Positions 1 through 64,000 of a DNA stretch of 64,000 bases are shown here, piece by piece. Numbering within the stretch: the stretch's first letter is position 1; every line of letters begins with the position of its first letter. Under the pieces are notes generated by a model. It did not search any database and was not told the DNA's origin. It saw only the letters and a program-made list of their open reading frames with translations. The translations under genes were made by a program, and so were the position numbers. Source of the stretch: Methanoculleus formosensis (GTDB lineage Archaea; Halobacteriota; Methanomicrobia; Methanomicrobiales; Methanoculleaceae); contig NZ_VHLL01000004.1 in assembly GCF_025384765.1 (NCBI RefSeq), positions 62,001-126,000 of the forward strand, written 5' to 3'.

Positions 1-213
1 GCCGTGGATGACGCGCCACCCGGTCTCTATGCCGAGGCTGTTTGTCAGGAGCGTCAGGGATGAGAGGATCTGGGAGACTCCTCCGCCGTAGTAGGTGGAG
101 TTCATGTGCAGGACGTGCATGTCGTGGAGCGGCCGTGCCTTCGCCTCGATGCGGCGTACGACCTCTTTTCCGACGTACTGTTCGTAGTCCCCGATGGTGT
201 GAATCACGCTCAT
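1..213 (-). CDS. TreT/trehalose-synthase-like family 4 glycosyltransferase (5' part only)
   Basis: Only the first 71 residues lie in the window; the gene runs off the left edge. The reverse strand reads DYEQYVGKEVVRRIEAKA, then VLHMNSTYYGGGVSQIL and GWRVIHG. This matches the N-terminus of archaeal trehalose glycosyltransferring synthases (TreT, GT4), in which HxNSTxxGGGVxEIL is the first Rossmann strand and its glycine loop. TreT makes trehalose from NDP-glucose and glucose, a compatible-solute pathway. An in-frame ATG at 252 gives an alternative start 13 codons earlier, and neither start has a strong Shine-Dalgarno. A TATA element at 291-296 is shared with the divergent oxidoreductase gene. 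The family call is good; the exact substrate is inferred. Confidence 0.7.
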   Translation of the reverse strand, partial: MSVIHTIGDYEQYVGKEVVRRIEAKARPLHDMHVLHMNSTYYGGGVSQILSSLTLLTNSLGIETGWRVIHG

Positions 214-288
214 CCCGATCGCCCCTGCATCGAAGCGTTCGCTCTTATGCATACCGGTGGGTCCCGGCAGATGACGGTCCTGCATAAC

Positions 289-298
289 GATATATAGG
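289..298. promoter_or_regulatory. Divergent TATA element
   Basis: The stretch GATATATAGG is nearly symmetric and lies between two divergent genes. It is 40 nt before the ATG of the oxidoreductase at 334 and 39-78 nt before the candidate starts of the glycosyltransferase, so it could act as the archaeal TATA box for either direction. Confidence 0.45.
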
Positions 299-333
299 TG
301 CCGCGGCACCCACCAGCGAAGAGAGGAAGAAGC

Positions 334-1881
334 ATGGAAGAGGCACCGGAACGAGACGAGAGTCTGCCGGGAAGGGCAGAGTCGTACTGGATGGCCACCT
401 CGCCGGAGACGGGGTTTCCGCCGCTCGACGGGGACGGGCGCGTGGACGTCACGGTGATCGGCGGCGGGATAGCGGGCATCACCACGGCGTTTCTGCTGAA
501 GAAGGCGAGGCTGACCGTCGCCCTCATCGACGCCTACCGGATTGTAACAGGCGCCACCGGCCATACAACGGCGAAGGTCACGGTGCTCCACCGGCTGATC
601 TACGCCGACCTGATCGACCGGTTTGGGGGTAGATTGGCCCGGCAGTATGCCGCTGCGAACCGGGCGGGGGTCGAGACGGTCGCGTCCCTCGTCCGGGAGT
701 ACGACATCCCGTGCAGTTTCGAGCGGAAACCTGCCTACACCTACGCGGAGTCGGAAGAGGAGCGGGAGAAGGTCATGGCCGAGGTTGACGCGGCACGGCA
801 CCTCGGGCTTCCTGCGGCGTTCACGGAGGACGTCCCGCTGCCGGGAGAGAGCCACGGGGCGGTGGTCCTCGAAGGCCAGGCGCAGTTTCACCCGCGTAAC
901 TACCTCCTGCTCCTCGCCGGACACCTCCCCGGGGAGGGGAGTTACGTCTTTGAGATGACGAGAGCCGTAGGCATCGAGGAGCGGGCGGACGGCGTCGCGG
1001 TGAAGACCGACCGCGGCACACTCCACTCCGGTCACGCGGTTCTCGCGACCCACTACCCCATCTATGACCGTCCCGGTGCATACTACGCCCGGATGCAACC
1101 GTCGCGGTCTTACGCGCTCGGCGTCCGGATCGACGAGCCGTTCCCAAACGGGATCTTCATCAACGCGAGCGACCCCGTTCACTCGTGGCGGTCACAGCCC
1201 GCGGCCGACGGCGACCTCGTCATCGTCACCGGCGCGGCGCACGGCACCGGGCAGGTGACCGATACCCGGGCGCATTACCGCGACCTCGAGGCCTACGCCC
1301 GGTCGGTCTACCCGGTGAGATCGGTCGACTACCACTGGTCGGCGCAGGACTACATAACGGCCGACCGCGTCCCCTACATCGGCCGCCTTGCCGGGGGGCA
1401 CGACCGGATCTATGTCGCAACGGGGTTTTGCAAATGGGGGATGGCCGCCGGCACCGCGGCGGGGATGATCCTCACCGACCTGATCCGGGGGCGCGAGAAC
1501 CCCTGGGCGGAGGTCTTCGACCCCTCCCGGTTCCGGGAGCAGCCGGAGTTCCCCGACCGGGTGCAAAAGAAGATCGAGGCCGCGGGAGGGGCGATCGAGG
1601 TCGATGCGGCCGGTTTCGACCGGGAGGTCGCGGCGATACCGCCCGGGGAGGGGAAGGTCGTCGAGGTGGGAGGGCAGCGAGTCGCGGTCTTCCGCGACGA
1701 CCGCGGCGGGGTCCGCCCGCTGGACCCGACCTGCATGCACATGGGCTGCACCGTCGCGTGGAACAACGCGGAGAAGTCCTGGGACTGCCCCTGCCACGGT
1801 TCCCGCTACGCCGCCGACGGGAGGGTGATCGAGAGCCCGACAGTGAGGAACCTGCGGAGGAAAGAGGTCGTGCGGCGGTAA
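334..1881 (+). CDS. FAD-dependent oxidoreductase with C-terminal Rieske [2Fe-2S] domain (copy 1)
   Basis: A 515-aa protein. Near residue 37 it has a dinucleotide-binding fold, [17 protein letters not shown], followed by an acidic strand end (ALIDAY) typical of DAO-family flavoproteins. The last 100 residues form a Rieske domain with CMHMGC and CPCHGS, the two Cys-x-His/Cys-x-x-His cluster ligand pairs. The layout is that of Bacillus YhfW-like proteins; the natural substrate is unknown. GAGAGGAAG at 321-329 fits a start at 334, so an upstream in-frame codon at 298 was not used. A close paralogue follows directly at 1968. Whether the Rieske centre accepts electrons from the flavin is inferred from the fusion. 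Confidence 0.85.
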
Positions 1882-1937
1882 CTCCGGGGCGGGAGGGGGG
1901 CGGTGCGCTGCACCGTACTCCGGCCCCATACCCAGAC

Positions 1938-1944
1938 TATATAT
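1938..1944 (+). promoter_or_regulatory. TATA box of the second oxidoreductase
   Basis: TATATAT is centred about 27 nt before the ATG at 1968, so the mRNA is probably leaderless or nearly so. It shows that the two paralogues are separately transcribed despite lying in tandem. Confidence 0.5.
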
Positions 1945-1967
1945 GCTCCCGGCGGAAGGGGGCGGGC

Positions 1968-3509
1968 ATGGAGCATTGGCCGGGAGCATATGGCCTGCCG
2001 GGAAAGGCGGAGTCGTACTGGATGGAGACTACCGCGGCGGAGACGCCGCATCCCTCGCTACCGGGGAACCTGGAGACCGACGTGGCGGTCGTGGGCGGGG
2101 GTATCGTCGGGATCACCGCCGCCGTCCTGCTCAAGCAGGCGGGCTACGCGGTCGCCCTGATCGACGGTGACCGGGTCGCAGGAGGGGTGACCGGGCATAC
2201 GACGGCGAAGGTCACGGCGCTCCACCGGTTGATCTACACCGAACTCATCGACCGGTTCGGGGGCAGGCTGGCACAGCAGTATGCCGAAGCGAACCAGGCG
2301 GCGATCGAGGCGATAGCATCGATCGCCCGGGAGCACACCATCGCCTGCGACTTTGTCCGAAAACCGGCCTATACCTACGCGGAGACGGAAGAGGAGCGGG
2401 AGAAGGTCGCGGCCGAGGCGGATGCGGCACGGAGTCTCGGGCTACCGGCCACGTTCGTCGAGGAGATCCCGCTCCCCGCCCGGAGTTACGGCGCGGTGGT
2501 CATGGAGAACCAGGCGCAGTTCCACCCGGTAAAGTACCTCCTGCACCTGGCGTCGCTGATCCCTGGCGACGGGAGCGGGATCTACGAGAAGACCCGGGCG
2601 TTCGAGGTGCAGGACGGGGGAGGCCGCTGCACGGTCAGGACGACGTCGGGAACCGTCACGGCAGAGAGCGTGATCCTCGCGACCCATTACCCCTTCTACG
2701 ATGCGCCCGGGTTCTACTTCGCCCGGATGGAGCCGTCGCGCTCCTACGCGCTCGGTGTCCGGATCGACGAGCCGTTCCCGGACGGCCTCTTCATCAACGC
2801 GAGCAATCCCACCCACTCCTGGCGGTCGCAGCCCACGGCCGACGGCGGCGAACTCGTCATCGTCGGCGGCATGGAGCACCGGACCGGCGAGGGCGTGGAC
2901 ACGCGGAGGCACTACCGCGACCTCGAGGCCTACGCCAGGTCGGTCTACCCGGTAACGTCCGTCGACTACCGGTGGTCGGCGCAGGACTACATCACCATCG
3001 ACGGCGTCCCTTACATCGGCCGACTCGCCGACGGCCACGAGAACGTCTACATCGCGACCGGACTGCGGAAGTGGGGGATGACCAACGGCACCGCGGCCGC
3101 AACGATCATCACCGACATGATCCGGGGGCGCGAGAACCCCTGGGCGGAGGTCTACGCCCCCAACCGGTTCAAACCGGCGGCATCTGCCCGGCGGTTCCTC
3201 GCGCACAACATCGAGGTCGCCGAGAAGTACATCGGCGGCGCGATATCCCGGCCGGCCGGGGACCTCGCGGACGTCGCGCCCGGCGAGGGGAGGATCCTGA
3301 TGATCGAGGGGAAGAAGGCCGGCGTCTTCCGGGACGAGAAAGGGCGGGTCCACGCGGTCAACCCCACCTGCACCCACCTCGGATGCGTCGCTGCGTGGAA
3401 CAGCGCCGAAGAGACCTGGGACTGCCCCTGCCACGGCTCGCGCTACGATGCCGACGGAAGGGTGATCCACGGGCCGGCGGTGAAGGATCTTGCGCCGCGG
3501 GAGGGGTGA
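1968..3509 (+). CDS. FAD-dependent oxidoreductase with C-terminal Rieske domain (copy 2)
   Basis: A 513-aa paralogue of the preceding gene, collinear along its length. It shares the opening [10 protein letters not shown], the glycine motif [17 protein letters not shown], the block [20 protein letters not shown], and the Rieske ligands in CTHLGC and CPCHGSRY. Both copies keep every visible cofactor residue, so both should be active. They differ mostly around residues 400-440, just before the Rieske domain. The long open frame extends upstream to 1185, but that part is the other-frame shadow of copy 1. The true start is the ATG at 1968, behind the TATA box at 1938. The tandem arrangement points to recent duplication with possible substrate divergence. 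Confidence 0.85.
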
Positions 3510-3588
3510 ATTTCTGCCCGAGGGAGAGCGATGCCATGTAGATTTCAGGCGCTCAGACTTGTCACGATTTGTCGCTTGCTCTCCCATG

Positions 3589-3769
3589 CACGGATTCCGA
3601 GAGGCTATCGCCATGCACTGCCCGCCCCCCCAGGGGGGGCGGGAGGAGCGCGCAGCGCGGGCGGTGGGGGGTTACAGGCAAGTTTCTAAAGTGGAGACAG
3701 GGGAGGGGGGATGCTCCCCCCTCCCCGCGAGCCGCCTCCCCCAATGGCGATATCCGATGGAAAGCCGTG
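3589..3769. repeat. MITE-like dispersed repeat, copy A (inside the 3510-3965 intergenic gap)
   Basis: A 181-bp non-coding element whose ends are imperfect inverted repeats: CACGGATTCCGAGAGGCTAT on the left, and CACGGCTTTCCATCGGATAT read on the other strand from the right, each followed by CGCCAT. Inside are two strong hairpins, a C7/G7 palindrome at 3621-3643 and a GGGGAGG/CCTCCCC palindrome near 3699-3726. An inverted homologue lies at 33906-34070. The remainder of the 456-bp gap shows no gene, apart from the TATA box of the next gene near 3931. Confidence 0.7.
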
Positions 3770-3930
3770 TTAAAAAGGTGACCGAGGTCTCCCCTTCAAG
3801 CATCACATTTTCGGCAGTCGCACCTCACTGCCCTCGGGTATTCTAACCCCCGCTCGGGAAAGATGTATTCTCGGGACTATCCCCACCCGGAGAACAGACA
3901 CCCTCCCCAAGCAAAAACAGGATGGATAAC

Positions 3931-3939
3931 TATAAATCC
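3931..3939 (+). promoter_or_regulatory. TATA box of the DUF1922 gene
   Basis: CTATAAATC lies about 30 nt before the ATG at 3966, with no Shine-Dalgarno between them. This fits a leaderless transcript. Confidence 0.5.
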
Positions 3940-3965
3940 GCCCGCCCGCACAACTCCCAGTAATC

Positions 3966-4232
3966 ATGTATCTCGTCATTCGCTGTCCGGGCTGCAAGAC
4001 CTTCAACTATGTGGACCGCTATCAGCGCTGGAGGCTCTGCCCGATGTGCGGCGAGGTGATCAACGTCGGCCGTGCACCGGTCTACCTGGACGCCGACGAC
4101 TTCCTGGATGCAGAACGGGTGGTGGAGCAGCTCGAGTCCTACCTGCACCAGACCGGGAAAAAAGATCTCACCGAACAGGACATCCGCCAGCTAAGGGCGC
4201 AGTATGCCCGGTGGGTGAAGAACCGGGCCTGA
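3966..4232 (+). CDS. DUF1922-type zinc-ribbon protein
   Basis: An 88-aa protein. The first 40 residues carry two Cys pairs, CPGC and CPMC, then INVGRAPVYLDADDF, matching the small DUF1922 zinc-ribbon family of methanogens (MTH1184 type). The helical tail is charged (HQTGKKDLTEQDIRQL) and longer than in that prototype. No biochemical role is established for the family; nucleic-acid or protein binding through the ribbon is inference. It is transcribed convergently toward the Fwd operon, and its stop codon abuts that of the small zinc-ribbon gene on the other strand (4233). The TATA-to-ATG distance suggests a leaderless start. Confidence 0.75.
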   Translation: MYLVIRCPGCKTFNYVDRYQRWRLCPMCGEVINVGRAPVYLDADDFLDAERVVEQLESYLHQTGKKDLTEQDIRQLRAQYARWVKNRA

Positions 4233-4382
4233 TCACCAGAGACGCCCGCAGCCCGGGCAGAGCATGCTCACTCTTCTTCCACAGTGCGGGCAGTAAAGAC
4301 CCGTGCGCTCGTTGCTTTCCAGCGGTCGCCCACACCGCTTGCAGTGGATCGGGGCCTCGAACCCACACTCGTGCCTGACCAT
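4233..4382 (-). CDS. 49-aa double zinc-ribbon protein at the end of the fwd operon
   Basis: A short open frame reads MVRHECGFEAPIHCKRCGRP, continues through YCPHCGRR, and ends MLCPGCGRLW. It has one lone Cys and three Cys-x-x-Cys knuckles (CKRC, CPHC, CPGC), enough for one or two zinc sites. Its ATG overlaps the TGA of fwdC by one base (TGATG), so it is translationally coupled as the last gene of the eha-fwd operon. The coupling suggests a role in assembly or regulation of formylmethanofuran dehydrogenase, but that is inference; I do not recognise a named family. The coding call rests on Cys spacing, coupling and a clean stop beside the convergent gene. Confidence 0.7.
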   Translation of the reverse strand: MVRHECGFEAPIHCKRCGRPLESNERTGLYCPHCGRRVSMLCPGCGRLW

Positions 4383-5149
4383 CAGTCCAGATATTCGTAG
4401 TCCTTCACAAAAAGGTTTCCTTTCCCGCGGTTTGCAAGATCGCCGGTAAACTGGATAAGCGTGCGCCCTTCGTGCTGCACCGTCCCGACCTTCCTGAACG
4501 TGGGGATCATCCCCCGCGCAGTCCCGTAGACGTAGCAGGAGCCTCCCTTCATGTTCGCGGCCGGACGGCTGCAGTTCCCGTGGACGACGAGCGTGCCGCT
4601 GTGTATCTCCGCTCCGGCCATATCCCCGGCATCGCCGTGCACGACCACCGTGCCGCCGGCGAGACTCTCCGCGAGGAAATCCCCGGCGCGGCCGAAGACC
4701 TCCACGGTGCCTCCCTTCATCCCTTTCCGGCCGCCGCGGTATCCCGAGGCGCAGTAGTCGGCGACGTCGCCCCGGCAGACGATGGTCCCGCCCGCCATCT
4801 CCCGCCCGAGCCAGCCGTCGGCGTTCCCGTGGACCTCGATCGTCCCGCCGCTCATGAAGTTACCGCAGTGCATCCCGATGCCGCCGAGGACTGTGATCCT
4901 GCCGGCATCCATGTACTCGCCGACCCTCTTCAACCGGCAGGTGTCGCCCGATAAGACGACCTCGACATCTTCCGCCCGGTCGGCGCTCCCCTCCACCGAG
5001 ACCGAGAAGGCCTCATCGAGCCGGAGCTCACGGTTTCCCCGCCAGACCGAGAGGTCGGTGCCGGAGAGGAAGTTCTTCGGGACGATCGACTCCGCCTCGA
5101 TGGGGATGAACCCCTTCGTCATGGGTTTCATCGCGAGCGTGACCTTCAT
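4382..5149 (-). CDS. fwdC: Formylmethanofuran dehydrogenase subunit C
   Basis: A 255-aa protein built of repeated G-x-x-G-x-x-x-G turns: MSGGTIEVHGNADGWLGREM, GGRKGMKGGTVEVFGRAGDF and HSGTLVVHGNCSRPAANMKG. This is the right-handed beta-helix shared by FwdC and the C-terminal domain of glutamate synthase. FwdC is the structural subunit that holds the FwdA and FwdB active sites together in the CO2-fixing complex. The start at 5149 overlaps the fwdA stop as ATGA; a GTG/ATG eight codons upstream was rejected for that reason. The product ends in KDYEYLD, which is coupled to the downstream zinc-ribbon gene. Confidence 0.92.
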   Translation of the reverse strand: MKVTLAMKPMTKGFIPIEAESIVPKNFLSGTDLSVWRGNRELRLDEAFSVSVEGSADRAEDVEVVLSGDTCRLKRVGEYMDAGRITVLGGIGMHCGNFMSGGTIEVHGNADGWLGREMAGGTIVCRGDVADYCASGYRGGRKGMKGGTVEVFGRAGDFLAESLAGGTVVVHGDAGDMAGAEIHSGTLVVHGNCSRPAANMKGGSCYVYGTARGMIPTFRKVGTVQHEGRTLIQFTGDLANRGKGNLFVKDYEYLD

Positions 5150-6846
5150 AGGTCGGCCTCCGTCTCGATGCACCGGCTCCGGGTCAGGTACTCATCCTGC
5201 ACCGGGTAGTTCCTCATGCGGACGGTGTAGTAGCGGTCGAACTTCTCGATGAAGTCTGGATCCTTCCCCATATCGTAGTTCTCCGGAACCTTTGGTCTGA
5301 CCCAGAACGTGGCGTTGCTCCCGTGCACCAGGCACTCGCCCCGCCGGGCGACGACCCTGCCCCGCTTGATCGTGTACTCGGTCTGGCTGAACCCGTCGAT
5401 CACCTTCTGGTACTCGGCTGCGGGGTCCACCTCGTCGATCCTGAGCGGATAGATGGCGACGTCCGCATCGGCGCCGGGAGCGAGGTGTCCTTTCCCGAGA
5501 TCCTGGATCCCGAGCGCCCTCGCGCCACCCGCCCGGGTCATCACCGCGATCTCGTGCCAGTCGAGTTCGCGCTCGATCGCCGGCAGGGGCACCCGTGATT
5601 CGGTATCGGGGTGAACCGTCGCGAACTCAGCGTCGCGATACCTCTTGCTCATCAGGAGGGCGATGATCTCCGGGTATTTGACGAACGGCGCCCCGTTCGG
5701 GTTGTCCGTCGTGAGCAGGCACTGCCAGGGGCTCTTCGTGAGGAGCGCGAGCTCGAGGCCGATCGCCCACATGATCGAGTTGACCAGGTTCTTGCGCCGA
5801 TAGATGACCGGGATGATCCCCGAGCCCGTCTCGAGTTCCACATCGTGGTTGCTCCACTTGTCGTGGTGGAGGCGGTAGAGGTTGAACTCCATCGGCCCGT
5901 CGGCGGTCATCGTCGTCGTCCGGCCGAACATCACCTGCCCCATATCGATGACGATCTGCGGGCGCATGTTGACGTAGTTCGCGATCGGCTCGCTCTTCGA
6001 GCAGAAGTCCTTCCACCCCGACCCGCCGTAGGCGTGGAACTGGACATGGGTCGCGTACAGCGTCTGCCGCTTCTTGTTCAGGTCCGGGATGAGGCCGAAC
6101 GACCCGAGCGTACAGGTGTAGTTCCCCGGGGTGCCGAGGTTATTGCAGTGGAGGTGCACCGAGTGCGGGAGGTGCAGGAGTTCGTTCGCCTCCACGACCG
6201 ACCGGATGATCTCGGCCGGCGTCACCTCGAAGTAGGGCACCGGGTCGCGGATGCAGGTGACGTTCTTGCCCCACTGCCAGGCCTCGGTGCCGCCGGGGTT
6301 CGTGAGTTTGACGCCGAACCCTTTTACGGCCGAAAGCGTCCAGGCGATGATGGCGGCGACCCGTTTCGTATCGCCGTCGCGGATCGCCTCCAGGATCCCC
6401 CAGTTCCCGTCGAAGAGGGTGTTCGCCATCGTGTCCTGCAGCGGCGTGTAGGAGAACTCCTCGTGGGTGTGCCGTGCCTCCAGCGGCGCCATCGCGCCCT
6501 CGAGCAGGGTGGTGTAGCCCATCACGCTGTAGCGGTAACTGTTGCCGTAGGTCGTCGGGACGCTGTAGCCGGACGTGGCGTGCATCGCCCCCTGGCGTGG
6601 CGTCCTCCCCGCCCGCATATCCTCCGGGCTCATGTAGCGCCCGAAGTTCACCTTCGTCCCGCAGATATGGGTGTGCGAGTCGATCCCGCCCGGCATCGTG
6701 AGCATCCCGCGAGCGTCGACCACCTCCGCGGCATCGCTCACCTCCTCGACGATCTTCCCATTGCGGATGGCGATGTCCATCACCTCGCCGTTGATACCCC
6801 GGAGGGGGTCGATCACGCAGGCGTTCTTCACCAGGAGTTCGGTCAT
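5146..6846 (-). CDS. fwdA: Formylmethanofuran dehydrogenase subunit A (amidohydrolase)
   Basis: A 566-aa subunit that condenses formate with methanofuran to formylmethanofuran at a binuclear zinc site. The amidohydrolase signature GGIDSHTHICG supplies the first two His ligands near residue 55. Further candidate metal or active-site His residues are in HSVHLHCNNLG and YATHVQFHAYGG, and a late Asp is in LTTDNPNGAPF. The C-terminal half carries PGADADVAIYPL, the small beta-sandwich typical of dihydroorotase-like enzymes. The gene follows fwdB with a 2-nt gap and overlaps fwdC by 4 nt. Length and motifs are complete, with no sign of decay. Confidence 0.94.
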   Translation of the reverse strand: MTELLVKNACVIDPLRGINGEVMDIAIRNGKIVEEVSDAAEVVDARGMLTMPGGIDSHTHICGTKVNFGRYMSPEDMRAGRTPRQGAMHATSGYSVPTTYGNSYRYSVMGYTTLLEGAMAPLEARHTHEEFSYTPLQDTMANTLFDGNWGILEAIRDGDTKRVAAIIAWTLSAVKGFGVKLTNPGGTEAWQWGKNVTCIRDPVPYFEVTPAEIIRSVVEANELLHLPHSVHLHCNNLGTPGNYTCTLGSFGLIPDLNKKRQTLYATHVQFHAYGGSGWKDFCSKSEPIANYVNMRPQIVIDMGQVMFGRTTTMTADGPMEFNLYRLHHDKWSNHDVELETGSGIIPVIYRRKNLVNSIMWAIGLELALLTKSPWQCLLTTDNPNGAPFVKYPEIIALLMSKRYRDAEFATVHPDTESRVPLPAIERELDWHEIAVMTRAGGARALGIQDLGKGHLAPGADADVAIYPLRIDEVDPAAEYQKVIDGFSQTEYTIKRGRVVARRGECLVHGSNATFWVRPKVPENYDMGKDPDFIEKFDRYYTVRMRNYPVQDEYLTRSRCIETEADL

Positions 6847-6848
6847 GG

Positions 6849-8138
6849 TCAGGAAGCCTCCTGCATCAGGGCGTACATCCGGGAGAGAACCTCCTCGTCG
6901 GAGAGGTAGTCAGTCGAGAGGACCCGCCGCGTCCGGATCGGCACCCCGTCCATCCGGTAGGCCGTTCCCTCCGCGTCGATCCCGGTCACCGCGACCGGGA
7001 TCTGGACGTTGCAGAACGCGGTGGTGGCGTTCGGGTAGGGGTCGAGCTGGACGACCGGGATATCGGCGAGGTGCTCCAGGCACCTTCGCGGGAAGTGGGC
7101 GGCCGGATCGCTCCCGACGATCAGCGCCGCGTCGCACTCTTTGCGGGCGAGGATGTCCACCGCCGTCGTCTCTCCCGGGTTGTAGAAGGCGATCCCCCGG
7201 GAGAAGTCGATCCCGAAGGGATACCCGGTCATCCAGGTGTTCACTTCGTTCGACCCGTAGACGTTGTAGTGGCCGCGCATCGCCGAGATGGTGAACTTCG
7301 TGTGCCGGTTCAGCTCCGATATGAGTTCGATGGCGTTCCTGATGTTCTTGTACTTCCCCTGCGTCATCGTGAGACCGAGGCCGAAGTAGACCGCCCCGAA
7401 CTTCGCGGATTTACAGAGGTTCGCCACCCGGACGAGCTGAGCGCGGGTGACGCCCGCGACCGTCCGCGGGATGGTGTCCACCTTCCCCTGGACGATCGCC
7501 CGGAGCGCCGAGAGGACCGCATAGTCCCCGCCGGGCTTGATCTGGATGAACTCATCGGCTATGTTCGCGGTCTCGGTCTTCCTGACGTCGACGACGATCA
7601 CCTTCCGGTCGCGGAAGGCGTTCTCAAGGAAGAACCCTTCCGCGTACCGCGTGTAACGCGAAAGGTGCCGGGGATGGGCGTCGATCGGGTTCGACCCCCA
7701 GTATATGACGAGATCCGCCCGGTTCTTCACCACACCGAGGGTGCATCCCGGGTGCCCGACCTCCTGGATAGCGAGGATCGAGGGGCCGTGGCAGACCGAG
7801 GAAGTGTTGTCGATGACCCCGTGGATGAGTTCGGCCATATGCACCCCCACGCACTGTGCCTCCCCGTGGGTGCCGCTCCACCCATACAGGAGCGGGCGTT
7901 CGGCAGATAGAAGCATATCGGCGGCGTACCGGATCGCCTCATCGTAGGTGATATCCTTCCAGCGGTTCCCGTCGCGCAGGATCGGGTTCTTCATCCTCTT
8001 CTCGCCCATGAACTTCGTCATCCCGAGTTCGCAGGCGTTCGTGACGGCGACCACCCGGTTCCCTTCGACCTCCACCTCGATGTCGTCGCAGAGGCATCCG
8101 CAGAACGGGCAGACCGCGTCCTTAACTATCATAGGCAA
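6849..8138 (-). CDS. fwdB: Formylmethanofuran dehydrogenase subunit B (Mo/W catalytic subunit)
   Basis: A 429-aa molybdopterin oxidoreductase subunit that reduces CO2 to formate. The N-terminal CPFCGCLCDD, with a further Cys at about residue 36 (NACELG), provides the proximal [4Fe-4S] ligands. The metal ligand lies in TSSVCHGPSIL at about residue 116 and is Cys, not selenocysteine. Whether the enzyme uses tungsten or molybdenum cannot be told from the sequence, so fmdB is an equally valid name. The frame overlaps fwdD by 17 nt; a second Met two codons in (MIVKDAV) is an alternative start. The order D-B-A-C matches known operons, but the fwdF/G/H ferredoxin genes are missing from this cluster. 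Confidence 0.94.
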   Translation of the reverse strand: MPMIVKDAVCPFCGCLCDDIEVEVEGNRVVAVTNACELGMTKFMGEKRMKNPILRDGNRWKDITYDEAIRYAADMLLSAERPLLYGWSGTHGEAQCVGVHMAELIHGVIDNTSSVCHGPSILAIQEVGHPGCTLGVVKNRADLVIYWGSNPIDAHPRHLSRYTRYAEGFFLENAFRDRKVIVVDVRKTETANIADEFIQIKPGGDYAVLSALRAIVQGKVDTIPRTVAGVTRAQLVRVANLCKSAKFGAVYFGLGLTMTQGKYKNIRNAIELISELNRHTKFTISAMRGHYNVYGSNEVNTWMTGYPFGIDFSRGIAFYNPGETTAVDILARKECDAALIVGSDPAAHFPRRCLEHLADIPVVQLDPYPNATTAFCNVQIPVAVTGIDAEGTAYRMDGVPIRTRRVLSTDYLSDEEVLSRMYALMQEAS

Positions 8139-8511
8139 GGCCTCCCAGGTCTTCCATCAGTTCGTGAACCAGTTTCGGTGCTTCGTCGGTCGGCTCGATC
8201 TCCACCATGTGGGACTTGAAGTCCGGCATCCCGGTGGAGCGGGTGCCGGCGGCGACGATGTGGTTGGCGTACGGCCCGTAGGGGACGAAGACAGTGCCCA
8301 TCTCCACCTCGACCGATGCGGAGACCCGCATCACGACATCGCCGCACGGCCCGGTCACCCGGACGGTATCCCCGTCGTCGAGGCCGAGTTCCATCATATC
8401 GAACTCGTGCATGAAGCAGGTCGAGGTCTCTGCTGCGTATTCGGGCGACGTCTTGTTCTCGACGGTCACGCCCTGGTTCACCGTTCTGCCGGTGATCATG
8501 AGGAATTTCAT
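8122..8511 (-). CDS. fwdD: Formylmethanofuran dehydrogenase subunit D (molybdopterin dinucleotide-binding)
   Basis: A 129-aa protein with the double-psi beta-barrel of the molydopterin-dinucleotide-binding domain: LDDGDTVRVTGPCGDVVMRV, then VFVPYGPYANHI and an Arg-Ser-Thr-Gly turn. FwdD completes the pterin-binding pocket of FwdB. The ATG at 8511 overlaps the stop of the polyferredoxin gene as ATGA, which fixes the start. The longer open frame extending to 9072 is the other-frame shadow of that ferredoxin. The product overlaps fwdB by 17 nt, so all three genes are probably translationally coupled. Confidence 0.92.
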   Translation of the reverse strand: MKFLMITGRTVNQGVTVENKTSPEYAAETSTCFMHEFDMMELGLDDGDTVRVTGPCGDVVMRVSASVEVEMGTVFVPYGPYANHIVAAGTRSTGMPDFKSHMVEIEPTDEAPKLVHELMEDLGGLAYDS

Positions 8512-9116
8512 GCCTCCGCCTCCCCGATCTGCACCCCTTCCACCATCCGGGCGACCCGGATCGCACGGTTCGGGCAGTTGAGTTCGCAGGTCTTGCACCC
8601 CGTGCACTTCTCCTCGTGGAGGATCCGCACCCGGCCGGCCTCGACCCGCATGATCACCTCGTCGCTTGAGGATGTCCCGGACCCTGCAAGCTGCGGATCG
8701 ATCTCCCGGTTGACCGGGCAGGAGACGCAACAGTTCCCGCACCGCATGCAGATCTTGTCGTCGATCTCCAGGCGGTACCACGACCAGAGCGCCGTCCCGT
8801 CGCGGGCCGTGACGTCGAGGATCCGGCCGCTCGCAAGGACGGCCTCGGGGCACGCCTCGACGCAGAGGCCGCACCGGATGCAGTGGCCGGGGTAGATCTC
8901 CGGCTCCCACCCGTCCCTCGTGCGGAGAACAGCGATCGCATCGGGCGCGGGGCAGATCATCATGCAGGAGAGGCATGCCACGCACTCGTTCCCCGTCAGG
9001 GACGGATAGTCCTTGAAGTAGGAGGGGGTCTCGAGCGGCGCGGTCTTCGCGAAGAAGAACTTCCGGATCCATTCCGGCCGGAGGAACTCTCGCAGGTAGT
9101 AGACGATCGATCGCAT
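8508..9116 (-). CDS. Polyferredoxin with four [4Fe-4S] motifs
   Basis: A 202-aa protein with four Cys-rich cluster motifs: CVACLSCMMICP, CIRCGLCVEACP, CMRCGNCCVSCP and CTGCKTCELNCP, two of them spaced by a longer insert. The N-terminus (YYLREFLRPEWIRKFFF) resembles the NuoI/EhaP-type hydrogenase ferredoxins rather than a free 2[4Fe-4S] ferredoxin. It lies exactly between the hydrogenase large subunit (4-nt gap) and fwdD (4-nt overlap), the position expected for the electron wire from the NiFe site to formylmethanofuran dehydrogenase. It could be named EhaP- or EhaQ-like, or a substitute for FwdF/FwdG. The role as a direct link is inferred from position and cluster content. Confidence 0.88.
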   Translation of the reverse strand: MRSIVYYLREFLRPEWIRKFFFAKTAPLETPSYFKDYPSLTGNECVACLSCMMICPAPDAIAVLRTRDGWEPEIYPGHCIRCGLCVEACPEAVLASGRILDVTARDGTALWSWYRLEIDDKICMRCGNCCVSCPVNREIDPQLAGSGTSSSDEVIMRVEAGRVRILHEEKCTGCKTCELNCPNRAIRVARMVEGVQIGEAEA

Positions 9117-9120
9117 CTCT

Positions 9121-10209
9121 TCACCTCTCGTTGCACGCGATGCAGGGGTCGCTGCTGATGAACGTCGACGTCACGTCGGCGATCGACGAGGCGTCCTTGA
9201 TCATCTCGTGGGCGCAGGCCTCGATGTTCATGACCGAGGGCGTCCGGATCGCAATATCGATCACCCTGCCGTAGTCGTCGGTCTTGATGGCGTAGGTCAG
9301 CTCGCCCCGGGGGGCTTCGCCGGCATACGACGTCTCGCCCGCCTTGCAGAACCCGCCGCCCCGGATGGGGCCGTCGGGGAGCGTCTCGATGCACTTTCGT
9401 ATCAGGTCGATGCTCTGGAAGACCTCCTGGAACCTGACCATCACCCGGGCGAAGTTGTCGCCCTCCGTCCGGGTTATCTGGGTAAACCCGAGCGCCCGGT
9501 AGGTCGGGTGGCGGAGGCGGAGATCGCAGTCCTCGACCCCGCTCGCCCGGGCGGTGGGGCCAACGGTGTGGGCCCGGATCGCGTCTTCCCGGCTCATGTA
9601 CCCGATCCCCTTGCTCCTGAGCGCGATCAGCGGGCCGGTCTCGAAGATCCGGGTGTGCCGCTTCATCTCCTCCTCCACCTTCATGAGGTCGACGAGCATC
9701 GCCGTAGCGTCCTCGGGAAGGAGATCGAACCGGACACCGCCGGGAATCATGTAGGCGGTGTTGATCCGGGAGCCCGTGAGCCGCTCCAGATTGTCGAGCA
9801 CCGTCTCCCGGGTGTTTAAGAGGTACATCGCGAGCGTCTCGTGCTCGATCGTGTAGCAGTAGGAGAAGTTCGCGAGGATGTGGCTTGCCATCCGGTCGAG
9901 TTCGTTCGCGATGACCCGGAGGTAGGCCGCCCGCGGCGGGACGGTTATATCGCTGATCTCCTCCATCGCCTCGATGAAGACCATGTTGTGGATGACCGAG
10001 CAGATGCCGCAGACACGTTCCGCAAGGAACATCACCTCCTGCCAGGGGCGGCCGCGCATGATCCGCTCGATCCCCTTCTTCATGTAACCGAGCTCGACCT
10101 CGGCGCGGAGCACCCGCTCGCCCGCCGTCTCGCACTTGATGCGGACGGGCTCCTTCCAGCAGGGATGCATCGGGCCGAGCGGGATGGATACGTCGACAGT
10201 CTTCTTCAT
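9121..10209 (-). CDS. ehaO: Eha-type energy-converting [NiFe] hydrogenase, large (catalytic) subunit
   Basis: A 362-aa homologue of NuoD and the group 4 NiFe hydrogenase large subunit. Both nickel-binding Cys pairs are present: RVCGICSVIHN near residue 66 and SSDPCIACNER at the C-terminus. It should therefore be a real H2-active enzyme, not a degenerate Nuo-like subunit. The protein stops three residues after the last Cys, so there is no C-terminal peptide to be cut off by a maturation protease. It overlaps the small subunit gene by 4 nt. Together with the membrane subunits upstream, it is expected to use the ion gradient to reduce ferredoxin with H2. Confidence 0.9.
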   Translation of the reverse strand: MKKTVDVSIPLGPMHPCWKEPVRIKCETAGERVLRAEVELGYMKKGIERIMRGRPWQEVMFLAERVCGICSVIHNMVFIEAMEEISDITVPPRAAYLRVIANELDRMASHILANFSYCYTIEHETLAMYLLNTRETVLDNLERLTGSRINTAYMIPGGVRFDLLPEDATAMLVDLMKVEEEMKRHTRIFETGPLIALRSKGIGYMSREDAIRAHTVGPTARASGVEDCDLRLRHPTYRALGFTQITRTEGDNFARVMVRFQEVFQSIDLIRKCIETLPDGPIRGGGFCKAGETSYAGEAPRGELTYAIKTDDYGRVIDIAIRTPSVMNIEACAHEMIKDASSIADVTSTFISSDPCIACNER

Positions 10210-10661
10210 GGCTGTTTCTCCTCGTAGTCCTTGAATATCAACGGTGCGACCGAGAGTATGGCGTTCAATATCTCCGTAGGGCGGGGCGGGCAGCCCGGCA
10301 CCTGTGCAGCTATAGGTATGTACTTCTCGACGGGAGGGCTCGTCAAGGTACCCCTCCTGTTATAGACGCACCCCGATATGGGGCAGTTCCCGATGGCGAC
10401 GGCCACTTTCGGCTCCGGGATCTTCTCCCATATATCGTGGAGTTTGTCCACCCACTGCGGGGTGACGGAACCGATCACCAGGAGGACGTCGGCCTCCCGG
10501 GGGTTGTTGTGGACGTAGATGCCGTACTGCTCGATGTCGTAGCGCGGCGCGAGGCAGGCGAGCACCTCGATATCGCAGCCGTTGCACGACCCGACGTCGA
10601 CGTAACTCACGTGGATCGACCGCGAGCGGACGGTGTTCTTGATCTTCTGGAGGATGCTCAT
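10206..10661 (-). CDS. ehaN: Eha hydrogenase small subunit (NuoB-like)
   Basis: A 151-aa NuoB/EchC-like subunit that carries the proximal [4Fe-4S] cluster beside the NiFe site. Ligand candidates are the two Cys of VGSCNGCDIE near residue 27, a Cys in GNCPISGCVYN near residue 95, and VPGCPPRP near residue 123, the usual CxxC...C...GCPP pattern. It overlaps both neighbours by 4 nt. Length and motifs are standard for the family. Confidence 0.92.
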   Translation of the reverse strand: MSILQKIKNTVRSRSIHVSYVDVGSCNGCDIEVLACLAPRYDIEQYGIYVHNNPREADVLLVIGSVTPQWVDKLHDIWEKIPEPKVAVAIGNCPISGCVYNRRGTLTSPPVEKYIPIAAQVPGCPPRPTEILNAILSVAPLIFKDYEEKQP

Positions 10662-11041
10662 GAGAGGACCGCCTCCCGGATCCGTTCTCTTCCTCTCGCG
10701 ATCGCCTCTTCAAAGGGTATCTCTTGTGTCATTGCTGTCGTTTCGCTGTAGATCGTCTGCATTGTTTCCGTATCCAAGAGGGGTATGAACCGGGTGAAGA
10801 GTTCGCAACCGAGTTCTTCCGCTACCGCATCGCCGTTATCGGCGTGCTCCTGCCCCATCTGCCACCGGGACTCCAGGTTCTCGAGGAGCGACATGTCGAA
10901 CCGCCGAAGTATCGTCCGCCGGAGTTTCGCTTCACCCATACCGAGCCGCTCTGCGATCGCGTGGACGGTCTCGTCGTGTCTTGTACTCGTCAGGATGTTG
11001 TACTTCATCTGCCGGAGGTCTTTTTCGTAGAGGTACTTCAC
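10658..11041 (-). CDS. ehaM: Eha hydrogenase subunit M (DUF1959-like)
   Basis: A 127-aa soluble, mostly helical protein (KYNILTSTRHDETVHAIAER, LRRTILRRFDMSLLENLESR). It lacks cofactor motifs and membrane segments. Size, charge pattern and its place just before the small subunit match EhaM, the DUF1959 family (MTH396 type). No catalytic role is known; it is taken as an accessory subunit of the peripheral arm. It overlaps ehaL and ehaN by 4 nt each. Confidence 0.75.
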   Translation of the reverse strand: MKYLYEKDLRQMKYNILTSTRHDETVHAIAERLGMGEAKLRRTILRRFDMSLLENLESRWQMGQEHADNGDAVAEELGCELFTRFIPLLDTETMQTIYSETTAMTQEIPFEEAIARGRERIREAVLS

Positions 11042-11289
11042 GCGATCATCCCCAGTGCGTGCGCCGTCGCGTAGACGAGGAACCCGAGCACCATCACCCA
11101 GAGCAGCACCATCTCGGCGCGTTTCAGGGTGAGTTCGTCGCGCACCCAGGTGAGGGCCGTGACGGCGACGAGCAGGACGGTCCCCACCAGCGCCTGGTCG
11201 GCCACGCTCCAGTTCCGGGCGGCCTGGGCGATGAATACCACGACGTAGAATGCCGCTGCCGCGACGAACAGGAGCCTCAGGGCGCTCAT
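11038..11289 (-). CDS. ehaL: Eha hydrogenase subunit L (two-helix membrane protein)
   Basis: An 83-aa protein with three hydrophobic stretches: an N-terminal helix (LRLLFVAAAAFYVVVFIAQA), a middle one (VLLVAVTALTW) and a C-terminal one (VLLWVMVLGFLVYATAHALG). It lies between the NuoH-like subunit and EhaM, overlapping both by 4 nt, as EhaL does in Methanothermobacter. The assignment rests on position and size. A separate ehaK is not seen between ehaJ and this gene. Confidence 0.65.
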   Translation of the reverse strand: MSALRLLFVAAAAFYVVVFIAQAARNWSVADQALVGTVLLVAVTALTWVRDELTLKRAEMVLLWVMVLGFLVYATAHALGMIA

Positions 11290-12131
11290 CCCATCACCAC
11301 CGCGAGAATAACGATGTATATGACGAGCGCACCCGTCACCAGGCTCTGTATCGTCACGGTGTCGTAGGGCGAGAGCATGGGGGTGACCGCGCAGACGAAC
11401 GAGAGCGAGATCAAGAGCAGAAGCATCAGGATGAGGGTCAGCCAGAGCGGCAGCGCCCCGATGAAGATGAGGACGAACGCGTAGAGGAGCACGTAGGTCT
11501 TGAGGGCGTACGCCACCTCGAGCGCGGCGCGCCAGACACCGAAGTGCTCGGTCATGTTCCCGCTCACGATCTCCTTCGCCTCGATGATCGAGAAGGGGCC
11601 GTAGTGCATCTTGGAGAGGATCACCAGGTACATCGCGACGGCCGCCGGGAACGCGACGATGAGGAGCGGGCCGTTCATCTCCTGGTAGGCCGTGATCTCC
11701 GCGATCGAGAGCGAGCCGGTGAAGAAGTAGATCGCGACGACGGTGACGAGGAGCGGCAGCTCCGACGCCGCCGATATGACTGACCGGATGGCCCCGAACT
11801 TCGTGTACGGGGAGCCCGTCGAGAGCCCCATCCCGTGCTCCACGATCTTGTGGAGGAGGTAGATCGCAAAGAGGAGCAGGATGCTCCCGCCGGTGAGGAG
11901 GATGAAGAGGGCTCCGCTCCAGATGGCGATGGCGACGAAGACGATCCCGACAAAGAGCGCCCGGCTGGCCGTCTTCGGTATCCAGGTCTCCTTGAAGGAG
12001 AACTTCAGGGCATGCAGGATCTCCTGCCAGATCGGCGGTCCGGGCCGTCCCTGGACTCTCGCGATGACTTTCCGGTGGATGCCGTGGAAGAGCAGGCCGA
12101 TGAAGGTGGCAAAGAGCAGGTATTCGATCAT
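11286..12131 (-). CDS. ehaJ: Eha hydrogenase subunit J (NuoH-like membrane subunit)
   Basis: A 281-aa polytopic protein with about eight membrane helices, homologous to NuoH/HyfC, the subunit that links the hydrogenase module to the ion-translocating membrane arm. Family-typical features are the acidic and basic loop KVIARVQGRPGPPIWQEILH near residue 30 and the conserved block SKMHYGPFSIIEAKEIVSG near residue 185. It starts 1 nt after ehaI and overlaps ehaL by 4 nt. It is intact. Confidence 0.9.
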   Translation of the reverse strand: MIEYLLFATFIGLLFHGIHRKVIARVQGRPGPPIWQEILHALKFSFKETWIPKTASRALFVGIVFVAIAIWSGALFILLTGGSILLLFAIYLLHKIVEHGMGLSTGSPYTKFGAIRSVISAASELPLLVTVVAIYFFTGSLSIAEITAYQEMNGPLLIVAFPAAVAMYLVILSKMHYGPFSIIEAKEIVSGNMTEHFGVWRAALEVAYALKTYVLLYAFVLIFIGALPLWLTLILMLLLLISLSFVCAVTPMLSPYDTVTIQSLVTGALVIYIVILAVVMG

Positions 12132-12132
12132 G

Positions 12133-12336
12133 TCAGTATCCTATGAACGGGATATCTTCTTCTCCGGATTTTGCGCTCCACCACAGTGCGATGAAGATGA
12201 CGAAGACCGGGAACGCGACGACCGCGACGAGCTCCGCGGCCAGAACCGGGAGGTAGCCGAGAGCGGCAGAGAGACTCGCCGCCGCCGCGATCACGCCTGC
12301 GGCGAGCCCGACAATCAGTGCAGTCCGTTTCTTCAT
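12133..12336 (-). CDS. ehaI: Eha hydrogenase subunit I-like (two-helix membrane protein)
   Basis: A 67-aa protein with two hydrophobic helices (TALIVGLAAGVIAAAASLSA and ELVAVVAFPVFVIFIALWWS) and a short charged tail ending EEDIPFIGY. The start at 12336 follows the ehaH stop by 5 nt. The longer open frame up to 12768 is a shadow of ehaH. Position between H and J suggests EhaI; sequence alone would not name it. Confidence 0.6.
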   Translation of the reverse strand: MKKRTALIVGLAAGVIAAAASLSAALGYLPVLAAELVAVVAFPVFVIFIALWWSAKSGEEDIPFIGY

Positions 12337-12341
12337 GGCAA

Positions 12342-13019
12342 TCACATCGATATGACGATCTCCATTACGCGCAGGAAGAGGAGGAGCGAGCTGACGTGCA
12401 CCATCAGGATGAACGGCGCTCCCTGCGCTCTCGTGATCTCCGCCTTTGCTATGTAGAACGGCGCCATCCCCTCTCCCATGACGCCGAGAACCAGGAACGC
12501 CTTCGCGATGAGGGGGACCGCCACCGCGCCGCCGAAGAGTTCCCACATGCTCAGCGTGCCGGTGCTGGAAAGGATGATCGCCGCGCCGCCGAAGAGCGGG
12601 ACGGTGGCGAGCATCGCGACGATGCCGTACTGGAACGCGGCGTTTAAGACGTGCCGGTTCCGGTAGGCCGCGACGATACCGATGTTCGTGATCCCTATCA
12701 TCGAGGCGAAGAGGGTGAAGTTGAAGACGTCCCCGGTCACCATCGCCCCGAGCGTGGCAAGGCCGCATGCGATCGCCATGAACCGCTGGAACCGCAGGAG
12801 GTCCGGATCGACCTCCTTCGTGTAGTAGGCGTCGCCGCCGAACGCGATGTCCACCTGCCGCTCGGGGCGGCTCACGATGACGAGGACCGTGAAGAGGACG
12901 GCGAAGGCGAAGAGAAGCGCCGTGTAGGGGCTGAAATAGGCGACGATGTCGCCGAACTCCAGCACGAAGAGTTCCGGCCCGCCGATGTGCGGCGTCGGGA
13001 GATTAAACATCCGGACCAC
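12342..13019 (-). CDS. ehaH: Eha hydrogenase subunit H (antiporter-like ion-translocating subunit, short)
   Basis: A 225-aa membrane protein related to NuoL/M/N and Mrp antiporter subunits but about half their length. It keeps the diagnostic core: GDVFNFTLFASMIGITNIGI, PLIAKAFLVLGVMGEGMAPF with a membrane Lys, and FYIAKAEITRAQGAPFILM. These membrane Lys/Glu residues are those thought to carry ions in the family. It overlaps ehaG by 17 nt. Whether Na+ or H+ is moved is not visible here. Confidence 0.82.
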   Translation of the reverse strand: MVRMFNLPTPHIGGPELFVLEFGDIVAYFSPYTALLFAFAVLFTVLVIVSRPERQVDIAFGGDAYYTKEVDPDLLRFQRFMAIACGLATLGAMVTGDVFNFTLFASMIGITNIGIVAAYRNRHVLNAAFQYGIVAMLATVPLFGGAAIILSSTGTLSMWELFGGAVAVPLIAKAFLVLGVMGEGMAPFYIAKAEITRAQGAPFILMVHVSSLLLFLRVMEIVISM

Positions 13020-13605
13020 CCCGCCGCATCGTCCCCACGAGGGACATCTTCGCCATCACCTTGACGAGGATCGCGCCTCCCGCCATCATCACCCCGAAGA
13101 ACCAGTACTGGGGGAGGAACATGAAGATCAAGAACGCCGCGATCCAGATCGCCCAGGCGTAGCCGCTCACGGTCTCGATCAGTTCGAACTGCTCGTTGTG
13201 CCCCCGGCACATGAAGTAGAAGACCGCACCGACCGCGGCGATGGCTCCGCCGGTGAATCCCGAGAGGATGATGCCGTGGGCGACCAGGATGAGGGCGAGG
13301 ATGCCCGGGGCACTCTCCATCACCTCAAGCCGGAACGCCGGCCCTGTCGGCTCTTTGAGCCCCTCTCTCGCGATGTAGACCTCCGAGACCGCCAGCAGCT
13401 CCGATATCCCGACGACGAGCCCCGGGAGGATGAGCGCCTCGGCAAGGTCGGTGGCGACGAGCGCGATCAGGACGAGGCCGAGGACTTCCGCGAGGTCGAC
13501 GAGGAGGATCCGCTGCAGGTCGTCCTTCTCCCGGACGAGAGCGGTAAACCCGATGATGATCGCGGCAGCGACGACGACGAGGCCGACCGGGTAGGCGATC
13601 TCCAT
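13003..13605 (-). CDS. ehaG: Eha hydrogenase subunit G (membrane protein)
   Basis: A 200-aa protein with six hydrophobic stretches, for example VGLVVVAAAIIIGFTALVRE at the N-terminus and ILALILVAHGIILSGFTGGA in the middle, with LVDLAEVLGLVLIALVATDL between them. Order and length fit EhaG. It has no cofactor motif. Its ATG shares one base with the stop of ehaF (13605). Confidence 0.65.
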   Translation of the reverse strand: MEIAYPVGLVVVAAAIIIGFTALVREKDDLQRILLVDLAEVLGLVLIALVATDLAEALILPGLVVGISELLAVSEVYIAREGLKEPTGPAFRLEVMESAPGILALILVAHGIILSGFTGGAIAAVGAVFYFMCRGHNEQFELIETVSGYAWAIWIAAFLIFMFLPQYWFFGVMMAGGAILVKVMAKMSLVGTMRRGGPDV

Positions 13606-14069
13606 CAGTCATCCCTCCTGAAGAGATAACTCGCGATCGCGAACGCCACGAAGAGGATGCTCGTCTCGACGACGGTGTCGAAGCCCCGGGTGTTGTAGAG
13701 GATCTCGTCGATGATGCCGCCCGGGTGGGCGACGATCGTCGTCCCCATATGGTGCGTGGTATCGGCGAGCCACTGGCTGAACGGGGTCAGGTAGGTGGTC
13801 ACGTAGCCGGCGTAAGGAGAGTTCTCCGGGTACTGCGACTTCACCGGGGTCGTGCCGAACGGCACGCCGCCCCGGTCGTAGGGGTCGAGGGAACTTGCCG
13901 GGTTGAGCATCTTCGGGTAGAGCTGGTCGTCGTGGTAGGCGATGAACGGCAGGGTGACGAGGCCGAGCACGGCGACGACGACCACAAGAAGCGCGTAGAG
14001 AGCGGTGAGGTTCTCGACCCGTGAGATCGTCGCGGATATCCGGGTGATGATCGACCGGTCCGGCGTCAT
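13605..14069 (-). CDS. ehaF: Eha hydrogenase subunit F (membrane protein)
   Basis: A 154-aa protein with an N-terminal helix (YALLVVVVAVLGLVTLPFIA), a long polar loop (LYPKMLNPASSLDPYDRGGV and following), and a C-terminal helix (VETSILFVAFAIASYLFRRD). The motif GGIIDEILYNTRGFDTVVET resembles the MnhB/MbhF family of Mrp-type subunits, in which a similar motif contacts the antiporter helices. It overlaps ehaE by 4 nt. Confidence 0.68.
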   Translation of the reverse strand: MTPDRSIITRISATISRVENLTALYALLVVVVAVLGLVTLPFIAYHDDQLYPKMLNPASSLDPYDRGGVPFGTTPVKSQYPENSPYAGYVTTYLTPFSQWLADTTHHMGTTIVAHPGGIIDEILYNTRGFDTVVETSILFVAFAIASYLFRRDD

Positions 14070-14305
14070 TCTGCCGCCTCCTTGCGCTCGATGACCCGGA
14101 CGAGGACGAAGGTCGAGATCGCCGTGACCCCGATGAACGTCAGCAGGGCGAGCATCTCGTCGTAGGCGAGCATGATGAGGAGGAGGCCGAACCCGGGGAT
14201 CTCAAGGTGGATCAGCCGGGCGAGGTAGGTCTTCTCGCGCGGGAACCCGGCGGCGATCACCCCGATGATGAGGATGATGCACCCGAGGATGAACTCAGGA
14301 GTCAC
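14066..14305 (-). CDS. ehaE: Eha hydrogenase subunit E (two-helix membrane protein)
   Basis: A 79-aa protein with helices FILGCIILIIGVIAAGFPRE and FLTFIGVTAISTFVLVRVIE-type segments around a polar loop (REKTYLARLIHLEIPGFGLL). Size, order and overlap with neighbours (11 nt with ehaD, 4 nt with ehaF) match EhaE. No enzymatic motif is expected or seen. Confidence 0.62.
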   Translation of the reverse strand: MTPEFILGCIILIIGVIAAGFPREKTYLARLIHLEIPGFGLLLIMLAYDEMLALLTFIGVTAISTFVLVRVIERKEAAE

Positions 14306-14540
14306 GGGTATCCCTCCTCGTGAGCGGCAGCACGATGATCGTCGTGATCGGGACGATCAGGCTGACGGCGATGAGGACGTCCAGGTAGCCACGGACGGCG
14401 ATGAACGGCACGACGCCGCCGTAGATGATTCCGAGGGCGATCAGTTTGTCGAAGCGGTCGCGCTGGAAGTAAACGCTCACCGCGCCGATGAGCGCCACGG
14501 CGGCGAAGAGGAGGACGACGACGTCATCCACGCCGTTCAC
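14295..14540 (-). CDS. ehaD: Eha hydrogenase subunit D (membrane protein)
   Basis: An 81-aa protein with three hydrophobic segments (VVLLFAAVALIGAVSVYF, IIYGGVVPFIAVRGYLDVLI, VSLIVPITTIIVLPLTR). Position and size match EhaD. The pattern resembles the small MnhF/MnhC-like subunits of Mrp complexes. It overlaps ehaC by 17 nt and ehaE by 11 nt. Confidence 0.62.
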   Translation of the reverse strand: MNGVDDVVVLLFAAVALIGAVSVYFQRDRFDKLIALGIIYGGVVPFIAVRGYLDVLIAVSLIVPITTIIVLPLTRRDTRDS

Positions 14541-14766
14541 CCCCCGCGTAGGTGCTCGCCAGGGCGTTCGCCTCGAGCGTCGAGCCGACGAAGTAGGCCG
14601 CGGCCGCGGCGAGGGCGAGCGGGTGGTCGAGCAGCAGGACGATTGCTCCCGCGACGGCGAAGTTCATGACGTTCACGTAAGGAAGCTTTCTCCCCGTGTT
14701 CTTCTCAAGCGTCGCCCTGATGACGGCAAAGACCGCTATTACGGCGACGATATAGAGCGCGATCAC
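14524..14766 (-). CDS. ehaC: Eha hydrogenase subunit C (membrane protein)
   Basis: An 80-aa protein with an N-terminal helix (MIALYIVAVIAVFAVIRATL), the conserved-looking turn EKNTGRKLPYVNVMNFAVAG, and a helix AAAYFVGSTLEANALASTYA. Position and size match EhaC. It overlaps ehaB by 4 nt and ehaD by 17 nt. Confidence 0.62.
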   Translation of the reverse strand: MIALYIVAVIAVFAVIRATLEKNTGRKLPYVNVMNFAVAGAIVLLLDHPLALAAAAAYFVGSTLEANALASTYAGGERRG

Positions 14767-15248
14767 TCTCTCACCCTCCAGAGCCGGCCAAGGAGCCGGC
14801 TCGCGTGGGCATGGGAGAGCCCCTGGACAGTGAGGATGGCGATGACCATCCCTGCGATGAAGTCCGTCGCGGCGAACCCGACCTGGGTGAAGCCGTAGAT
14901 GACGAACGTGGCGAGGACCGCTCCGGTGGTTCCGGCGTAGCCGGGATCGTAACAGATGCGGTTGCCGATGAAGACGAGCGCGGCCGCCGCGAGCCCGCCG
15001 GGGATGCCGGCGACGTAGACGCCGCAGGCGGCGAGGAGCGTCCCGGCCGAGGCGTCGGGGGAGCAGACGATGTTCCCCATCATGGTGCCGCCGGCGAGAT
15101 CGCCGCCGCCGGCTTCGATATCCCGGGCAATGGCGGTGGCTCCGACGACGCCTCCCGTCTCCGGCAGCTTGAAGAAAATATCGACGGCTACGAAGAGGAT
15201 CCAGCTGACAATCGCCGCTGCCAGGATGTGGAGGAACTCGCCCAGCAT
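14763..15248 (-). CDS. ehaB: Eha hydrogenase subunit B (membrane protein), first gene of the operon
   Basis: A 161-aa protein with four to five hydrophobic helices and a conserved-looking centre, MMGNIVCSPDASAGTLLAAC followed by GNRICYDPGYAGTTGAVLAT. It is the first gene after the operon promoter. Size and order suggest EhaB; the small EhaA of Methanothermobacter is not seen upstream, so EhaA may be absent or encoded elsewhere. The call as an Eha membrane subunit is firm from context; the letter is less sure. Confidence 0.6.
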   Translation of the reverse strand: MLGEFLHILAAAIVSWILFVAVDIFFKLPETGGVVGATAIARDIEAGGGDLAGGTMMGNIVCSPDASAGTLLAACGVYVAGIPGGLAAAALVFIGNRICYDPGYAGTTGAVLATFVIYGFTQVGFAATDFIAGMVIAILTVQGLSHAHASRLLGRLWRVRE

Positions 15249-15333
15249 TTCAGTTCAACTACAGGAAACTACGGTCGATCAATCCAATAAAGGTTTTGTT
15301 GTTACCATTCCGGGCGCGATTTTGCCCAAATAC

Positions 15334-15353
15334 ACCGGAGGCGCGTCTCCGGT
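15334..15353 (-). promoter_or_regulatory. Hairpin in the leader of the eha-fwd operon
   Basis: ACCGGAG and CTCCGGT form a perfect 7-bp inverted repeat around a 6-nt loop. It lies between the TATA box (15395-15402) and the first start codon (15248), so it would be in the 5' untranslated RNA of the operon or act as an operator just downstream of the transcription start. Its function is unknown. Confidence 0.5.
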
Positions 15354-15394
15354 ACGACGGCCCCGGGTAACTATTGTATGTAATGTAATGGGTC

Positions 15395-15402
15395 TTTATA
15401 AA
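15395..15402 (-). promoter_or_regulatory. TATA box of the eha-fwd operon
   Basis: On the minus strand TTTATAAA lies in an AT-rich stretch (GATATATTGTTTATAAAGAC), the best TATA match in the 344-bp gap before the tRNA gene. A start near 15370 gives a leader of about 120 nt, unusually long for this genome and containing the hairpin at 15334-15353. Confidence 0.55.
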
Positions 15403-15592
15403 CAATATATCTTTCCGCGCATCGTTACGGGGCTGGGTCCCGCCGTCATTGTTGGATTCAGGGTCCGGGGCAGAGTTTGCCGGAGCAGGTTCAGGGGTGC
15501 CGCGAGGGGGCGCCGGGCGGACTTTCTCACCGGTCGCAAGGCCCATGCGCCGGGAACAAATATAATGCTCGCGGCGCCGACATATATGCCAC

Positions 15593-15677
15593 GCGGGGGT
15601 TGCCGAGCCAGGTCAAAGGCGCTGGATTTAGGGTCCAGTCTTGAAGAAGTTCAAGGGTTCGAATCCCTTCCCCCGCA
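15593..15677 (+). tRNA. tRNA-Leu (anticodon TAG)
   Basis: An 85-nt tRNA. The acceptor arm GCGGGGG pairs with CCCCCGC and is followed by discriminator A. The anticodon stem CTGGA/TCCAG holds the loop TTTAGGG, giving anticodon TAG. It has a long variable arm as expected for tRNA-Leu, and the T-loop GGTTCGAATCC is standard. No CCA is encoded and no intron is seen. TATA-like CATATATG lies just upstream. It marks the left border of the accessory island that runs to about 22.4 kb. Confidence 0.95.
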
Positions 15678-15783
15678 TTACCGATTTTTGTGTAGGCATC
15701 ACGCCGGCAGGCGATGCCCCCGGATGTCTGCCGGCCGCGCCTCTCTTCACGCGCTCTCGTTCCTGTGCCGTTTTCGGCTCACC

Positions 15784-17094
15784 CTATCTTGCTGCAGTAT
15801 CATCCATCGGTCGGACGTTCACCGCCTTTGCAGCCCACTCGTTCTTCTTCCGGTTAAACGACGGAACAACATCGAATACAACCAGGCTCCGGTCTTCCGG
15901 GGCCCAGGTGAGCTCGTTCTTGAATCCGATGTATCCGTCAGCGTCCGGCGGGTTGATGAAGAAGTACTCGCGCTCCGGATGCCCGAGATAGATCCTGCCA
16001 ACTACCCCCTCTGCAAGCGGCTTTTCCCGCTCATACTGCGCCGTCATGGAACCCTGCTCGGTTTCGCAGCTGCTCCAGTGGCGGCTGCACCGATAGGTGA
16101 GTTCCTCGACGGAGTCCTCGATCGAAGAGATGCCGTTCTCATTGAGGCGCTGCTGCAGCTCGGCAGGGACGGACCATGAGTTTCGCATCCGGATGGCCGT
16201 TGCCAGCGTATAGTGGTCGCGGGCCGCGTCCAGGCGACCGACCTGCTTGAAGATGTCGCCCATCTCCATGAAGTATCCGACCATGAACTCCGGGCGCTGC
16301 CCTGCCTTCACGGCCCGGGCCATCAGTGCCAGCGCCTCTTCCGGGCGCCCGAGCTGGTGAACGACCTTCCCGTACTCAAAGAGATGGTAGAAGTCCGGCC
16401 GGACGTTCCGGCAGAGTTCATCAAACGTTTCTGCCGCTTTTTCGTACTCGCCGATGCCTGCATATGCTGTGGCGAGGTCGTATGCAAAGAATTTGTACTG
16501 GTTGGGGAACTTCTCGATCGCATCACGGCAGAGGGGAAGGGCTTCTTGTGCGCGCCCGGTGCCGATGAGCCCCATGTTCCGGTAGTGATACCAGCGGGCA
16601 AGGTAACTCCAGCCTTCTTTTCCGTCGGGAAGTTTCATCCCTGCCGGGCTGAGCAGCGACGGATCGACCCGGGACGTCCATGCTGCCAGTGTATTCCAGT
16701 CTTTGGCCTCCTTTGCCGGCCTCATGATGGCGAAGGCGATATGGCTCACCGCCTGTGGGGGCGGGTTTCTGGAGAGGGCCTTCTCTCCGCAGGCATGGAG
16801 CACCGGGACAGATGCCCCGTTCTCTGCCATCCCCTTGACGTAGTCGGCGTATGTCCACGCGACCTCAAGGTTTACCCAGTTATGATCGGGGTAATGCGCG
16901 GCGATATCGTCGGCAAAGGTCATCGCCTCGTTGATGGGGCGCAGTTTCCGGAGACAGTGCAGCAGGCCTGCAGCAGTAAATCCATCGTGATGCTGGCCGT
17001 CCCAGAGCTCACGATAGATCTCCAGGGCATCCTTATACATTCCGTTCTTTCTCAGTTTGTTTGCTTCCCGTGAGCGGTCTTCAGGGGTATCCAT
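15784..17094 (-). CDS. TPR-repeat protein with C-terminal cold-shock-like domain
   Basis: A 436-aa protein. Residues 1-330 are tetratricopeptide-type helical pairs (RKNGMYKDALEIYRELWDGQ, FFAYDLATAYAGIGEYEKAA, KVVHQLGRPEEALALMARAV). The last 75 residues are beta-rich: GRIYLGHPEREYFFINPPDA, DGYIGFKNEL and SLVVFDVVPSFNRKKNEWAA. They resemble an OB-fold/cold-shock module, suggesting RNA binding. The gene starts 2 nt after the HhH-GPD-like gene and shares its transcript; GGGAGTGAA precedes the ATG. The neighbours point to a defence or stress role. I do not recognise a named system. Confidence 0.7.
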   Translation of the reverse strand: MDTPEDRSREANKLRKNGMYKDALEIYRELWDGQHHDGFTAAGLLHCLRKLRPINEAMTFADDIAAHYPDHNWVNLEVAWTYADYVKGMAENGASVPVLHACGEKALSRNPPPQAVSHIAFAIMRPAKEAKDWNTLAAWTSRVDPSLLSPAGMKLPDGKEGWSYLARWYHYRNMGLIGTGRAQEALPLCRDAIEKFPNQYKFFAYDLATAYAGIGEYEKAAETFDELCRNVRPDFYHLFEYGKVVHQLGRPEEALALMARAVKAGQRPEFMVGYFMEMGDIFKQVGRLDAARDHYTLATAIRMRNSWSVPAELQQRLNENGISSIEDSVEELTYRCSRHWSSCETEQGSMTAQYEREKPLAEGVVGRIYLGHPEREYFFINPPDADGYIGFKNELTWAPEDRSLVVFDVVPSFNRKKNEWAAKAVNVRPMDDTAAR

Positions 17095-17095
17095 T

Positions 17096-17824
17096 TCACT
17101 CCCTCCTTATGTTCTGGATTTTCCCCGAGGCATAATTAAAGAATGCCATCTCCACATCGGCGTTCAGCCAGATCCCGCGCTCGCGAAGTCCTGCATTGAT
17201 GAGCGCTTCCGGGTGCGGGCACGGTTGGCCTGTTGCATTGAGCTGCGCTGCTGCGTAGGTCAGGATGGCGGTCCATGTGCCGTATTCTTCCGGCCATCCC
17301 TGTTGGCCGGAGAGGATCGCCCAGCGCCCATCGACGGGTGTCGCGGTCAGGTCGAGGAGGTGTAGGTGGGCGGTGTCCCCCGCACCGAAGACCCGGACGA
17401 TCCGGGTGTCGATCGCTCCAAAAAGTTCCGGCGCTGCGAACCGCAGGATCTTGCTGGTATAGGTGGGGCCAAACCCCCGTATCTGGCCGCCAAGTACATG
17501 GATGGCGTTCTCCGGGTTCCCCCGCACCCATCGGGCAACGTCTCCGTCCTCAAAGAGGGCGATCCGGATCGGAGCAGGCGCCTGGATCCGCTCGATGCCC
17601 GGCAGCCCGCCCCACCGCGCGATCGCTTTCAGGTGTTCCTCGGAGAGCGTTCCGGCTCTTGCAGCATCACCGATCTCACGCTCAAGCCGGCAGATGTCAG
17701 GGAATCCGTTCTGCCACCGGTCCCGCTTCCACGCATACGTGCGGTAGAGCTCCGGGAAGTTGCAGGTCTCGGTCAGGTTGTCGATACAGTCTTTTACCGA
17801 TGGTTTGAGATTCCGGTCATTCAT
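17096..17824 (-). CDS. HhH-GPD-like (DNA glycosylase fold) protein
   Basis: A 242-aa protein. Residues 120-155 read GGQIRGFGPTYTSKILRF, then GAIDTRIVRVFG. This is the helix-hairpin-helix plus Gly/Pro/Asp arrangement of base-excision glycosylases of the OGG/MutY kind. The Asp of IDTR is present, but the usual catalytic Lys directly after the GxGP turn is Thr, so any activity would be monofunctional or lost. The start at 17824 is set by GAGGAACC upstream; the longer frame to 17884 lacks support. It is divergent from the CARF-like regulator and coupled to the TPR/cold-shock gene. Its target is unknown. Confidence 0.55.
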   Translation of the reverse strand: MNDRNLKPSVKDCIDNLTETCNFPELYRTYAWKRDRWQNGFPDICRLEREIGDAARAGTLSEEHLKAIARWGGLPGIERIQAPAPIRIALFEDGDVARWVRGNPENAIHVLGGQIRGFGPTYTSKILRFAAPELFGAIDTRIVRVFGAGDTAHLHLLDLTATPVDGRWAILSGQQGWPEEYGTWTAILTYAAAQLNATGQPCPHPEALINAGLRERGIWLNADVEMAFFNYASGKIQNIRRE

Positions 17825-17901
17825 TTCTGGTTCCTCGTGCGAGCAGGGCTCCCCCGTCGCCCTGTCCCATTGTTGTATACGCACAGGGAAACAATTAAAA
17901 A

Positions 17902-17930
17902 ATTCACGTGACTATTGTGAATATTGTGAA
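17902..17930. promoter_or_regulatory. Inverted and direct repeats in the divergent promoter (operator candidate)
   Basis: ATTCAC (17902-17907) and GTGAAT (17917-17922) form an inverted repeat with a 9-nt spacer, followed by a second GTGAA at 17926. The site sits between the divergent HhH-GPD-like and CARF-like regulator genes, just after the AT-rich TATA candidate CAATTAAAAA. It is a plausible binding site for the winged-helix domain of the regulator. Confidence 0.45.
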
Positions 17931-18786
17931 AGCTTCTGATCCGATCCGGCCTGCCAGAGCCGATGGCCTGAACGAGCGGGTTCACCTGATCCCGCTCGGC
18001 CACGAGATCGACCGGGCGGTAAAGCCGTTCAATACATACCGGGCCGAGCGTGCGTACGTCATCGTGGTTCCGGACAACGCCGACCTGGATAAGCAGATGC
18101 TGGAGAAGCAGCGGCACTATACGAAGAGAGTCTGTGAGGGGCTGCTGGCGGCGGGCGTCCGTCCCGAGGTCACCTACTGCAATATGTTCGATATCCTCGA
18201 TGTGCTCCGGGTCGTCTCCTCCCTGATTGTGAGAGAGAAGCGGCAGGGGAACGACGTCCTCATCAATATGTCGGCCTGCGGCAGGATGACGTCGGTGGCC
18301 GTCACCATGGCGGCGATGGTGCATGGGGTAACGGCATACTATGTGCATGCGGACCGCTATGCAACGGGCGACGATGCTTCGCTCGAGGTGGACCATGGTC
18401 TGAGCATCGTGGAGACCGGGCGGGTCGAACCCCTGTACAACTTCTCCATCATGATGCCGGACGCCGAGTGCCAGTTGCTGCTGTGCGAGCTCTACCGGCG
18501 GGGGCAGGGGATGACCAGCGAGGACCTCTTCGACTTTTTTCACAAGAAAGGGCTTGAAGGGTATGACGAATTGCCGGTCAAAAAGAAAAACAGATCTGGG
18601 GAGTACAAATCGGGCTCGAAGAACCGGGAACTCCTCAACAGGACGAACCGAAAATACCTGCATAAACTGGAAGCCGCAGGCTACATCACGCGCATCTGGA
18701 GCGGCAGGCGTTTTTCTGTTCACATCACCGATGCAGGGAGGTATATTGCCTGTGTGAGCGGTCTGCTTGGGGGTGATGCTGAATAA
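17926..18786 (+). CDS. CARF-like sensor / winged-helix regulator, HFX_2341 (DUF6293) family
   Basis: A protein of about 286 aa. The N-terminal half opens ERVHLIPLGHEIDRAVKPF and contains NMSACGRMTSVAVTMAA, a Rossmann-like CARF-type ligand pocket. The C-terminal 90 residues have wHTH character (LLLCELYRRGQGMTSEDLFD, then YLHKLEAAGYITRIWSG). This is the layout of the archaeal HFX_2341 regulators. CARF domains bind cyclic oligonucleotides or dinucleotides in CRISPR ancillary proteins, but no CRISPR array or cas gene is visible here. GTG codons at 17908 and 17917 are other possible starts; 17926 lies about 28 nt after the TATA-like stretch and would be leaderless. Confidence 0.72.
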   Translation: MKASDPIRPARADGLNERVHLIPLGHEIDRAVKPFNTYRAERAYVIVVPDNADLDKQMLEKQRHYTKRVCEGLLAAGVRPEVTYCNMFDILDVLRVVSSLIVREKRQGNDVLINMSACGRMTSVAVTMAAMVHGVTAYYVHADRYATGDDASLEVDHGLSIVETGRVEPLYNFSIMMPDAECQLLLCELYRRGQGMTSEDLFDFFHKKGLEGYDELPVKKKNRSGEYKSGSKNRELLNRTNRKYLHKLEAAGYITRIWSGRRFSVHITDAGRYIACVSGLLGGDAE

Positions 18787-18928
18787 ACTGGAGATAGATG
18801 GATTGCGGCTCCCTCTGTATTTTGTGTGGCCCGTTGATGGAGGTGCCCGGCGGAGGGTGAAGAACGCGTTCCTCCTCGGCCGTCCCCTCTTGCCGGAGAT
18901 GAGTCTCTCTTTTACGAGATGGGTGTGA
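18776..18928 (+). CDS. Possible 50-aa protein overlapping the CARF-like gene
   Basis: An ATG inside the last codons of the regulator opens a 50-codon frame (MLNKLEIDGLRLPLYFVWPV to LSFTRWV). It is preceded by GGGGGTG, a usable ribosome-binding site. The mixture of hydrophobic and Arg-rich parts is not clearly a known family. It could be a real coupled small gene or chance; the overlap and RBS are its only support. Confidence 0.3.
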   Translation: MLNKLEIDGLRLPLYFVWPVDGGARRRVKNAFLLGRPLLPEMSLSFTRWV

Positions 18929-18941
18929 CCGGCGCGGGCGG

Positions 18942-19451
18942 TCAGGACATCGGTTCAGCAGAAGGACGCGCCAGGGTGAGAAAATCTACCCGGTCGAAAT
19001 CCCGGTCATTCGTGGCGAAATAGTCGATGTGGTACTTGCGTGCAGACGCAGCATGGAGAGCATCAGAGAAGAGCAGTCCATACTGTTGCGAGATAAGGAG
19101 CGCATCGCCCGGAAGATTCGAGGTTTCAAGGACCCTGAGATTGTACTCTTCCAGTATCTCTCTGGCCATGACGTATGGAGTGTTCAGATCGAGTAAGATC
19201 TCAGGGTATTTCTTGATGTAAGCAATCGCTTCCCGTGGCGAGAGATGCTTCTCCGTAAATAACTCCGTAAGGAGGGCTTTGTGGAAGAATTCGTCCAGGA
19301 CAGTGGCGTTGATATATCCCGTAATATCCCCTGCCTGTATCTTTTCAAGAAGCCTCTCACACGATAGAGAGAACCGCGTAGTGGTATAGGCGTAGAGGAG
19401 GATGTTGGTGTCAAGAAACACCGTTCCCTCTTCCAGATCAGCTATGTTCAT
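18942..19451 (-). CDS. PIN-domain ribonuclease toxin (VapC-like)
   Basis: A 169-aa PIN protein, longer than the usual 130-140 aa. The first acidic residue is in VFLDTNILLYAYT, others lie in VLDEFFHKALLT, LLFSDALHAASA and FATNDRDFDRVDF, giving the four-acid Mg2+ site of VapC RNases. It overlaps the upstream 61-aa antitoxin by one base (TGATG). VapC toxins cut tRNA or rRNA when the antitoxin is lost. The target of this one is unknown. Confidence 0.82.
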   Translation of the reverse strand: MNIADLEEGTVFLDTNILLYAYTTTRFSLSCERLLEKIQAGDITGYINATVLDEFFHKALLTELFTEKHLSPREAIAYIKKYPEILLDLNTPYVMAREILEEYNLRVLETSNLPGDALLISQQYGLLFSDALHAASARKYHIDYFATNDRDFDRVDFLTLARPSAEPMS

Positions 19452-19636
19452 CAGTACAGCTCTTCAAGGTCTTTCTCGGCCAGTTTCAGGATGTATTCTT
19501 CGGGAGCATGGAGTTTTGTCATCTTCTTCGGATGTTTCCTCAACCTGACTACCACTCGCTCTTCCCCGGGTTTCAGGGGTCGGTCGAGCTGGATTGTCGT
19601 GTCGTCGATCAGTCTTCCGTCGACTTCTACCGGCAT
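19451..19636 (-). CDS. Antitoxin partner of the PIN toxin
   Basis: A 61-aa protein: MPVEVDGRLIDDTTIQLDRP, a basic middle (VVVRLRKHPKKMTKL), and an acidic helix at the end (YILKLAEKDLEELY) fit to wrap the toxin. It lies directly upstream of and overlaps the PIN gene. GGAGTGGGG precedes the ATG at 19636; the open frame to 19816 is not translated start-to-end by any signal. TTTAATTTT near 19670 is a candidate TATA box. The family is unnamed here; the role is inferred from operon position. Confidence 0.65.
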   Translation of the reverse strand: MPVEVDGRLIDDTTIQLDRPLKPGEERVVVRLRKHPKKMTKLHAPEEYILKLAEKDLEELY

Positions 19637-19796
19637 TGTCCCCACTCCATGGATCACTATTGCCGCCGGGAAAATTAAAGGTTCTTCGCTCCTGTGTGCG
19701 GGGATTGATGCGGCCGGTACGGGTGATGGATGGATGCGTGGCGACCGTGGTGCAGCCCTGCGCCGGCTCCTCCATGCAGGGATATCGGCTCCTGTA

Positions 19797-20075
19797 TCAG
19801 GCCGCCCCCTCCACAACCGCGATCTCCTCCTCCGTCAGCCCGTACAACTCATACACCAGCCGGTCAATCTGCCGGTCGGTTGCGTCGATCATCCCGGCGA
19901 GCACTTCCTTCTCGTGTGCGGCCTTCGCCTCCACGAGGCGCCTGTTCAGGTCGAGCATCTGCACCACGAGGGCGACGATCCGGTCGTGGCGGGCGACGTC
20001 GGCGGGGTCGATGGTGCGGGATGCAGAAGTAGGATCACTAGATGGGGGGACACGGGCCGCCGGAACGCGTTTCAC
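19797..20075 (-). pseudogene. C-terminal remnant of a type II (Eco57I/TaqI-like) R-M adenine methylase
   Basis: The 92-codon frame keeps the typical C-terminus of large N6-adenine methylase/restriction fusions: RIVALVVQMLDLNRRL, then MIDATDRQIDRLVYELYGLT and EEIAVVE. No methylase motif (NPPY) or target-recognition region remains upstream. The first 20 codons are unrelated low-complexity sequence, and the gene has lost most of its length. This is a relic of an R-M gene in the tRNA-Leu island. Confidence 0.7.
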
Positions 20076-20431
20076 GATGCGCTCAACTCACGCCCGGTCA
20101 TGAAGGCGAAGGCACTTCAAGGTTCAAAAGGGTAGCGCCGAGAACTGTAACTCCTGCGGGCTCATCCCAGAATCCCCCGGGCCTTGACGCCAGGCGGATT
20201 AACTCAAGGAGTGAGCCTTGATAGCGTTCACATCGGGTAAAGATCTTTTTGAACGCTTCTATCCCTTCGGGAGCCTTCAATGACATACTACTAACCAGGG
20301 AGAGGGCTGCAGCGCACTTCCTTGGGCAATCCGCATTGATAGACGTTACCGAGAGAGGCGATGGTGATACGGCACTTCGGGGGAGGTCCTCCCCGGCGTC
20401 CCCCAGGCCGCCACCCCTCCCCCACAGATCC
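20076..20431. other. 356-bp gap without a recognisable gene
   Basis: Open frames on both strands here lack start signals and family features. A minus-strand stretch (SLKAPEGIEAFKKIFTRCER, with further in-frame codons to 20098) reads protein-like and may be another gene relic, but I cannot name it. Confidence 0.35.
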
Positions 20432-21091
20432 TCACACCGGCGGCTGCCCGCCCACCCGATCGCCCAGGTACCGGACATCATAAATACGGGTCTCCGAGAG
20501 AATCAGGTCCCGGTTAGCAACGATGTGGCGGTAGTCCCCGGTGTAGAGCACCATGCCGTCGATTGCTATGGCGACATGGTGGGCATCGAGGAGCACCTCA
20601 CAGTCGTCGTAGTCCTCGATGACCGCGCTGAACCGGTCCCAGAGCTCGCGGTAGGGTTCCACTCGCCTGTGGAGCGCCAGCGCCTTCCGGTCTTCGAGAA
20701 CACAGCGCCGCTGCCGGCAGAGCGCTTCATACTGCTCCTTCACCGCGAGAATCGTCTTCAGAGCCGCTTCAGGCTGCTTGCGACAGAGTTCGGCAACATG
20801 CCGGAGAAGCGGGACGGTTCGCCATTCACGCCCCTCGGCCTCGGCGAGGAGGGACTCCGCCGACCCGGCCCGCTTCAAGTGCGCAACCGCCCGCCGGAAC
20901 TCGCGGACGAGACTCTGCTGGATGGTGTGGCACCTTCCCCCTGTTCCGTCGCCGAAACACTCGGCCCAGACCCCTGTGCTGGAGTGGTTCGGCTCCGGGT
21001 CATCAAAGACGTCCGCGGCCTCGGTGCCCCAGGTGTCGGCGACGTGAAAATAGTACCCGATGAGGACGTTGCTGTCGAGGAAATAGGGCAG
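20432..21091 (-). CDS. PIN-like protein coupled to a Panacea-domain gene, apparent CTG start
   Basis: About 219 aa. The N-terminus PYFLDSNVLIGYYFHVAD is PIN-like, with Asp at the first catalytic position. Later acidic sites include YDDCEVLLDAHHVAIAIDGM and VLYTGDYRHIVANRDLILSE, the usual last acidic strand. No ATG, GTG or TTG exists in frame between the upstream gene's end and this N-terminus. GGGAGGAGG overlaps the upstream TAA and is followed a few bases later by CTG (21091-21089), which I take as the start. The gene follows the Panacea gene by 1 nt, as expected of a toxin-antitoxin pair. A sequencing error or true non-AUG start must be told apart experimentally. Confidence 0.65.
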   Translation of the reverse strand: MPYFLDSNVLIGYYFHVADTWGTEAADVFDDPEPNHSSTGVWAECFGDGTGGRCHTIQQSLVREFRRAVAHLKRAGSAESLLAEAEGREWRTVPLLRHVAELCRKQPEAALKTILAVKEQYEALCRQRRCVLEDRKALALHRRVEPYRELWDRFSAVIEDYDDCEVLLDAHHVAIAIDGMVLYTGDYRHIVANRDLILSETRIYDVRYLGDRVGGQPPV

Positions 21092-21092
21092 G

Positions 21093-22118
21093 TTACCTCC
21101 TCCCTGCCGGAGACTCGCTGCACGCGAGATCGCGAGAGATGCGCATCGCCATATCGACGAGCGCCGAGACCTCGCCGTCGGAGTCCGGGGGATGCGAGGG
21201 CAGGTTATCGCGCAGGATCGCATCCCGCTCGGCGTTGAAGCGCCGTTCCGTGATATCGCAGAACTCCTGCACCTGCTCCACTCTCCACACAGCCGGGACC
21301 ATATGCGTCGCGACGATGTGCGAGACGAAGCAGAGGGCATCGCAGGCCTCCTTCGCGAGATCGGGAGCGTGCGAGGGGTTGTGGAGAAGTATCGAGCGGT
21401 ATGCATCGTCCCACGCCAGGTATGCGTCGTAGAAGACCTCAAGCGCGGGCAGGGGGTACGCCGCGATGAAACTGTCTAAAACCTCCTCGATGGCGGCGAT
21501 CCGCTCCGCGTTCAGGGGATGGAGCACATTGCTAACCTCAGTCGAGAGCGGGAGGATGCTCGTGCAGAATGTGCGCTCGAAGCCGTCGGCGTGCAGGCCG
21601 GACTGTTCCAGATACATTCTCTCGCTGCGGTTCAACTGGAAGTACTCGAGAGGGATATCTTCTCCGTCTGAAAACTCCTTCCAGAGGCGGAAGTAGTGGG
21701 AAATCTCACTGATGAGATCCGTTTTCTTGAACTTCATCCACTGGAGCACCGACCACAGGAGAACTCGCTCGTAAGGTGTAAAGATCGTGAGATCTGCCTT
21801 GTTCTTGGGCCTGTATTCGTATGATTCGTAGGGGTTTATTCGGAAAGAACTGCCCGACACTCTCCTTCCCGTATGGGCATTTGCTGTTGGCGCCTTCACG
21901 TCGAAGTATGCGTTCGATTCGGACGTCAACTGGAACGCCGCAGCCTCGGCAGGCCCTTTCGGCATACGTATGTAGGTCGTCCCGCAGAGAGTTGTTCCTC
22001 GCTGGTTGTAGTAGATGAGGTCGACGAAGAAGATGAACTTCAGGAGTTTCGTCCGGCCGATGCGGCTGTCGTGCTCCACCGCATACAGCAACGCATTGAT
22101 CAACCTCTGTTTCTGCAT
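21093..22118 (-). CDS. Panacea (SocA/DUF4065)-domain protein, putative antitoxin
   Basis: A 341-aa protein. Residues 1-70 read LINALLYAVEHDSRIGRTKL, LKFIFFVDLIYYNQRG and TYIRMPKGPAEAAAF, the Panacea antitoxin fold (G-x-T-K-L-x-K-x-x-[YF]-F-x-D, then Y-x-x-x-x-x-G-P). The remaining 270 residues are helical with no motif I know. Panacea proteins neutralise diverse toxins in two-gene operons; a PIN-like partner directly downstream fits that scheme. ATG 22118 follows GAGGTGAGAGGG; the frame upstream to 22295 was rejected because it lacks a ribosome-binding site. Confidence 0.72.
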   Translation of the reverse strand: MQKQRLINALLYAVEHDSRIGRTKLLKFIFFVDLIYYNQRGTTLCGTTYIRMPKGPAEAAAFQLTSESNAYFDVKAPTANAHTGRRVSGSSFRINPYESYEYRPKNKADLTIFTPYERVLLWSVLQWMKFKKTDLISEISHYFRLWKEFSDGEDIPLEYFQLNRSERMYLEQSGLHADGFERTFCTSILPLSTEVSNVLHPLNAERIAAIEEVLDSFIAAYPLPALEVFYDAYLAWDDAYRSILLHNPSHAPDLAKEACDALCFVSHIVATHMVPAVWRVEQVQEFCDITERRFNAERDAILRDNLPSHPPDSDGEVSALVDMAMRISRDLACSESPAGRR

Positions 22119-22436
22119 CCCTCTCACCTCGACCTTGAAGCTTTCGCTATAACCCGGGAAAACAAGTCTGTATACCTGCGTATTACGGGTACTAAAAGAT
22201 AACCCTTTCTGAACACAGGAATACGAACGCGATTGACGACGGGCCGAAGGGTGTGACACTTCGGCGAGTTCGGGGCGCGGGTACCAGAGGTACATGTACA
22301 GATCGGGCAGGCCATCAAAGGCCAGGAATCCTTCCTCGATGCTTCCCGGACAGATCCGAGATCAAGTGAGTTTTGTCCCCCTTCGATGATGCACAAACTC
22401 CGTTCTGCAAAGAGGTGGCACAAAAACCGTACCGGC
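22119..22436. other. 318-bp gap upstream of the Panacea gene
   Basis: It holds the promoter region of the Panacea-PIN pair; TATA-like sequences lie near 22150-22200. A minus-strand stretch near 22255-22330 reads EEGFLAFDGLPDLYMYLWYP without a start or stop context and may be a gene relic. No complete gene is seen. Confidence 0.35.
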
Positions 22437-22898
22437 TCACCGCCGAACAACCCGACATTCAGCAGTCACTTCCCCGACCTCCGCAAACATCGCGGCGATC
22501 GGGCAGAACCGCTTTATCGTCTGATCGATAATCCCCGCGATCAGTTCGTCGTCCAGGTCGGCGCGAAGGGTGATCGTCAGGTGGACGCGGTCGAAGAGCG
22601 CTGGCATCGTCTCTCTCCGGGTCGCGTGGATCGCGATGGTCATCCCGTCGGGGACGACCCCGTGGTCCGAGAGAGCCAGAAGGATCTTGATGCCGACGCA
22701 CCCCCCGAGCGAGGCGATGAGGTAGTCGATGGGATTGGGCGTCTGCCCACCCCCGCCCAGGTGGCGGTGCGCCTCCATCCGAATGCTCTCCCCGGACGGG
22801 AGGGCGGCGGAGAACCGCATCCCCCCGTCGTGCGACACCGTCATATCGACCGGCTTGAACTCCATCCGGGATCTATCCCAGGGGATCTCAGTCTCCAT
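22437..22898 (-). CDS. OsmC/Ohr-family protein
   Basis: A 153-aa protein with the OsmC fold. The two reactive Cys are in LIASLGGCVGIKILLAL near residue 67 and IKRFCPIAAMF near residue 130. OsmC-type enzymes reduce organic hydroperoxides through this Cys pair, although some archaeal members have other thiol-dependent roles. It lies 60 nt downstream of the DUF1638 kinase on the same strand and may be part of that transcript. Length and motif positions are normal. Confidence 0.85.
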   Translation of the reverse strand: METEIPWDRSRMEFKPVDMTVSHDGGMRFSAALPSGESIRMEAHRHLGGGGQTPNPIDYLIASLGGCVGIKILLALSDHGVVPDGMTIAIHATRRETMPALFDRVHLTITLRADLDDELIAGIIDQTIKRFCPIAAMFAEVGEVTAECRVVRR

Positions 22899-22958
22899 TA
22901 TATCACTATTGGACCGTTTCCACTTATTCTGTTGGGACAGCGAGGAAGAGAACCGGCG

Positions 22959-24722
22959 TCACCCCACAAACCGGTACTCCCCCTCCGGGACGAAGATCTC
23001 GAACCGGGCGCCCTCTCCCTCGACGCCGGTCTCCCGGATGGCGATCCCGGTGATCGCAAGGATCTCCCGGGTCAGGAACAACCCGAGCCCCGTGTTCTTC
23101 CCGAACCCCTTGCGGAAGATCTTCTCCTTCTCCGCGGCCGGGATACCCACGCCATCGTCGGTGTAGATGATCGTAAGACCGCCCGGAGCCCCGGCGGCGG
23201 AGAAAGACATCCGTGATATGCCTCCACCGTGCCGGACCGAGTTCTCCATGAGATTGTAAAAGACCTTCCCGATCAGGGGATCGGCATAGACCCGGAGCCC
23301 CGCAACCCCGGCATCCACCGTGATCCCGTCAAGCGGGAGCTCTCCGGCCGCCTGCCGGATCAGCATACCTGCATCGTGCCACTCGGCCTCCTTCACGCCG
23401 ATATCCTGGTAGAACCGGGTGAACTCGACCTGCCGCTGGATCGTTCTCGCGGCCTGCAACTCGTTCGCCACGTAGCGGACAAGAGTCGGGTCCGCGGGCA
23501 GGCGTCCCGCCTCAAGATCCATCTGCGTAATCTCCAGGTACCCGAGCAGCGCCGCGAGCTGGTTCAGGATGTCGTGCCGGGTGATGGACGAGAGGGTGTT
23601 GAGTTTCCTGTTGGCCTCGCGGAGCGCCTTCTCCGCCCGCATCCGTTCTGCGATCTCCACATCGCGCTCCGCCAGGAGTTCCCGGATCTTCCGGTACGTC
23701 CGGGCGTTATCGATGGCGAGCCCGCAGACCTCCGCCACGAACCGGCTGATGTCGAGGTAGTCATCGATCCGCTCCGGCACGGGGAGATCCTCGAGCAGGA
23801 GGAGCCCGGAACAGGTCGCCTCGTGCCGGATCTCGATCAGGAATCCGTCCTCCCCGTGCCGCCCGGGGGACCACCCCCTTTCCGTAAAGAACCGCTCCCG
23901 ATGCTCCGGGATATCGTAGTAACCGGGCGGGCGGCTGACGATCCTGCCTGTCTTCCCCTCGTCGACGAGCACAAACGCGATCCGGGCAGGGCCGAAGAGG
24001 ATAGTAAAGAGGTTGAGCATCTCCTCCACCACCGTCCCCTCGCTCTGGATCGCCGCAATCCTGCCGAGGATATCGATAGTCATCGCGTAGTCGGCGGATC
24101 TCCGGTTCACCACGGCCGAAGAGTCCCGGAAAACCTTTCTCTCGGCATCCAGGCGCCACTGGAGGTACTGGATCTCGATATACCGCCGGAGCGGCTCGAT
24201 ACCGACGAAAATTCGCTCCGTGGGTACCCCAAACTCCTCGCCGGCGGCTGCAAGGAGCCGGGGACTCTCCGGGTCGACGCCCGTATCGACGAGCACGATC
24301 TTCCTGACCGAACCGCACCGGATAGCCTCCGTCGCTTCCCCCACAAACCCGGGGGCTGCGGCATCTTCCTTCCACCGCGACAGCATACCCGGAACGAGCA
24401 TGAGCGCCCTCTCCCGGACGCAGGCATCGAAGAGAGGTTCCGGCAGGAGGACTTCCCGCATGAGGTCGGGAACCAGCACGGCAGGGGCAGGGCCCGGCAG
24501 GGCCGGGGGTTCGATCCCGCACCCGAGGATGCAGATCCGATCGCAGGTCTCCCGCAGGTTCAGGAAAGGGACCTCAATATCGTCCCCCCACGGCACCCTT
24601 CTCCCGCAGCAGGCAAGGGAAAAGGTCTCCGCGACGACGTCCGGGAACTCTCCGGGAGCAGCGATCGCCGCAACCTCCCGGCCCAGGTTCTCGCAGCAGA
24701 GAACCCCGAACTTCTTCATCAT
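22959..24722 (-). CDS. Histidine kinase with N-terminal DUF1638 and GAF domains
   Basis: A 587-aa protein. Residues 1-205 are DUF1638-like with characteristic Cys (KKFGVLCCENLG, SLACCGRR, RICILGCGIEP); DUF1638 proteins are usually separate and encoded beside corrinoid methyltransferases. A GAF-like region follows (about 220-370). The kinase part has the H-box SSITRHDILNQLAALLGYLE near residue 398, the N-box VFYNLMENSVRHGG, the G-boxes DDGVGIP and GKNTGLGLFL. Its ATG overlaps the stop of the UroD-like gene as ATGA. This fusion puts a corrinoid-methyltransferase-associated domain on a sensor kinase, suggesting that it senses corrinoid or methyl-group state. That function is inferred. No response regulator is adjacent. 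Confidence 0.8.
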   Translation of the reverse strand: MMKKFGVLCCENLGREVAAIAAPGEFPDVVAETFSLACCGRRVPWGDDIEVPFLNLRETCDRICILGCGIEPPALPGPAPAVLVPDLMREVLLPEPLFDACVRERALMLVPGMLSRWKEDAAAPGFVGEATEAIRCGSVRKIVLVDTGVDPESPRLLAAAGEEFGVPTERIFVGIEPLRRYIEIQYLQWRLDAERKVFRDSSAVVNRRSADYAMTIDILGRIAAIQSEGTVVEEMLNLFTILFGPARIAFVLVDEGKTGRIVSRPPGYYDIPEHRERFFTERGWSPGRHGEDGFLIEIRHEATCSGLLLLEDLPVPERIDDYLDISRFVAEVCGLAIDNARTYRKIRELLAERDVEIAERMRAEKALREANRKLNTLSSITRHDILNQLAALLGYLEITQMDLEAGRLPADPTLVRYVANELQAARTIQRQVEFTRFYQDIGVKEAEWHDAGMLIRQAAGELPLDGITVDAGVAGLRVYADPLIGKVFYNLMENSVRHGGGISRMSFSAAGAPGGLTIIYTDDGVGIPAAEKEKIFRKGFGKNTGLGLFLTREILAITGIAIRETGVEGEGARFEIFVPEGEYRFVG

Positions 24723-25756
24723 TCTATCGGGTACTCCCCCCACTTCCGCACGGCGGCCGATATCGCCAGGAGAACGCTCTCGGGAACCTGCCAGGGGATC
24801 TCGCCGTGGTTGTCGGAGAGGATGAACCCCCCGCCCGGCCCGGCGGCGGCGATCGCCTTCTTCACCTCCGCCTCCGCCTGCGCAGGCGTCCACCGGCGCA
24901 TCTCGATCGCGTTGAGGTTGCCGAGCACCGTGAGCCTGCCGGCACATTGCCGCTTCACGGCGGCGAGATCGTCGAAGGCGCTGACGCCGACGCCGATACT
25001 GCCGGTCCCGGCCAGGTCTTCGAGGACCGGGAGCACTCTCGCCGAGGCAAGGCTGGTTGCAACCCCGCCCCGTATCCGGGAGATGGTCCGTCCGGCCACG
25101 ATATGCCCTGTCCGGAGGTAGAGGTCCCGGGGGATCATGTCCGGCGAGGCAAGCGGGTCGGCATACGAGATGGCGGCGGCGCCCGCATCGATCTGGGCGT
25201 TCGCCCATTCAACGCAGAACTCCTCGTTTTTCGCCATCAGCGTCCGGAAGAGATCCGGTTCTTCGTAGAGGAGTTCGATGTAGGCACCAAACCCCATCTG
25301 GAGGATCGGGAGCGAGAAGGGAGAGAGCACCGAGCCTACGATAGGCACGTCGTCGCCGACCTCCCGTTTCAGCAATTCGATCGTCTCAAGGCCGAAGAGG
25401 AGGGAGGGGCTCTCCTCGACGGCCGGTACCGCGATGCTCTCGATATCCTCGGGCCGCCGGATCGGCGGGCGGCCGGCGTTGGGCGGGCCGTCGTCACGGA
25501 AGATTACCTCTCCACCCCACGCCTCGATCTCGGAGGCCGAGTGACAGAAGGGAGTGACGCAGTCGCCGCCGAACTTCGCGAGGAGACGCGTCTGGCCCCG
25601 GGCGACGTATTCCGGCTTTGAGAAATACTCCTTGATAGAGAGCCCGAGTTCCTTCGCCCCGTAGATGGTGAAGAGCAGGAAGAGCGGGACGCGATCGGGC
25701 TCTTCAAACCCCATCGTCACGGCCGTCCTCTCCGCCGGCGTCATCTCACGCGTCAT
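24719..25756 (-). CDS. UroD/MtaA-family protein lacking the usual zinc ligands
   Basis: A 345-aa TIM-barrel protein of the uroporphyrinogen decarboxylase/MtaA methyltransferase family (opening EMTPAERTAVTMGFEEPDRV; IVGSVLSPFSLPILQMGF; ending WQVPESVLLAISAAVRKWGE). In methyltransferases of this family a His-x-Cys pair and a later Cys bind the zinc that activates the thiol. Here the corresponding stretches read VATSLASARVLPVL and GFILSDNHGEIP, with no His-x-Cys and no late Cys. It is coupled by 4-nt overlaps to the corrinoid protein upstream and the kinase downstream. A methyl-corrinoid sensing or unusual transfer role is more likely than CoM methylation, but this is inference. Confidence 0.78.
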   Translation of the reverse strand: MTREMTPAERTAVTMGFEEPDRVPLFLLFTIYGAKELGLSIKEYFSKPEYVARGQTRLLAKFGGDCVTPFCHSASEIEAWGGEVIFRDDGPPNAGRPPIRRPEDIESIAVPAVEESPSLLFGLETIELLKREVGDDVPIVGSVLSPFSLPILQMGFGAYIELLYEEPDLFRTLMAKNEEFCVEWANAQIDAGAAAISYADPLASPDMIPRDLYLRTGHIVAGRTISRIRGGVATSLASARVLPVLEDLAGTGSIGVGVSAFDDLAAVKRQCAGRLTVLGNLNAIEMRRWTPAQAEAEVKKAIAAAGPGGGFILSDNHGEIPWQVPESVLLAISAAVRKWGEYPIE

Positions 25757-26427
25757 ATGGCCCCCGTCATCGCCCGCACGATTGCAAGGGTATCCGATGC
25801 CGTATACCCTACAGCATCAGCCCCGGTTTCCTGCCCGAGGCGGGGGTCGAACCTGAACGGCGCTCCCCCGACGATCACCCGGATCTCCGGCATCGCCTCT
25901 CTGATGCGGGCGACCGCCTCCTTCACCCTGAGCGCCGCGGGGAGCATAAGCGTGGATACGAGCAGGATCTCAACGCGGTCCCGGATCGCCCTCTCCACGA
26001 GCCCGTCGACCGTCACCCCCGAACCGTAATCGATCACCTCGTAGCCGCCCGACCGGAGCACGGCAAGGAGGATCTGTTTGCCCAGGGTATGGTGGTCTTC
26101 GAGGACCGAGACCGCGATCCGGGGTTGAGAGATCCGTTCGGGGCTGCCCGGCGGGAGCATCGTGCTGACGATCTCCTCGCAGACCCGCCCGCTCATGTAG
26201 ACCTGCGAAAGGGCGGCCTGCCCCTGCTCCCAGTCCCTCCCGATCTCCTCAAGAACAGGGACAACCAGGGTTTCGATGCAGGATATGGGGGAACTTGCAG
26301 CAGAGGCGTCTCGGAGGATCCTCCCTGCCCGTATCCGGTCGACGCCCAGCAATGCGTCTTTCAAGTCGCTCGCCGGGGTCTCCGGGGGCGGAACACTCTC
26401 CGGCGAATCCTGGATATCCGATCCCAT
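25753..26427 (-). CDS. Corrinoid (B12)-binding protein
   Basis: A 224-aa protein. The N-terminal half is the helical cap typical of MtaC/MtbC-type corrinoid proteins (VVPVLEEIGRDWEQGQAALS). The C-terminal half has the B12-binding fingerprint: LEDHHTLGKQILLAVL (Asp-x-His-x-x-Gly; the His is the lower Co ligand), VSTLMLPA and VIVGGAPFR. The start at 26427 follows CGGAG; the open frame to 26478 precedes the likely transcription start. It heads an operon with the UroD-like protein and the DUF1638 kinase. Confidence 0.85.
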   Translation of the reverse strand: MGSDIQDSPESVPPPETPASDLKDALLGVDRIRAGRILRDASAASSPISCIETLVVPVLEEIGRDWEQGQAALSQVYMSGRVCEEIVSTMLPPGSPERISQPRIAVSVLEDHHTLGKQILLAVLRSGGYEVIDYGSGVTVDGLVERAIRDRVEILLVSTLMLPAALRVKEAVARIREAMPEIRVIVGGAPFRFDPRLGQETGADAVGYTASDTLAIVRAMTGAI

Positions 26428-26483
26428 GATGATTGATGCTCCGCAGAACGGATAAACTGATCGTAAGGAAAACACCAAGAATA

Positions 26484-26493
26484 TGGGATATAT
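26484..26493 (-). promoter_or_regulatory. TATA box of the corrinoid/kinase operon
   Basis: GGATATATCC lies about 57 nt before the ATG at 26427 on the minus strand, giving a predicted start near 26460 and a short leader that contains the Shine-Dalgarno. It shows that the three-gene operon is not simply read through from the upstream PAS gene. Confidence 0.5.
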
Positions 26494-26563
26494 CCGATAA
26501 CCCGTGAAAGATCAGCCGTCTTACGGCAGAATGAGACGGACCGGCGGCACGCGCCTCCATCCC

Positions 26564-28825
26564 TTACGCCAGTTCGTGCCGCCGCAGGAACTCCCTGACC
26601 TGTCTTGACTCGACCCAGCCCCGGTCCAGCTGCAGGATATAACTGTTGATCCGGTCGACCTGCTCCCGGATCCTCCCCGTAGCCGCTCCATCGTCGATCA
26701 GCTCGGTCATGCCGAGGATCACCTGGAGCGGCTGGCGGATATGGTCGCCGAGGACCGCGAACTGCTCGATGTTCCGCTCGATCTGCTCGAACGCCTGCTG
26801 CCGGAGATGCTCGTTCTGTTTCCGGTCGGTGATGTCCCTGCCGACGACGTGAACACCGATCACCGACCGGTCGCGAACGATCGGCGACTCGTTCAGTTCG
26901 AGGCAGGTCACCGACCCGTCTTTGCGGCGGAACTCGATCTCGAGCCCTTCGACCGGCTCGCCACAGGAGATCTTCGCTCGCCCCTCCTCCCATGCCGGGA
27001 GCGACGAGGGGACGACGAAGTCCCGGCACCTCCTGCCGATGATCTCATCGGGAGCGTAGCCGAGGACGCGGGTCACCGCCGGGGAGATGTAGGCGATCCC
27101 GCCCTCGTGGTAGCAGGTGTAGATCATATCGAAACTCTGCTGCATGATCTCCCGGAACTGTGACTCGCTCTTCTCGAGGGAGTCCCACGCCTGGAACCGC
27201 TCCATCATGCTTCCGAGCCGCCTGGCGACGGTATCGAGCAGCGCCCGCTCTTCGGCAAGGAACGGCCCTTCGTCCCTCTCCGGCCTCTCGTGGAGGTAAC
27301 AGATCTCCACCATCCCGACCGTCTCCCCGAGGACGACGATAGGTGATGCCTGCCGCCAGGGCGTCTCCGCGAAGCGTTCCGTTGCAAACCGACACCCGTG
27401 CACCGTGATCCTCGCAACGGTATCCTCCGGATACTGCCAGCCGGTGGAGAGAACCCGGGCGACTTCAAGGAAGACCTCATCGAGTGAGGTCTCCGATCGC
27501 CGTTCGATGATCCGGGATATCTCATACAGGATCGAGAGTTCCTTCACCCGCTCGTTCAGGTCGTGCGTCCGCTTCCGCAGGGCGTCCTCCCCCCGCTTCT
27601 TCCCGGTGACGTCCCGCGCAATCGCCGCAACCCGGATGACGTTGCCCCGCTCGTCGGCGGCCGGGTAGAGGACGATGTCATACAGCCGCCCCTTCCATGC
27701 ATCCTCGAACCGTGCCGGTCGGCCCGACGCGACGGCCTCCTTGAGGTGTGCCGCGTACGCCGCCGCCTCATCCGCCGGGAAGAGCTGGAACAAGCTCCGG
27801 CCGAGGAGATCCTCCCGGCTGCGCGCAAATCGCTGTGTCGTCGTCTCGTTGATCTCGATGAGCCGGCCTTCCCTGTCGAGGAGAGCGATGATCTCGCTCG
27901 GGGCGTTCAGGAGCGCCCGGGCCGTCGCCTCGCTCTCCCGGAGTTCGTCCTCGGCACGCCTCCGGTCGGTGACGTCGTAGAGCTGCTCGACGATGAACGC
28001 CACCTCGCCCTTCTCGTCGAGGATCGGGCTTGAGCGGCACTCCAGGTACCGCCCGAGTTCGGGCACGAACTTCTCCACGACCTCCCGCTTCTTGCTCGCG
28101 ACCGCAAGCTCCGTCGCGCAGACCGAGCAGGGCCCCGTCCTCCCGATGAGGTCGTAGCACTTCCGCCCCTCCACCTCCTCCGGCGTCATCCCGAGCATCT
28201 CGTAGCCGGCGCGGTTGTAGCGCAGGATCGTCCTGTCCGGCAGCTGGACGCCGACGATGTCGCCGAGGTTCTCAAAGAGCCCCTCGAGCAGGGTGTTCGC
28301 ATCCGCGAGGCGGCGACGGGTTTGCTCCGCGTCGGTGACGTCCTGCCAGGTTACGACGGCGCCGGAGACGGCGCCATTCATGACGACCGGCGAAGCGGAT
28401 ACGACGACGTGGAGTTCCTCGCCGTCCGGGTCGTGGACGGCGTACCGGCAGGAGGAGAGCCGCTCTCCCCTGAGCGCCCGGCGCCCCGGGAGGTCGTCGG
28501 GGGGAACCGGTTCGCCGCCGGAGTCCCTGAGCGATACGCCGTTCCTCCCGAGTAGCGCCCGGGCTATCCGGTCCTCCTCGCCCGGGCCTGCCGTGATCAC
28601 CCCGCCGCCGGCATCGTAAACGATCCCCTGCCTGCCGGCGGCGGCAAGAATCGCATCGCGTTCCAGTTCTGCGCGAGCGGCACGGGCGCTAAGGCCACGG
28701 TTTTCATCGAGCAGGGCCTCGATGCCCGCCGCCAGCCTCTCCCGCGACCGGCGGTCAAGGGCTGAAGCGGCGTCCTCCAGAATCTCAAGAAGGTCGGCCG
28801 GTGATCCGTCTTGTGGGTTCTCCAT
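26564..28825 (-). CDS. Multi-PAS/GAF sensor protein with HisKA-like end but no ATPase domain
   Basis: A 753-aa soluble protein. Order: PAS (about 50-170), PAS with a Cys pair in RTGPCSVCATEL (190-310), PAS (310-430), GAF (about 450-590), PAS (600-710). It ends in a short helical module, EQIERNIEQFAVLGDHIRQP, LQVILGMTELIDD and LDRGWVESRQVREFLRRH. That module looks like a HisKA dimer helix with a candidate H (GDHIR) but stops where an HATPase domain should begin. There is no N, G1 or G2 box. The same end occurs in the PAS protein at 52312. It may act by dimerising with, or feeding, a true kinase such as the DUF1638 kinase nearby. Confidence 0.85.
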   Translation of the reverse strand: MENPQDGSPADLLEILEDAASALDRRSRERLAAGIEALLDENRGLSARAARAELERDAILAAAGRQGIVYDAGGGVITAGPGEEDRIARALLGRNGVSLRDSGGEPVPPDDLPGRRALRGERLSSCRYAVHDPDGEELHVVVSASPVVMNGAVSGAVVTWQDVTDAEQTRRRLADANTLLEGLFENLGDIVGVQLPDRTILRYNRAGYEMLGMTPEEVEGRKCYDLIGRTGPCSVCATELAVASKKREVVEKFVPELGRYLECRSSPILDEKGEVAFIVEQLYDVTDRRRAEDELRESEATARALLNAPSEIIALLDREGRLIEINETTTQRFARSREDLLGRSLFQLFPADEAAAYAAHLKEAVASGRPARFEDAWKGRLYDIVLYPAADERGNVIRVAAIARDVTGKKRGEDALRKRTHDLNERVKELSILYEISRIIERRSETSLDEVFLEVARVLSTGWQYPEDTVARITVHGCRFATERFAETPWRQASPIVVLGETVGMVEICYLHERPERDEGPFLAEERALLDTVARRLGSMMERFQAWDSLEKSESQFREIMQQSFDMIYTCYHEGGIAYISPAVTRVLGYAPDEIIGRRCRDFVVPSSLPAWEEGRAKISCGEPVEGLEIEFRRKDGSVTCLELNESPIVRDRSVIGVHVVGRDITDRKQNEHLRQQAFEQIERNIEQFAVLGDHIRQPLQVILGMTELIDDGAATGRIREQVDRINSYILQLDRGWVESRQVREFLRRHELA

Positions 28826-29118
28826 AGTTCACCAAACAGTTCCGGTAGCCGGATATGCTCCCGGTCTCCGCGATCGTCCGGCAGGTGTATCGCCCCATCG
28901 GATTCTCCGGCGGACGGCGTTTCCCGCGAGGTCGACGAGCACGGCGCGGGCACGAACCGTCATCTGCCGGGACAAACAGTTCTGGCATTAGTATAATTTT
29001 GATAGGATAAAAACGATCGGCACCCGGGACTGGTGATGCACAGGTGACCAAAATCTAGATAACCGATACGCGTATCTCCGTAGTGCGGCCGGAGATCCCG
29101 TCGAACCGCATCGGGTGC

Positions 29119-30636
29119 ATGGTGGCCCAAAAAAAAGATCGCCTCGTTCCGGACCTCCCCGGCAGAAAGATGCTGCCGACGGCAACCAGTCAGTTCGCGG
29201 TCATCGCTCCCGACCTCGGGCTCATCTTCCTCTTCATAGCGCTGGTATCCTGCACCCCGTTCCTGGTCGGTCTCTGGTACGGCGAGGCCGGGTACCTCCT
29301 CCCGATGGCCTCGGCGCCGGCGGGGTTCGGCATCCTCGGTTTCTGGCTTGCCGGCATCCCGAAGGCGGAGGGAGAGGCCCGCCTCTCCGTTGCACTCTCT
29401 GCAGTCGCTCTGATCTGGCTCATTGCCGCCCTGATCGGCGCGCTGCCCTACACGTTCGGCCTCGACCTCCCCTATACCGACAGCGTCTTCGAAGCGATGT
29501 CGGGCTGGACGGGCACGGGGTTCTCCCTTCTCCCATCGGTCGACGCCGCGCCGAAGACGATCCTCTTCTGGCGATCGCTGACCCAGTGGATGGGCGGCCT
29601 CGGGATCGTCGCGTTCACCATCGCTCTCGCAGGCAGGTCGGGTGTGACCCGGTTCCGGCTCTACCGCTCGGAAGGGCGGTCTGAGGCGCTCATGCCGGGC
29701 GTCGTGACCACGGCCATCGAGATGTGGCGGATATACCTGGTGCTCACGGCCCTCGGCATCGGGCTCGTCCTCCTCTCGGGCATACCCCTCTGGGACGCCG
29801 TGAACATCGTCATGACAGCGATATCGACCGGCGGGTTCTCGGTGCATACGGCCGGTATCCTCTACTACGAGAGTCCGCTGCTCGAGATGCTCGTCGTCCC
29901 GGTCATGATCGCCGGAGCGCTGCCGTTCAAACTCTACTTCCTCCTCTACTACAAAAAGACGTTCGGGTTCTTCACCGACCGGCAGGCACTCCTCCTCTTC
30001 GCACTCATCCTTGCCGGGTGCGCCGCCGTCACCTTCGACCTCGCGACCATCTCCTTCCTCGCCCTCCCCGAGGCGCTCCGGCAGGGTATCTTCATGACGG
30101 TAAGCGGCATCACCTGTACCGGGTTCCAGAACGCGGACCCCCGGAGTTGGTACGGCTCGACGGTGCTGGTCCTTGCCGCGCTAATGTTCATCGGCGGGTC
30201 GGCGGGGAGTACCGCCGGCGGCATCAAACTCGGCAGGGTCATCCTCGGCCTCAATGTGCTCGTATGGTGGTTCCGGCGGCTTCACGCCGGCGGGCGGGCG
30301 ATCACGGCGCTCCGGCACGACGGGCGGTCGATCCTCGCGCACCTCCCGGAGTACGAGGTCTCGAAGAGCATGCTGGTCGTCCTGCTCTTCGCTCTGATGG
30401 TCGCGGTCGCCACCCTCCTCCTGCTCCATCTCGCGCCGCAGGGAGGGTTCGACTCCGCCGACATCATCTTCGAGGTCGTCTCCGCCGCATCCAGCGTCGG
30501 GATCACCACCGGGTTTGTGAACCCCGGCATGAGCCCGGCGGCGAAGTGGCTCTTCATCCTGGTTATGTGGGCAGGACGGCTCGAGATCGTGCCGGTCATC
30601 GTCCTGATCGAGGGGGCGGCGCGGCGATTCCGGTAA
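29119..30636 (+). CDS. trkH: TrkH-type potassium uptake channel subunit
   Basis: A 505-aa membrane protein with about ten helices and the four pore loops of the Trk/Ktr family: SGWTGTGFSLL, TAISTGGFSVH, SGITCTGFQN and SSVGITTGF. Each keeps the central Gly of the K+ filter. TrkH works with a cytosolic NAD-binding TrkA ring; no trkA is adjacent, so its partner is elsewhere. The frame is open from a GTG at 29083, which would be leaderless behind a TATA-like sequence near 29055; the ATG at 29119 has a weak GGGTG. Either start leaves the channel intact. Confidence 0.9.
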   Translation: MVAQKKDRLVPDLPGRKMLPTATSQFAVIAPDLGLIFLFIALVSCTPFLVGLWYGEAGYLLPMASAPAGFGILGFWLAGIPKAEGEARLSVALSAVALIWLIAALIGALPYTFGLDLPYTDSVFEAMSGWTGTGFSLLPSVDAAPKTILFWRSLTQWMGGLGIVAFTIALAGRSGVTRFRLYRSEGRSEALMPGVVTTAIEMWRIYLVLTALGIGLVLLSGIPLWDAVNIVMTAISTGGFSVHTAGILYYESPLLEMLVVPVMIAGALPFKLYFLLYYKKTFGFFTDRQALLLFALILAGCAAVTFDLATISFLALPEALRQGIFMTVSGITCTGFQNADPRSWYGSTVLVLAALMFIGGSAGSTAGGIKLGRVILGLNVLVWWFRRLHAGGRAITALRHDGRSILAHLPEYEVSKSMLVVLLFALMVAVATLLLLHLAPQGGFDSADIIFEVVSAASSVGITTGFVNPGMSPAAKWLFILVMWAGRLEIVPVIVLIEGAARRFR

Positions 30637-30728
30637 AGACGCCCGGTCGTCGGGAATACGACGTGGGGGAGAAAGGGTATATCAGACCGGAGATCCGGCC
30701 GGAAAAAGAGAGTGTGAAGGTTGGAGGC

Positions 30729-30809
30729 TCAGTTCTTCTTAGCCTTGTCCTGAACCTTCTCCGCCTTCTTCTCCTGCTTCTTGCCCTGGGGCTTCATGTC
30801 CTTTGCCAT
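30729..30809 (-). CDS. 26-aa Lys-rich small protein
   Basis: A very short frame encodes MAKDMKPQGKKQEKKAEKVQ and ends DKAKKN: 11 Lys in 26 residues, no hydrophobic core, probably disordered. It has a strong Shine-Dalgarno (GGGAGGGAGGTG, 30820-30831) at good spacing and an archaeal TATA box (ATTTATAT, 30863-30871), so it is very likely expressed. I do not know its function; nucleic-acid or ribosome binding would suit its charge. It is below usual gene-calling size limits and would be missed in most annotations. Confidence 0.75.
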   Translation of the reverse strand: MAKDMKPQGKKQEKKAEKVQDKAKKN

Positions 30810-30862
30810 AAATGACACACCTCCCTCCCGAGGTGGGATAATTCTGATGTTAGCCGGGCTAG

Positions 30863-30871
30863 ATATAAATT
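30863..30871 (-). promoter_or_regulatory. TATA box of the 26-aa protein gene
   Basis: ATTTATAT on the minus strand, about 54 nt before the ATG at 30809, predicts a start near 30840 and a leader carrying the Shine-Dalgarno. Confidence 0.55.
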
Positions 30872-30970
30872 TTACGGACAGTCCGCCACCATAAGCAGAA
30901 TCAGGCCAAAATAAGAAAGGTTTTCCCGGTATCCGGCCCGCTACGGAAGAGGAGGGCGCACCGGAGCGCC

Positions 30971-31255
30971 CTATGCCCTGCGTCCGGCACTGGAGATCAT
31001 GTAGAGTACGACGAGAGCGAGCGCCCCCAGCACCTGGACGCCTATCACAAGAGGCACGGCCGGGATCGTGAAACTTCCGGGTATCGGGCCGGTATCGGCC
31101 GGCGTCCCTACAGGTGCCGAGCCAGGCTCGGCGAGCCAGGCGCAGAAGAGTGCTGCACCGACCGCAAGCATGACGACCGCCATAAGTATGAAGATGAACA
31201 GCCCGAGTATCTCGGTCGTTCGTAGCGGTCTTCCTGCAACCCGCATCGGCGCCAT
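30971..31255 (-). CDS. Two-helix membrane protein of unknown function
   Basis: A 94-aa protein with two membrane helices (LGLFIFILMAVVMLAVGAAL and VPLVIGVQVLGALALVVLYM) joined by a Pro/Gly-rich outside loop (AEPGSAPVGTPADTGPIPGS). AGGGGTG lies 6 nt before the ATG at 31255; a Met 11 codons earlier is possible. No family is recognised. A strong hairpin (31296-31322) lies in its upstream region. Confidence 0.6.
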   Translation of the reverse strand: MAPMRVAGRPLRTTEILGLFIFILMAVVMLAVGAALFCAWLAEPGSAPVGTPADTGPIPGSFTIPAVPLVIGVQVLGALALVVLYMISSAGRRA

Positions 31256-31295
31256 CTTTGCACCCCTGCTCTCATGCATCGTCTTCACCCCGCAT

Positions 31296-31322
31296 CCCCC
31301 GTCCGGCGGTTCCGGACGGGGG
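31296..31322. promoter_or_regulatory. Perfect 11-bp GC-rich hairpin in the 31256-31664 gap
   Basis: CCCCCGTCCGG and CCGGACGGGGG flank a 5-nt loop. It lies 40 nt upstream of the small membrane protein gene, in a 409-bp gap between divergent genes. There is no T-run, so it is not a classic terminator. It may be a leader structure or a protein site. The rest of the gap shows only AT-rich promoter-like sequence near 31425-31470 and 31638. Confidence 0.45.
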
Positions 31323-31664
31323 CATACGCTCGATCATCATGACGGGAGATCCTGGTACGTTCGAGTTCTCCCTATCTATCGGCGTAGAATTGCTGAAGCG
31401 GCGGCTGACAGCCGGCGAGCATAATTCTACATGATTGACCATGATAATACTATGACGCAGGGGTTGTATTTAATGGTTATCCCCCTCTCCACTGCGTCCA
31501 GAGAGCCCGGTCCCCGCAAATCGAGATGCTCGGCCCGGATCCCGACCGCCGGTGCGGCGAGCCGGATCGCCGGCCCTCTCGCGGGGCAAAACCGCCGCCG
31601 GAGAGAGCACGGCGGGAACGGTGTGGAATACACCAAGCCTTTTATTCGCTTCACCCCAACGGAT

Positions 31665-33080
31665 ATGCGAATGCCCCGTATCTATCTCGGTAAGATCCTG
31701 CTTTGCTGGTGCGACGCATGCCATACTCCTGTGCTCTCCGGGGTCTGCGCCTGCGGCGCCCCCACCCGTCCGGTGGCCGTCACGCCGCCGGGAGACGCCC
31801 GGCCCGCGTTCCCCGACGACATCGAGCGGATCAACCGCATATTCAGCGAACATTTCGGAGCACCGCTGATACCGGAGGGCCATATAGCACTCCTGAACAA
31901 GGTTCCCGCTGAGGACCGCATGGATGAGATCGTCCTCGGCGGGGCGGTCGTGGGCGCGGTCCGCTACATCCCCGACGAGCGCCGCTACGAACCCCTGCCG
32001 CGCCCGGCCGCCGCGAATTACATGCGGCCGACGAAGCGCTACGTGGTCATCGACGACGGCGCGATCCCGTCCATCCGTGACTCCGGGGCAAGCGTTCTCG
32101 CACCGGGCCTCGTCTCGATCGACCCTGCCGTCCGCGAGGGCGACGAGGTCTTCATCCTGACGAAGGCCGGCGAGTGCATCGGCGTCGGGAGATCAAGAGT
32201 CGACGCCGAAGCCGCCGGGACGATGGAGCGGGGGGTCATCGTCAGGACGAGGAAGAACGTCGCCTCGGTCTGCGTGCCGGGCGAGGCGACGTGGGACGAC
32301 GCCGTGAGAGCAAACGAACCGGCTCTCGCGGAGTACGAGGCAAGGAGCGTCCGGTTCGTCCGCGAGGTCGCGGAGCAGAACCCGGAGAGGCCGACGGTCT
32401 CCTACTCCGGCGGCAAGGACAGCCTCGCGACCCTGCTCGTCGTCTTAAAAGCGCTCGGCCCGGTGCCGCTCCTCTTCGCGGACACGGGGCTCGAGTTCCC
32501 CGAGACCTGCGAGAACGTGGACGCGGTGGCGGAACGCTATGGCCTTCCGGTTCTCCGGGTCTGCGACGAGGAGACGTTCTGGAAGAAATTCGAGGAGAGC
32601 GGCCCGCCGGCCGTGGACCACCGCTGGTGCTGTAAGGTCTGCAAACTCCACCCCATCGGCCGCCTGATCAGCGAAAACTGGGGAGAGTGCCTCTCGTTCA
32701 TCGGGCAGCGGAAGTACGAGTCGGTGAAGCGGATGCAGAGCAGGCGGGTCTGGCGGAACGGCAACGTCCCGCAACAGCTCTCGGCGGCCCCGATCCAGCA
32801 GTGGACGGCGATGCACGTCTGGCTCTACATCTTCCGCGAGAAGGCGCCCTACAACACCCTCTACGAGCGGGGGCTCGACCGCATCGGGTGTTTCATGTGC
32901 CCCTCAAGCGATCTTGCGACGTTTGCAATCATCGAGGAGTCCCACCCCGAACTCCTGGAGATCTGGAGAGAGAGACTTACCGGGTGGCAGGAGAAGCAGG
33001 GCCTCCCGGGGGACTGGATCGAGCGCGGGCTCTGGCGGAAACGGGGAGATGCCGATGAAGAAGAGGATAGTTATAATTGA
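31665..33080 (+). CDS. PAPS-reductase-family (PP-loop) protein with zinc ribbon and PUA-like domain
   Basis: A 471-aa protein. The N-terminus is a zinc ribbon (LCWCDACHTPVLSGVCACG), followed by a PUA-like domain (about 130-200, ending in RKNVASVCVPGEAT). The PP-loop ATP-binding motif TVSYSGGKDSLATLLVVL lies near residue 244, then PAPS-reductase features (RWCCKVCKLHPIGRLI, GQRKYES). A late Cys pair, RIGCFMCPSSD, suggests a cluster or second zinc site. Such PUA-containing relatives are common in methanogens. They may act in sulfur transfer or RNA modification rather than sulfate assimilation. The start at 31665 lies about 27 nt after TTTTAT, consistent with a leaderless mRNA. The 3' end overlaps hisH by 26 nt. 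Confidence 0.8.
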   Translation: MRMPRIYLGKILLCWCDACHTPVLSGVCACGAPTRPVAVTPPGDARPAFPDDIERINRIFSEHFGAPLIPEGHIALLNKVPAEDRMDEIVLGGAVVGAVRYIPDERRYEPLPRPAAANYMRPTKRYVVIDDGAIPSIRDSGASVLAPGLVSIDPAVREGDEVFILTKAGECIGVGRSRVDAEAAGTMERGVIVRTRKNVASVCVPGEATWDDAVRANEPALAEYEARSVRFVREVAEQNPERPTVSYSGGKDSLATLLVVLKALGPVPLLFADTGLEFPETCENVDAVAERYGLPVLRVCDEETFWKKFEESGPPAVDHRWCCKVCKLHPIGRLISENWGECLSFIGQRKYESVKRMQSRRVWRNGNVPQQLSAAPIQQWTAMHVWLYIFREKAPYNTLYERGLDRIGCFMCPSSDLATFAIIEESHPELLEIWRERLTGWQEKQGLPGDWIERGLWRKRGDADEEEDSYN

Positions 33081-33663
33081 TTACGGTCTCGGCAACCTGC
33101 ACAGCGTCTTCCGGGGCCTCGAGCGGGCGGGGGCGGCGCCGACGATCACGGCCGACCCGGAGGCGATAGCGGCCGCCGACGGCATCGTCCTCCCCGGCGT
33201 CGGGGCGTTCCGGGAGGGGATGGAGATGCTCGGCGGACTCGCACAGACCGTCCTCTCTGCCGCGAACGAGAGACCGCTCCTCGGGATCTGCCTCGGGATG
33301 CAGATGCTGATGGACTCAAGCGAAGAGCACGGCGTCCACCGGGGGCTCGGCCTTGTTGCGGGCGACGTGAAACGGTTTGTGCCTGCCGCCGGGGAGAAGG
33401 TCCCCCACATGGGCTGGAACACCATCCACGTCGACCCGGCGACCCCGCTCTTTGACGGGCTCCGCGAGGAGGAGTACGTCTACTTCGTCCACTCCTACTA
33501 TGCGGCGGCCGCACCGGACTACACCATCGCGAGCACCACCTACATCCACCCCTTCTCCTCGGCGGTCAAGAGCGGGCTCACCTACGGCGTCCAGTTCCAC
33601 CCGGAGAAGAGCGGTGCGGTGGGGCTGAAGATCCTTGAGAATTTTATTGAACGGATCTGCTGA
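33055..33663 (+). CDS. hisH: Imidazole glycerol phosphate synthase, glutaminase subunit
   Basis: A 202-aa class I glutamine amidotransferase that feeds ammonia to HisF in histidine synthesis. The nucleophile is in LLGICLGMQMLMDSSEEHG near residue 81; the His and Glu of the triad are in YGVQFHPEKSG near residue 183. The oxyanion strand is GIVLPGVGAF. CGGGGAG precedes the ATG at 33055. The start lies inside the end of the PAPS-reductase-like gene. No other his gene is adjacent, so the gene is detached from its pathway here. Confidence 0.93.
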   Translation: MKKRIVIIDYGLGNLHSVFRGLERAGAAPTITADPEAIAAADGIVLPGVGAFREGMEMLGGLAQTVLSAANERPLLGICLGMQMLMDSSEEHGVHRGLGLVAGDVKRFVPAAGEKVPHMGWNTIHVDPATPLFDGLREEEYVYFVHSYYAAAAPDYTIASTTYIHPFSSAVKSGLTYGVQFHPEKSGAVGLKILENFIERIC

Positions 33664-33905
33664 GCCGAGACCTCCTGAACGCGACCGGCCGAAGGCCTTC
33701 GCGCCGGGAGCGTGAGAAGAACAAAATTCTTCGAGCGAGGGGAGCCTGGCTCCCGGTTACTTAGCCCTTTGGGGCGGTGCGTTTTTTGAGGGAGTGGTGC
33801 AGCAGAGACTGGCATCGCACGTGATAGTGATTGAGTATCGGCTCGGATAGATCAACAGAACTCACACCGAGGGCACTCATGTGTGCGCTTTGGGTACGCC
33901 CCGGA

Positions 33906-34070
33906 CACGGATTCCGAGGGAATATCCCCATTGGGGGAGGGGCTGACGGGGAGGGGAGTATCCCCCCTCCCCTGTCTCTACCCTCTACCTGTAAACGTAC
34001 AAACCCCACCCCGCCCGGCCTCCGGCCTCCTAGTGCGTGGCGATAGGCGATGTCCTATGGGACGTCGCTG
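33906..34070. repeat. MITE-like dispersed repeat, copy B (inside the 33664-34341 gap)
   Basis: It matches the inverse of copy A at 3589-3769: ATATCCCCATTGGGGGAGG, the core TATCCCCCCTCCCCTGTCTC, CCTGTAAAC, and the end AGTGCGTGGCGATAG. Its left end, CACGGATTCCGAGGGAATAT, is the terminal repeat of copy A. Several hairpins follow (a GCGA-x-GTCC/GGAC-x-TCGC stem at about 34048-34069, and CTGTCC/GGACAG at about 34111-34126). The 678-bp gap shows no convincing gene, but it is highly structured. Confidence 0.65.
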
Positions 34071-34341
34071 GAGAAGACGATAGTCTTGGACCGGCGACGT
34101 TCCGGAGAACGACTGTCCATTGGACAGGAGTTTGAGAAGCCCAGAGGGGTTCGAGGCGTGAGCGAAGAGCGAAACTCGAACACCGCAAGGTGCGCAGTCC
34201 CCACGGTTCACTGCGCTGTGATATGTTCCTCAATTCAGCCGCTCTGCTTGCCATGTTTCGAGGTCTCCGAACTCTCTTGAGACAGTCAATACGATGCGAG
34301 CCTGTGCACCATCAAGCCCATAAAAATAGAGGAAACCCCGC

Positions 34342-36180
34342 TCAGTTCCCGTTGTTGCTCATGTGCAGTTCCTGGTCCCGCAGGACGTTCCTCTGGATCT
34401 TGCCGGATATCGTCTTCGGGAGTTCCGGGACGAACTCGATCAGCCGCGGATACTTGTAGGGAGCGGTGGTGTTCCTGACGTGCGCCTGGAGTTCCTTGAC
34501 CAGCGATTCGGACGGCTGGTGACCGGCCTTCAGGACGATGAAGGCTTTGACGACCATCCCGCGGATGAGGTCGGGCGACCCGACGACCGCCGACTCCTGC
34601 ACGGCCGGGTGCTCCATGAGGGCGCTCTCGACCTCGAACGGCCCGATCCGGTACCCGGACGACTTGATGACATCATCGCTACGTCCGATGAACCAGAAGT
34701 AGCCGTCCTCGTCCATGCGTGCCTTGTCGCCGGTGTAGTAGTATCCGTTCTGGAACGACTCCCGGTTCGCCTCGGGGTTGTCCAGGTACTCCACGAAGAG
34801 CCCGACCGGCCGGGGGTTGAGTTTGACGGCGATCCGCCCCTCTTCCCCGGCGCCGACCACCTTGCCGTCGTCGTCGTGGAGCTCGATATGCCAGCCGGGG
34901 GCGGGCCGCCCCATGGAGCCGGGCTTATGCTTCATGCAGGGGAACGTCGCGATGCAGCAGACGGTCTCCGTCTGGCCGTATCCCTCGTAGATGGCCTCTC
35001 CTGTGCCGTCCTCCCAGACGCGGATCACCTCGGGGTTGAGCGGCTCCCCGGCGCTGCAGCAGTGCCGCAGGTCGCGGAAGTCGAACTTCTCGAGGTCGGC
35101 CAGGATCAGCATCCGGTAGACCGTCGGCGGTGCACAGAACGTGGTCACCTCGTACTTCTCGATCAGCGGAAGGAGCTCGGTCGCGCCGAACTTCCCCCGG
35201 ATATCGTAGACGAAGATGCAGGCCCCGGCGATCCACTGGCCGAAGATCTTACCCCAGGCGCACTTCGCCCACCCGGTATCGGAGAAGGTCAGGTGCAGGT
35301 CGTTCTCCGTGACGTCCTGCCAGAGCGAGGCGGTGATGATGTGCCCGAGCGGATAAGAGTTGTTGTGCAGCACCATCTTGGCCTCGCCGGTGGTGCCCGA
35401 GGTGAAGTAGATCAGCATCGGGTCGGTCGCCCTCGCCCTCTTCGCGACCGGCATGCTGACCTTGTGGTGCGATACCGGCGCGGGATACTCGAGTTCGTGC
35501 AGGTAACTCGCCCAGCCCTCCCGCTCTCCGTCCACCAGGAAGAGGGTGTCGAGCAGCGAGCAGGAGTCGGCGACCTCGTCGATCTTCTCGGCGTTCTCCA
35601 GGTTCGTGATGATCATCCGGAACTTCCCGGCCTTGATGCGGTATTTGATATCTTTCGGGGTCAGCATCGTCGGGCAGGGGCAGAAGACCGCGCCGAGTTT
35701 GATGAGCGCGATGACGAAGATCCACCATTCCGGGACACGCGGGAGCATCAGCATCACCCGGTCGCCCTTCTTGATGCCGAACTTGAGGAGGATGTTCGCG
35801 GCGCCGTTCGAGAGGTACCGCAGATCGCGGAAGGTGTATTTCTTCTCGTTTCCCTCCTGGTCGACCCAGATCATCGCCAGTTTGTTCCGGTCGGTCTCGG
35901 CCCACCGGTCGATCACGTCGTAGCCGAAATTGAACTGCTCGGGGACGTCGATCCTGAAGTTGGCGCAGGCGGCCTCGTAGTCGGTCATGTTCGGCTCCCG
36001 GGCGTTTGCAGGCTGTACCCCCGCAGGAACCGCGGTCTGCACGCCTTTTGCGGACGCACCGTTGAGGTACTTCGTGCAGAGGTCATTGAGCCATTCCGAC
36101 CGGGACACACCCCGGTATTCGCGCATCCTGTCGATCGCTTCCACGAGGTCGTCATCCATCGTGACCGAGTATCGCACCAT
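34342..36180 (-). CDS. AMP-forming acyl-CoA synthetase with N-terminal ribbon-helix-helix domain
   Basis: A 612-aa protein. Residues 1-45 form a ribbon-helix-helix DNA-binding domain (VRYSVTMDDDLVEAIDRMRE, YRGVSRSEWLNDLC), then a 20-residue Ala/Pro linker. From residue 65 (MTDYEAACANFRIDVPEQFN) it is a normal acyl-CoA synthetase: P-loop MLIYFTSGTTGEAKMVLHN, YEGYGQTE, TGDKARMDEDGYFWFIGRSD, and the catalytic Lys in LPKTISGKIQRN. It activates a carboxylic acid, probably acetate to medium-chain acids. The RHH start (36180) is near-leaderless behind GATATACTGC. A second ATG at 35988 with GGGAG upstream could make synthetase alone. The fusion is unusual and may be self-regulating. Confidence 0.85.
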   Translation of the reverse strand: MVRYSVTMDDDLVEAIDRMREYRGVSRSEWLNDLCTKYLNGASAKGVQTAVPAGVQPANAREPNMTDYEAACANFRIDVPEQFNFGYDVIDRWAETDRNKLAMIWVDQEGNEKKYTFRDLRYLSNGAANILLKFGIKKGDRVMLMLPRVPEWWIFVIALIKLGAVFCPCPTMLTPKDIKYRIKAGKFRMIITNLENAEKIDEVADSCSLLDTLFLVDGEREGWASYLHELEYPAPVSHHKVSMPVAKRARATDPMLIYFTSGTTGEAKMVLHNNSYPLGHIITASLWQDVTENDLHLTFSDTGWAKCAWGKIFGQWIAGACIFVYDIRGKFGATELLPLIEKYEVTTFCAPPTVYRMLILADLEKFDFRDLRHCCSAGEPLNPEVIRVWEDGTGEAIYEGYGQTETVCCIATFPCMKHKPGSMGRPAPGWHIELHDDDGKVVGAGEEGRIAVKLNPRPVGLFVEYLDNPEANRESFQNGYYYTGDKARMDEDGYFWFIGRSDDVIKSSGYRIGPFEVESALMEHPAVQESAVVGSPDLIRGMVVKAFIVLKAGHQPSESLVKELQAHVRNTTAPYKYPRLIEFVPELPKTISGKIQRNVLRDQELHMSNNGN

Positions 36181-36200
36181 ACAGTACAGGTTTGTGGTGC
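36174..36200. promoter_or_regulatory. GCACCA/TGGTGC inverted repeat over the start of the RHH-synthetase gene
   Basis: GCACCA (36174-36179) and TGGTGC (36195-36200) form a 6-bp inverted repeat with a 15-nt spacer. It covers the start codon and lies next to the TATA element near 36206-36212. Further TGGTGC/GCACCA half-sites occur near 36225 and 36255. It is a candidate operator for the RHH domain. Confidence 0.45.
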
Positions 36201-36343
36201 AGTATATCACCCTTTTGATTCCATCAGCACCACCACCGGGCGATCAACCCACTTATGGTGCACCGCTGCGGGATATGTGCCGCGGAGCGCACCGAATCGC
36301 TGCACCGCCACGTTCAAATAGCAGGCATGCACCCGGGCCGCCC

Positions 36344-37192
36344 ATGGCGGAGCGAACCATCCTCGTCACGGGCTCGACGGACGGTATCGGAGAGGCGACC
36401 GCACGCGAGCTCTCCCGGCAGGGTCATCGCGTGCTGCTCCATGGCAGGAACCCGGAGAAGGGCAGGAAGGTCCTTGCGGAACTGGAGGAGAACACCGGCG
36501 CCGACCGGCTCGATCTCTTCATCGCCGACCTCTCGGTGCAGGAACAGGTCATGAGGCTGGCGGAGGAAGTCGCCGGGGCGTACGACCGGCTCGACGTCCT
36601 CATCAACAACGCCGGGGTCTTCATGCCGGAGCGGGCGGTTGCTCCCGGAGGGATCGAGATGACGTTCGCCGTGAACTTCCTCTCGCAGGTCCTGCTCGCC
36701 CACGAACTCCTCGGGCTCCTTGAGCGGAGCGCTCCGGCGCGGATCGTCAACGTCGCGTCGATCGCTCACCGGAGCGCGAGGTCGGTCGACTGGGGGAACC
36801 TTCCGGGTTTTCCGGACTACGACGCCTACGACGCCTACGCGGTCTCCAAGTTAGGGGTCGTCGCCTTCACCGCCCGGCTCGCCCGGACGCTCGAGGGGAC
36901 GGGGGTGACGGCAAACAGCCTCCACCCGGGGGTGATCGATACGAAACTCCTCCGGGCCTACACCGGCGGGAGGGACGGCGGTGCACCGCCGGAGAAGGGG
37001 GCGGAGGTCGAGGTGCACCTCGCCCTCTCCCCGGATGCCGGGGAGACGAGCGGCGGCTACTTCGAGGAGAACCGGTGGAAGCGGCCGTCGTCCCTCGCCC
37101 TCGATGCGGGGGTGCAGGAACAGTTCTGGGAGATGGGGAGCAGCCTCACCGGGGCGGTGCGGTGGGCCGACCCGAAAGCATATGCACGATGA
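36344..37192 (+). CDS. Short-chain dehydrogenase/reductase
   Basis: A 282-aa SDR. The cofactor motif is TGSTDGIGEATARELS, with Gly-x3-Gly-x-Gly and a following Arg (LLHGRNPEK), which suggests NADP preference. NNAGVF and the catalytic Tyr/Lys of DAYAVSKLGVV are in place, with the Ser in NVASIAHRS. The family resembles retinol dehydrogenase/WWOX-like SDRs with a C-terminal YFEENRWKRPSSLA segment. ATG 36344 lies about 27 nt after TTCAAATA, consistent with leaderless transcription. Substrate unknown. It is divergent from the RHH-synthetase. Confidence 0.85.
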   Translation: MAERTILVTGSTDGIGEATARELSRQGHRVLLHGRNPEKGRKVLAELEENTGADRLDLFIADLSVQEQVMRLAEEVAGAYDRLDVLINNAGVFMPERAVAPGGIEMTFAVNFLSQVLLAHELLGLLERSAPARIVNVASIAHRSARSVDWGNLPGFPDYDAYDAYAVSKLGVVAFTARLARTLEGTGVTANSLHPGVIDTKLLRAYTGGRDGGAPPEKGAEVEVHLALSPDAGETSGGYFEENRWKRPSSLALDAGVQEQFWEMGSSLTGAVRWADPKAYAR

Positions 37193-37225
37193 GGACGAGC
37201 GAGCACCACCCGGAGGGAGAGCAGC

Positions 37226-37402
37226 ATGGCAAAACGCAAGTTGAAAGGCGAAGAGAAGGCAGAGACGAAGGAGCACTGGTGCGAGATCTGCGGGGCGGCC
37301 TGCGACGAGATCACCGAAGAGAACTACCCGGACCTCGAGAAGGCGAGGACGCTCTGCCCTGACTGCAAAAAGTCCTACGAGGAGTCCTGCAGGATCAGGT
37401 GA
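37226..37402 (+). CDS. 58-aa zinc-finger-like protein
   Basis: A 58-aa protein, too short for usual open-frame filters: a basic head (MAKRKLKGEEKAETKEHW), then CEICGAACDEITEEN and LCPDCKKSYEESC. Two Cys-x-x-Cys pairs (CEIC, CPDC) form a treble-clef-like zinc site. CGGAGGGAG precedes the ATG. It follows the SDR by 33 nt on the same strand. No named family is recognised. Confidence 0.75.
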   Translation: MAKRKLKGEEKAETKEHWCEICGAACDEITEENYPDLEKARTLCPDCKKSYEESCRIR

Positions 37403-37417
37403 CGGGCGGGAGAAACT

Positions 37418-37792
37418 TCACGATCGGACGCGGCGGAGCAGATCCCCTGATGAGACCGGCATCTGCCGGTGCTTCATGTCGCGCCAGACGGCAAGATGCC
37501 GGTAAAGCCAGTAGTCCAGGTCGTCCGGATCGTCGGCGTAGAGCACCGTGTGCGCCTCAAGGACCGCGCCCCTGAGGTACCAGGGGATCTCGTCGAAGAT
37601 GACGATATCGTAGCGCCCCCCCGCCGTGAGCATCCGCCTGTAGACCGGAGCGCGGTCGACGTCCTCGTGCAGGATGAGGCAGGTGTCGATGTCTGAGCGC
37701 TCGTCTGCGTAGCCCTTGACGTGCGATCCGTAGATGAGGATACCCCTGATGGACGGCAGCACCTCACGGAAGTGCTCGATAAGTTCGGTCAT
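37418..37792 (-). CDS. MNT-type nucleotidyltransferase (antitoxin of HEPN-MNT pair)
   Basis: A 124-aa minimal nucleotidyltransferase with GILIYGSHVKGYADERSDID (GSxxxGxxxxxSDxD) near residue 30 and a third acidic residue in YDIVIFDEIP. MntA-type proteins silence HEPN RNases by adding AMP to a Tyr near the active site. The ATG at 37792 overlaps the HEPN stop as ATGA; the frame start at 37804 is less likely. Confidence 0.85.
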   Translation of the reverse strand: MTELIEHFREVLPSIRGILIYGSHVKGYADERSDIDTCLILHEDVDRAPVYRRMLTAGGRYDIVIFDEIPWYLRGAVLEAHTVLYADDPDDLDYWLYRHLAVWRDMKHRQMPVSSGDLLRRVRS

Positions 37793-38211
37793 CTCTGCAG
37801 CCACGTGAGTATCACCCCGGAGAATTCGCGCAGGGCTTCGGTGAGCCGTGCGATCGAGGCATACGCTATCCGGTCGTTGATGCCGTCGTATTCATGGACC
37901 AGCCGGTTCCGGAGACCGTTTGCCTCTTTCAGGGACTGGCCGAGACCCGCCGGAACGATCCCCCGTTCGACCAGGTAGTCGACGTTGCTGTAGTCGTCCT
38001 GCGCCGAAGAGTCCAGGCTGCGCCTCGTGAGGGCACAGATGTCGGCCGCGGCTTCGACCGCTTCCTGGAACTCCTTGTACATCGCCTTCCTGAGTATCCT
38101 GTCGGTGAGGATCTCTTCGGAGAGATGCCGATCGATGAACTCCACCCGGTCGATCAGCATCTCGCATTTCTGCACCACCCTCTCCGCGATCGTCTGGGTG
38201 TGAGTTGCCAT
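37789..38211 (-). CDS. HEPN ribonuclease toxin (DUF86/HepT-like)
   Basis: A 140-aa helical protein with the RNase motif in EANGLRNRLVHEYDGINDR (Arg-x4-His-x-Tyr) near residue 103. The Tyr of that motif is the residue AMPylated by MntA partners. The N-terminal helices (RVVQKCEMLIDRVEFIDRHL) are typical HepT. An in-frame GTG five codons upstream is possible; the ATG at 38211 lies about 25 nt after CAAATATG and may be leaderless. It is transcribed with MNT downstream. Confidence 0.85.
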   Translation of the reverse strand: MATHTQTIAERVVQKCEMLIDRVEFIDRHLSEEILTDRILRKAMYKEFQEAVEAAADICALTRRSLDSSAQDDYSNVDYLVERGIVPAGLGQSLKEANGLRNRLVHEYDGINDRIAYASIARLTEALREFSGVILTWLQR

Positions 38212-38319
38212 TGCCTGATGTTTCACGCGAAGTCATATTTGAGTGTATGCATTTACGGGAAGCATCGTAACAACCGGATCCGGCGGGCCGGGTCTCCGGC
38301 GCCGGTAGACCCGCCGGGA

Positions 38320-38634
38320 TCACTTCCCGCCTTTCTTGAGTTCCTCGATCATCTCCTCGACTTCTTCGTAGCCGTGCCGGTAGAACTCCTCTTCGCCGGG
38401 CTCAATCTCACGGAGAAGCCGCAGAAACTCTCCCGCATGCTCTTTCTCCTCGTCCGCGATATCGCGCATCACCTTCTGGACCAGCGGATCGTCGGTCGAC
38501 TCGGCGATCTGGTTGTAGAACTGGATCGCCTCGTACTCGGCGGCGATCGAGAACCGGATCGTCCTGATGAGTTCTCCCCGGTCCAGTCTGCGCTCCATAC
38601 GGTTCCCGGAGAACGGTTGTGCAAATTCAGGCAT
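38320..38634 (-). CDS. Encapsulin-type (EncFtn-like) half-ferritin
   Basis: A 104-aa protein with one long helical hairpin: RTIRFSIAAEYEAIQFYNQI and MRDIADEEKEHAGEFLRLLR. The Glu of EYEAI and the Glu-x-x-His of EEKEH are the di-iron ligands of EncFtn. These proteins dimerise to build the ferroxidase site and normally sit inside encapsulin shells. No encapsulin gene is in the window. GGAGGT precedes the ATG at 38634, and the C-terminal tail is short (EEVEEMIEELKKGGK). Confidence 0.8.
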   Translation of the reverse strand: MPEFAQPFSGNRMERRLDRGELIRTIRFSIAAEYEAIQFYNQIAESTDDPLVQKVMRDIADEEKEHAGEFLRLLREIEPGEEEFYRHGYEEVEEMIEELKKGGK

Positions 38635-38863
38635 ATCAGATGACCTCCGGCGGCTCATGGGAAGCGGCGTTATATATACGTTAGGCCAGTTGCCGCCCCA
38701 TGATCATGGAACGGTGATATCCTCACCCCGAAACGAATTTCACGAACGGATGGGCTCCAACCTCATCGACGAAAGTATGGTAGAAAATATTCTGGATCTC
38801 AAAAGACGGATACTAAAGGGTAAGGGAAGAATCCCGACCGGAGGGAGACGTGGACGGTATCGG

Positions 38864-40552
38864 TCAAATAACGCCCTGCCCCGCCTTCGCGATCCTCCCC
38901 TCCGGCTTCGCGTCCACCGGCTCCGGGAGGGACTCCATATACGCGACCAGGGCATCGACGTCGTACGGGCCGTTGACGATATCCGTCCCTTCCCTGAAGA
39001 CGGTGTACTTATCGCCGCCGGTTGCGAGGAAATCGACCATCGCCGCCGTGTAACTCCCGTTCGGGTCGAGCGGGGTGCCGTTCACCCGGATATCGACGAT
39101 CCTATCCCCAGCAGGCTTTCTCTCGTCGAAGGTATACGTCAGCCCGGATACGGCAAGGTTATGGGGCGGGAGCGGGGTCTCCCACTGCCGTTCCAGGACT
39201 TCCCGGACCTGTTCGCCCGTGAGCGTCATCGAGAGGACGGTCGACGAGAACGGCTGCACCGCATACAGGTCGCCCCAGGTGACGCTCCCCATCGCGATCT
39301 CTGCCCGGAGCGAGCCGGTGGTGGCAAACGCGATATCGGCGCCCATCGCCGCCCGCTGGCCGTCGGCGACGAGGTTGCCGAGCGCGGATTCGCCGGCATC
39401 GGTCTGCAGCCGCGTGAGATCAGCGGATGTTGTCGTTACGACACGGGCCGTCAGCGGCTCGACCGCCGCTTCGCAGGCCTCAAGCAGGGCCAGGGCCTCC
39501 GGGTCGGGACTGGTGCCGTTTTTGTGCGCCGGGACGACCCGTGCCGACGCATGGACGACATCGCCGGTGAGGGGATCGATGACGATATCGACGTCGGCAA
39601 ACGCCCTGCCGTAACTGTACGCCTGCGTCACCAGCACCGGGTTTCCACCGGCGTTCTCCAGGTAGGCGTTGGTGAACGCGTGGGTGTGGCCCGAGAGGAC
39701 AACGTCCACGTCCCCGTCAAGGCCGGCGACGATCCCGGCGACCCTGCCGGTGACGTTCTCCCCCTCCCGGGTCGGGCCGTCGTAGGACTCCTGCTCTCCG
39801 CCCTCGTGGAGGAGGACGACGATTGCGTGCACCCCCTGCTGCTGGATCTCCGGGACATAGCGGTTGATCGACTCAACCTCGTCTTCGAAGCGGACCTCCT
39901 CGATATTCGCCGCCTTCACTATCGAGGGCGCCTCGACGGTCGTGGCGCCGATGAACGCTATCTTTGCACCGCCGGCGTCGTGGATGGTGTAGGGAGCAGC
40001 AAGGAGGGTGCCGTTCGTCTTCCAGACCACGTTCGAGGAGACGTACTCCGCTGCCGCGCCCGGGTAGGGGTCTACCGGGCGGGTGAGGGCTGTCGCCCCG
40101 TTCCCGCCGTGGACCAGCCGTAGCAGTTCGTCCGTGCCCCGGTCGAACTCGTGGTTGCCGAAGGTCGCGATCGTCCCCGGCGAGCCGTCCGCGAGGCCGT
40201 TGAAGAAGAGCAGGGCAGGCTCGTCCAGCAGCAGCCCGGACTCGGGCGGCGACGCCCCGACGATATCCCCCGGGAGCGCGATGAACGTGGTTGTGCCGTT
40301 CGCCGCCGCGGATCTGAGGTATGACGCAAGCACCGGGGCGCTCCCGGCCGGTTCGCCGTTGATTTTCTGCCCGTCGGGGAGCTGCCCGTGGAAGTCGTTG
40401 ACCGCGAGGATCCTGACGTGCACCGGCTCAGTGTCCGGGGAGGGGTAGCCCGAGAGTGCGATGGGGGCGAGAACGACGAACAGGAGTGCGAGCAGGCCGG
40501 CGATCACCTGCCGCCAGGGGGGCCTTCCGTCTCCGGACAAACCGGGTTTCAT
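38864..40552 (-). CDS. Membrane-anchored 5'-nucleotidase/UshA-like metallophosphoesterase
   Basis: A 562-aa secreted or anchored enzyme. An N-terminal helix (VIAGLLALLFVVLAPIALSG) serves as signal or anchor. The metallophosphoesterase motifs are in order: VNDFHGQ, LPGDIVGAS, TFGNHEFDRG, VLLHEGG, VLSGHTHAF. The C-terminal substrate-binding domain contains AVQPFSSTVLSMTLTGEQV and the family-typical FLATGGDKYT. It probably removes phosphate from nucleotides or cyclic nucleotides outside the membrane. Length is normal and all metal ligands are present. Confidence 0.9.
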   Translation of the reverse strand: MKPGLSGDGRPPWRQVIAGLLALLFVVLAPIALSGYPSPDTEPVHVRILAVNDFHGQLPDGQKINGEPAGSAPVLASYLRSAAANGTTTFIALPGDIVGASPPESGLLLDEPALLFFNGLADGSPGTIATFGNHEFDRGTDELLRLVHGGNGATALTRPVDPYPGAAAEYVSSNVVWKTNGTLLAAPYTIHDAGGAKIAFIGATTVEAPSIVKAANIEEVRFEDEVESINRYVPEIQQQGVHAIVVLLHEGGEQESYDGPTREGENVTGRVAGIVAGLDGDVDVVLSGHTHAFTNAYLENAGGNPVLVTQAYSYGRAFADVDIVIDPLTGDVVHASARVVPAHKNGTSPDPEALALLEACEAAVEPLTARVVTTTSADLTRLQTDAGESALGNLVADGQRAAMGADIAFATTGSLRAEIAMGSVTWGDLYAVQPFSSTVLSMTLTGEQVREVLERQWETPLPPHNLAVSGLTYTFDERKPAGDRIVDIRVNGTPLDPNGSYTAAMVDFLATGGDKYTVFREGTDIVNGPYDVDALVAYMESLPEPVDAKPEGRIAKAGQGVI

Positions 40553-40723
40553 GAGAAGAGGTCATTCTGGGCGGTATAAATATCCGCTGGAATAGATCCG
40601 GGCGAAAACGAGGGGGCCGGGCGATTATGGCGTCCTCTCATTGCGGCCGCTCAGCCGTTCCGACGAGATGTATCGCGAAGAAATATATCCGCCAGGTATT
40701 GAACTATATGAGGGACGCAGGGC

Positions 40724-42247
40724 ATGCAGAGAGCGCTGGTAGATAAATTTAAAGAGTCGGCACAGTCCGTTCTGCCAATTGCAGCTATTGTCCTTCTGCT
40801 TCACTTCACTCTAGCCCCCCTGCCGTCCGGCACGCTGGTGCTCTTCCTCCCGGCGATCGTCCTGCTCATCCTGGGCATGGGTGCCATCACCCTCGGCGCC
40901 GACATGGCCGTGATGCCGATGGGCGAACTGATCGGCGCGAAACTGACCGAGTCGCGGAACCTCTGGCTGATGATCCTGGTCAGTTTTCTGCTGGGCCTGG
41001 CGTTGACGTTGGCGGAGCCCGACCTGCAGGTGCTGACCCGGCAGGTCCCCGCCGTGCCGGACTTTGTTCTCGCAGGCACGGTCGCCTTCGGCGTGGGTAT
41101 CTTCCTTGTGATCGCCATGCTGCGGATCCTCTTCCAGGTCAGGATCTCCCACATCTTCATCCTCACCTACGCCCTGGTCTTCATCGTCGCCGCGTTCACC
41201 GCGCCGGAGTACATGGGCGTGGGGTTCGATGCGGGCGGCGTCACCACCGGCCCCATCACCGTGCCCTTCATCCTCGCACTGGGCGCCGGCGCTTCGGCGG
41301 TTCGTGCAGGGAAGAGTACCGAGGAGGACAGTTTCGGGTTGTGCGCCCTCTGCTCGATAGGGCCGATCCTGGCGGTCCTGATCATGGGGGTCTTCTTCGA
41401 CCCCACCAGCACCGGCTACGCCTTTGATACCCCCGCCACGGCAAACAGCATCGGGGAACTTGCGGCTCTGTATGCCGGGGGGATGGTCGGGTTCTTCCTG
41501 GAGGTCTGCCTCATCCTGGTGCCCATCCTCGTCTTCTTCGGGGCGTTCCAGGTCGTAAACCTGAAACTGCCCCGGGGCCAGTTGATCCGGATCGGCGTGG
41601 GGCTCGTCTACATCCTCCTCGGGCTCACGATCTTCCTGACCGGGGTGTACATCGGGTTCATGCCCGCCGGGACCTACCTCGGCCATGCCATCGCGTCGCT
41701 GTCCAACAACTGGATCCTGGTCCCGTTAGGTCTGGTCATCGGTTCCTTCATCGTCGCCGCGGAGCCCGCCGTGCATATCCTCAACAAGCAGATCGAGGAC
41801 CTCACGCACGGCGCCGTCTCACGGCGGGTCATGATGCTGGCCCTCTCGATCGGTGTCGGGATTGCCCTTGTTCTTGGCATGATCCGGATCCTTACGAGCA
41901 TCGAGATCTGGTACTTCCTCCTGCCGGGCTACGCTATCGCCCTCCTGCTGACGTTCTGTGTGCCCCAGATCTTCACCGCGATCGCGTTCGACTCCGGCGG
42001 TGTGGCCGCGGGCACCATGGCGGCGGCATTCCTGCTCCCGTTCGCTCTCGGAGCCACCGATGCCGTGGGCGGCCCCTTGCTGCTGGATGCGTTCGGCATC
42101 ATCGGTCTCGTGGCCATGATGCCGCTGATAACCGTGCAGGTCATCGGGCTGGTTTACCAGATCAAGATGCGGAGGGCAGAGGCCGCGGATAGGAAGCAGG
42201 CCAGGGAAACCTTTGAGAAGGAGAATACCGAGATCATTGATCTGTAA
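40724..42247 (+). CDS. DUF1538 polytopic membrane protein
   Basis: A 507-aa protein of about 12 to 14 helices built of two homologous halves: LAEPDLQVLTRQV and FDAGGVTTGPITVPF in the first match AAEPAVHILNKQIED and FDSGGVAAGTMAAAF in the second. Such inverted or tandem halves with helix-breaking Gly-rich motifs resemble secondary transporters. The DUF1538 family has no proven substrate. The gene is followed 12 nt later by a PII-like gene, so transport may be controlled by a PII-type signal. Confidence 0.85.
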   Translation: MQRALVDKFKESAQSVLPIAAIVLLLHFTLAPLPSGTLVLFLPAIVLLILGMGAITLGADMAVMPMGELIGAKLTESRNLWLMILVSFLLGLALTLAEPDLQVLTRQVPAVPDFVLAGTVAFGVGIFLVIAMLRILFQVRISHIFILTYALVFIVAAFTAPEYMGVGFDAGGVTTGPITVPFILALGAGASAVRAGKSTEEDSFGLCALCSIGPILAVLIMGVFFDPTSTGYAFDTPATANSIGELAALYAGGMVGFFLEVCLILVPILVFFGAFQVVNLKLPRGQLIRIGVGLVYILLGLTIFLTGVYIGFMPAGTYLGHAIASLSNNWILVPLGLVIGSFIVAAEPAVHILNKQIEDLTHGAVSRRVMMLALSIGVGIALVLGMIRILTSIEIWYFLLPGYAIALLLTFCVPQIFTAIAFDSGGVAAGTMAAAFLLPFALGATDAVGGPLLLDAFGIIGLVAMMPLITVQVIGLVYQIKMRRAEAADRKQARETFEKENTEIIDL

Positions 42248-42259
42248 CGAGGAAGAAGA

Positions 42260-42976
42260 ATGCTGCACGAGAGATCCCCCGGCACACCGCTTGTCCTGAT
42301 GGTCACGATATTCGACCGCGGGCAGGATGAACGGGTCATGGACCTGTTCACCCGCGAGGGTGTGACGTTCAACCTGCTGACCCACGGAAGAGGCACGGCA
42401 AACTCTCAGATCCTGGGTTTCCTGGGGCTCGGGGAGACGGAGAAGACGCTACTCTTCAGCACGATGTCATCAGATGCGTCAGACGTCCTGCTCGGGCGGG
42501 TCGGCGAGGTGGTGGGCCCGGATAAACCCAATCGCGGCATCGCTTTCACGCTGCCCGTCCGCAGCGTCTGCGGAGCTCAGGCAGTGAAAGACCTGCTCGG
42601 CATATCGGAGATAAAGAGGGGAGAACAACCTATGGAAGAGAGAGGAGAGCACGATCTGATCGTGGTTATTGCAAACCGGGGGTTTGCCGATGTCGTCATG
42701 GAGACGGCCAAGGGTGCGGGAGCTACGGGAGGAACCGTCGTCCACGCTCGGGGCACCGGCGCAAAGGAGATGGAGAAGTTCTTCGGCGTGACCATCCTGC
42801 CCGAGAAGGACCTGATCCTGATCGTCGCGAAGGGGGAGGCGAGATGCAGTATCATGGAGGCGATCGTCGCCGAGGCAGGCCCCCAGACCGATGCCCGGGC
42901 TATCGTCTTCTCCATCCCGGTGAACGGCGTTGCCGGGTTGTCCACGGCTCCGGGGAGAGAACCGCAGCCGTCGTAG
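42260..42976 (+). CDS. Tandem PII-like protein, partner of the DUF1538 transporter
   Basis: A 238-aa protein with two PII/GlnB-like domains, about 10-110 (LVLMVTIFDRGQDERVMDLF, LLTHGRGTANSQILGFLGLG) and 130-230 (LIVVIANRGFADVVMETAKG, VVHARGTGAKEMEKFFGV). The second repeats the beta-alpha-beta order and the conserved HxRG turn. The classic Tyr-uridylylation T-loop is absent. PII-like proteins bind nucleotides and gate partner membrane proteins, so control of the neighbouring DUF1538 protein is likely. The ligand is unknown. Confidence 0.82.
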   Translation: MLHERSPGTPLVLMVTIFDRGQDERVMDLFTREGVTFNLLTHGRGTANSQILGFLGLGETEKTLLFSTMSSDASDVLLGRVGEVVGPDKPNRGIAFTLPVRSVCGAQAVKDLLGISEIKRGEQPMEERGEHDLIVVIANRGFADVVMETAKGAGATGGTVVHARGTGAKEMEKFFGVTILPEKDLILIVAKGEARCSIMEAIVAEAGPQTDARAIVFSIPVNGVAGLSTAPGREPQPS

Positions 42977-43086
42977 AGGCGGCGACGGCTCTTCACTCCC
43001 AGACCGGATCTTCTCTTTCGGCTCAAGGTTCGTATCTGGCCGGAAGGAGCTTATCCGGGTGATCTGTGAACGATCAGGCCGCGGGT

Positions 43087-43755
43087 TCACCAGACCCAGG
43101 CCTGGTCGACCCAGCGCTCGTAATCACCCGGCCATTCGGGTTTTTCCCCGGTGATGACCGCTTCGAACTTTTTCTGATACCGTTCGTGGAACGCTTCGAT
43201 CTCCGGGTACTGCCGTCGGGTCCGGATCGCTTCAGCGAGTGTCTTGCCGAGTTCACGTGCACTCTCTTCCGACCGGGTCAGGGTATCCCGGTCTTTTCGG
43301 ATCGCGACCCCCACGCTGCCGACCGGTGTCGCACCGAGCATCTGGAGGAAGTGGTTCAGGTATTTAGCAACCTCCTGCTCGGCATGGTCGCCCGAGGTGG
43401 AGACCGAGCATCCATACTTTCCCGAGAATGCCTGACACTGGATTCCATCGGCCATACGGTCGATGAACAGTTTCATCTGGCCGGTGACATGGTCGATGTA
43501 CACGGGCGACCCGAGCACAAGCCCGTCGGCAGCCTTGATCTTCGCGTACAACCCCGGAAAATCGTCTTCCTCAACGCATCTGCCCTCCTGGAAACAGGCG
43601 CTGCAAGCGTTCCGAAATTTGATATCGAGGTCTATGAGGTTCACGAGATCGATATCTGCTCCTTCTTCTTTCGCGCCGTCGAGGACCGCGATGATGAGAC
43701 GCAGGGTGGCGCTTCTTTCGCCCCGGGGGCTCCCGTTAATTCCGATTACCTTCAT
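43087..43755 (-). CDS. Iron-sulfur flavoprotein / NADPH-dependent FMN reductase family
   Basis: A 222-aa flavodoxin-like protein. The phosphate loop of FMN binding is in VIGINGSPRGERSATLRLI. A compact Cys motif CSACFQEGRC near residue 52 may hold a [4Fe-4S] cluster as in archaeal iron-sulfur flavoproteins. LGSPVYIDHVTGQMKLFIDR is the usual flavin-ring loop. Such proteins help manage O2 or peroxide in methanogens. Substrate is not predictable. Confidence 0.85.
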   Translation of the reverse strand: MKVIGINGSPRGERSATLRLIIAVLDGAKEEGADIDLVNLIDLDIKFRNACSACFQEGRCVEEDDFPGLYAKIKAADGLVLGSPVYIDHVTGQMKLFIDRMADGIQCQAFSGKYGCSVSTSGDHAEQEVAKYLNHFLQMLGATPVGSVGVAIRKDRDTLTRSEESARELGKTLAEAIRTRRQYPEIEAFHERYQKKFEAVITGEKPEWPGDYERWVDQAWVW

Positions 43756-43830
43756 GATGACCGCTCCAGACAGCGGCGCCTATCGATCGTACCCGGTTAT
43801 GAAGGTTGTTGCCGGGAGATTCGCCGGGCT

Positions 43831-44268
43831 CTAGCCGTCCCGCGGCAGGATCTCCTCGACGGTGATCGCGTAGGTGATCGTCTCTCCCGCAAGGGGGTGG
43901 TTGGCGTCGACGGTGATACGTTTCTCGTCCACGTCGAGGACAGTCACCAGACAGGGTTTGCCCATGACTTCGACGCGGACAAACTCGCCGACAACCGGTT
44001 CGTGGTCGAGGGTCAGTTTCGTCCGTTTCACCGTGACCACGAGTTTTCGGTTGAACTTCCCGTAGGCCTTCTCCGGGGGGAGCACCACGGTCACCGTCTC
44101 GCCCGGAACTCTTCCCATCAGCGCCTCCTCGAAGAGAGGGTTGATCTGGTTCGCCCCAAGGGTGACCCTGACGGGCTCGCCCGAGCGGGTATCCTCGAAG
44201 ACCTCGCCGTCGGGGCGGGTGCTGGTGAAGTGCAGGAGGAGGGTGTCGCCGTCGGTTACGGGTGGCAT
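43831..44268 (-). CDS. FKBP-type peptidyl-prolyl isomerase (SlyD-like)
   Basis: A 145-aa archaeal short FKBP. The FKBP core is LLLHFTSTRPDGEVFEDTRS, then ALMGRVPGETVTVVLPPEKA and YGKFN. An insert-in-flap domain (residues 70-125) resembles SlyD, and the C-terminus DANHPLAGETITYAITVEEI is typical. It catalyses prolyl isomerisation and acts as a chaperone. Its 5' end has been copied imperfectly at about 44566-44668. Confidence 0.92.
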   Translation of the reverse strand: MPPVTDGDTLLLHFTSTRPDGEVFEDTRSGEPVRVTLGANQINPLFEEALMGRVPGETVTVVLPPEKAYGKFNRKLVVTVKRTKLTLDHEPVVGEFVRVEVMGKPCLVTVLDVDEKRITVDANHPLAGETITYAITVEEILPRDG

Positions 44269-44770
44269 GAGTGGCTGATCGGTTTGTCGGGCAGGGGTTT
44301 AACCCTCACGATGTCGGGCTGGATGGGTCAGGCGCGGCCACGCCCGCGCCCGGGACAGGGCGGTGTACCCGGCCGTCACGGGCGAACCGGCCTGGGAAGG
44401 CTTACCTGCAGACGAGATTCTTGTGGATCACAAACCGGGGTATATGGCCCCACAAAAATGATTGTGCGACGCCCATGACCCACAACAATGTTTGTGCGAC
44501 ACGGATCGTAGTTCAGTGTCGCACAAAACCAATAGTGCGACGCCGGTGACGCACGACGATCAGGGCGGGTGCCGGCGAAGTGCAGGGTTTTTCGCCGGTC
44601 ACGGACGGCACGGGTGGAGTGGGGTTCCACCTCCACGATGTCGGGCCGGTTGTGTCAGGCGCGAGCGCATCCCGGGCAGGAGAACACCGGAGTTAGATTT
44701 ATGCGCACGCTGGATGATTACGGGTCATGCGCCGATACCAGATAGCCGTTATCGTCGGGAGCCTCCAACT
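44269..44770. repeat. Degenerate duplicated region with short repeats upstream of the FKBP gene
   Basis: No intact gene. CACGATGTCGGGC at 44307 and again at 44634, with the downstream GTCAGGCGCG, mark two copies of a segment 327 bp apart; the second extends into a decayed copy of the FKBP start (LHFAGTRPD versus LHFTSTRPD). Between them, 21-nt units at 44450-44470 and 44480-44500 are 19/21 identical with a 30-nt period. TTTGTGCGAC (44491-44500) and GTCGCACAAA (44518-44527) form a perfect 10-bp inverted repeat. The GTGCGAC word recurs at least five times. Confidence 0.6.
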
Positions 44771-44944
44771 TTGAAAAATTGGCCCATCCCTCTCCCCCCA
44801 CTTGCCGAACAGCATCGCATCGTCGCAAAGGTCAACGTCCTCATGGCGCTCTGCGACGACCTTGAAGCACGGATCAGAAAGCGACAGGAAGTTCAGACAA
44901 AGTTGCTTGAGTCCGTCATCGCTGAAATGGCCATACAGGCATAG
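44771..44944 (+). pseudogene. C-terminal remnant of type I restriction specificity subunit (hsdS)
   Basis: The frame reads LKNWPIPLPPLAEQHRIVAK, then VNVLMALCDDLEARIRKRQE and LLESVIAEM. The P-L-P-P-L-x-E-Q-x-x-I-V-x-K motif is the hallmark of the end of an HsdS half-repeat. Nothing upstream resembles the target-recognition domain and no hsdR or hsdM is near. It is a decayed relic 190 bp from tRNA-Thr. Confidence 0.75.
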
Positions 44945-45132
44945 TCTCGGCAGGATATTTGTCCCATTCGGGACTCCCTACTCCATCCCCCGCCGGAAGA
45001 CGAGCAAATCGTGTCCGTGCGGCACCGCACCGGATACGGGTCAATGGTCATACAGCAATGTGCGCGTATTAACTATACACAGTAAATTCGGACGAAAAAC
45101 GGGTGGAGGGCTTACGAACATGCTCTCCTGTA

Positions 45133-45205
<73 letters not shown>

Positions 45206-45284
45206 GTGACGCACCAATTATATTGGAGGTTTACCTTATAAAAGGTTACGGCTGAAACCGGGGTGAGAACCGGGCAGGATCTCC

Positions 45285-46016
45285 CTACTCCCCCTCATCC
45301 GCGGCGTCGATCGCAGTGAGCGCGGATATGCTTGCGGTCACCCCGTCGAAGGTCTCCACCTCGATGATCGGCGTCACCCCGCTCCTCCGCACAGCCTTCA
45401 TCACGGCCGAAAAGTCGATCGTCCCGTCCCCGACCGGCGAATGCGTATCTTCGGTGCCGTCGTTGTCGTGCAGGTGGAAGTGCGCCGCCGGGTGGGTGAG
45501 GAAACAGTCCAGGCACCCGTTCTGGTTCGCGTGGCCGACATCGAGCGCAAGCCCGATCCCGTCGATGAGCGGCAGATCGTCGCAGGTGCGCAGGAAGAAG
45601 TACTCCCAGTTCCCCATGTTCTCGACGAAGAACGTGACCGAGAGTTCCTCGGCTGCTCCGGTCAGTTCGGAGAGCGACTGCCGGAACCTCGCCACCGCCT
45701 GCTCCCGCTCCGCAGTCCACGCGTAGTAGCCCGGGTGGATGACCACATCCGCCCCGACCTCAGCGGCAACGGCGAAGGCCTGCGTCAGGACCTCGACGCT
45801 CGCCCGCCGGATCGGCTCAAGGAGGCTTGCGATGTTGACCCCCCGGGACGGTGCGTGGATGAAGTAACGGTACGAATAGCTCTCGAGCGGTTCCGCACCG
45901 GTAAGGTAGTGCAGCCCGTCGTCCATCACCTCCACGCAGTCGGTGATGGGAGCGAGTCTCTCGAGCGCTACGGCGAGCGGCTCGCGATGAAGACAGTAGG
46001 TGGAGACGCCGAACAT
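45285..46016 (-). CDS. Xylose-isomerase-like TIM-barrel protein (sugar phosphate isomerase/epimerase family)
   Basis: A 243-aa protein of the AP endonuclease 2/xylose isomerase-like barrel: VIHPGYYAW, FFVENMGNWEYFF (metal Glu), IGLALDVGHANQNG (Asp/His), HFHLHDNDGTEDTHSPVGDG (two His and Asp), and IIEVETFDG (last Glu). The full metal set is there, so it should be an active hydrolase, isomerase or endonuclease IV relative. The start at 46016 follows ATTTATCG by about 25 nt (leaderless); the frame upstream to 46121 was rejected. Confidence 0.8.
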   Translation of the reverse strand: MFGVSTYCLHREPLAVALERLAPITDCVEVMDDGLHYLTGAEPLESYSYRYFIHAPSRGVNIASLLEPIRRASVEVLTQAFAVAAEVGADVVIHPGYYAWTAEREQAVARFRQSLSELTGAAEELSVTFFVENMGNWEYFFLRTCDDLPLIDGIGLALDVGHANQNGCLDCFLTHPAAHFHLHDNDGTEDTHSPVGDGTIDFSAVMKAVRRSGVTPIIEVETFDGVTASISALTAIDAADEGE

Positions 46017-46160
46017 ACAGAATGTTCCGGCGGGAACGATAAATAGGTTCGGAACGGGCACCTCCCGGTGTAGTGCCGCCCCGCCTGGCACGGGAAAGCC
46101 TTTCGCGGCAAAAAGGACCAATCCGCATGGTTTATACTATCGACACCACAAATGAATAGT

Positions 46161-47336
46161 ATGGCTGACGGCTTCGTCCCGGAGGTTGTTGTCTCGAACC
46201 GGCTTGATAAAGCCAAGGCCGAGATCTTCTCCTACATAGAATCCAATGCCGAAGCCATCGACGAGAACTTCCCCGTCTTCTTCGGGAACGTCGTCATGCT
46301 CCTCGACCGTGCGGGCGTCCCCATCGCCGACGCGAGCTACGACGAGTTCATCGACGCGATCGTGTACCGGGTCTTTGAGGCCAGCAAACGCGCCGAGGAC
46401 CTGAAGTTCCTCAACCGCGCCTGCGAGATCGCCTGCGGGATGAAGCGCAAAAAAGAGCGCAAAGCGGGCGTCCACCTTGCCGCCGCCGTCAAACTGATGA
46501 AGATGGGGATGCCGCTGGCGGCGACCCTCTTCCTCCAGCCCTACCGCAAGCACGACGCCGCCGTCGGGTGCTGGTACGCCTACTGCTACTACGTCCTCTA
46601 CAAAGAGGGATCAACCGAACCCGGCTACTCGGCCGCGGAACGATGGAACTACCTCAAGGCCGCGCGCCAGTACATGGAGGAACTCGGGCAATTGCGGCCG
46701 GGAATGCAGCGGCTGGTCCGGGGCGAACTCGAACAGGACAGATGGCTTGCCGAGCCGTTCTGGGTGATGATCTTCCTTGCGACCGAGTGGATTCCCGAGA
46801 ACCGCTGGTTCCTGGAGACCGGGATCGCGCGGAGCAAAAAGGAGAAGAACGACGCAGCCCTGGTCAAGATGCTCCAGATCGGCCTCATCCGGTTCCCCGA
46901 CGAGATCTTCTTCTACCGGGAAGCCTACCACCTCAAGTTCGAGCAGGGCGACCTCGCCGACGCCATGGGCCTCATCCACGACCTGGTCCAGAGGTTCCCC
47001 GAGGACCTCGAACCGGTCTACTACGGCCTCCGGACCACACTCTACCTCCCGGGGGAGGAGTTCAACACCTACCGGAAAGCTGCCGAACGGCTGAAGATGC
47101 CGGGCCATGTCCTCTATCTCATAGACTACGCGTATGCCTTCCTCAGGGGAAGACGGGGGCAGGCGACCCTCTGTCTCGACGAGTTCCAGAGGAAATACCC
47201 CTCGCTGAACTACTACTCCGACATGCTCCGGTTCGTCACCGCCGATATCCCCCCGACCGAGAAGGGCGTCAACGCGGCGGTCTTCACTTCGGTCGACCAT
47301 TTCTGCAAGAGGATGCTCAAGATCGGCGACACCTGA
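46161..47336 (+). CDS. Helical-repeat protein of unknown function
   Basis: About 391 aa, soluble and nearly all helical. It opens VSNRLDKAKAEIFSYIESNA and has repeated helix pairs (LVKMLQIGLIRFPDEIFFYR, EAYHLKFEQGDLADAMGLIH) reminiscent of TPR/HAT repeats. The Tyr/Trp-rich middle (GCWYAYCYYVLYKE) is unusual. No catalytic motif. TTTATACT lies at about 46131-46138, about 27 nt before the ATG at 46161, which suits a leaderless start; an ATG at 46152 is also possible. I do not recognise a family. Confidence 0.75.
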   Translation: MADGFVPEVVVSNRLDKAKAEIFSYIESNAEAIDENFPVFFGNVVMLLDRAGVPIADASYDEFIDAIVYRVFEASKRAEDLKFLNRACEIACGMKRKKERKAGVHLAAAVKLMKMGMPLAATLFLQPYRKHDAAVGCWYAYCYYVLYKEGSTEPGYSAAERWNYLKAARQYMEELGQLRPGMQRLVRGELEQDRWLAEPFWVMIFLATEWIPENRWFLETGIARSKKEKNDAALVKMLQIGLIRFPDEIFFYREAYHLKFEQGDLADAMGLIHDLVQRFPEDLEPVYYGLRTTLYLPGEEFNTYRKAAERLKMPGHVLYLIDYAYAFLRGRRGQATLCLDEFQRKYPSLNYYSDMLRFVTADIPPTEKGVNAAVFTSVDHFCKRMLKIGDT

Positions 47337-47392
47337 GGGTGCCGCGATAAGCAGCCTGATAGTCTCTCGCGCCGGATACTGGTGAGGACAAC

Positions 47393-48319
47393 ATGGCATA
47401 CCGTCATCTCTTCGGCCCGGTCCCCTCCCGGCGGCTGGGCATCTCGCTCGGGGTAGACCTGGTGCCGCAGAAGACCTGCACCCATAACTGCGTCTACTGC
47501 GAGTGCGGGCGGACGACCAATCTCACCTGCGAACGGCGGGAGTACGTCCCGACCGATCGGGTCATCGCGGAACTCGACGACTTTCTCGCGAAGGGGCCGG
47601 ACCTCGACTATATTACGTTCGCCGGTTCGGGGGAACCGACGCTTCACGCCGGGATCGGCGAGATCATCGCCTTCATCAAAGACCGCTACCCAAGTTACCG
47701 GGTCGCGGTCCTGACGGGGAGCGCGCTCCTCGCGGACCCGGAGGTCAGGAGCGCCCTCATGCGGGCGGACCTCGTCGTGCCGTCGCTCGACGCCGTCTCG
47801 GAAGGGGTCTTTTTGCGGATCAACCGCCCCTACCCGGGGCTCACCGCAGAGGGGGTGCTCGCGGGGCTGCTCGACTTCGCCCGGGAGTTCCCCGGCGAGG
47901 TCCGGCTCGAGGTCTTCATCGTCCCGAGCGTGAATGATGCAGACGAGGAGATCGGGCTCCTCAAAGACGCCATAGCGTCGATCAAGCCTCACCGTGTCCA
48001 GGTGAACACCCTTGACCGGCCCGGCACCGATATCAGGGTGAGGCCGGCGGCGCCGGGGAGGCTTGAGCGGATCGCGGCGGTGCTCGGCGGGGAGGTGATC
48101 GGGGTGGGCTGCACCGACCGGGCGCTGCCGCCGGTCTGCGATGATGCCGTTGGGGCCATCCTCGCGCTCATCCGGCGCCGGCCCTGCACGCCCGCGGATC
48201 TCGCCGCACTCCTCGGCATCAGATCGGCCGAGGTCGCGAAACATCTCCGGGTTCTCGAGTCCCGCGGGCTGATCGAGTCCGTGCGCGAGGAGAGAGGCGT
48301 ATTCTACCGGCCGGTCTGA
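47393..48319 (+). CDS. Radical SAM protein with C-terminal winged-helix domain
   Basis: A 308-aa protein. FGPVPSRRLGISLGVD and CTHNCVYCECG (Cys-x3-Cys-x2-Cys) place it in the radical SAM group with FGPVPSRR openings. ITFAGSGEPTLH is the SAM-binding Gly-Glu motif. The last 65 residues form an ArsR-type winged helix (PADLAALLGIRSAEVAKHLR, ESRGLIESVREERGVFYRPV), which suggests DNA or RNA binding. The substrate is unknown; relatives are sometimes called wybutosine-like or activating enzymes without proof. Confidence 0.87.
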   Translation: MAYRHLFGPVPSRRLGISLGVDLVPQKTCTHNCVYCECGRTTNLTCERREYVPTDRVIAELDDFLAKGPDLDYITFAGSGEPTLHAGIGEIIAFIKDRYPSYRVAVLTGSALLADPEVRSALMRADLVVPSLDAVSEGVFLRINRPYPGLTAEGVLAGLLDFAREFPGEVRLEVFIVPSVNDADEEIGLLKDAIASIKPHRVQVNTLDRPGTDIRVRPAAPGRLERIAAVLGGEVIGVGCTDRALPPVCDDAVGAILALIRRRPCTPADLAALLGIRSAEVAKHLRVLESRGLIESVREERGVFYRPV

Positions 48320-48385
48320 GATCGCCCGGTATCGTTACCGACATAACTATGCCGGAGCGGCAAGAGATATGTATGAGGATTCTTC

Positions 48386-49417
48386 ATGGCGGTTGGTAAG
48401 GATATACTCAAGACCCTGCACGAGCTCGTCGACCGGGATATCACCCTCATGCACATCTGCGGCACCCACGAGGCGGCGATCGCCCGCGCCGGGCTCCGGA
48501 GCGTCCTCCCCGACGGTCTCAAGATCGTGATGGGGCCGGGCTGCCCGGTCTGCATCACGCCGCAGGGGGAGATCGATGCCGCGCTCGACCTGGTGGACCG
48601 GCGCTGCACCATCGCCACCTACGGCGACCTGTTGCGGGTTCCCGGGGCGAAGGGGTCGCTTGAGTCGAGCGGAGGGGACATCCGGGTGGTGCAGGGCGTC
48701 CATAAAGCGGTCGAGATCGCGCGAAAGGAGCCCGACCGGGAGGTCGTCTTCGTCTCGGTCGGGTTCGAGACCACCGCGCCGACCGTCGCCGCCACGATCC
48801 TCTCCCGCCCGCCGGAGAACTTCTCGATCCTCTCGTGCCACCGGCTCGTCCCGCCGGCGATGGCGTGGCTCCTCGCCCAGGGGGAAGCGGCGCTCGACGG
48901 GTTCATCCTTCCCGGGCACGTCTGCGCGGTGATGGGCTACGAGGAGTACGAACGGTTCCCCGCCCCGCAGATCGTCGCGGGGTTCGAACCCGAAGACATC
49001 CTCCTCGGCCTCCTGATGGCGGTGCAGCAGGTCCGCGAGGGGGTGCACCGGGTCGATAACGCCTACCCGCGCGTGGTCACCCGGGAGGGGAACGTCAAGG
49101 CAAAGCGCCTGATGTACGAGGTCTTCGAGCCGTATGACGTCGAGTGGCGCGGATTCCCGGTGATCCCGGCATCCGGCCTCCGCCTGAAGCCGGAGTTCGA
49201 GGGCTACGACGCCCAGAAGAAGTTCGATATCGAGATCCGGCACGTGGAGAAGCATTCGGCCTGTATCTGCGACAGAGTGCTGCGCGGCGTCGCCCGGCCC
49301 TCCGACTGCAAACTCTTCGGGAAGGTCTGCACCCCGCGCACCCCTGTCGGCCCCTGCATGGTCAGCCACGAAGGAGCCTGCAAGATCTGGCATCTCTACG
49401 AATCGCGGAGGGCCTGA
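48386..49417 (+). CDS. hypD: Hydrogenase maturation protein HypD
   Basis: A 343-aa protein that assembles the Fe(CN)2CO unit of [NiFe] hydrogenases with HypC. Signature motifs are HICGTHE with its scaffold Cys, GPGCPVC, SVGFETTAPT, GFILPGHVCAVMG, and the C-terminal cluster ligands in SACICDRVLRG, SDCKLFGKVCTP and GPCMVS. All are present. It serves the Eha hydrogenase of this window and any other NiFe enzymes of the cell. It is not grouped with other hyp genes here. Confidence 0.95.
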   Translation: MAVGKDILKTLHELVDRDITLMHICGTHEAAIARAGLRSVLPDGLKIVMGPGCPVCITPQGEIDAALDLVDRRCTIATYGDLLRVPGAKGSLESSGGDIRVVQGVHKAVEIARKEPDREVVFVSVGFETTAPTVAATILSRPPENFSILSCHRLVPPAMAWLLAQGEAALDGFILPGHVCAVMGYEEYERFPAPQIVAGFEPEDILLGLLMAVQQVREGVHRVDNAYPRVVTREGNVKAKRLMYEVFEPYDVEWRGFPVIPASGLRLKPEFEGYDAQKKFDIEIRHVEKHSACICDRVLRGVARPSDCKLFGKVCTPRTPVGPCMVSHEGACKIWHLYESRRA

Positions 49418-49470
49418 ACCCCGCCCCCTCCGCTGGCCTTTTATACCTTACACCACAACATAATATGGCA

Positions 49471-49542
49471 GTCTCGGTAGGGTAGTGGATATCCTGAAAG
49501 CCTCCGGAGCTTTCGACCCGGGTTCGAGTCCCGGCCGGGACG
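49471..49542 (+). tRNA. tRNA-Arg (anticodon CCG)
   Basis: A 72-nt tRNA. The acceptor GTCTCGG pairs with CCGGGAC (one G-T pair) and has discriminator G. The anticodon stem AAAGC/GCTTT holds CTCCGGA, giving anticodon CCG. T-loop GTTCGAGTC. A run of T follows (about 49548-49555), fit for termination. An R-M system lies 345 bp downstream. Confidence 0.94.
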
Positions 49543-49886
49543 TTTCTTGTTTTTGTTCAACTTTTAAACGATTATTTGAAAAACGGCTTGTTCTCAGGGA
49601 ATACGCATATACCCAGCCGCTGATAATAGTATACCTCATATCCAGTCAGGTGAGGAAGATCGGCCCGACCGCAACCTCCATCGGGAGCGAGATCCACGCA
49701 CCCGGGGAGCCAGTCGATCAGATTAAGAATCTGGCGGTTCGGATCGGGAAGAATATCTCTCTGAACCCTGCGGGGAGAAGAACTTCGCTGATACTTAAGA
49801 GCGCACTCGCTGTGTCCCGGATCACTATGTATTTGTGAAGTCGCCGCCAATAGTATCAAACACAAAACCATATTGCAGGACAGCAC
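49543..49886. other. 344-bp gap between tRNA-Arg and the R-M operon
   Basis: The gap has lower GC than the chromosome around it. A plus-strand stretch (QVRKIGPTATSIGSEIHAPG, ending at 49838) is open but has no start signal; it may be a relic of an inserted gene. AATAGTATCAAA near 49850 is a TATA-like promoter for the methylase. No integrase gene or copy of the tRNA end was seen. Confidence 0.35.
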
Positions 49887-51113
49887 ATGCTCACGAAAGA
49901 AGAAGAACGGGTGAAGATTTACTCGATAGGAGATGTCCCAACACGATCGCATGAGGTGACGCCTTCCACCCCGCTGGAGGAACTCAATCTCAACTGGACC
50001 GAGAAAGACCTCCCTGAACGGGAGCGTACAAAACACGTCCACCGTCTTCACCCATACCTCGGCAAATATATTCCGCAACTCGTCGAGGTCTTCCTCCGAA
50101 AATACTTCTCCAGAGGCCAGACGGTCATCGACCCGTTCTGCGGCTCCGGGACTACGCTGGTTCAGGCCAACGAGCTCGGTATCAACGCTATCGGCTATGA
50201 CATCTCTGCCTTTAACGTCCTTCTCTCGCAGGCAAAGACCGCCGAGTACGACGCTCCCGTGGTGCGCAGAGAGATCCTGGACATCCTTGCGAAGGTGAAA
50301 GCGGCGACGCAGATCGACTCGGGGCAGCGGAGGCTCTGGATGGAATGCACGAAAAAGCCGTACCTCTCCGCTGACGATAGCGAATACTTGGAGCGGTGGT
50401 TCGCACCACAGGCGCTTGAGGAACTGCTCACCTACCGCTACTACATCGAGGCCGGTGAGTATGAATATGCAGATCTCTTAAAGATCATCCTCTGCCGATC
50501 TGCACGGTCCGCACGGTTAACGACACATTTTGATCTAGACTTTCCCAAAGAACCCGTGACCGAGCCGTATCACTGCTATAAGCATAGGAAGATCTGCCAG
50601 CCGACCCAGGAAGCGTTCAAATTTCTCAAACGCTACAGCACCGATACGATCAAACGGGTCGCCGCGTTTGCAGACATCCGAAGCAAAGCATGTGTGGAGG
50701 TCTATCACGAAGACTGCCGTACCGTTGATTTTCCTGAGGCTCACGGCGTCATTACCAGCCCTCCCTATGTCGGGCTGATCGACTATCACGAGCAGCACGC
50801 CTACGCGTACCACCTCCTCGGACTTGAAGACAAGCGGGCAAAGGAGATAGGGCCTGCTGCGAATGGAAAGAGCAAAAACGCGAAAGAAACCTACCAGAAA
50901 GACATTGGAGAGGTCTTCCGGCGAATTCTCGAAACGATGCATCCTGACGGTCGCCTGATCGTCGTTGCAAACGACCAGGAGAACCTCTACGACGAGATTG
51001 CAGAATCTCTGGATGTCGAGGTTGAAAATATCATCCAGCGCCACGTGAACCGGAGAACTGGTAGGCGTTCGACCGAATTCTATGAATCGATCTTCATATG
51101 GCGGAAACTGTAA
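49887..51113 (+). CDS. Type II DNA methyltransferase (amino-MTase)
   Basis: A 408-aa methylase. The SAM motif is TVIDPFCGSGTTLVQANELG near residue 90; the catalytic motif is ITSPPYVGLIDYHEQHAYAY near residue 289, an SPPY typical of N4-cytosine or N6-adenine MTases. The order motif I then motif IV, and SPPY, favour N4-cytosine. It precedes its endonuclease by 18 nt. The gene has visibly lower GC and more A/T-ending codons than neighbouring genes, which points to transfer. Confidence 0.88.
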   Translation: MLTKEEERVKIYSIGDVPTRSHEVTPSTPLEELNLNWTEKDLPERERTKHVHRLHPYLGKYIPQLVEVFLRKYFSRGQTVIDPFCGSGTTLVQANELGINAIGYDISAFNVLLSQAKTAEYDAPVVRREILDILAKVKAATQIDSGQRRLWMECTKKPYLSADDSEYLERWFAPQALEELLTYRYYIEAGEYEYADLLKIILCRSARSARLTTHFDLDFPKEPVTEPYHCYKHRKICQPTQEAFKFLKRYSTDTIKRVAAFADIRSKACVEVYHEDCRTVDFPEAHGVITSPPYVGLIDYHEQHAYAYHLLGLEDKRAKEIGPAANGKSKNAKETYQKDIGEVFRRILETMHPDGRLIVVANDQENLYDEIAESLDVEVENIIQRHVNRRTGRRSTEFYESIFIWRKL

Positions 51114-51131
51114 TACACAGGTGTGGAGAGT

Positions 51132-51998
51132 ATGTCTGACCCAGAACGAATGAAAGCTGCCATCCAGCAGGTAGTTCAGGACATGATGGACGGCGTCATG
51201 GAGAGAGTCCTCGTCTCAGACCCATTTGTAAAGGAAGCACACCGCTCAAAAAAGCCTCTCTACGCAGCACTCGTCCCTGATGAAATTTTCAAGGGATCGC
51301 ATTTTGAGCGACGATTCGTCACGCCCTTCGGCAAAGTCTGGGAGAAACTGGCGGTCGTTGCAGCAACAGAAGGGCTCGGATACGGTACGATGGGCCATCG
51401 CATTGACGGATGCATCCGGGAGGAACGTCTTCACAGAATTGCAGAAACCCTGAACAGACTGGAACACTCTCCAAAAAGCGAGGACAGAATCAAGCCTGAC
51501 TGGGGGGCCGAACTGGAATACATAAAAGCAGGGAAAGGGGAGCTGATTCCAGTCTCCGTCATATGCGATCTCTACGTCGAAGATATAGCCAGCAATAGGC
51601 GGTATGCATTTGAATTAAAAGCACCGCTACCTAACAGCGACCAGACCAAGGTGAGCAAAGAGAAGATCCTGAAACTGCACTGCATGGATCCTCCCCTGGT
51701 CGATAATGCCTATTTTGCACTACCGTATAACCCATATGGTTCACGTGAGAACTACGCCTGGAGTTTCCCGGCCCGCTGGTTTGATATGAAACGCGACGAG
51801 GTTGTTCTCATCGGCAATGAGTTCTGGGATACAATCGGGGGGGCTGGAACGTATAACGCATTTATTTCCGCTATCAACGAGATCGGGGCGGATTATAAAG
51901 AGAGAATATACCGAGATTATCTGGGGATTGAACCTCCGGAACACTCTGATGAGGCACTGACAGCGCTGCAGGAGCCTGAAAAGATGTATCACGTATAA
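51132..51998 (+). CDS. Type II restriction endonuclease (TdeIII-like)
   Basis: A 288-aa protein directly after the methylase. KGSHFERRFVTPFGKVWEKL is a strong family-like block. Candidate nuclease residues are VICDLYVEDIASNRRYAFEL and its following LKAPLPNSDQTKVSK, a D...E-x-K pattern of PD-(D/E)XK enzymes. I place it near the TdeIII family from memory of that block; the site it cuts is not known. GTGGAGAG precedes the ATG at 51132, so the GTG at 51123 was not used. Low GC matches the methylase. Confidence 0.75.
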   Translation: MSDPERMKAAIQQVVQDMMDGVMERVLVSDPFVKEAHRSKKPLYAALVPDEIFKGSHFERRFVTPFGKVWEKLAVVAATEGLGYGTMGHRIDGCIREERLHRIAETLNRLEHSPKSEDRIKPDWGAELEYIKAGKGELIPVSVICDLYVEDIASNRRYAFELKAPLPNSDQTKVSKEKILKLHCMDPPLVDNAYFALPYNPYGSRENYAWSFPARWFDMKRDEVVLIGNEFWDTIGGAGTYNAFISAINEIGADYKERIYRDYLGIEPPEHSDEALTALQEPEKMYHV

Positions 51999-52311
51999 TC
52001 TCTGACGGCGCGTTTCCTGTTACCGAAAGCGATTGTGAGAGTCCAGACGTGGAGCGGGGCCCTGGCAAGTCGTCGTAGGAACATAGAATGCCGGACGTGG
52101 TCATGCACTTCATTGCAGGGGTGGCTTAGCGTTTCCTTTCCACCTGCCTTCCGATGCTGCACTATCCGTATGATACACAGAAGATCAGTCAGTATAACCT
52201 CCCGGATCGAGGCGTTCTACCCACGGCTTGAACGCTATGGGCACCCATTCCCCGGTCTGGATGCATACCACTCTCTGAACAGTTTGTACCTGTCAGAGTG
52301 GGAAGGGCGTA
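51999..52311. other. 313-bp gap after the R-M system
   Basis: No gene with a start signal is seen on either strand. A plus-strand frame (FYPRLERYGHPFPGLDAYHS) has some protein-like character but no ribosome-binding site, and it runs into the opposite-strand PAS gene. GC rises back to the chromosomal level toward 52300. Confidence 0.35.
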
Positions 52312-53454
52312 TCAGGAATCTTCTTCTTTCACGTTCAAGAAGCGGAAACGGATCTTCCGGGCGGAACTGGAACCGTCGCCGTGCTTCAGCAGGAACTGCC
52401 TGACGTTCGCCGACCTGAGCCATCCCCGGTCGAGCTCGGTGATGAAACCGTCAATCCTGCGCGATTCGTCGAGGATCTTCTCTGCAAACGGGTCGTCGAT
52501 CATCTCCGCGTAACCGACGATCACCTGCAGGGGATTCCTGATATGGTCTCCTAGGATGGCAAACTGCTCGATGTTCTTCCCGAGCTGTGCGTAGGTCTCC
52601 CGCCTCAACTGCTCGGCGAGGATGCGCTCGGTGATGTCCATCACGATCAGCATGATGCAGAGCGGCTGCCCGGCATCGTTCAGGACGGTGCTGCCCGATA
52701 CCTGAATGTGGAACGGGGAGCCGCCTTCTCGCAGCCCGACCGCCTCCCGCACGATCGCGTGATCATCGAGGAGATGGGCGGTGATCTCCCCCCCAACGGC
52801 GGGGTCCGCGAAGAACGCCTCCAGGTTCCTCCCCGTGAGCGCGCTCGCCTCCTCGCAGCCGAACATCGCGGCAAAACTCCGGTTGGCGTACATGACCGCC
52901 CCGGTGGGATCGGCGATGAGGATGCCGTTCGTCGAGGATTCGAGAGCGCTCTCCTTGATCCTGAGCTCCCGCTCGGCAAGGAGCCGTTCGGTGATGTCCT
53001 GTGCGATCGCGGTGACGTACCGCTTCCCGCTAAAAGTGACCTCCCGGACGGTGATCTCCATCGGGATCTCCGTCCCGTCCCGCGATACGAGCACCGTGGT
53101 GCAGGTCTGCCGGGATCCGGAGACCAGATCGCTCCTCTTCCGGACATACTCGATAAACCGGGCCTTCCGCTGCTCTGCGACCAGATCGATGAACGATTTC
53201 TTGAGCAACTCCTTCTTCGAGTAGCCGAGAAACGCACTCACGGTGGCGTTGACGTCTGCAAGCATCCCGGTTTCTGCGTGGATCAGGAATATCGCATCGT
53301 AGGTCTGGTCGAGCAGCGCCCGGAACCGCTCCAGCTCCGCGAGCCGGTTCTGCAGCTCCGGGTAGTAACTCTTGTGCAGGGAGGTCTCCCCGAGGCCGAT
53401 GATCTTCTCCCGGAGCGCATCGCGGTCGTCGGGAGGGTCAGAGTGCATCGTCAT
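52312..53454 (-). CDS. Two-PAS sensor protein with HisKA-like end but no ATPase domain
   Basis: A 380-aa protein: a lead helix, PAS 1 (about 45-165, DQTYDAIFLIHAETGMLADV), PAS 2 (about 170-285, STNGILIADPTGAVMYANRS), and the terminal helical module GKNIEQFAILGDHIRNPLQV, IVGYAEMIDD, ITELDRGWLRSANVRQFLLK. That module closely matches the end of the PAS protein at 26564. No HATPase domain follows. It overlaps the ErcA-like gene by 17 nt and is therefore in its operon. It may hand its signal to a separate kinase. Confidence 0.85.
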   Translation of the reverse strand: MTMHSDPPDDRDALREKIIGLGETSLHKSYYPELQNRLAELERFRALLDQTYDAIFLIHAETGMLADVNATVSAFLGYSKKELLKKSFIDLVAEQRKARFIEYVRKRSDLVSGSRQTCTTVLVSRDGTEIPMEITVREVTFSGKRYVTAIAQDITERLLAERELRIKESALESSTNGILIADPTGAVMYANRSFAAMFGCEEASALTGRNLEAFFADPAVGGEITAHLLDDHAIVREAVGLREGGSPFHIQVSGSTVLNDAGQPLCIMLIVMDITERILAEQLRRETYAQLGKNIEQFAILGDHIRNPLQVIVGYAEMIDDPFAEKILDESRRIDGFITELDRGWLRSANVRQFLLKHGDGSSSARKIRFRFLNVKEEDS

Positions 53455-54577
53455 AGATCCGTTCGATCTCCTCGCAGGTGAGGTTGTGGGGGTTCGTTAC
53501 CATACAGGGATCGGCGTACGCCGCCGCCGCGAGGGCGGGGATCGCATCCTCCCGGACGCCTGCTGCCGCAAGGGTCTCCGTGATGCCAAGCGTTCTCCGA
53601 AACGCCGCCACCCTCTCCGCCGGGGTTGTTTCTCCCCCGCCGATGATCGCTCCAATCCGGTCGTAGCGATCGGATGCCGCCCCGTAGTTGGCCGCCATCA
53701 CGTGCTCGAGGAGCAGCGCATTGCACCGCCCGTGAGAAAGGTCGTAGGCCCCGCCGAGAGAGTGCGCCATCGCGTGGACGGCCCCGAGACTGGCGTTCGA
53801 GAATGCAAGTCCGGCGTGAAGGCTGGCAAGGAGGGTCGAGAACCGCAGGTCCAGGTTCTCCGGCTCGGCGATAGCGGCGGGCAGTGCGCTCGTGAGGAGC
53901 CGTATCGCCTCCAGAGCATGCACGTCGGTCATCGGGGAACTGGCGTTCGAGACGTAGGCCTCGACCGCATGGCTGAGGGTGTCCATGCCGGTATCCACGG
54001 TCAGTTCTCGCGGCATCGTCGTCAGGGGTTCGGGATCGAGGAGTGAGATGTCGGGGACGATCATCTTGCTGACGATAGCGACCTTCCGCTTCCTCGTCTC
54101 ATCTGTGATGATGGCGAACTGGGAGACGTCGGCGGAACTTCCGGCGGTCGTCGGGATGCAGATGAGCGGCGGCGTCGGGACCGAGACCCGGTCAATGCCT
54201 TCGAACCCGAGGATATCCCTCCTGCTGGAGCCGGCTATACCGATTCCCTTGGCGCAGTCCATCGGGCTTCCCCCACCGACGGTGATGATGCCGTTGCACT
54301 CCTCAGCGACGTATACCTCCGCACCCACCATCACCTGCCGCGAACGGGGGTTTGGCGAGATGGCGTCGAAGACGGTGAACGAGACCCCCGCTTCGGTCAG
54401 GCTATCCGCGACGGCTCCCGCCCAGCCGGCGGCCCGGACGCCCCGGTCGGTGACGAGGAGCACCTGCTTCATCCCGAAGTTGCGGGCATACCGCCCTGCA
54501 AGCTCAAGTGCCCCCCGCCCGCAGATAAACTCGGGCGCCACGAATTTTCGCAGGTCAAGCTGGTTTCTCGGAATCAT
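53438..54577 (-). CDS. ercA: ErcA-like iron-containing alcohol dehydrogenase
   Basis: A 379-aa Fe-type (group III) alcohol dehydrogenase. NAD-binding GGGSPMDCAKGIG near residue 101 and metal ligands in DTGMDTLSHAVEAY (Asp and His) and AMAHSLGGAYDLSHGRCNAL (two His) are present. The N-terminus LDLRKFVAPEFICGRGALEL is that of the ErcA group, which is often paired with PAS sensor kinases and has a regulatory role in Pseudomonas alcohol oxidation. The pairing with a PAS protein here repeats that association in an archaeon. Actual alcohol use is unproven. Confidence 0.82.
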   Translation of the reverse strand: MIPRNQLDLRKFVAPEFICGRGALELAGRYARNFGMKQVLLVTDRGVRAAGWAGAVADSLTEAGVSFTVFDAISPNPRSRQVMVGAEVYVAEECNGIITVGGGSPMDCAKGIGIAGSSRRDILGFEGIDRVSVPTPPLICIPTTAGSSADVSQFAIITDETRKRKVAIVSKMIVPDISLLDPEPLTTMPRELTVDTGMDTLSHAVEAYVSNASSPMTDVHALEAIRLLTSALPAAIAEPENLDLRFSTLLASLHAGLAFSNASLGAVHAMAHSLGGAYDLSHGRCNALLLEHVMAANYGAASDRYDRIGAIIGGGETTPAERVAAFRRTLGITETLAAAGVREDAIPALAAAAYADPCMVTNPHNLTCEEIERIYDDAL

Positions 54578-54799
54578 GGTTCGACACGACGGCTAACTGG
54601 CAATCGACGAGAGAGTTTCAAGTTAATACTACGGAATCACTGCCATATATATTTTGATGAACGATGCGGCCTACAGATATACATTACGGTATTGCGGCCG
54701 GTCTTTTTTCTGCCGATCAGAGGATTTTGAACAAAATATGGCGGCAAGCGGGAAATGTTTCACACTGTCCCGCATCTTGCAGAAAAAAGGTGACCGGGA

Positions 54800-55310
54800 T
54801 CACGCCACGGTCTCAAGGCTGATCCCGAAACACTCCATGCAGGTGAGCTCGATGTCGTAGTCTACCGTATCGGAGACGATCGCCGGGGACTGCCTGACGA
54901 CCCTGAAGATGGCATCGTCGTCGGGCAGGGCCGGGTCCATCGGGATGTCGACGTTCGTCTGGATGACGAGGCGTGCCGGGTCGAGGTTCGCGGCATAATA
55001 GTCCTTGAACGCGGTTCGCTTCTCCTCGGGGATGACGACCCAGTCGGCCGCCTCGGCAATCGTCACGTCGTTCGGGACCCAGCCGTAGCCGGGGAGGTAG
55101 TACTCCGCCCAGAAGTGGCCGCCGGGCGCCCCGGCCATGACCATCTGGTAGCCGCCGAGGGCCCGGGCGGGGATCCCGAGCGACCGGCAGAATGCAGCAA
55201 AGAGCATGCTCTGGGTGCCGCTTCTCGCCCGTTGTGGCGGTGCATCCTGCTGCAGCGATGAGGAGCGGGACGGATACAACCAGGAGGGCGGTGAGCGCAG
55301 GGTATCGCAT
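54800..55310 (-). pseudogene. Decayed transglutaminase-like lipoprotein (internal deletion and frameshift)
   Basis: The start at 55310 reads a lipoprotein signal, RYPALTALLVVSVPLLIAAA then GCTATTGE. After about 32 codons the homologous sequence continues only in a different frame: SGTQSMLFAAFCRSLGIPAR, ALGGYQMVMAGAPGGHFWAE and YYLPGYGWVPND, the second half of a transglutaminase core with its His. The catalytic Cys region and everything before it are missing. A deletion not divisible by three at about 55205-55212 explains this. The end (54800) is intact. Confidence 0.75.
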
Positions 55311-55540
55311 AGTGGAGGAAAGGTGCCAGATTGGGTAAAAATATTTCTCATCCGACGGAAGCGGTTCTGCAAACTACAGATTATTTCCATCGTATAGGGT
55401 GCGATAATTAGGGTGAGGGAACCGCAGAGCCGTGCTCTCTTCAGAGGGTTTGATCCACCCCTCCGAAGACGCCCGATCGAACAGTGCGGCCGCAAATTTT
55501 CTAAAAATCCCGTATATCTCAGGATTTTTCCGATACAATA

Positions 55541-55560
55541 GAGAAATATATATATTATAG
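55541..55560 (+). promoter_or_regulatory. AT-rich promoter of the PEGA-like gene
   Basis: GAAATATATATATTATAG-type sequence about 40 nt before the ATG at 55594 gives a strong TATA region, the most AT-rich in this part of the window. Confidence 0.55.
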
Positions 55561-55593
55561 AAGAATATCTACTCATTGGAAACGGAGACTTAT

Positions 55594-56271
55594 ATGCAGA
55601 GCGTTTTACGTAATCTTCTGATTCTCTCCCTTGTTGCCTGCTGTCTCGTCGTCCTGCCCGCGAGCGCTCAGCCGCCCATCGGCGGGGACAACGGATGGTA
55701 TGCGGTCCACTGCAACGTGGACGGAGCGGATGTCTACTTCGGCGACGACTACAAGGGCACGATCGTGGAAGGCGTCTTCTACGTGCCGGTCTACACCACC
55801 GGGACCCCCTACCAGACGTTCCGCGTCGAGAAGGACGGTTATACGACCCACTACGGGGACGTAACCGCGGTTCCGGGCAAAGGGGAGACGTTCGATCTCT
55901 ACGCGACCCTGAACCCGGCCCAGCCCCCTGCACCGATCGGCGGCGATGTCGGCTGGTATGCAGTCCATGTCAACGTTGACGGCGCAACCGTCCAGTTCGA
56001 CAACGAGGTCAAGGGCGTCACCAGCCAGGGCGTCCTCACCGTGCAGGTCTACACGACCGGAACGCCGTACAAGACCTACACCGTGACGAAGGAAGGGTAT
56101 CTCCCCTACACGGCCGCCATCGACCAGTACCCCGGCAAGGGTGAGACGGTCGACCTCTACGTGGACCTGAGTTCCGCACCCCCCACCCAGAAGGCGCCCC
56201 TCGCTCCGGCTCTCGCCGGCTGCGCCCTGCTGCTCGCCGGGCTGCTGCTGGTTGCGGGGAGAAAGAACTAA
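55594..56271 (+). CDS. Secreted, anchored protein with two PEGA-like repeats
   Basis: A 225-aa protein. Residues 1-26 form a signal peptide (LLILSLVACCLVVLPASAQ). Two repeats of about 80 residues follow: GGDNGWYAVHCNVDGADVYF with VYTTGTPYQTFRVEKDGYTT, and GGDVGWYAVHVNVDGATVQF with VYTTGTPYKTYTVTKEGYLP. Both end PGKGET-x-DLY. The C-terminus is a membrane helix (PALAGCALLLAGLLLVAGRK). It should be displayed outside the cell as an envelope or adhesion protein. CGGAG precedes the ATG at 55594; the promoter stretch 55531-55562 is strongly AT-rich. Confidence 0.8.
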   Translation: MQSVLRNLLILSLVACCLVVLPASAQPPIGGDNGWYAVHCNVDGADVYFGDDYKGTIVEGVFYVPVYTTGTPYQTFRVEKDGYTTHYGDVTAVPGKGETFDLYATLNPAQPPAPIGGDVGWYAVHVNVDGATVQFDNEVKGVTSQGVLTVQVYTTGTPYKTYTVTKEGYLPYTAAIDQYPGKGETVDLYVDLSSAPPTQKAPLAPALAGCALLLAGLLLVAGRKN

Positions 56272-56420
56272 CTTTTACTCTTTTTAACTCCGGTCCTTCG
56301 TCCTCTCGTCGTTACCCCGTCCGAACAGACAGCAAGTTCTTTCCCCTTCAGAGGAGGACAGGTGCTCATGAACAGACGGAGCCGGCCTTCGGTCTCCCGA
56401 CAGGCAGTGCGGATGGATTC

Positions 56421-57338
56421 ATGAAGCGTTATCGGTTCAAGAAGATCGATGCTTTTGCATCGGGAGGATCGTCGGGGAACCCTGCGGGGTACGTATCCCT
56501 CCTCCCGGACGACGAGATCAGCGACGAGGATATGCAGCGGATCGGCCGTGAACTGAAGGGGTTTGTCTCGGAGACCGGTTTCCTCCGCGAGGGGACGCCG
56601 GGTGAGTGCGATCTTGCGATACGCTACTTCTCCTGCGAGCGGGAGGTTGAGTTCTGCGGGCATGCGACGATCGCGATCATGGACGACGTGGTGCGAAGCG
56701 ACGACCGGTTCAGGAACCGGGAGAGCCTGCTCCTCAAGACGAACAAGGGCGTCGTCACCGTCTGGAACCGGACCCGTGAAGACGGCATGGTATACATCCG
56801 GGCCCCCGAGCCGGAGTTCTCCGATGCACGCCCGGGTGCTGCAGAGACCGCCGCCGCGCTCGAACTCGACGTCCGGGATATCGATCCCGCGATACCCATC
56901 GGCGTCGTGAACGCCGGTCTCGACACCATGCTCGTTCCCCTCGTCTCGCTCGATGCCTGCATCCGGTGCTCTCCCGACTACATGACGCTGCGCACCTTCG
57001 CCCTCGCCCACTCCGTCGACGTGGTCGTCATATACACCCGCGAGACGGAATTTCTAGGGCACGACCTGCATAGCCGGGTCTTCGCTCCGACGTTCGGGTA
57101 CCTGGAAGACCCGGCGACCGGCTCGGGGAACGCCGCCCTTGGAAACTTCCTCATCCGGCAGAACCTCTGGACCGGCCGGTCGCTCGTCATCGAGCAGGGA
57201 CCAGACCGGGAGAACCCGAACATCGTCCGCCTGCTCCGCCCCGACGACGGGGGGCTCATGTTCGGCGGGGGAGGCCAGGTGCGGATCGACGGGAGTTACG
57301 TCCTCAGTGGAGGAGTTCGCCCCGGGCAACCGGTATGA
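56421..57338 (+). CDS. PhzF-family isomerase-like protein (intact copy)
   Basis: A 305-aa protein of the PhzF/diaminopimelate-epimerase-like fold with the catalytic Glu near the usual site (GFVSETGFLRE), the core CEREVEFCGHATIAIM, and EDPATGSGNAALGNFL. The family contains isomerases of aromatic precursors; the substrate here is unknown. Methanogens do not make phenazines. It is convergent with, and overlaps by 35 bp, the 3' end of the broken phzF copy at 57304. Confidence 0.87.
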   Translation: MKRYRFKKIDAFASGGSSGNPAGYVSLLPDDEISDEDMQRIGRELKGFVSETGFLREGTPGECDLAIRYFSCEREVEFCGHATIAIMDDVVRSDDRFRNRESLLLKTNKGVVTVWNRTREDGMVYIRAPEPEFSDARPGAAETAAALELDVRDIDPAIPIGVVNAGLDTMLVPLVSLDACIRCSPDYMTLRTFALAHSVDVVVIYTRETEFLGHDLHSRVFAPTFGYLEDPATGSGNAALGNFLIRQNLWTGRSLVIEQGPDRENPNIVRLLRPDDGGLMFGGGGQVRIDGSYVLSGGVRPGQPV

Positions 57339-57694
57339 CCCTGCCACCGACCTGCACCGTGATGGAATCCCCGTGCCGCTCCGCCTTGCAACGGATCAGG
57401 GACGGGCGGCCTATCTCGCAACCCTGCTCCACGCGGATATCGAGCGAGTCGTCCGGGAAGTAGCCGTGCCGGAGGAGGTAGCCGGCAAGGCACCCGTTCG
57501 CGCTGCCGGTCGCCGGGTCCTCCGGGACGCCGAAGTGGTCGGCGAACATCCGGGCGTTGAACGTGTTCTCCGGCCGGTAGGGTTCCGGGCAGAAGATGAA
57601 GACGGCTTTTGCCGCCGTCGTGCAGATGAGCGACTCGTAGGCGTCACGATCGATCGTCGCCCGGCGCACGGCGTCCCGGCTCTTTAACGGGACG
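57304..57694 (-). pseudogene. 3' half of a second phzF-family gene, cut by a TnpB element
   Basis: Reads PLKSRDAVRRATIDRDAYES, then FGVPEDPATGSANGCLAGYL and VGGRVIPVARGELL, the C-terminal half of PhzF. It continues exactly where the other half (59276-59769) ends (STGLPFIF). Together they make one normal-length gene, so the split is recent. An ATG inside the IS end opens this half, but translation of a functional half is unlikely. Confidence 0.82.
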
Positions 57695-57705
57695 ATGGTC
57701 AACTA

Positions 57706-57725
57706 CCCCACCCTAAAGGGTGGGG
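57706..57725. promoter_or_regulatory. Subterminal hairpin at the right end of the TnpB element
   Basis: CCCCACCC and GGGTGGGG form a perfect 8-bp stem with loop TAAA, overlapping the end of tnpB. In IS605 elements such a structure is bound by the transposase and sits next to the guide portion of the TnpB-associated RNA. Confidence 0.6.
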
Positions 57726-59137
57726 CTTGCGGCCGTAGCCTCTTGCGGGGCACCGGGCAGCAATTTGATGTGTGCGAAGGTTGACGGTTCAAAGGTCGTC
57801 CTTATTCGCACGGGCCGGTTGACGCGGCCCCTACCGATTATCCATGGAATCACGGAATCACCAGCTACTTTTCGCAAATGGTTCAGCGCACCGTTCACGT
57901 CGGCGTTGATCAGGGTACCCAGAGCACTCTGATAGAGCCCCCGCTTGACCCGTCGGGATCTCCCGTAGGGCGGTTTCTGGATCGGATCGAGAGCGAGAGC
58001 ATCAACCTGCGAGGTGTATGCCTCAGAATGGGTATCGTCGAACCGGATCCCATACATCTCGCACTTGCTCTTCAGTTTCTGCCGGAACTTGTGGTAGGGC
58101 ACCTGCACGAAGTTCTGGTTCCCCCGCCTGCCGTGGTTGATGTTGTCTTTGATCCCGTCCCAGCGAGGCAGGATCACGGTGCCGATCCGGTGCTGGAGAG
58201 CATAGTCCACGATCCAGTTCGCATACCGGTTCATCGCTTCGGTGATCCGACAGTCCCGTTTCTTCAGCAACCGGGCCTGCCGCCGTGTGATGCCCTGAAT
58301 TCCCTGCTTATCCTTGATGCTCTGCAACCGTGCGTTCTCTTTGTTGTACCACCGGTTAAGTGATTTGATACGCTTACCGTCGAGAATGACGGCAGCCCCG
58401 GTGGCGGTGTCAACCAGCGTCGCAACGTTGTTGAGCCCGAGATCGATCGCAAGATACTGAGTCGGGTCAAGATCCTGGGGTTGTGTGGGTACCTTGTAGC
58501 AGAACTCGATCTTGTATGCCTTCCCCCCGTGAACCGGCAGGATCGTGACTTCCCGGATCTGGTGCGGCTTGATGCACGGCGGAATCGGGAACGTAAGTTC
58601 CTTCCCCGTCAGCCCATGCTGCTTCCGGAACGCAACGGACATCCCGAGTGTCACAGACCCGTTGCGGATCGTAAGGTGAGCGCGAGGGAACGCCAACTTG
58701 AACCGACCGTCTTTGGGAAGATAGTGGGGAGGACGAGGACAGGACTCGAGCTGACCCTTACGGTATAACGCCAGCAACCCGAAATAACTCTTGTAGGCTT
58801 CTTCAACGGACCTGAGGGTCTGCTGGGCATTGTCACTGTGCAGCAACCCGTAGTTCTCGTTGTTTTTTGACTGTACGTAATTGCTGCACGCTTTGTACGG
58901 AAAGTCTTTCTTTCGAGTGTAGGGAAGATAAGAACCAACCAGGATATCGACCCGGGAGGCGAGATCGGGACGGATTCCTCGAAGAACCTGATTGTTCTCC
59001 TGATGCTCGGCATAGTGTTGCCGGACGTTGTACAGACCCACGTTGTACATGCTCTTGGAATGGTACGCGAGCGTGTCGAGGATCCAGAACGTCTTCTGGG
59101 GAAGACGAAGATAGTTGCTGACCACGCGCAGTGCCAT
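57713..59137 (-). CDS. tnpB: TnpB (RNA-guided nuclease, IS605 OrfB family)
   Basis: A 474-aa TnpB. RuvC-like acidic residues are in QYLAIDLGLNNVATLVD near residue 234, DDTHSEAYTSQVDALAL near residue 370 and INADVNGALNHLRK near residue 413. The zinc-ribbon Cys pairs usually found between the Glu and last Asp are absent; instead there is KPPYGRSRRVKRGLYQSALG, a known Cys-less variant. TnpB cuts DNA guided by an RNA from the element's right end. The reading frame is complete and appears active. Confidence 0.88.
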   Translation of the reverse strand: MALRVVSNYLRLPQKTFWILDTLAYHSKSMYNVGLYNVRQHYAEHQENNQVLRGIRPDLASRVDILVGSYLPYTRKKDFPYKACSNYVQSKNNENYGLLHSDNAQQTLRSVEEAYKSYFGLLALYRKGQLESCPRPPHYLPKDGRFKLAFPRAHLTIRNGSVTLGMSVAFRKQHGLTGKELTFPIPPCIKPHQIREVTILPVHGGKAYKIEFCYKVPTQPQDLDPTQYLAIDLGLNNVATLVDTATGAAVILDGKRIKSLNRWYNKENARLQSIKDKQGIQGITRRQARLLKKRDCRITEAMNRYANWIVDYALQHRIGTVILPRWDGIKDNINHGRRGNQNFVQVPYHKFRQKLKSKCEMYGIRFDDTHSEAYTSQVDALALDPIQKPPYGRSRRVKRGLYQSALGTLINADVNGALNHLRKVAGDSVIPWIIGRGRVNRPVRIRTTFEPSTFAHIKLLPGAPQEATAASPTL

Positions 59138-59275
59138 TATCTCCTGTCATTGTTGTTCATCCGTCATGAAGAATAGCCGCGCACCGCGAAAGTGGACGGG
59201 GATTGTAGACGGACAAGCCGGGGATAGGCAGACGGCATTCCTCCCCGCACCTGTTGGCCGGGGTCTCCTGCCTAT

Positions 59276-59769
59276 ATGAAGATGAACGGGAGGCCGGTAG
59301 AGACCTCCTCGACCGGGAAGCGGGGATCGATCGTGGTTTCCGGGAGAGAGAGGACGCCCGCGAGGGTATCGGCAGGGATCTCATCCATGAAGACCGGCGG
59401 GTTCTGCCGCATCCAGGCGATACCTTCGGGGGCAAACGAGACCGGGATCTGCCCTGCCGCGAGGTTCAGCCGGACCTCGGGGACGGGTCTTTTCAGGAGT
59501 TCCTCCCGGATCACATGGGCCGTGCCGAGCGTCGGGTGCCCGGCGAAGGGGACTTCATGCTCCGGCGTGAAGATACGGACGTCATAGGCACGGTCTTCTC
59601 CCTCGCCTGAGCGGACGAACGCGGTCTCGGAGAGGTGCATCTCCCGGGCAATCGCCTGCATGGCCGTATCGGAGAGGTCTCCCGCGTCCAGCACCACGGC
59701 GAGCGGGTTGCCGGCATACCTCCGCTCCGCGAAGACATCGACGATGTAGTAACTGCTGCCTATCTGCAG
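59276..59769 (-). pseudogene. 5' half of the second phzF-family gene
   Basis: Reads YYIVDVFAERRYAGNPLAVV, LHLSETAF-type active-site region as HLSETAFVRSGEG, FTPEHEVPFAGHPTLGTAHV, and ends VEEVSTGLPFIF before the IS. No ATG stands before the conserved N-terminus; CTG at 59769 is the nearest candidate, so the start may also be damaged. The gene joins the half at 57304-57694. Confidence 0.8.
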
Positions 59770-59842
59770 ATCGTCCGTTCTGCCGGAGGATAACGCTTGC
59801 GTCTCCGGGGATCGCCGGATCTAAAAAAGGGCGGAGTCGCCG

Positions 59843-61417
59843 TCAGGCGGCCCCGGCCGACTCCTCCACGGCCACCTCGTGGCGGTCGAGCACCAACCCG
59901 ACCGCCAGTGCGGCTATCGAGAGGGGGAGAGCGACGACGAGCGGATCCACGGCCTGCCACGGCATCGGAAGGATCGCCGGCACACCGAAGAGGAGGTTCG
60001 AGAGCCCGAGCGCCTCCGACTCCTTGACGTGGACGAAGGCCGTCCATACGAACCAGGCGGCCGCTCCGGCGACCAGGCTCAACTTTGCCGCGAGGAGCGA
60101 CGGCCGGCTGCTGTAGACGGCGTGAGCGTAGGCCGGCAGGAACGCCGAGGCGCAGAGGCCCATGAACATCGCGGTCGCCCGCGCGATGATGCTGCCGGGC
60201 ATGATGAAAGCCAGGATGACGCTCACGACGATCATGACGACGGTCGCGACCTGGATCCTCTTCATCGACGCCCCCCGGGAACCGCTTCGCATCATATCGA
60301 ACCCGAGCGACGTTCCCATGGCGTGGAGGAGGGAACTGAGCGTGGACATCGCGGCGGCGAGGAGCGTCAGCATGAAGATGACGATGAAGATCTCCGGCAT
60401 CGACGCGTTGATGAAGTTCGGTATGATCGTGTCGATGTTGCCGCCGGTAGCCGCCGCAAGGGCGATCACGCCGTCTGTCCGGTAGAAGTAGACGTTCGTG
60501 AGCGCGCCGACCGTGAAGGCGACCCCGGTCATCATCAGGATAAACGGCCCCCCGACCAGGACCGCCCGGTTCAGCGACCGGTCGTCTTTGACGGTCATGA
60601 ACCGGACGACGAGCTGGGGCTGAGCCAGCACCCCGATCCCGACCCCGAGGACGAGCGTCGTCACCAGCGTGAGCCAGATCGGCGACCCGAGCGCCGGCAT
60701 GGACGCCCACCCGGTCATCCCCCCGGCGGCGAGCGCCTCCGGGACGAGGTCCGACATCGCGGCAAGGGCGGTGTGCGCCTCGATGACCCCCCCGAGCTGG
60801 ACGTAGGTGAGCGCGAGGAGGATGGTCATCCCGACGAGCATGATCCCGCCCTGCAGGGCATCCGTGTACATGACGGCGATCAGCCCGCCCAGCACCACGT
60901 AGAGGGCGACGACCGCGGCAAACGCGATGAGCGCGGTGGTATAGGGGATCTGGAGCGTGCTCGTGATGAACTGGGCGCCGCCGATCAGGATCGCCGCCGT
61001 GTAGAGCGGCATGCTGACGACGATGACGATCCCTGCGGCGTAGCGCATGAACGACGACCCATAGCACTTCCCCATCAGGTCGGGGAAGGTGACGGCCTGA
61101 AGTCTGCTCCCGATGCTGCGCGTCTTCTTCCCGAAGACGACGAACGCGATGAAGATGCCGAGCCCGATGTTGAGGACGGTCAGCCAGATCATCCCCATGC
61201 CGAGCTGCGCCGCAACCCCGCCGAACCCGACGATGGCGGAGGTGCTGATGAAGGTCGCGCCGTAGGAGAGGGCGAGGACGACGGGGTTGACCTTCCTGCC
61301 GGCGACCATGTAATCATCGCTCTCTTTCGTCTGCCGGTAGCCGAGATAGCCGAGGGCGATGGTGGCGGCGAGGTAGACCAGCGTTATGGCGACGAAGATG
61401 CCCGTATCAACTGCCAT
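59843..61417 (-). CDS. Sodium:solute symporter (SSS family)
   Basis: A 524-aa membrane protein with about 13 helices. Family features: DDYMVAGRKVNPVVLALSYG and TFISTSAIVGFGG at the start (Na+ site), ALYVVLGGLIAVMYTDALQG in the middle, LTLLAAAMSTLSSLLHAMGT with the conserved Ser/Thr of the second Na+ site. The solute is unknown; relatives carry proline, acetate or pantothenate. It overlaps its small accessory protein gene by 11 nt. Confidence 0.9.
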   Translation of the reverse strand: MAVDTGIFVAITLVYLAATIALGYLGYRQTKESDDYMVAGRKVNPVVLALSYGATFISTSAIVGFGGVAAQLGMGMIWLTVLNIGLGIFIAFVVFGKKTRSIGSRLQAVTFPDLMGKCYGSSFMRYAAGIVIVVSMPLYTAAILIGGAQFITSTLQIPYTTALIAFAAVVALYVVLGGLIAVMYTDALQGGIMLVGMTILLALTYVQLGGVIEAHTALAAMSDLVPEALAAGGMTGWASMPALGSPIWLTLVTTLVLGVGIGVLAQPQLVVRFMTVKDDRSLNRAVLVGGPFILMMTGVAFTVGALTNVYFYRTDGVIALAAATGGNIDTIIPNFINASMPEIFIVIFMLTLLAAAMSTLSSLLHAMGTSLGFDMMRSGSRGASMKRIQVATVVMIVVSVILAFIMPGSIIARATAMFMGLCASAFLPAYAHAVYSSRPSLLAAKLSLVAGAAAWFVWTAFVHVKESEALGLSNLLFGVPAILPMPWQAVDPLVVALPLSIAALAVGLVLDRHEVAVEESAGAA

Positions 61418-61535
61418 CCCGCTGCTCCTCTGCGCCGTTATTCCAGTTCAACAGGCCGTACACTAAGCATGCGATCGTGAAGCCGAGCGCAAGCAGATAT
61501 CCAATCCAGATTGCGGGATCAGGAATGCCGAACAT
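61407..61535 (-). CDS. Symporter small accessory protein (42 aa)
   Basis: A 42-aa single-helix protein, MFGIPDPAIWIGYLLALGFT, IACLVYGLLNWNN, with a short polar tail. It lies directly upstream of the SSS gene and overlaps it by 11 nt. Small proteins of this kind (opening MFGI-x-D-P) accompany SSS symporters in methanogens and bacteria and are probably structural partners. It is missed by common size filters. Confidence 0.8.
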   Translation of the reverse strand: MFGIPDPAIWIGYLLALGFTIACLVYGLLNWNNGAEEQRDGS

Positions 61536-61551
61536 GAGAGACCACCTGACG

Positions 61552-61571
61552 GTAACGGAAAAGACCGTTAC
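61552..61571. promoter_or_regulatory. GTAACGG-N6-CCGTTAC palindrome before the symporter operon
   Basis: A perfect 7-bp inverted repeat with a 6-bp spacer, centred 26 bp upstream of the ATG at 61535. Two-fold symmetry over 20 bp fits a dimeric repressor site; a hairpin in the mRNA leader is the alternative. Confidence 0.55.
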
Positions 61572-61939
61572 ATTACACGGGAACGCAGCAAAAGGGCCGG
61601 TTCCCTACCTAAAGAAGAATGCGCACCGCACCGACGTGCGGTTCTGCGCAAGAGCGCGGTTGCAGGACTCTAAATCGTTGCCAATCATGAGTGCCTGAAT
61701 AGCATCTCGATTCATTGTATATATACTATACGATGAGAAACGCCGTTCCGGGCAGAGAAGAGGTGCGGTACTTTCGATTCGTCTCCGATCGGCGTTCCGT
61801 CGGGTTACGGGCTCGTGTGATGGCGGCAGGCCGCACTCCCGCGACTTCCCAGAACGGTGATATGCACGGACGGCGTACCGGATGTTGTTTCCGGATGAGC
61901 CACCCCTGAAGGGCTCGTCGGGTCGCACGGCGGTGGATC
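61572..61939. other. 368-bp divergent intergenic region
   Basis: It holds a symmetric TATA stretch, GTATATATACTATAC (61717-61731), able to serve the symporter operon leftward or the membrane protein rightward, each with a long leader. An open frame from 61734 (plus) lacks a ribosome-binding site and family features. No gene is claimed. Confidence 0.4.
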
Positions 61940-62899
61940 ATGGACGGTACGGCAGGGATCGTTTCGGCGGCGCTGGGCCTCTCGCTCGAACTCCTGGTTC
62001 GGACGGTCCCGATCGTCGTCGCCGGGGTGCTGATCGCCGAGATCCTGATCGCCCTCAAGATCACCGACAGGATAGCGAGCGTCGCCTACCCGGTCACGAC
62101 CTTCTCCCACCTCCCCCACGAGTGCGGGGCGAGTTTCCTCCTGGCGTTCATATCGCCGCAGGCGGCGGACGCGATGCTCGTCGACTACTACCACAAGGGG
62201 ACGATAGGGAGGAGCGAACTCATTATCGCGGCGCTCATCAACTCCTTCCCGTCCGTCGTGATGCACTGGCGCTACCTCGTCCCGGTCTATCTGCCGCTGC
62301 TCGGGGTCTTTGGCCTGATCTACTTCGCCGTCCTGATGGGGATCGGGTTCCTCAAGACCGGGATCGTCATGGTGGCCGGGAGGGTGCTCCTCCATCCGCC
62401 GCCCGCGTCAGGGCCGCCGGAGAAGTCTTCCGGGCCGACCCTCTCCCTGAGAGAGGCCCTGCGGGCCTCGCTCGGACCGACCGCGAGAACCCTCCGCCGT
62501 ATCCTCGGGATCATGGTCCCGACGCTCGTCATCGTGGCGTTCCTGGTCGAGGCGGGCGTCTTCGACGCCGTCGCGGCGTACCTGGAGGGGGCGAGCCGGC
62601 TCTTCCCCATCCCGCCCGAGGGGCTCGCGATCATCGCCGCGAAGTTCGGGTCATACATCGCCGCGGCAAGCGTCGCATCCGCACTCCTCGCCGCGGGGGA
62701 TATGACCGGGAAGGATATCGTCATCACGCTCCTTGTGGCGAACCTGCTCACCAGCGTCGTCACCTACCTGCGGTGGCTCGGGTCGTTCTACATCGCGATC
62801 TTCGGGCCGAGGCGGGGCACCGAGATCATGCTCCTCTCGGTCACGCTCCAGGACGGCCTCCTCCTGGTGGCGATCTTCCTGCTGGCCTGGTTCTGGTAA
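61940..62899 (+). CDS. Nucleoside-recognition (gate) domain membrane protein
   Basis: A 319-aa protein with about eight to nine helices and two gate-type repeats. Characteristic residues: TTFSHLPHECGASFLLAFIS in the first half and AIIAAKFGSYIAAASVASAL in the second, with LINSFPSVVMHWRYL between. The gate family includes SpmA/B and the core of FeoB and Cnt transporters; substrates are mostly unknown. An ATG at 61940 was taken; no clear Shine-Dalgarno is seen. Confidence 0.75.
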   Translation: MDGTAGIVSAALGLSLELLVRTVPIVVAGVLIAEILIALKITDRIASVAYPVTTFSHLPHECGASFLLAFISPQAADAMLVDYYHKGTIGRSELIIAALINSFPSVVMHWRYLVPVYLPLLGVFGLIYFAVLMGIGFLKTGIVMVAGRVLLHPPPASGPPEKSSGPTLSLREALRASLGPTARTLRRILGIMVPTLVIVAFLVEAGVFDAVAAYLEGASRLFPIPPEGLAIIAAKFGSYIAAASVASALLAAGDMTGKDIVITLLVANLLTSVVTYLRWLGSFYIAIFGPRRGTEIMLLSVTLQDGLLLVAIFLLAWFW

Positions 62900-63054
62900 G
62901 AGAGAGAGCACGGCCCCGGATGGGAGCCTCCGCCCGCACCCGGAGAGTATTCCGATTTTGCCGTCTTCGTGACTATTCTCACCGGTGTACCCGCGATGGG
63001 AAAATTATTTCATGGAGAAGGGATGAAGCCCGGAAAAAATCGGAGGGAGATATA

Positions 63055-63546
63055 ATGGCAGAAACACGTATCGTCGCTGAGTCGGGAAAGCAGGAGATCG
63101 TCATCTCACGGGAGTTCGACGCGCCGCCCGACCTCGTGTTCAGGGCATGCACGGATCCGGGGCTGGTATCGCAGTGGTGGGCGCCGGAGGGCATCACGAC
63201 CACGGTCGAGGAGATGGACGCGAAGCCCGGCGGCACGTGGCGCGTCACCCAGCGCGATGCCGAAGGCAACAAGTACGCGTTCCACGGCGTCTACCACGAG
63301 GTTACGCCGGAGCGGATCGTCGATACCATCGAGTACGAGACCATGCCGGGCCACGTCCTGCTCGAGACGGAGACGATCGAAGACCTCGGCGGCGGCAGGA
63401 CAAAGGTGACGGACCATCTGGTCTTCCAGTCGGTCGATGACCGCGACGGGATGCTCCAGTCGGGGATGGAGGAAGAGATGACCGGCCCCATGGAGCGCCT
63501 CGCCGGACTCCTGCAGTCGCTGAAACAGAAGGCGCCGGCGCGATAA
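63055..63546 (+). CDS. SRPBCC/AHSA1-family protein
   Basis: A 163-aa protein of the START/AHSA1 (activator of Hsp90-like) group: SREFDAPPDLVFRACTDPGL, VSQWWAPEGITTTVEEMDAK and GGTWRVTQ, with the closing helix MEERLAGLLQ-type segment read as GPMERLAGLLQSLKQ. These proteins bind small hydrophobic ligands in a helix-grip cavity. CGGAGGGAG precedes the ATG at 63055. The longer open frame to 61882 is the shadow of the membrane protein. A relative follows at 63712. Confidence 0.87.
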   Translation: MAETRIVAESGKQEIVISREFDAPPDLVFRACTDPGLVSQWWAPEGITTTVEEMDAKPGGTWRVTQRDAEGNKYAFHGVYHEVTPERIVDTIEYETMPGHVLLETETIEDLGGGRTKVTDHLVFQSVDDRDGMLQSGMEEEMTGPMERLAGLLQSLKQKAPAR

Positions 63547-63711
63547 GTGCGGAGCAGCCGGCCTCAACCAGACGGATTTCCAGTCCTACCGCAGGACTCC
63601 AATTCCGGGCGGCCGCCCGGGGAGGATACCCACGGCCACCTCATCCCGGGCATCACCGATGGGTTAATAACCCCCCGACCGTCATAGGGGCATTCCTGAG
63701 GTGAATACGCC

Positions 63712-64000
63712 ATGGAAGAGGCACAGCAGATCAGGTCGGAGATCCTCGTCGAACGCGTCTTTGACGCACCGCGCGAACTCGTCTGGAAGGCGTGGACAGA
63801 GCCCGGGTATGTCAAACGCTGGTGGGGGGCGAAGGGCTTCACTGAGCCGGTCGTCAGGATCGACCTCCGCGAGGGGGGCAGGTACCTGTTTGGCATGCGA
63901 TCGCCCGAAGGCCAGGATTTCTGGAGCACGGGCGAGTACCGCGAGATCGCCCCCGCGGAACGGCTCGTCTTCACCGACTCGTTCTCGGACGCGGAAGGCA
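63712..64000 (+). CDS. SRPBCC/AHSA1-family protein, 5' part (runs off the window)
   Basis: The first 96 codons read [40 protein letters not shown] and [20 protein letters not shown], a second AHSA1-like protein. GAGGTGA precedes the ATG at 63712. It is on the same strand as its paralogue with a 165-bp spacer, so the pair arose by duplication or forms an operon. The 3' end lies outside the window. Confidence 0.85.

Follow-up and report, generated by a model that had tools for sequence, protein, structure and literature searches.

Three consecutive genes in the window (the whole 64-kb stretch of DNA analysed here), COR, URO and KIN, probably act together as the input module for signals in a cytosolic two-component pathway, or elsewhere in a c-di-GMP pathway, as judged from their sequence and conservation. 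They encode a corrinoid-binding protein, a zinc-less relative of the coenzyme M methyltransferase MtaA and a histidine kinase. All three ORFs lie on the minus strand, with the 4-nt overlaps already proposed at COR/URO and at URO/KIN, and their GC3 (0.79-0.84) is in keeping with genuine coding sequence. The features of the locus are as follows.

22959..24722, minus strand: KIN, DUF1638-GAF-histidine kinase, 587 aa (Pfam HATPase_c, 9.5e-13).
22983..23603, minus strand: kinase core of KIN, comprising the DHp helix and the HATPase domain (Pfam, invariant residues).
About 23574-23576, minus strand: H383 of KIN, in the DHp helix.
23688..24110, minus strand: GAF-fold domain of KIN, about residues 205-345 (AlphaFold2 model, PDB matches).
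24138..24722, minus strand: DUF1638-like N-terminal domain of KIN, residues 1-195 (Pfam in relatives, hhalign).
24719..25756, minus strand: URO, zinc-less UroD/MtaA-like TIM-barrel protein, 345 aa (Pfam URO-D, PF01208, 9e-48).
24794..24817, minus strand: URO signature S314-D-N-H317-G-E-I-P321, at the site of the late zinc Cys (column counts, 97 sequences).
25037..25054, minus strand: URO S235-L-A-S-A-R240, at the His-x-Cys zinc-ligand site of CoM methyltransferases (column counts, 97 sequences).
25753..26427, minus strand: COR, corrinoid-binding protein, 224 aa, with a cap (residues 21-88) and a B12-binding domain (residues 105-215) (Pfam B12-binding, PF02310, 8.6e-21; B12-binding_2, PF02607, 2.3e-11).
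26080..26097, minus strand: B12 lower-ligand motif D111-H-H113-T-L-G116 (DHHTLG), COR residues 111-116.
26564..28825, minus strand: multi-PAS protein upstream of COR, with a C-terminal HisKA-like helix and no HATPase match (Pfam).

The multi-PAS protein is retained at 69% identity in G084 and G068, and other kinases or regulators take its place at other loci; it is a possible partner of the cassette, though not a conserved part of it. No response regulator was found within the 64-kb window. The same genome has 11 REC matches elsewhere, and in G001/G031 a receiver-like ORF, judged by eye, lies upstream of the cassette.

Another 16 Methanomicrobiales loci have the order COR, URO, third gene. Scanning GTDB genomes gave 316 relatives of URO, spread over many bacterial phyla, and in the 80 loci examined COR lies directly upstream of URO in 78, while the third gene carries a DUF1638 and/or a GAF-type domain in 72, several of the rest being at contig ends. 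In this genome search for the three-gene order, the trio is conserved. Because it recurs across phyla, the arrangement is, on this sequence evidence, far beyond chance; mis-called ORFs or chance clustering are ruled out by the coding composition and the conservation of the arrangement across phyla. Contamination of metagenomes is also excluded, since isolates and complete replicons carry the cassette, among them Geomesophilobacter sediminis (L093, with a GGDEF output), Desulfonema magnum (L129) and a plasmid of Azoarcus KH32C (L245). The distances of COR, URO and the GAF domain correlate (Mantel r 0.51-0.59, permutation maximum 0.16), a correlation that still contains the shared phylogeny, and the mean distance is lowest for URO (0.38), the most conserved member, rising to 0.52 in COR and 0.68 in GAF. 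Judged from record titles, most hosts are anaerobes or inhabit oxic-anoxic interfaces; many are anaerobic sediment archaea and sulfate reducers. The earlier note knew of no described system with this layout. We likewise found no description of a COR-URO-DUF1638/GAF system in the open-access literature searched. The layout is very widespread and not peculiar to one genome.

A structure prediction of URO was compared with MtaA, as had been suggested. The AlphaFold2 model (pLDDT 95.4) has the MtaA fold, with M. mazei MtaA (4ay7) as its best PDB match at a TM of 0.86-0.88. URO scores below the curated NCBIfam cut-offs for MtaA (79.8 of 400 bits), MtbA (57.9 of 600) and mtaA_cmuA (91.2 of 235), and it is not an equivalog-level HemE (TIGR01464, 40.5 of 303 bits). 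The HxC and the late Cys are present in 13 of 15 UroD-family reference sequences, and both zinc cysteines are absent from all 97 URO sequences. At the first site the window copy has S235-L-A237 in place of His-x-Cys and 85 of the 97 relatives have H-x-A, the first His being gone only from the clade of the window copy and a few others. At the second, an invariant His (H317) takes the place of the late Cys in 97/97, and the N, H, G, E, I and P of the SDNHGEIP signature are invariant in the same 97/97, in a GTDB scan partly seeded on this signature, together with 15 Methanomicrobiales sequences (A1) that were not so seeded. The reported lack of His-x-Cys and late Cys therefore stands for both cysteines, but the late one has been replaced by an invariant His and not simply lost. 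Because every member lacks the zinc ligands that thiol activation requires, URO is predicted to be a former corrinoid methyltransferase barrel unable to carry out this activation. In a tree of the UroD family the cassette sequences (55/55) group together on a long stem with no reference inside, at a node with a support value of 0.0; this separation from the references has no formal support and carries no statistical weight.

The B12 motif of COR is complete, as first read: besides the two Pfam matches, D111, H113, L115 and G116 are kept in 75/75 relatives, and the SxL and GG motifs in 76/76. The cap has a signature of its own, W66, S74-Q75 and Y77, against the F/Y...PH of catalytic corrinoid proteins, the invariant W66 standing where those proteins have F/Y. 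CarH, which is a single DNA-binding protein and whose cap reads Wx9EH, typically has a Trp in this region. COR has the same cap and B12-binding architecture and matches CarH at 1.5e-10, so the cassette could be imagined as a CarH-type sensor of light or adenosylcobalamin, in which URO would be a structural cap and the output would come from KIN or a GGDEF protein. We regard this as very improbable: Wx9EH is absent from COR, which reads W...S-Q-x-Y, Pfam matched no HTH DNA-binding domain, photolysis needs no MtaA-fold partner, and the many anaerobic sediment archaea and sulfate reducers among the hosts also speak against it.

KIN, whose H-box (TRHDIxN), N-box, G1, F and G2 residues are invariant in 17 orthologues, is by its motifs a histidine kinase with the phospho-acceptor His and the N, G1, F and G2 boxes intact. 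No transmembrane region is apparent by eye. Its N-terminal DUF1638, as identified in the earlier note, was recovered through its relatives. Alone, the domain of the window copy is too diverged and falls under the Pfam threshold. Pfam found DUF1638 (PF07796) in 44 of 47 KIN relatives at E 0.01 or better (best 1.9e-14); two relatives are individually above the cut-off, and the 70%-identical orthologue in G040 scores 24.9 bits. Profile-profile alignment with free DUF1638 proteins (hhalign) gave E 4e-7 when the archaeal set led by the window copy was used and 4e-14 with the full set. The next domain is modelled with a GAF fold (AlphaFold2 pLDDT 88.9), and the structures it matches in the PDB are GAF domains. 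About a dozen third genes in the 80-locus GTDB sample have no DUF1638 and retain the GAF domain, so DUF1638 cannot be the sole reader.

The output of the third gene varies between a histidine kinase, a hybrid kinase and a diguanylate cyclase (GGDEF). Among 47 third genes, HATPase was found in 38, GGDEF in 7, REC in 11 and DUF1638 in 44. In the five Desulfobacterota loci tested that have no DUF1638, the gene immediately upstream of COR encodes a hybrid kinase and overlaps COR or almost abuts it. Among the bacterial genes flanking the cassette, REC occurs in 26 of 57 and HATPase in 19 of 57, and no metabolic family recurs among the families listed. Because outputs are exchanged and the neighbours are mostly response regulators and kinases, COR, URO and the third gene appear to be a sensory input module and not a catabolic operon.

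The cassette could also be imagined as an ordinary catabolic or biosynthetic methyltransferase system: COR and URO would then be the enzyme that transfers methyl groups, with KIN no more than its regulator, as the PocR kinase is in the mec cassette. URO belongs to the MtaA/CmuA fold and family, the B12 motif of COR is intact, a RamA-type activator occurs in 26 of 36 bacterial carriers, and in the mec cassette, too, a two-component system stands with a corrinoid protein and a protein of the MtaA/CmuA type (PMC9768040). Against this, the genes beside the cassette include no recurrent transporter, C1 gene or second methyltransferase, DUF1638 is fused to a kinase or cyclase instead of being free, the zinc ligands are lost in all URO sequences, and RamA is absent from the window's own genome (99%-complete) and from four other Methanomicrobiales carriers. 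We therefore consider an enzyme system unlikely. Strict dependence of the cassette on RamA is ruled out by the carriers without this type of corrinoid reactivator. The proposal of the earlier note, that methyltransfer parts are reused as a sensory system signalling through a kinase, gains support from the swapped outputs, the signalling neighbours, the loss of zinc ligands and the carriers that have no RamA.

Methanol as the signal in general was not adopted. The Azoarcus KH32C copy lies in a methanol-oxidation island, between fae/fhcABCD and a PQQ methanol dehydrogenase, but such neighbours occur at no other locus in the sample, and Fae is present in only 7 of 47 carrier genomes, the methanotroph and Methanosarcinaceae ones. 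Most cassette hosts are not methylotrophs.

Starting from what is evident in the sequences, namely the genes and their domains, the intact B12 and kinase motifs, the loss of zinc ligands, the conservation of the trio and the exchange of outputs, we infer complex formation, corrinoid binding, a ligand and a direction of signalling as follows. COR would carry a corrinoid, and URO would dock on COR and present or bind a ligand. The likeliest candidates for this ligand are a small methyl donor and any other molecule acting on the cobalt by changing its oxidation state or upper axial ligand. DUF1638 and GAF of KIN would read the corrinoid state by docking on COR or COR-URO, this reading would change autophosphorylation at H383, and the phosphate would pass to a response regulator encoded elsewhere in the genome. 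Our best guess for the signal, plausible only, is a methyl donor or the redox or ligand state of the corrinoid. Tentatively, COR-URO could be a chemical antenna that puts a methyl or alkyl group from a specific environmental compound on the corrinoid, its methylation state being the signal; DUF1638-GAF would read this state and drive the kinase or diguanylate cyclase, in a widespread and undescribed class of sensor found in both Bacteria and Archaea. COR may be conserved through turnover, and COR-URO may thus have a low catalytic activity. In a sub-version, which seems less probable, corrinoid supply or Co(I)/Co(II) and not a methyl donor is sensed, with DUF1638 detecting the oxidation state in COR and signalling redox or B12 status. 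It would suit the hosts' mostly anaerobic or interface habitats, the action of DUF1638 together with RamA in reductive recharging and the common use of GAF domains as redox sensors; however, it leaves unexplained why the substrate barrel URO is the most conserved member and has an invariant active-site signature, and DUF1638 is dispensable in a subset of third genes.

Methylated and C1 compounds are a major currency of carbon in sediments, and to our knowledge little is known of how most microbes sense them. The presence of the cassette in several hundred bacterial and archaeal species points to an undescribed form of B12-based sensing, perhaps of one-carbon or methyl compounds. If true, this sensor class would have members in hundreds of species, with methanogens, methanotrophs, sulfate reducers and magnetotactic bacteria among them, DUF1638 would gain a testable role as a reader of corrinoid state, and many genes annotated 'uroporphyrinogen decarboxylase family protein' and 'cobalamin-dependent protein' would be accounted for. 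As carriers are in culture, the idea is directly testable.

Among known systems, the methylcobamide:CoM methyltransferases MtaA and MtbA of the UroD family have the same fold as URO and are likewise partnered with a corrinoid protein, but URO has neither H-x-C nor late Cys and hence no zinc site. COR shares the cap and B12-binding domain, DxHxxG, SxL and GG with the corrinoid proteins of methyltransferases (MtaC, MtbC, MtgC; TIGR02370), yet it is under all curated cut-offs (74.8 of 215.3 bits for the pyl_corrinoid/MtaC class) and differs in its cap residues. CarH and other B12 photoreceptors likewise use a corrinoid-binding protein in signalling, although CarH has no UroD partner and no kinase. 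Free DUF1638 proteins are partners of corrinoid proteins in the reductive recharging of B12 (PMC5764234; PMC12478193); the domain in P. inhibens PGA1_c13340 and R. pomeroyi SPO2162 is homologous and also tied to a corrinoid protein, whereas here it is fused to GAF and a kinase or cyclase. According to PMC6944256, the inputs of archaeal kinases are mostly unknown. MsmS and RdmS of Methanosarcina are archaeal kinases too, tied to methyl-sulfide metabolism; in the available parts of their descriptions (PMC6944256, PMC11784639) the input is heme- or thiol-based, without an H-box and with no corrinoid-plus-UroD input described, in contrast to the canonical phospho-acceptor His of KIN. In the mec cassette of anaerobic dichloromethane degraders a histidine kinase is also clustered with a corrinoid protein and a member of the MtaA/CmuA family, and one of MecG/MecH is probably a free DUF1638 protein. 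However, the kinase of mec has PocR, and its presumed role is the regulation of an enzyme system that comprises MTI, MTII and a transporter (PMC9768040), whereas here the corrinoid and UroD parts accompany the kinase alone.

The trio lies on the minus strand of the window, in a genome of 2.6 Mb that is 99% complete and placed among the Methanomicrobiales. The three genes and the one preceding them are listed here with their Pfam domains:

25753-26427, minus strand: COR, the corrinoid protein, 224 aa, with cap and B12-binding domain both present
24719-25756, minus strand: URO, the zinc-less UroD/MtaA-like protein, 345 aa, a barrel of the URO-D family
22959-24722, minus strand: KIN, the DUF1638-GAF-histidine kinase, 587 aa, with HATPase and HisKA-like parts
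26564-28825, minus strand: multi-PAS protein, 753 aa, 136 nt upstream of the trio, with a HisKA-like helix at its end and no match to HATPase

The 4-nt overlaps claimed by the earlier note were found at both junctions, COR/URO and URO/KIN. The multi-PAS protein is retained upstream of the cassette in two relatives (genomes G068 and G084) and is possibly a phospho-acceptor partner of KIN, or a kinase fragment. An OsmC protein lies downstream of the trio. The window also holds a closely spaced HFX_2341/Csa3-like regulator (17908-18786, plus strand; PF19810, PF22665), a small ORF, PIN-like by eye (18942-19451, minus strand), and a SocA/Panacea-domain protein (21093-22295, minus strand; PF13274), perhaps a defence or toxin-antitoxin patch.

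The likeness of URO to MtaA extends to its predicted structure: the AlphaFold2 model (pLDDT 95.4) has M. mazei MtaA as its top solved match, with TM 0.86-0.88. Among 15 reference UroD-family sequences from further genomes in the phylum, the majority of them methylotrophic, 13 have H-[IVM]-C and the late Cys (in a GCG/SCG context in 12 and GCD in one); of the remaining two, one has HIC but no late Cys, and the other, HemE-like, has neither. By column counts, both zinc Cys are missing in all 97 cassette URO sequences. The first His is retained in 85 of the 97, and the others have Ser, Gly or Leu there; because this residue can be lost, the URO family as a whole cannot depend on a zinc site. The late-Cys position is an invariant His within D-N-H-G-E-I-P (97/97), partly by construction, since the DNHGEI motif formed part of the seed for the GTDB scan; the motif is present in 15/15 Methanomicrobiales sequences of an alignment (A1) that came from a whole-protein search. 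The window copy has lost His-x-Cys and the late Cys as first claimed, with Ser for the first His and His for the late Cys. In the UroD tree all 55 cassette sequences fall in one group, at a node without usable support.

COR retains every B12-binding residue, in agreement with the full motif first noticed. Its cap signature, W66, S74-Q75 and Y77, is invariant or nearly so (n=76) and stands in place of the F/Y and P-H of catalytic corrinoid proteins; since the cap covers the upper corrin face, these changes would alter the upper-ligand environment. RamA-type activators are absent from the window's genome, from four further carriers among the Methanomicrobiales and, on the bacterial side, from 10 of 36 carriers, which is compatible with a slow or non-catalytic corrinoid in COR.

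The N-terminal DUF1638 that the earlier note assigned to the kinase is borne out by its relatives, though the window copy alone stays below the Pfam call. Pfam calls the domain weakly in three KIN orthologues and almost nowhere else across 22 genomes, and in 44/47 GTDB relatives of the third gene (the gene after URO, in the position of KIN); profile comparison with free DUF1638 gave E 4e-7 for a set headed by the window copy and 4e-14 for a large set. A GAF-fold domain is predicted behind DUF1638. Three full-length KIN relatives (L065:5633-7399, L066:5907-7673 and L067:4996-6777; ~30% whole-protein identity) have neither COR nor URO adjoining; kinases of the DUF1638/GAF type may also occur on their own.

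URO matches occur in 20 of 150 genomes of the order Methanomicrobiales. The three-gene order recurs in 16 Methanomicrobiales loci read in context besides the window, with COR immediately before URO and a kinase immediately after. Additional to these is a divergent locus of genome G069 (L068:4959-11898), where a RamA-like activator gene follows COR-URO and precedes a 1225-aa kinase; its URO still has a single His and a single Cys (HIA...CEIP) and may represent a transitional stage from enzyme to sensor. The GTDB scan yielded 316 URO relatives in Proteobacteria, Desulfobacterota, Chloroflexi, Nitrospirae, Spirochaetes and others. In the 80 best-scoring loci, a non-random sample, COR adjoins URO in 78, and the third gene carries DUF1638 and/or GAF in 72, several of the others stopping at a contig end. 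COR, URO and GAF distances correlate with r of 0.51-0.59, which may reflect either co-adaptation or shared ancestry.

In the GTDB relatives the C-terminal output of the third gene varies between a histidine kinase, a hybrid kinase and a GGDEF domain, the last for example in Geomesophilobacter sediminis (locus L093; Pfam GGDEF 2.1e-51, DUF1638 1.1e-8). About a dozen third genes without DUF1638, from Desulfobacterota and Nitrospirae among others, retain GAF, some with only 200-277 aa; in the five Desulfobacterota loci of this kind that were tested, the COR start is preceded by a PAS/hybrid kinase whose end lies at that start or at most ~20 nt from it. The short GAF proteins of L107, L122, L124, L132 and L154 share a C-x2-C...H-S-x-A-x-F-S-H-x-I-C-x2-C tail (ICSYCKKIR...FSHSICQECAKIHYPD), possibly a metal-binding adaptor domain; a Pfam search of the L107 protein gave no match to it. 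Among 57 flanking genes, 26 encode receiver domains and 19 HATPase, and no metabolic family is listed more than once. A sensory module is usually recognised by just this pattern: an input that stays constant while its outputs are exchanged, set among signalling genes.

As to what is sensed, one cassette on a plasmid of Azoarcus sp. KH32C lies in a methylotrophy island, with fae/fhcABCD on one side and a PQQ methanol dehydrogenase on the other, and C1 sensing is plausible there. Because such genes adjoin no other cassette in the loci sampled and Fae is limited to 7 of 47 carrier genomes, C1 sensing is unproven as a general role; its main rival as the signal is redox or corrinoid status. Free DUF1638 acts with RamA in the reductive recharging of corrinoid proteins (PMC5764234; PMC12478193), which naturally suggests that the DUF1638 domain would dock on COR; as DUF1638 is dispensable in some cassettes, GAF must also be able to receive the signal. 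From sequence and prediction, the basis of the whole reading, we infer complex formation, ligand and signal direction as follows: a ligand or methyl donor would act on URO, which would set the state of COR, and DUF1638/GAF would receive this state and pass the signal to the kinase.

The open-access papers searched yielded no description of the COR-URO-kinase trio, in line with the earlier note, which knew of no such system. The nearest ideas differ from it, as far as the portions of the sources consulted go: the kinase input of the mec cassette (PMC9768040) lacks the pair of corrinoid protein and UroD barrel, as does that of MsmS/RdmS, and CarH does not use corrinoid protein and UroD barrel as a kinase input. 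The cassette would thus join an ordinary output, two-component or c-di-GMP signalling, to an input of a new kind.
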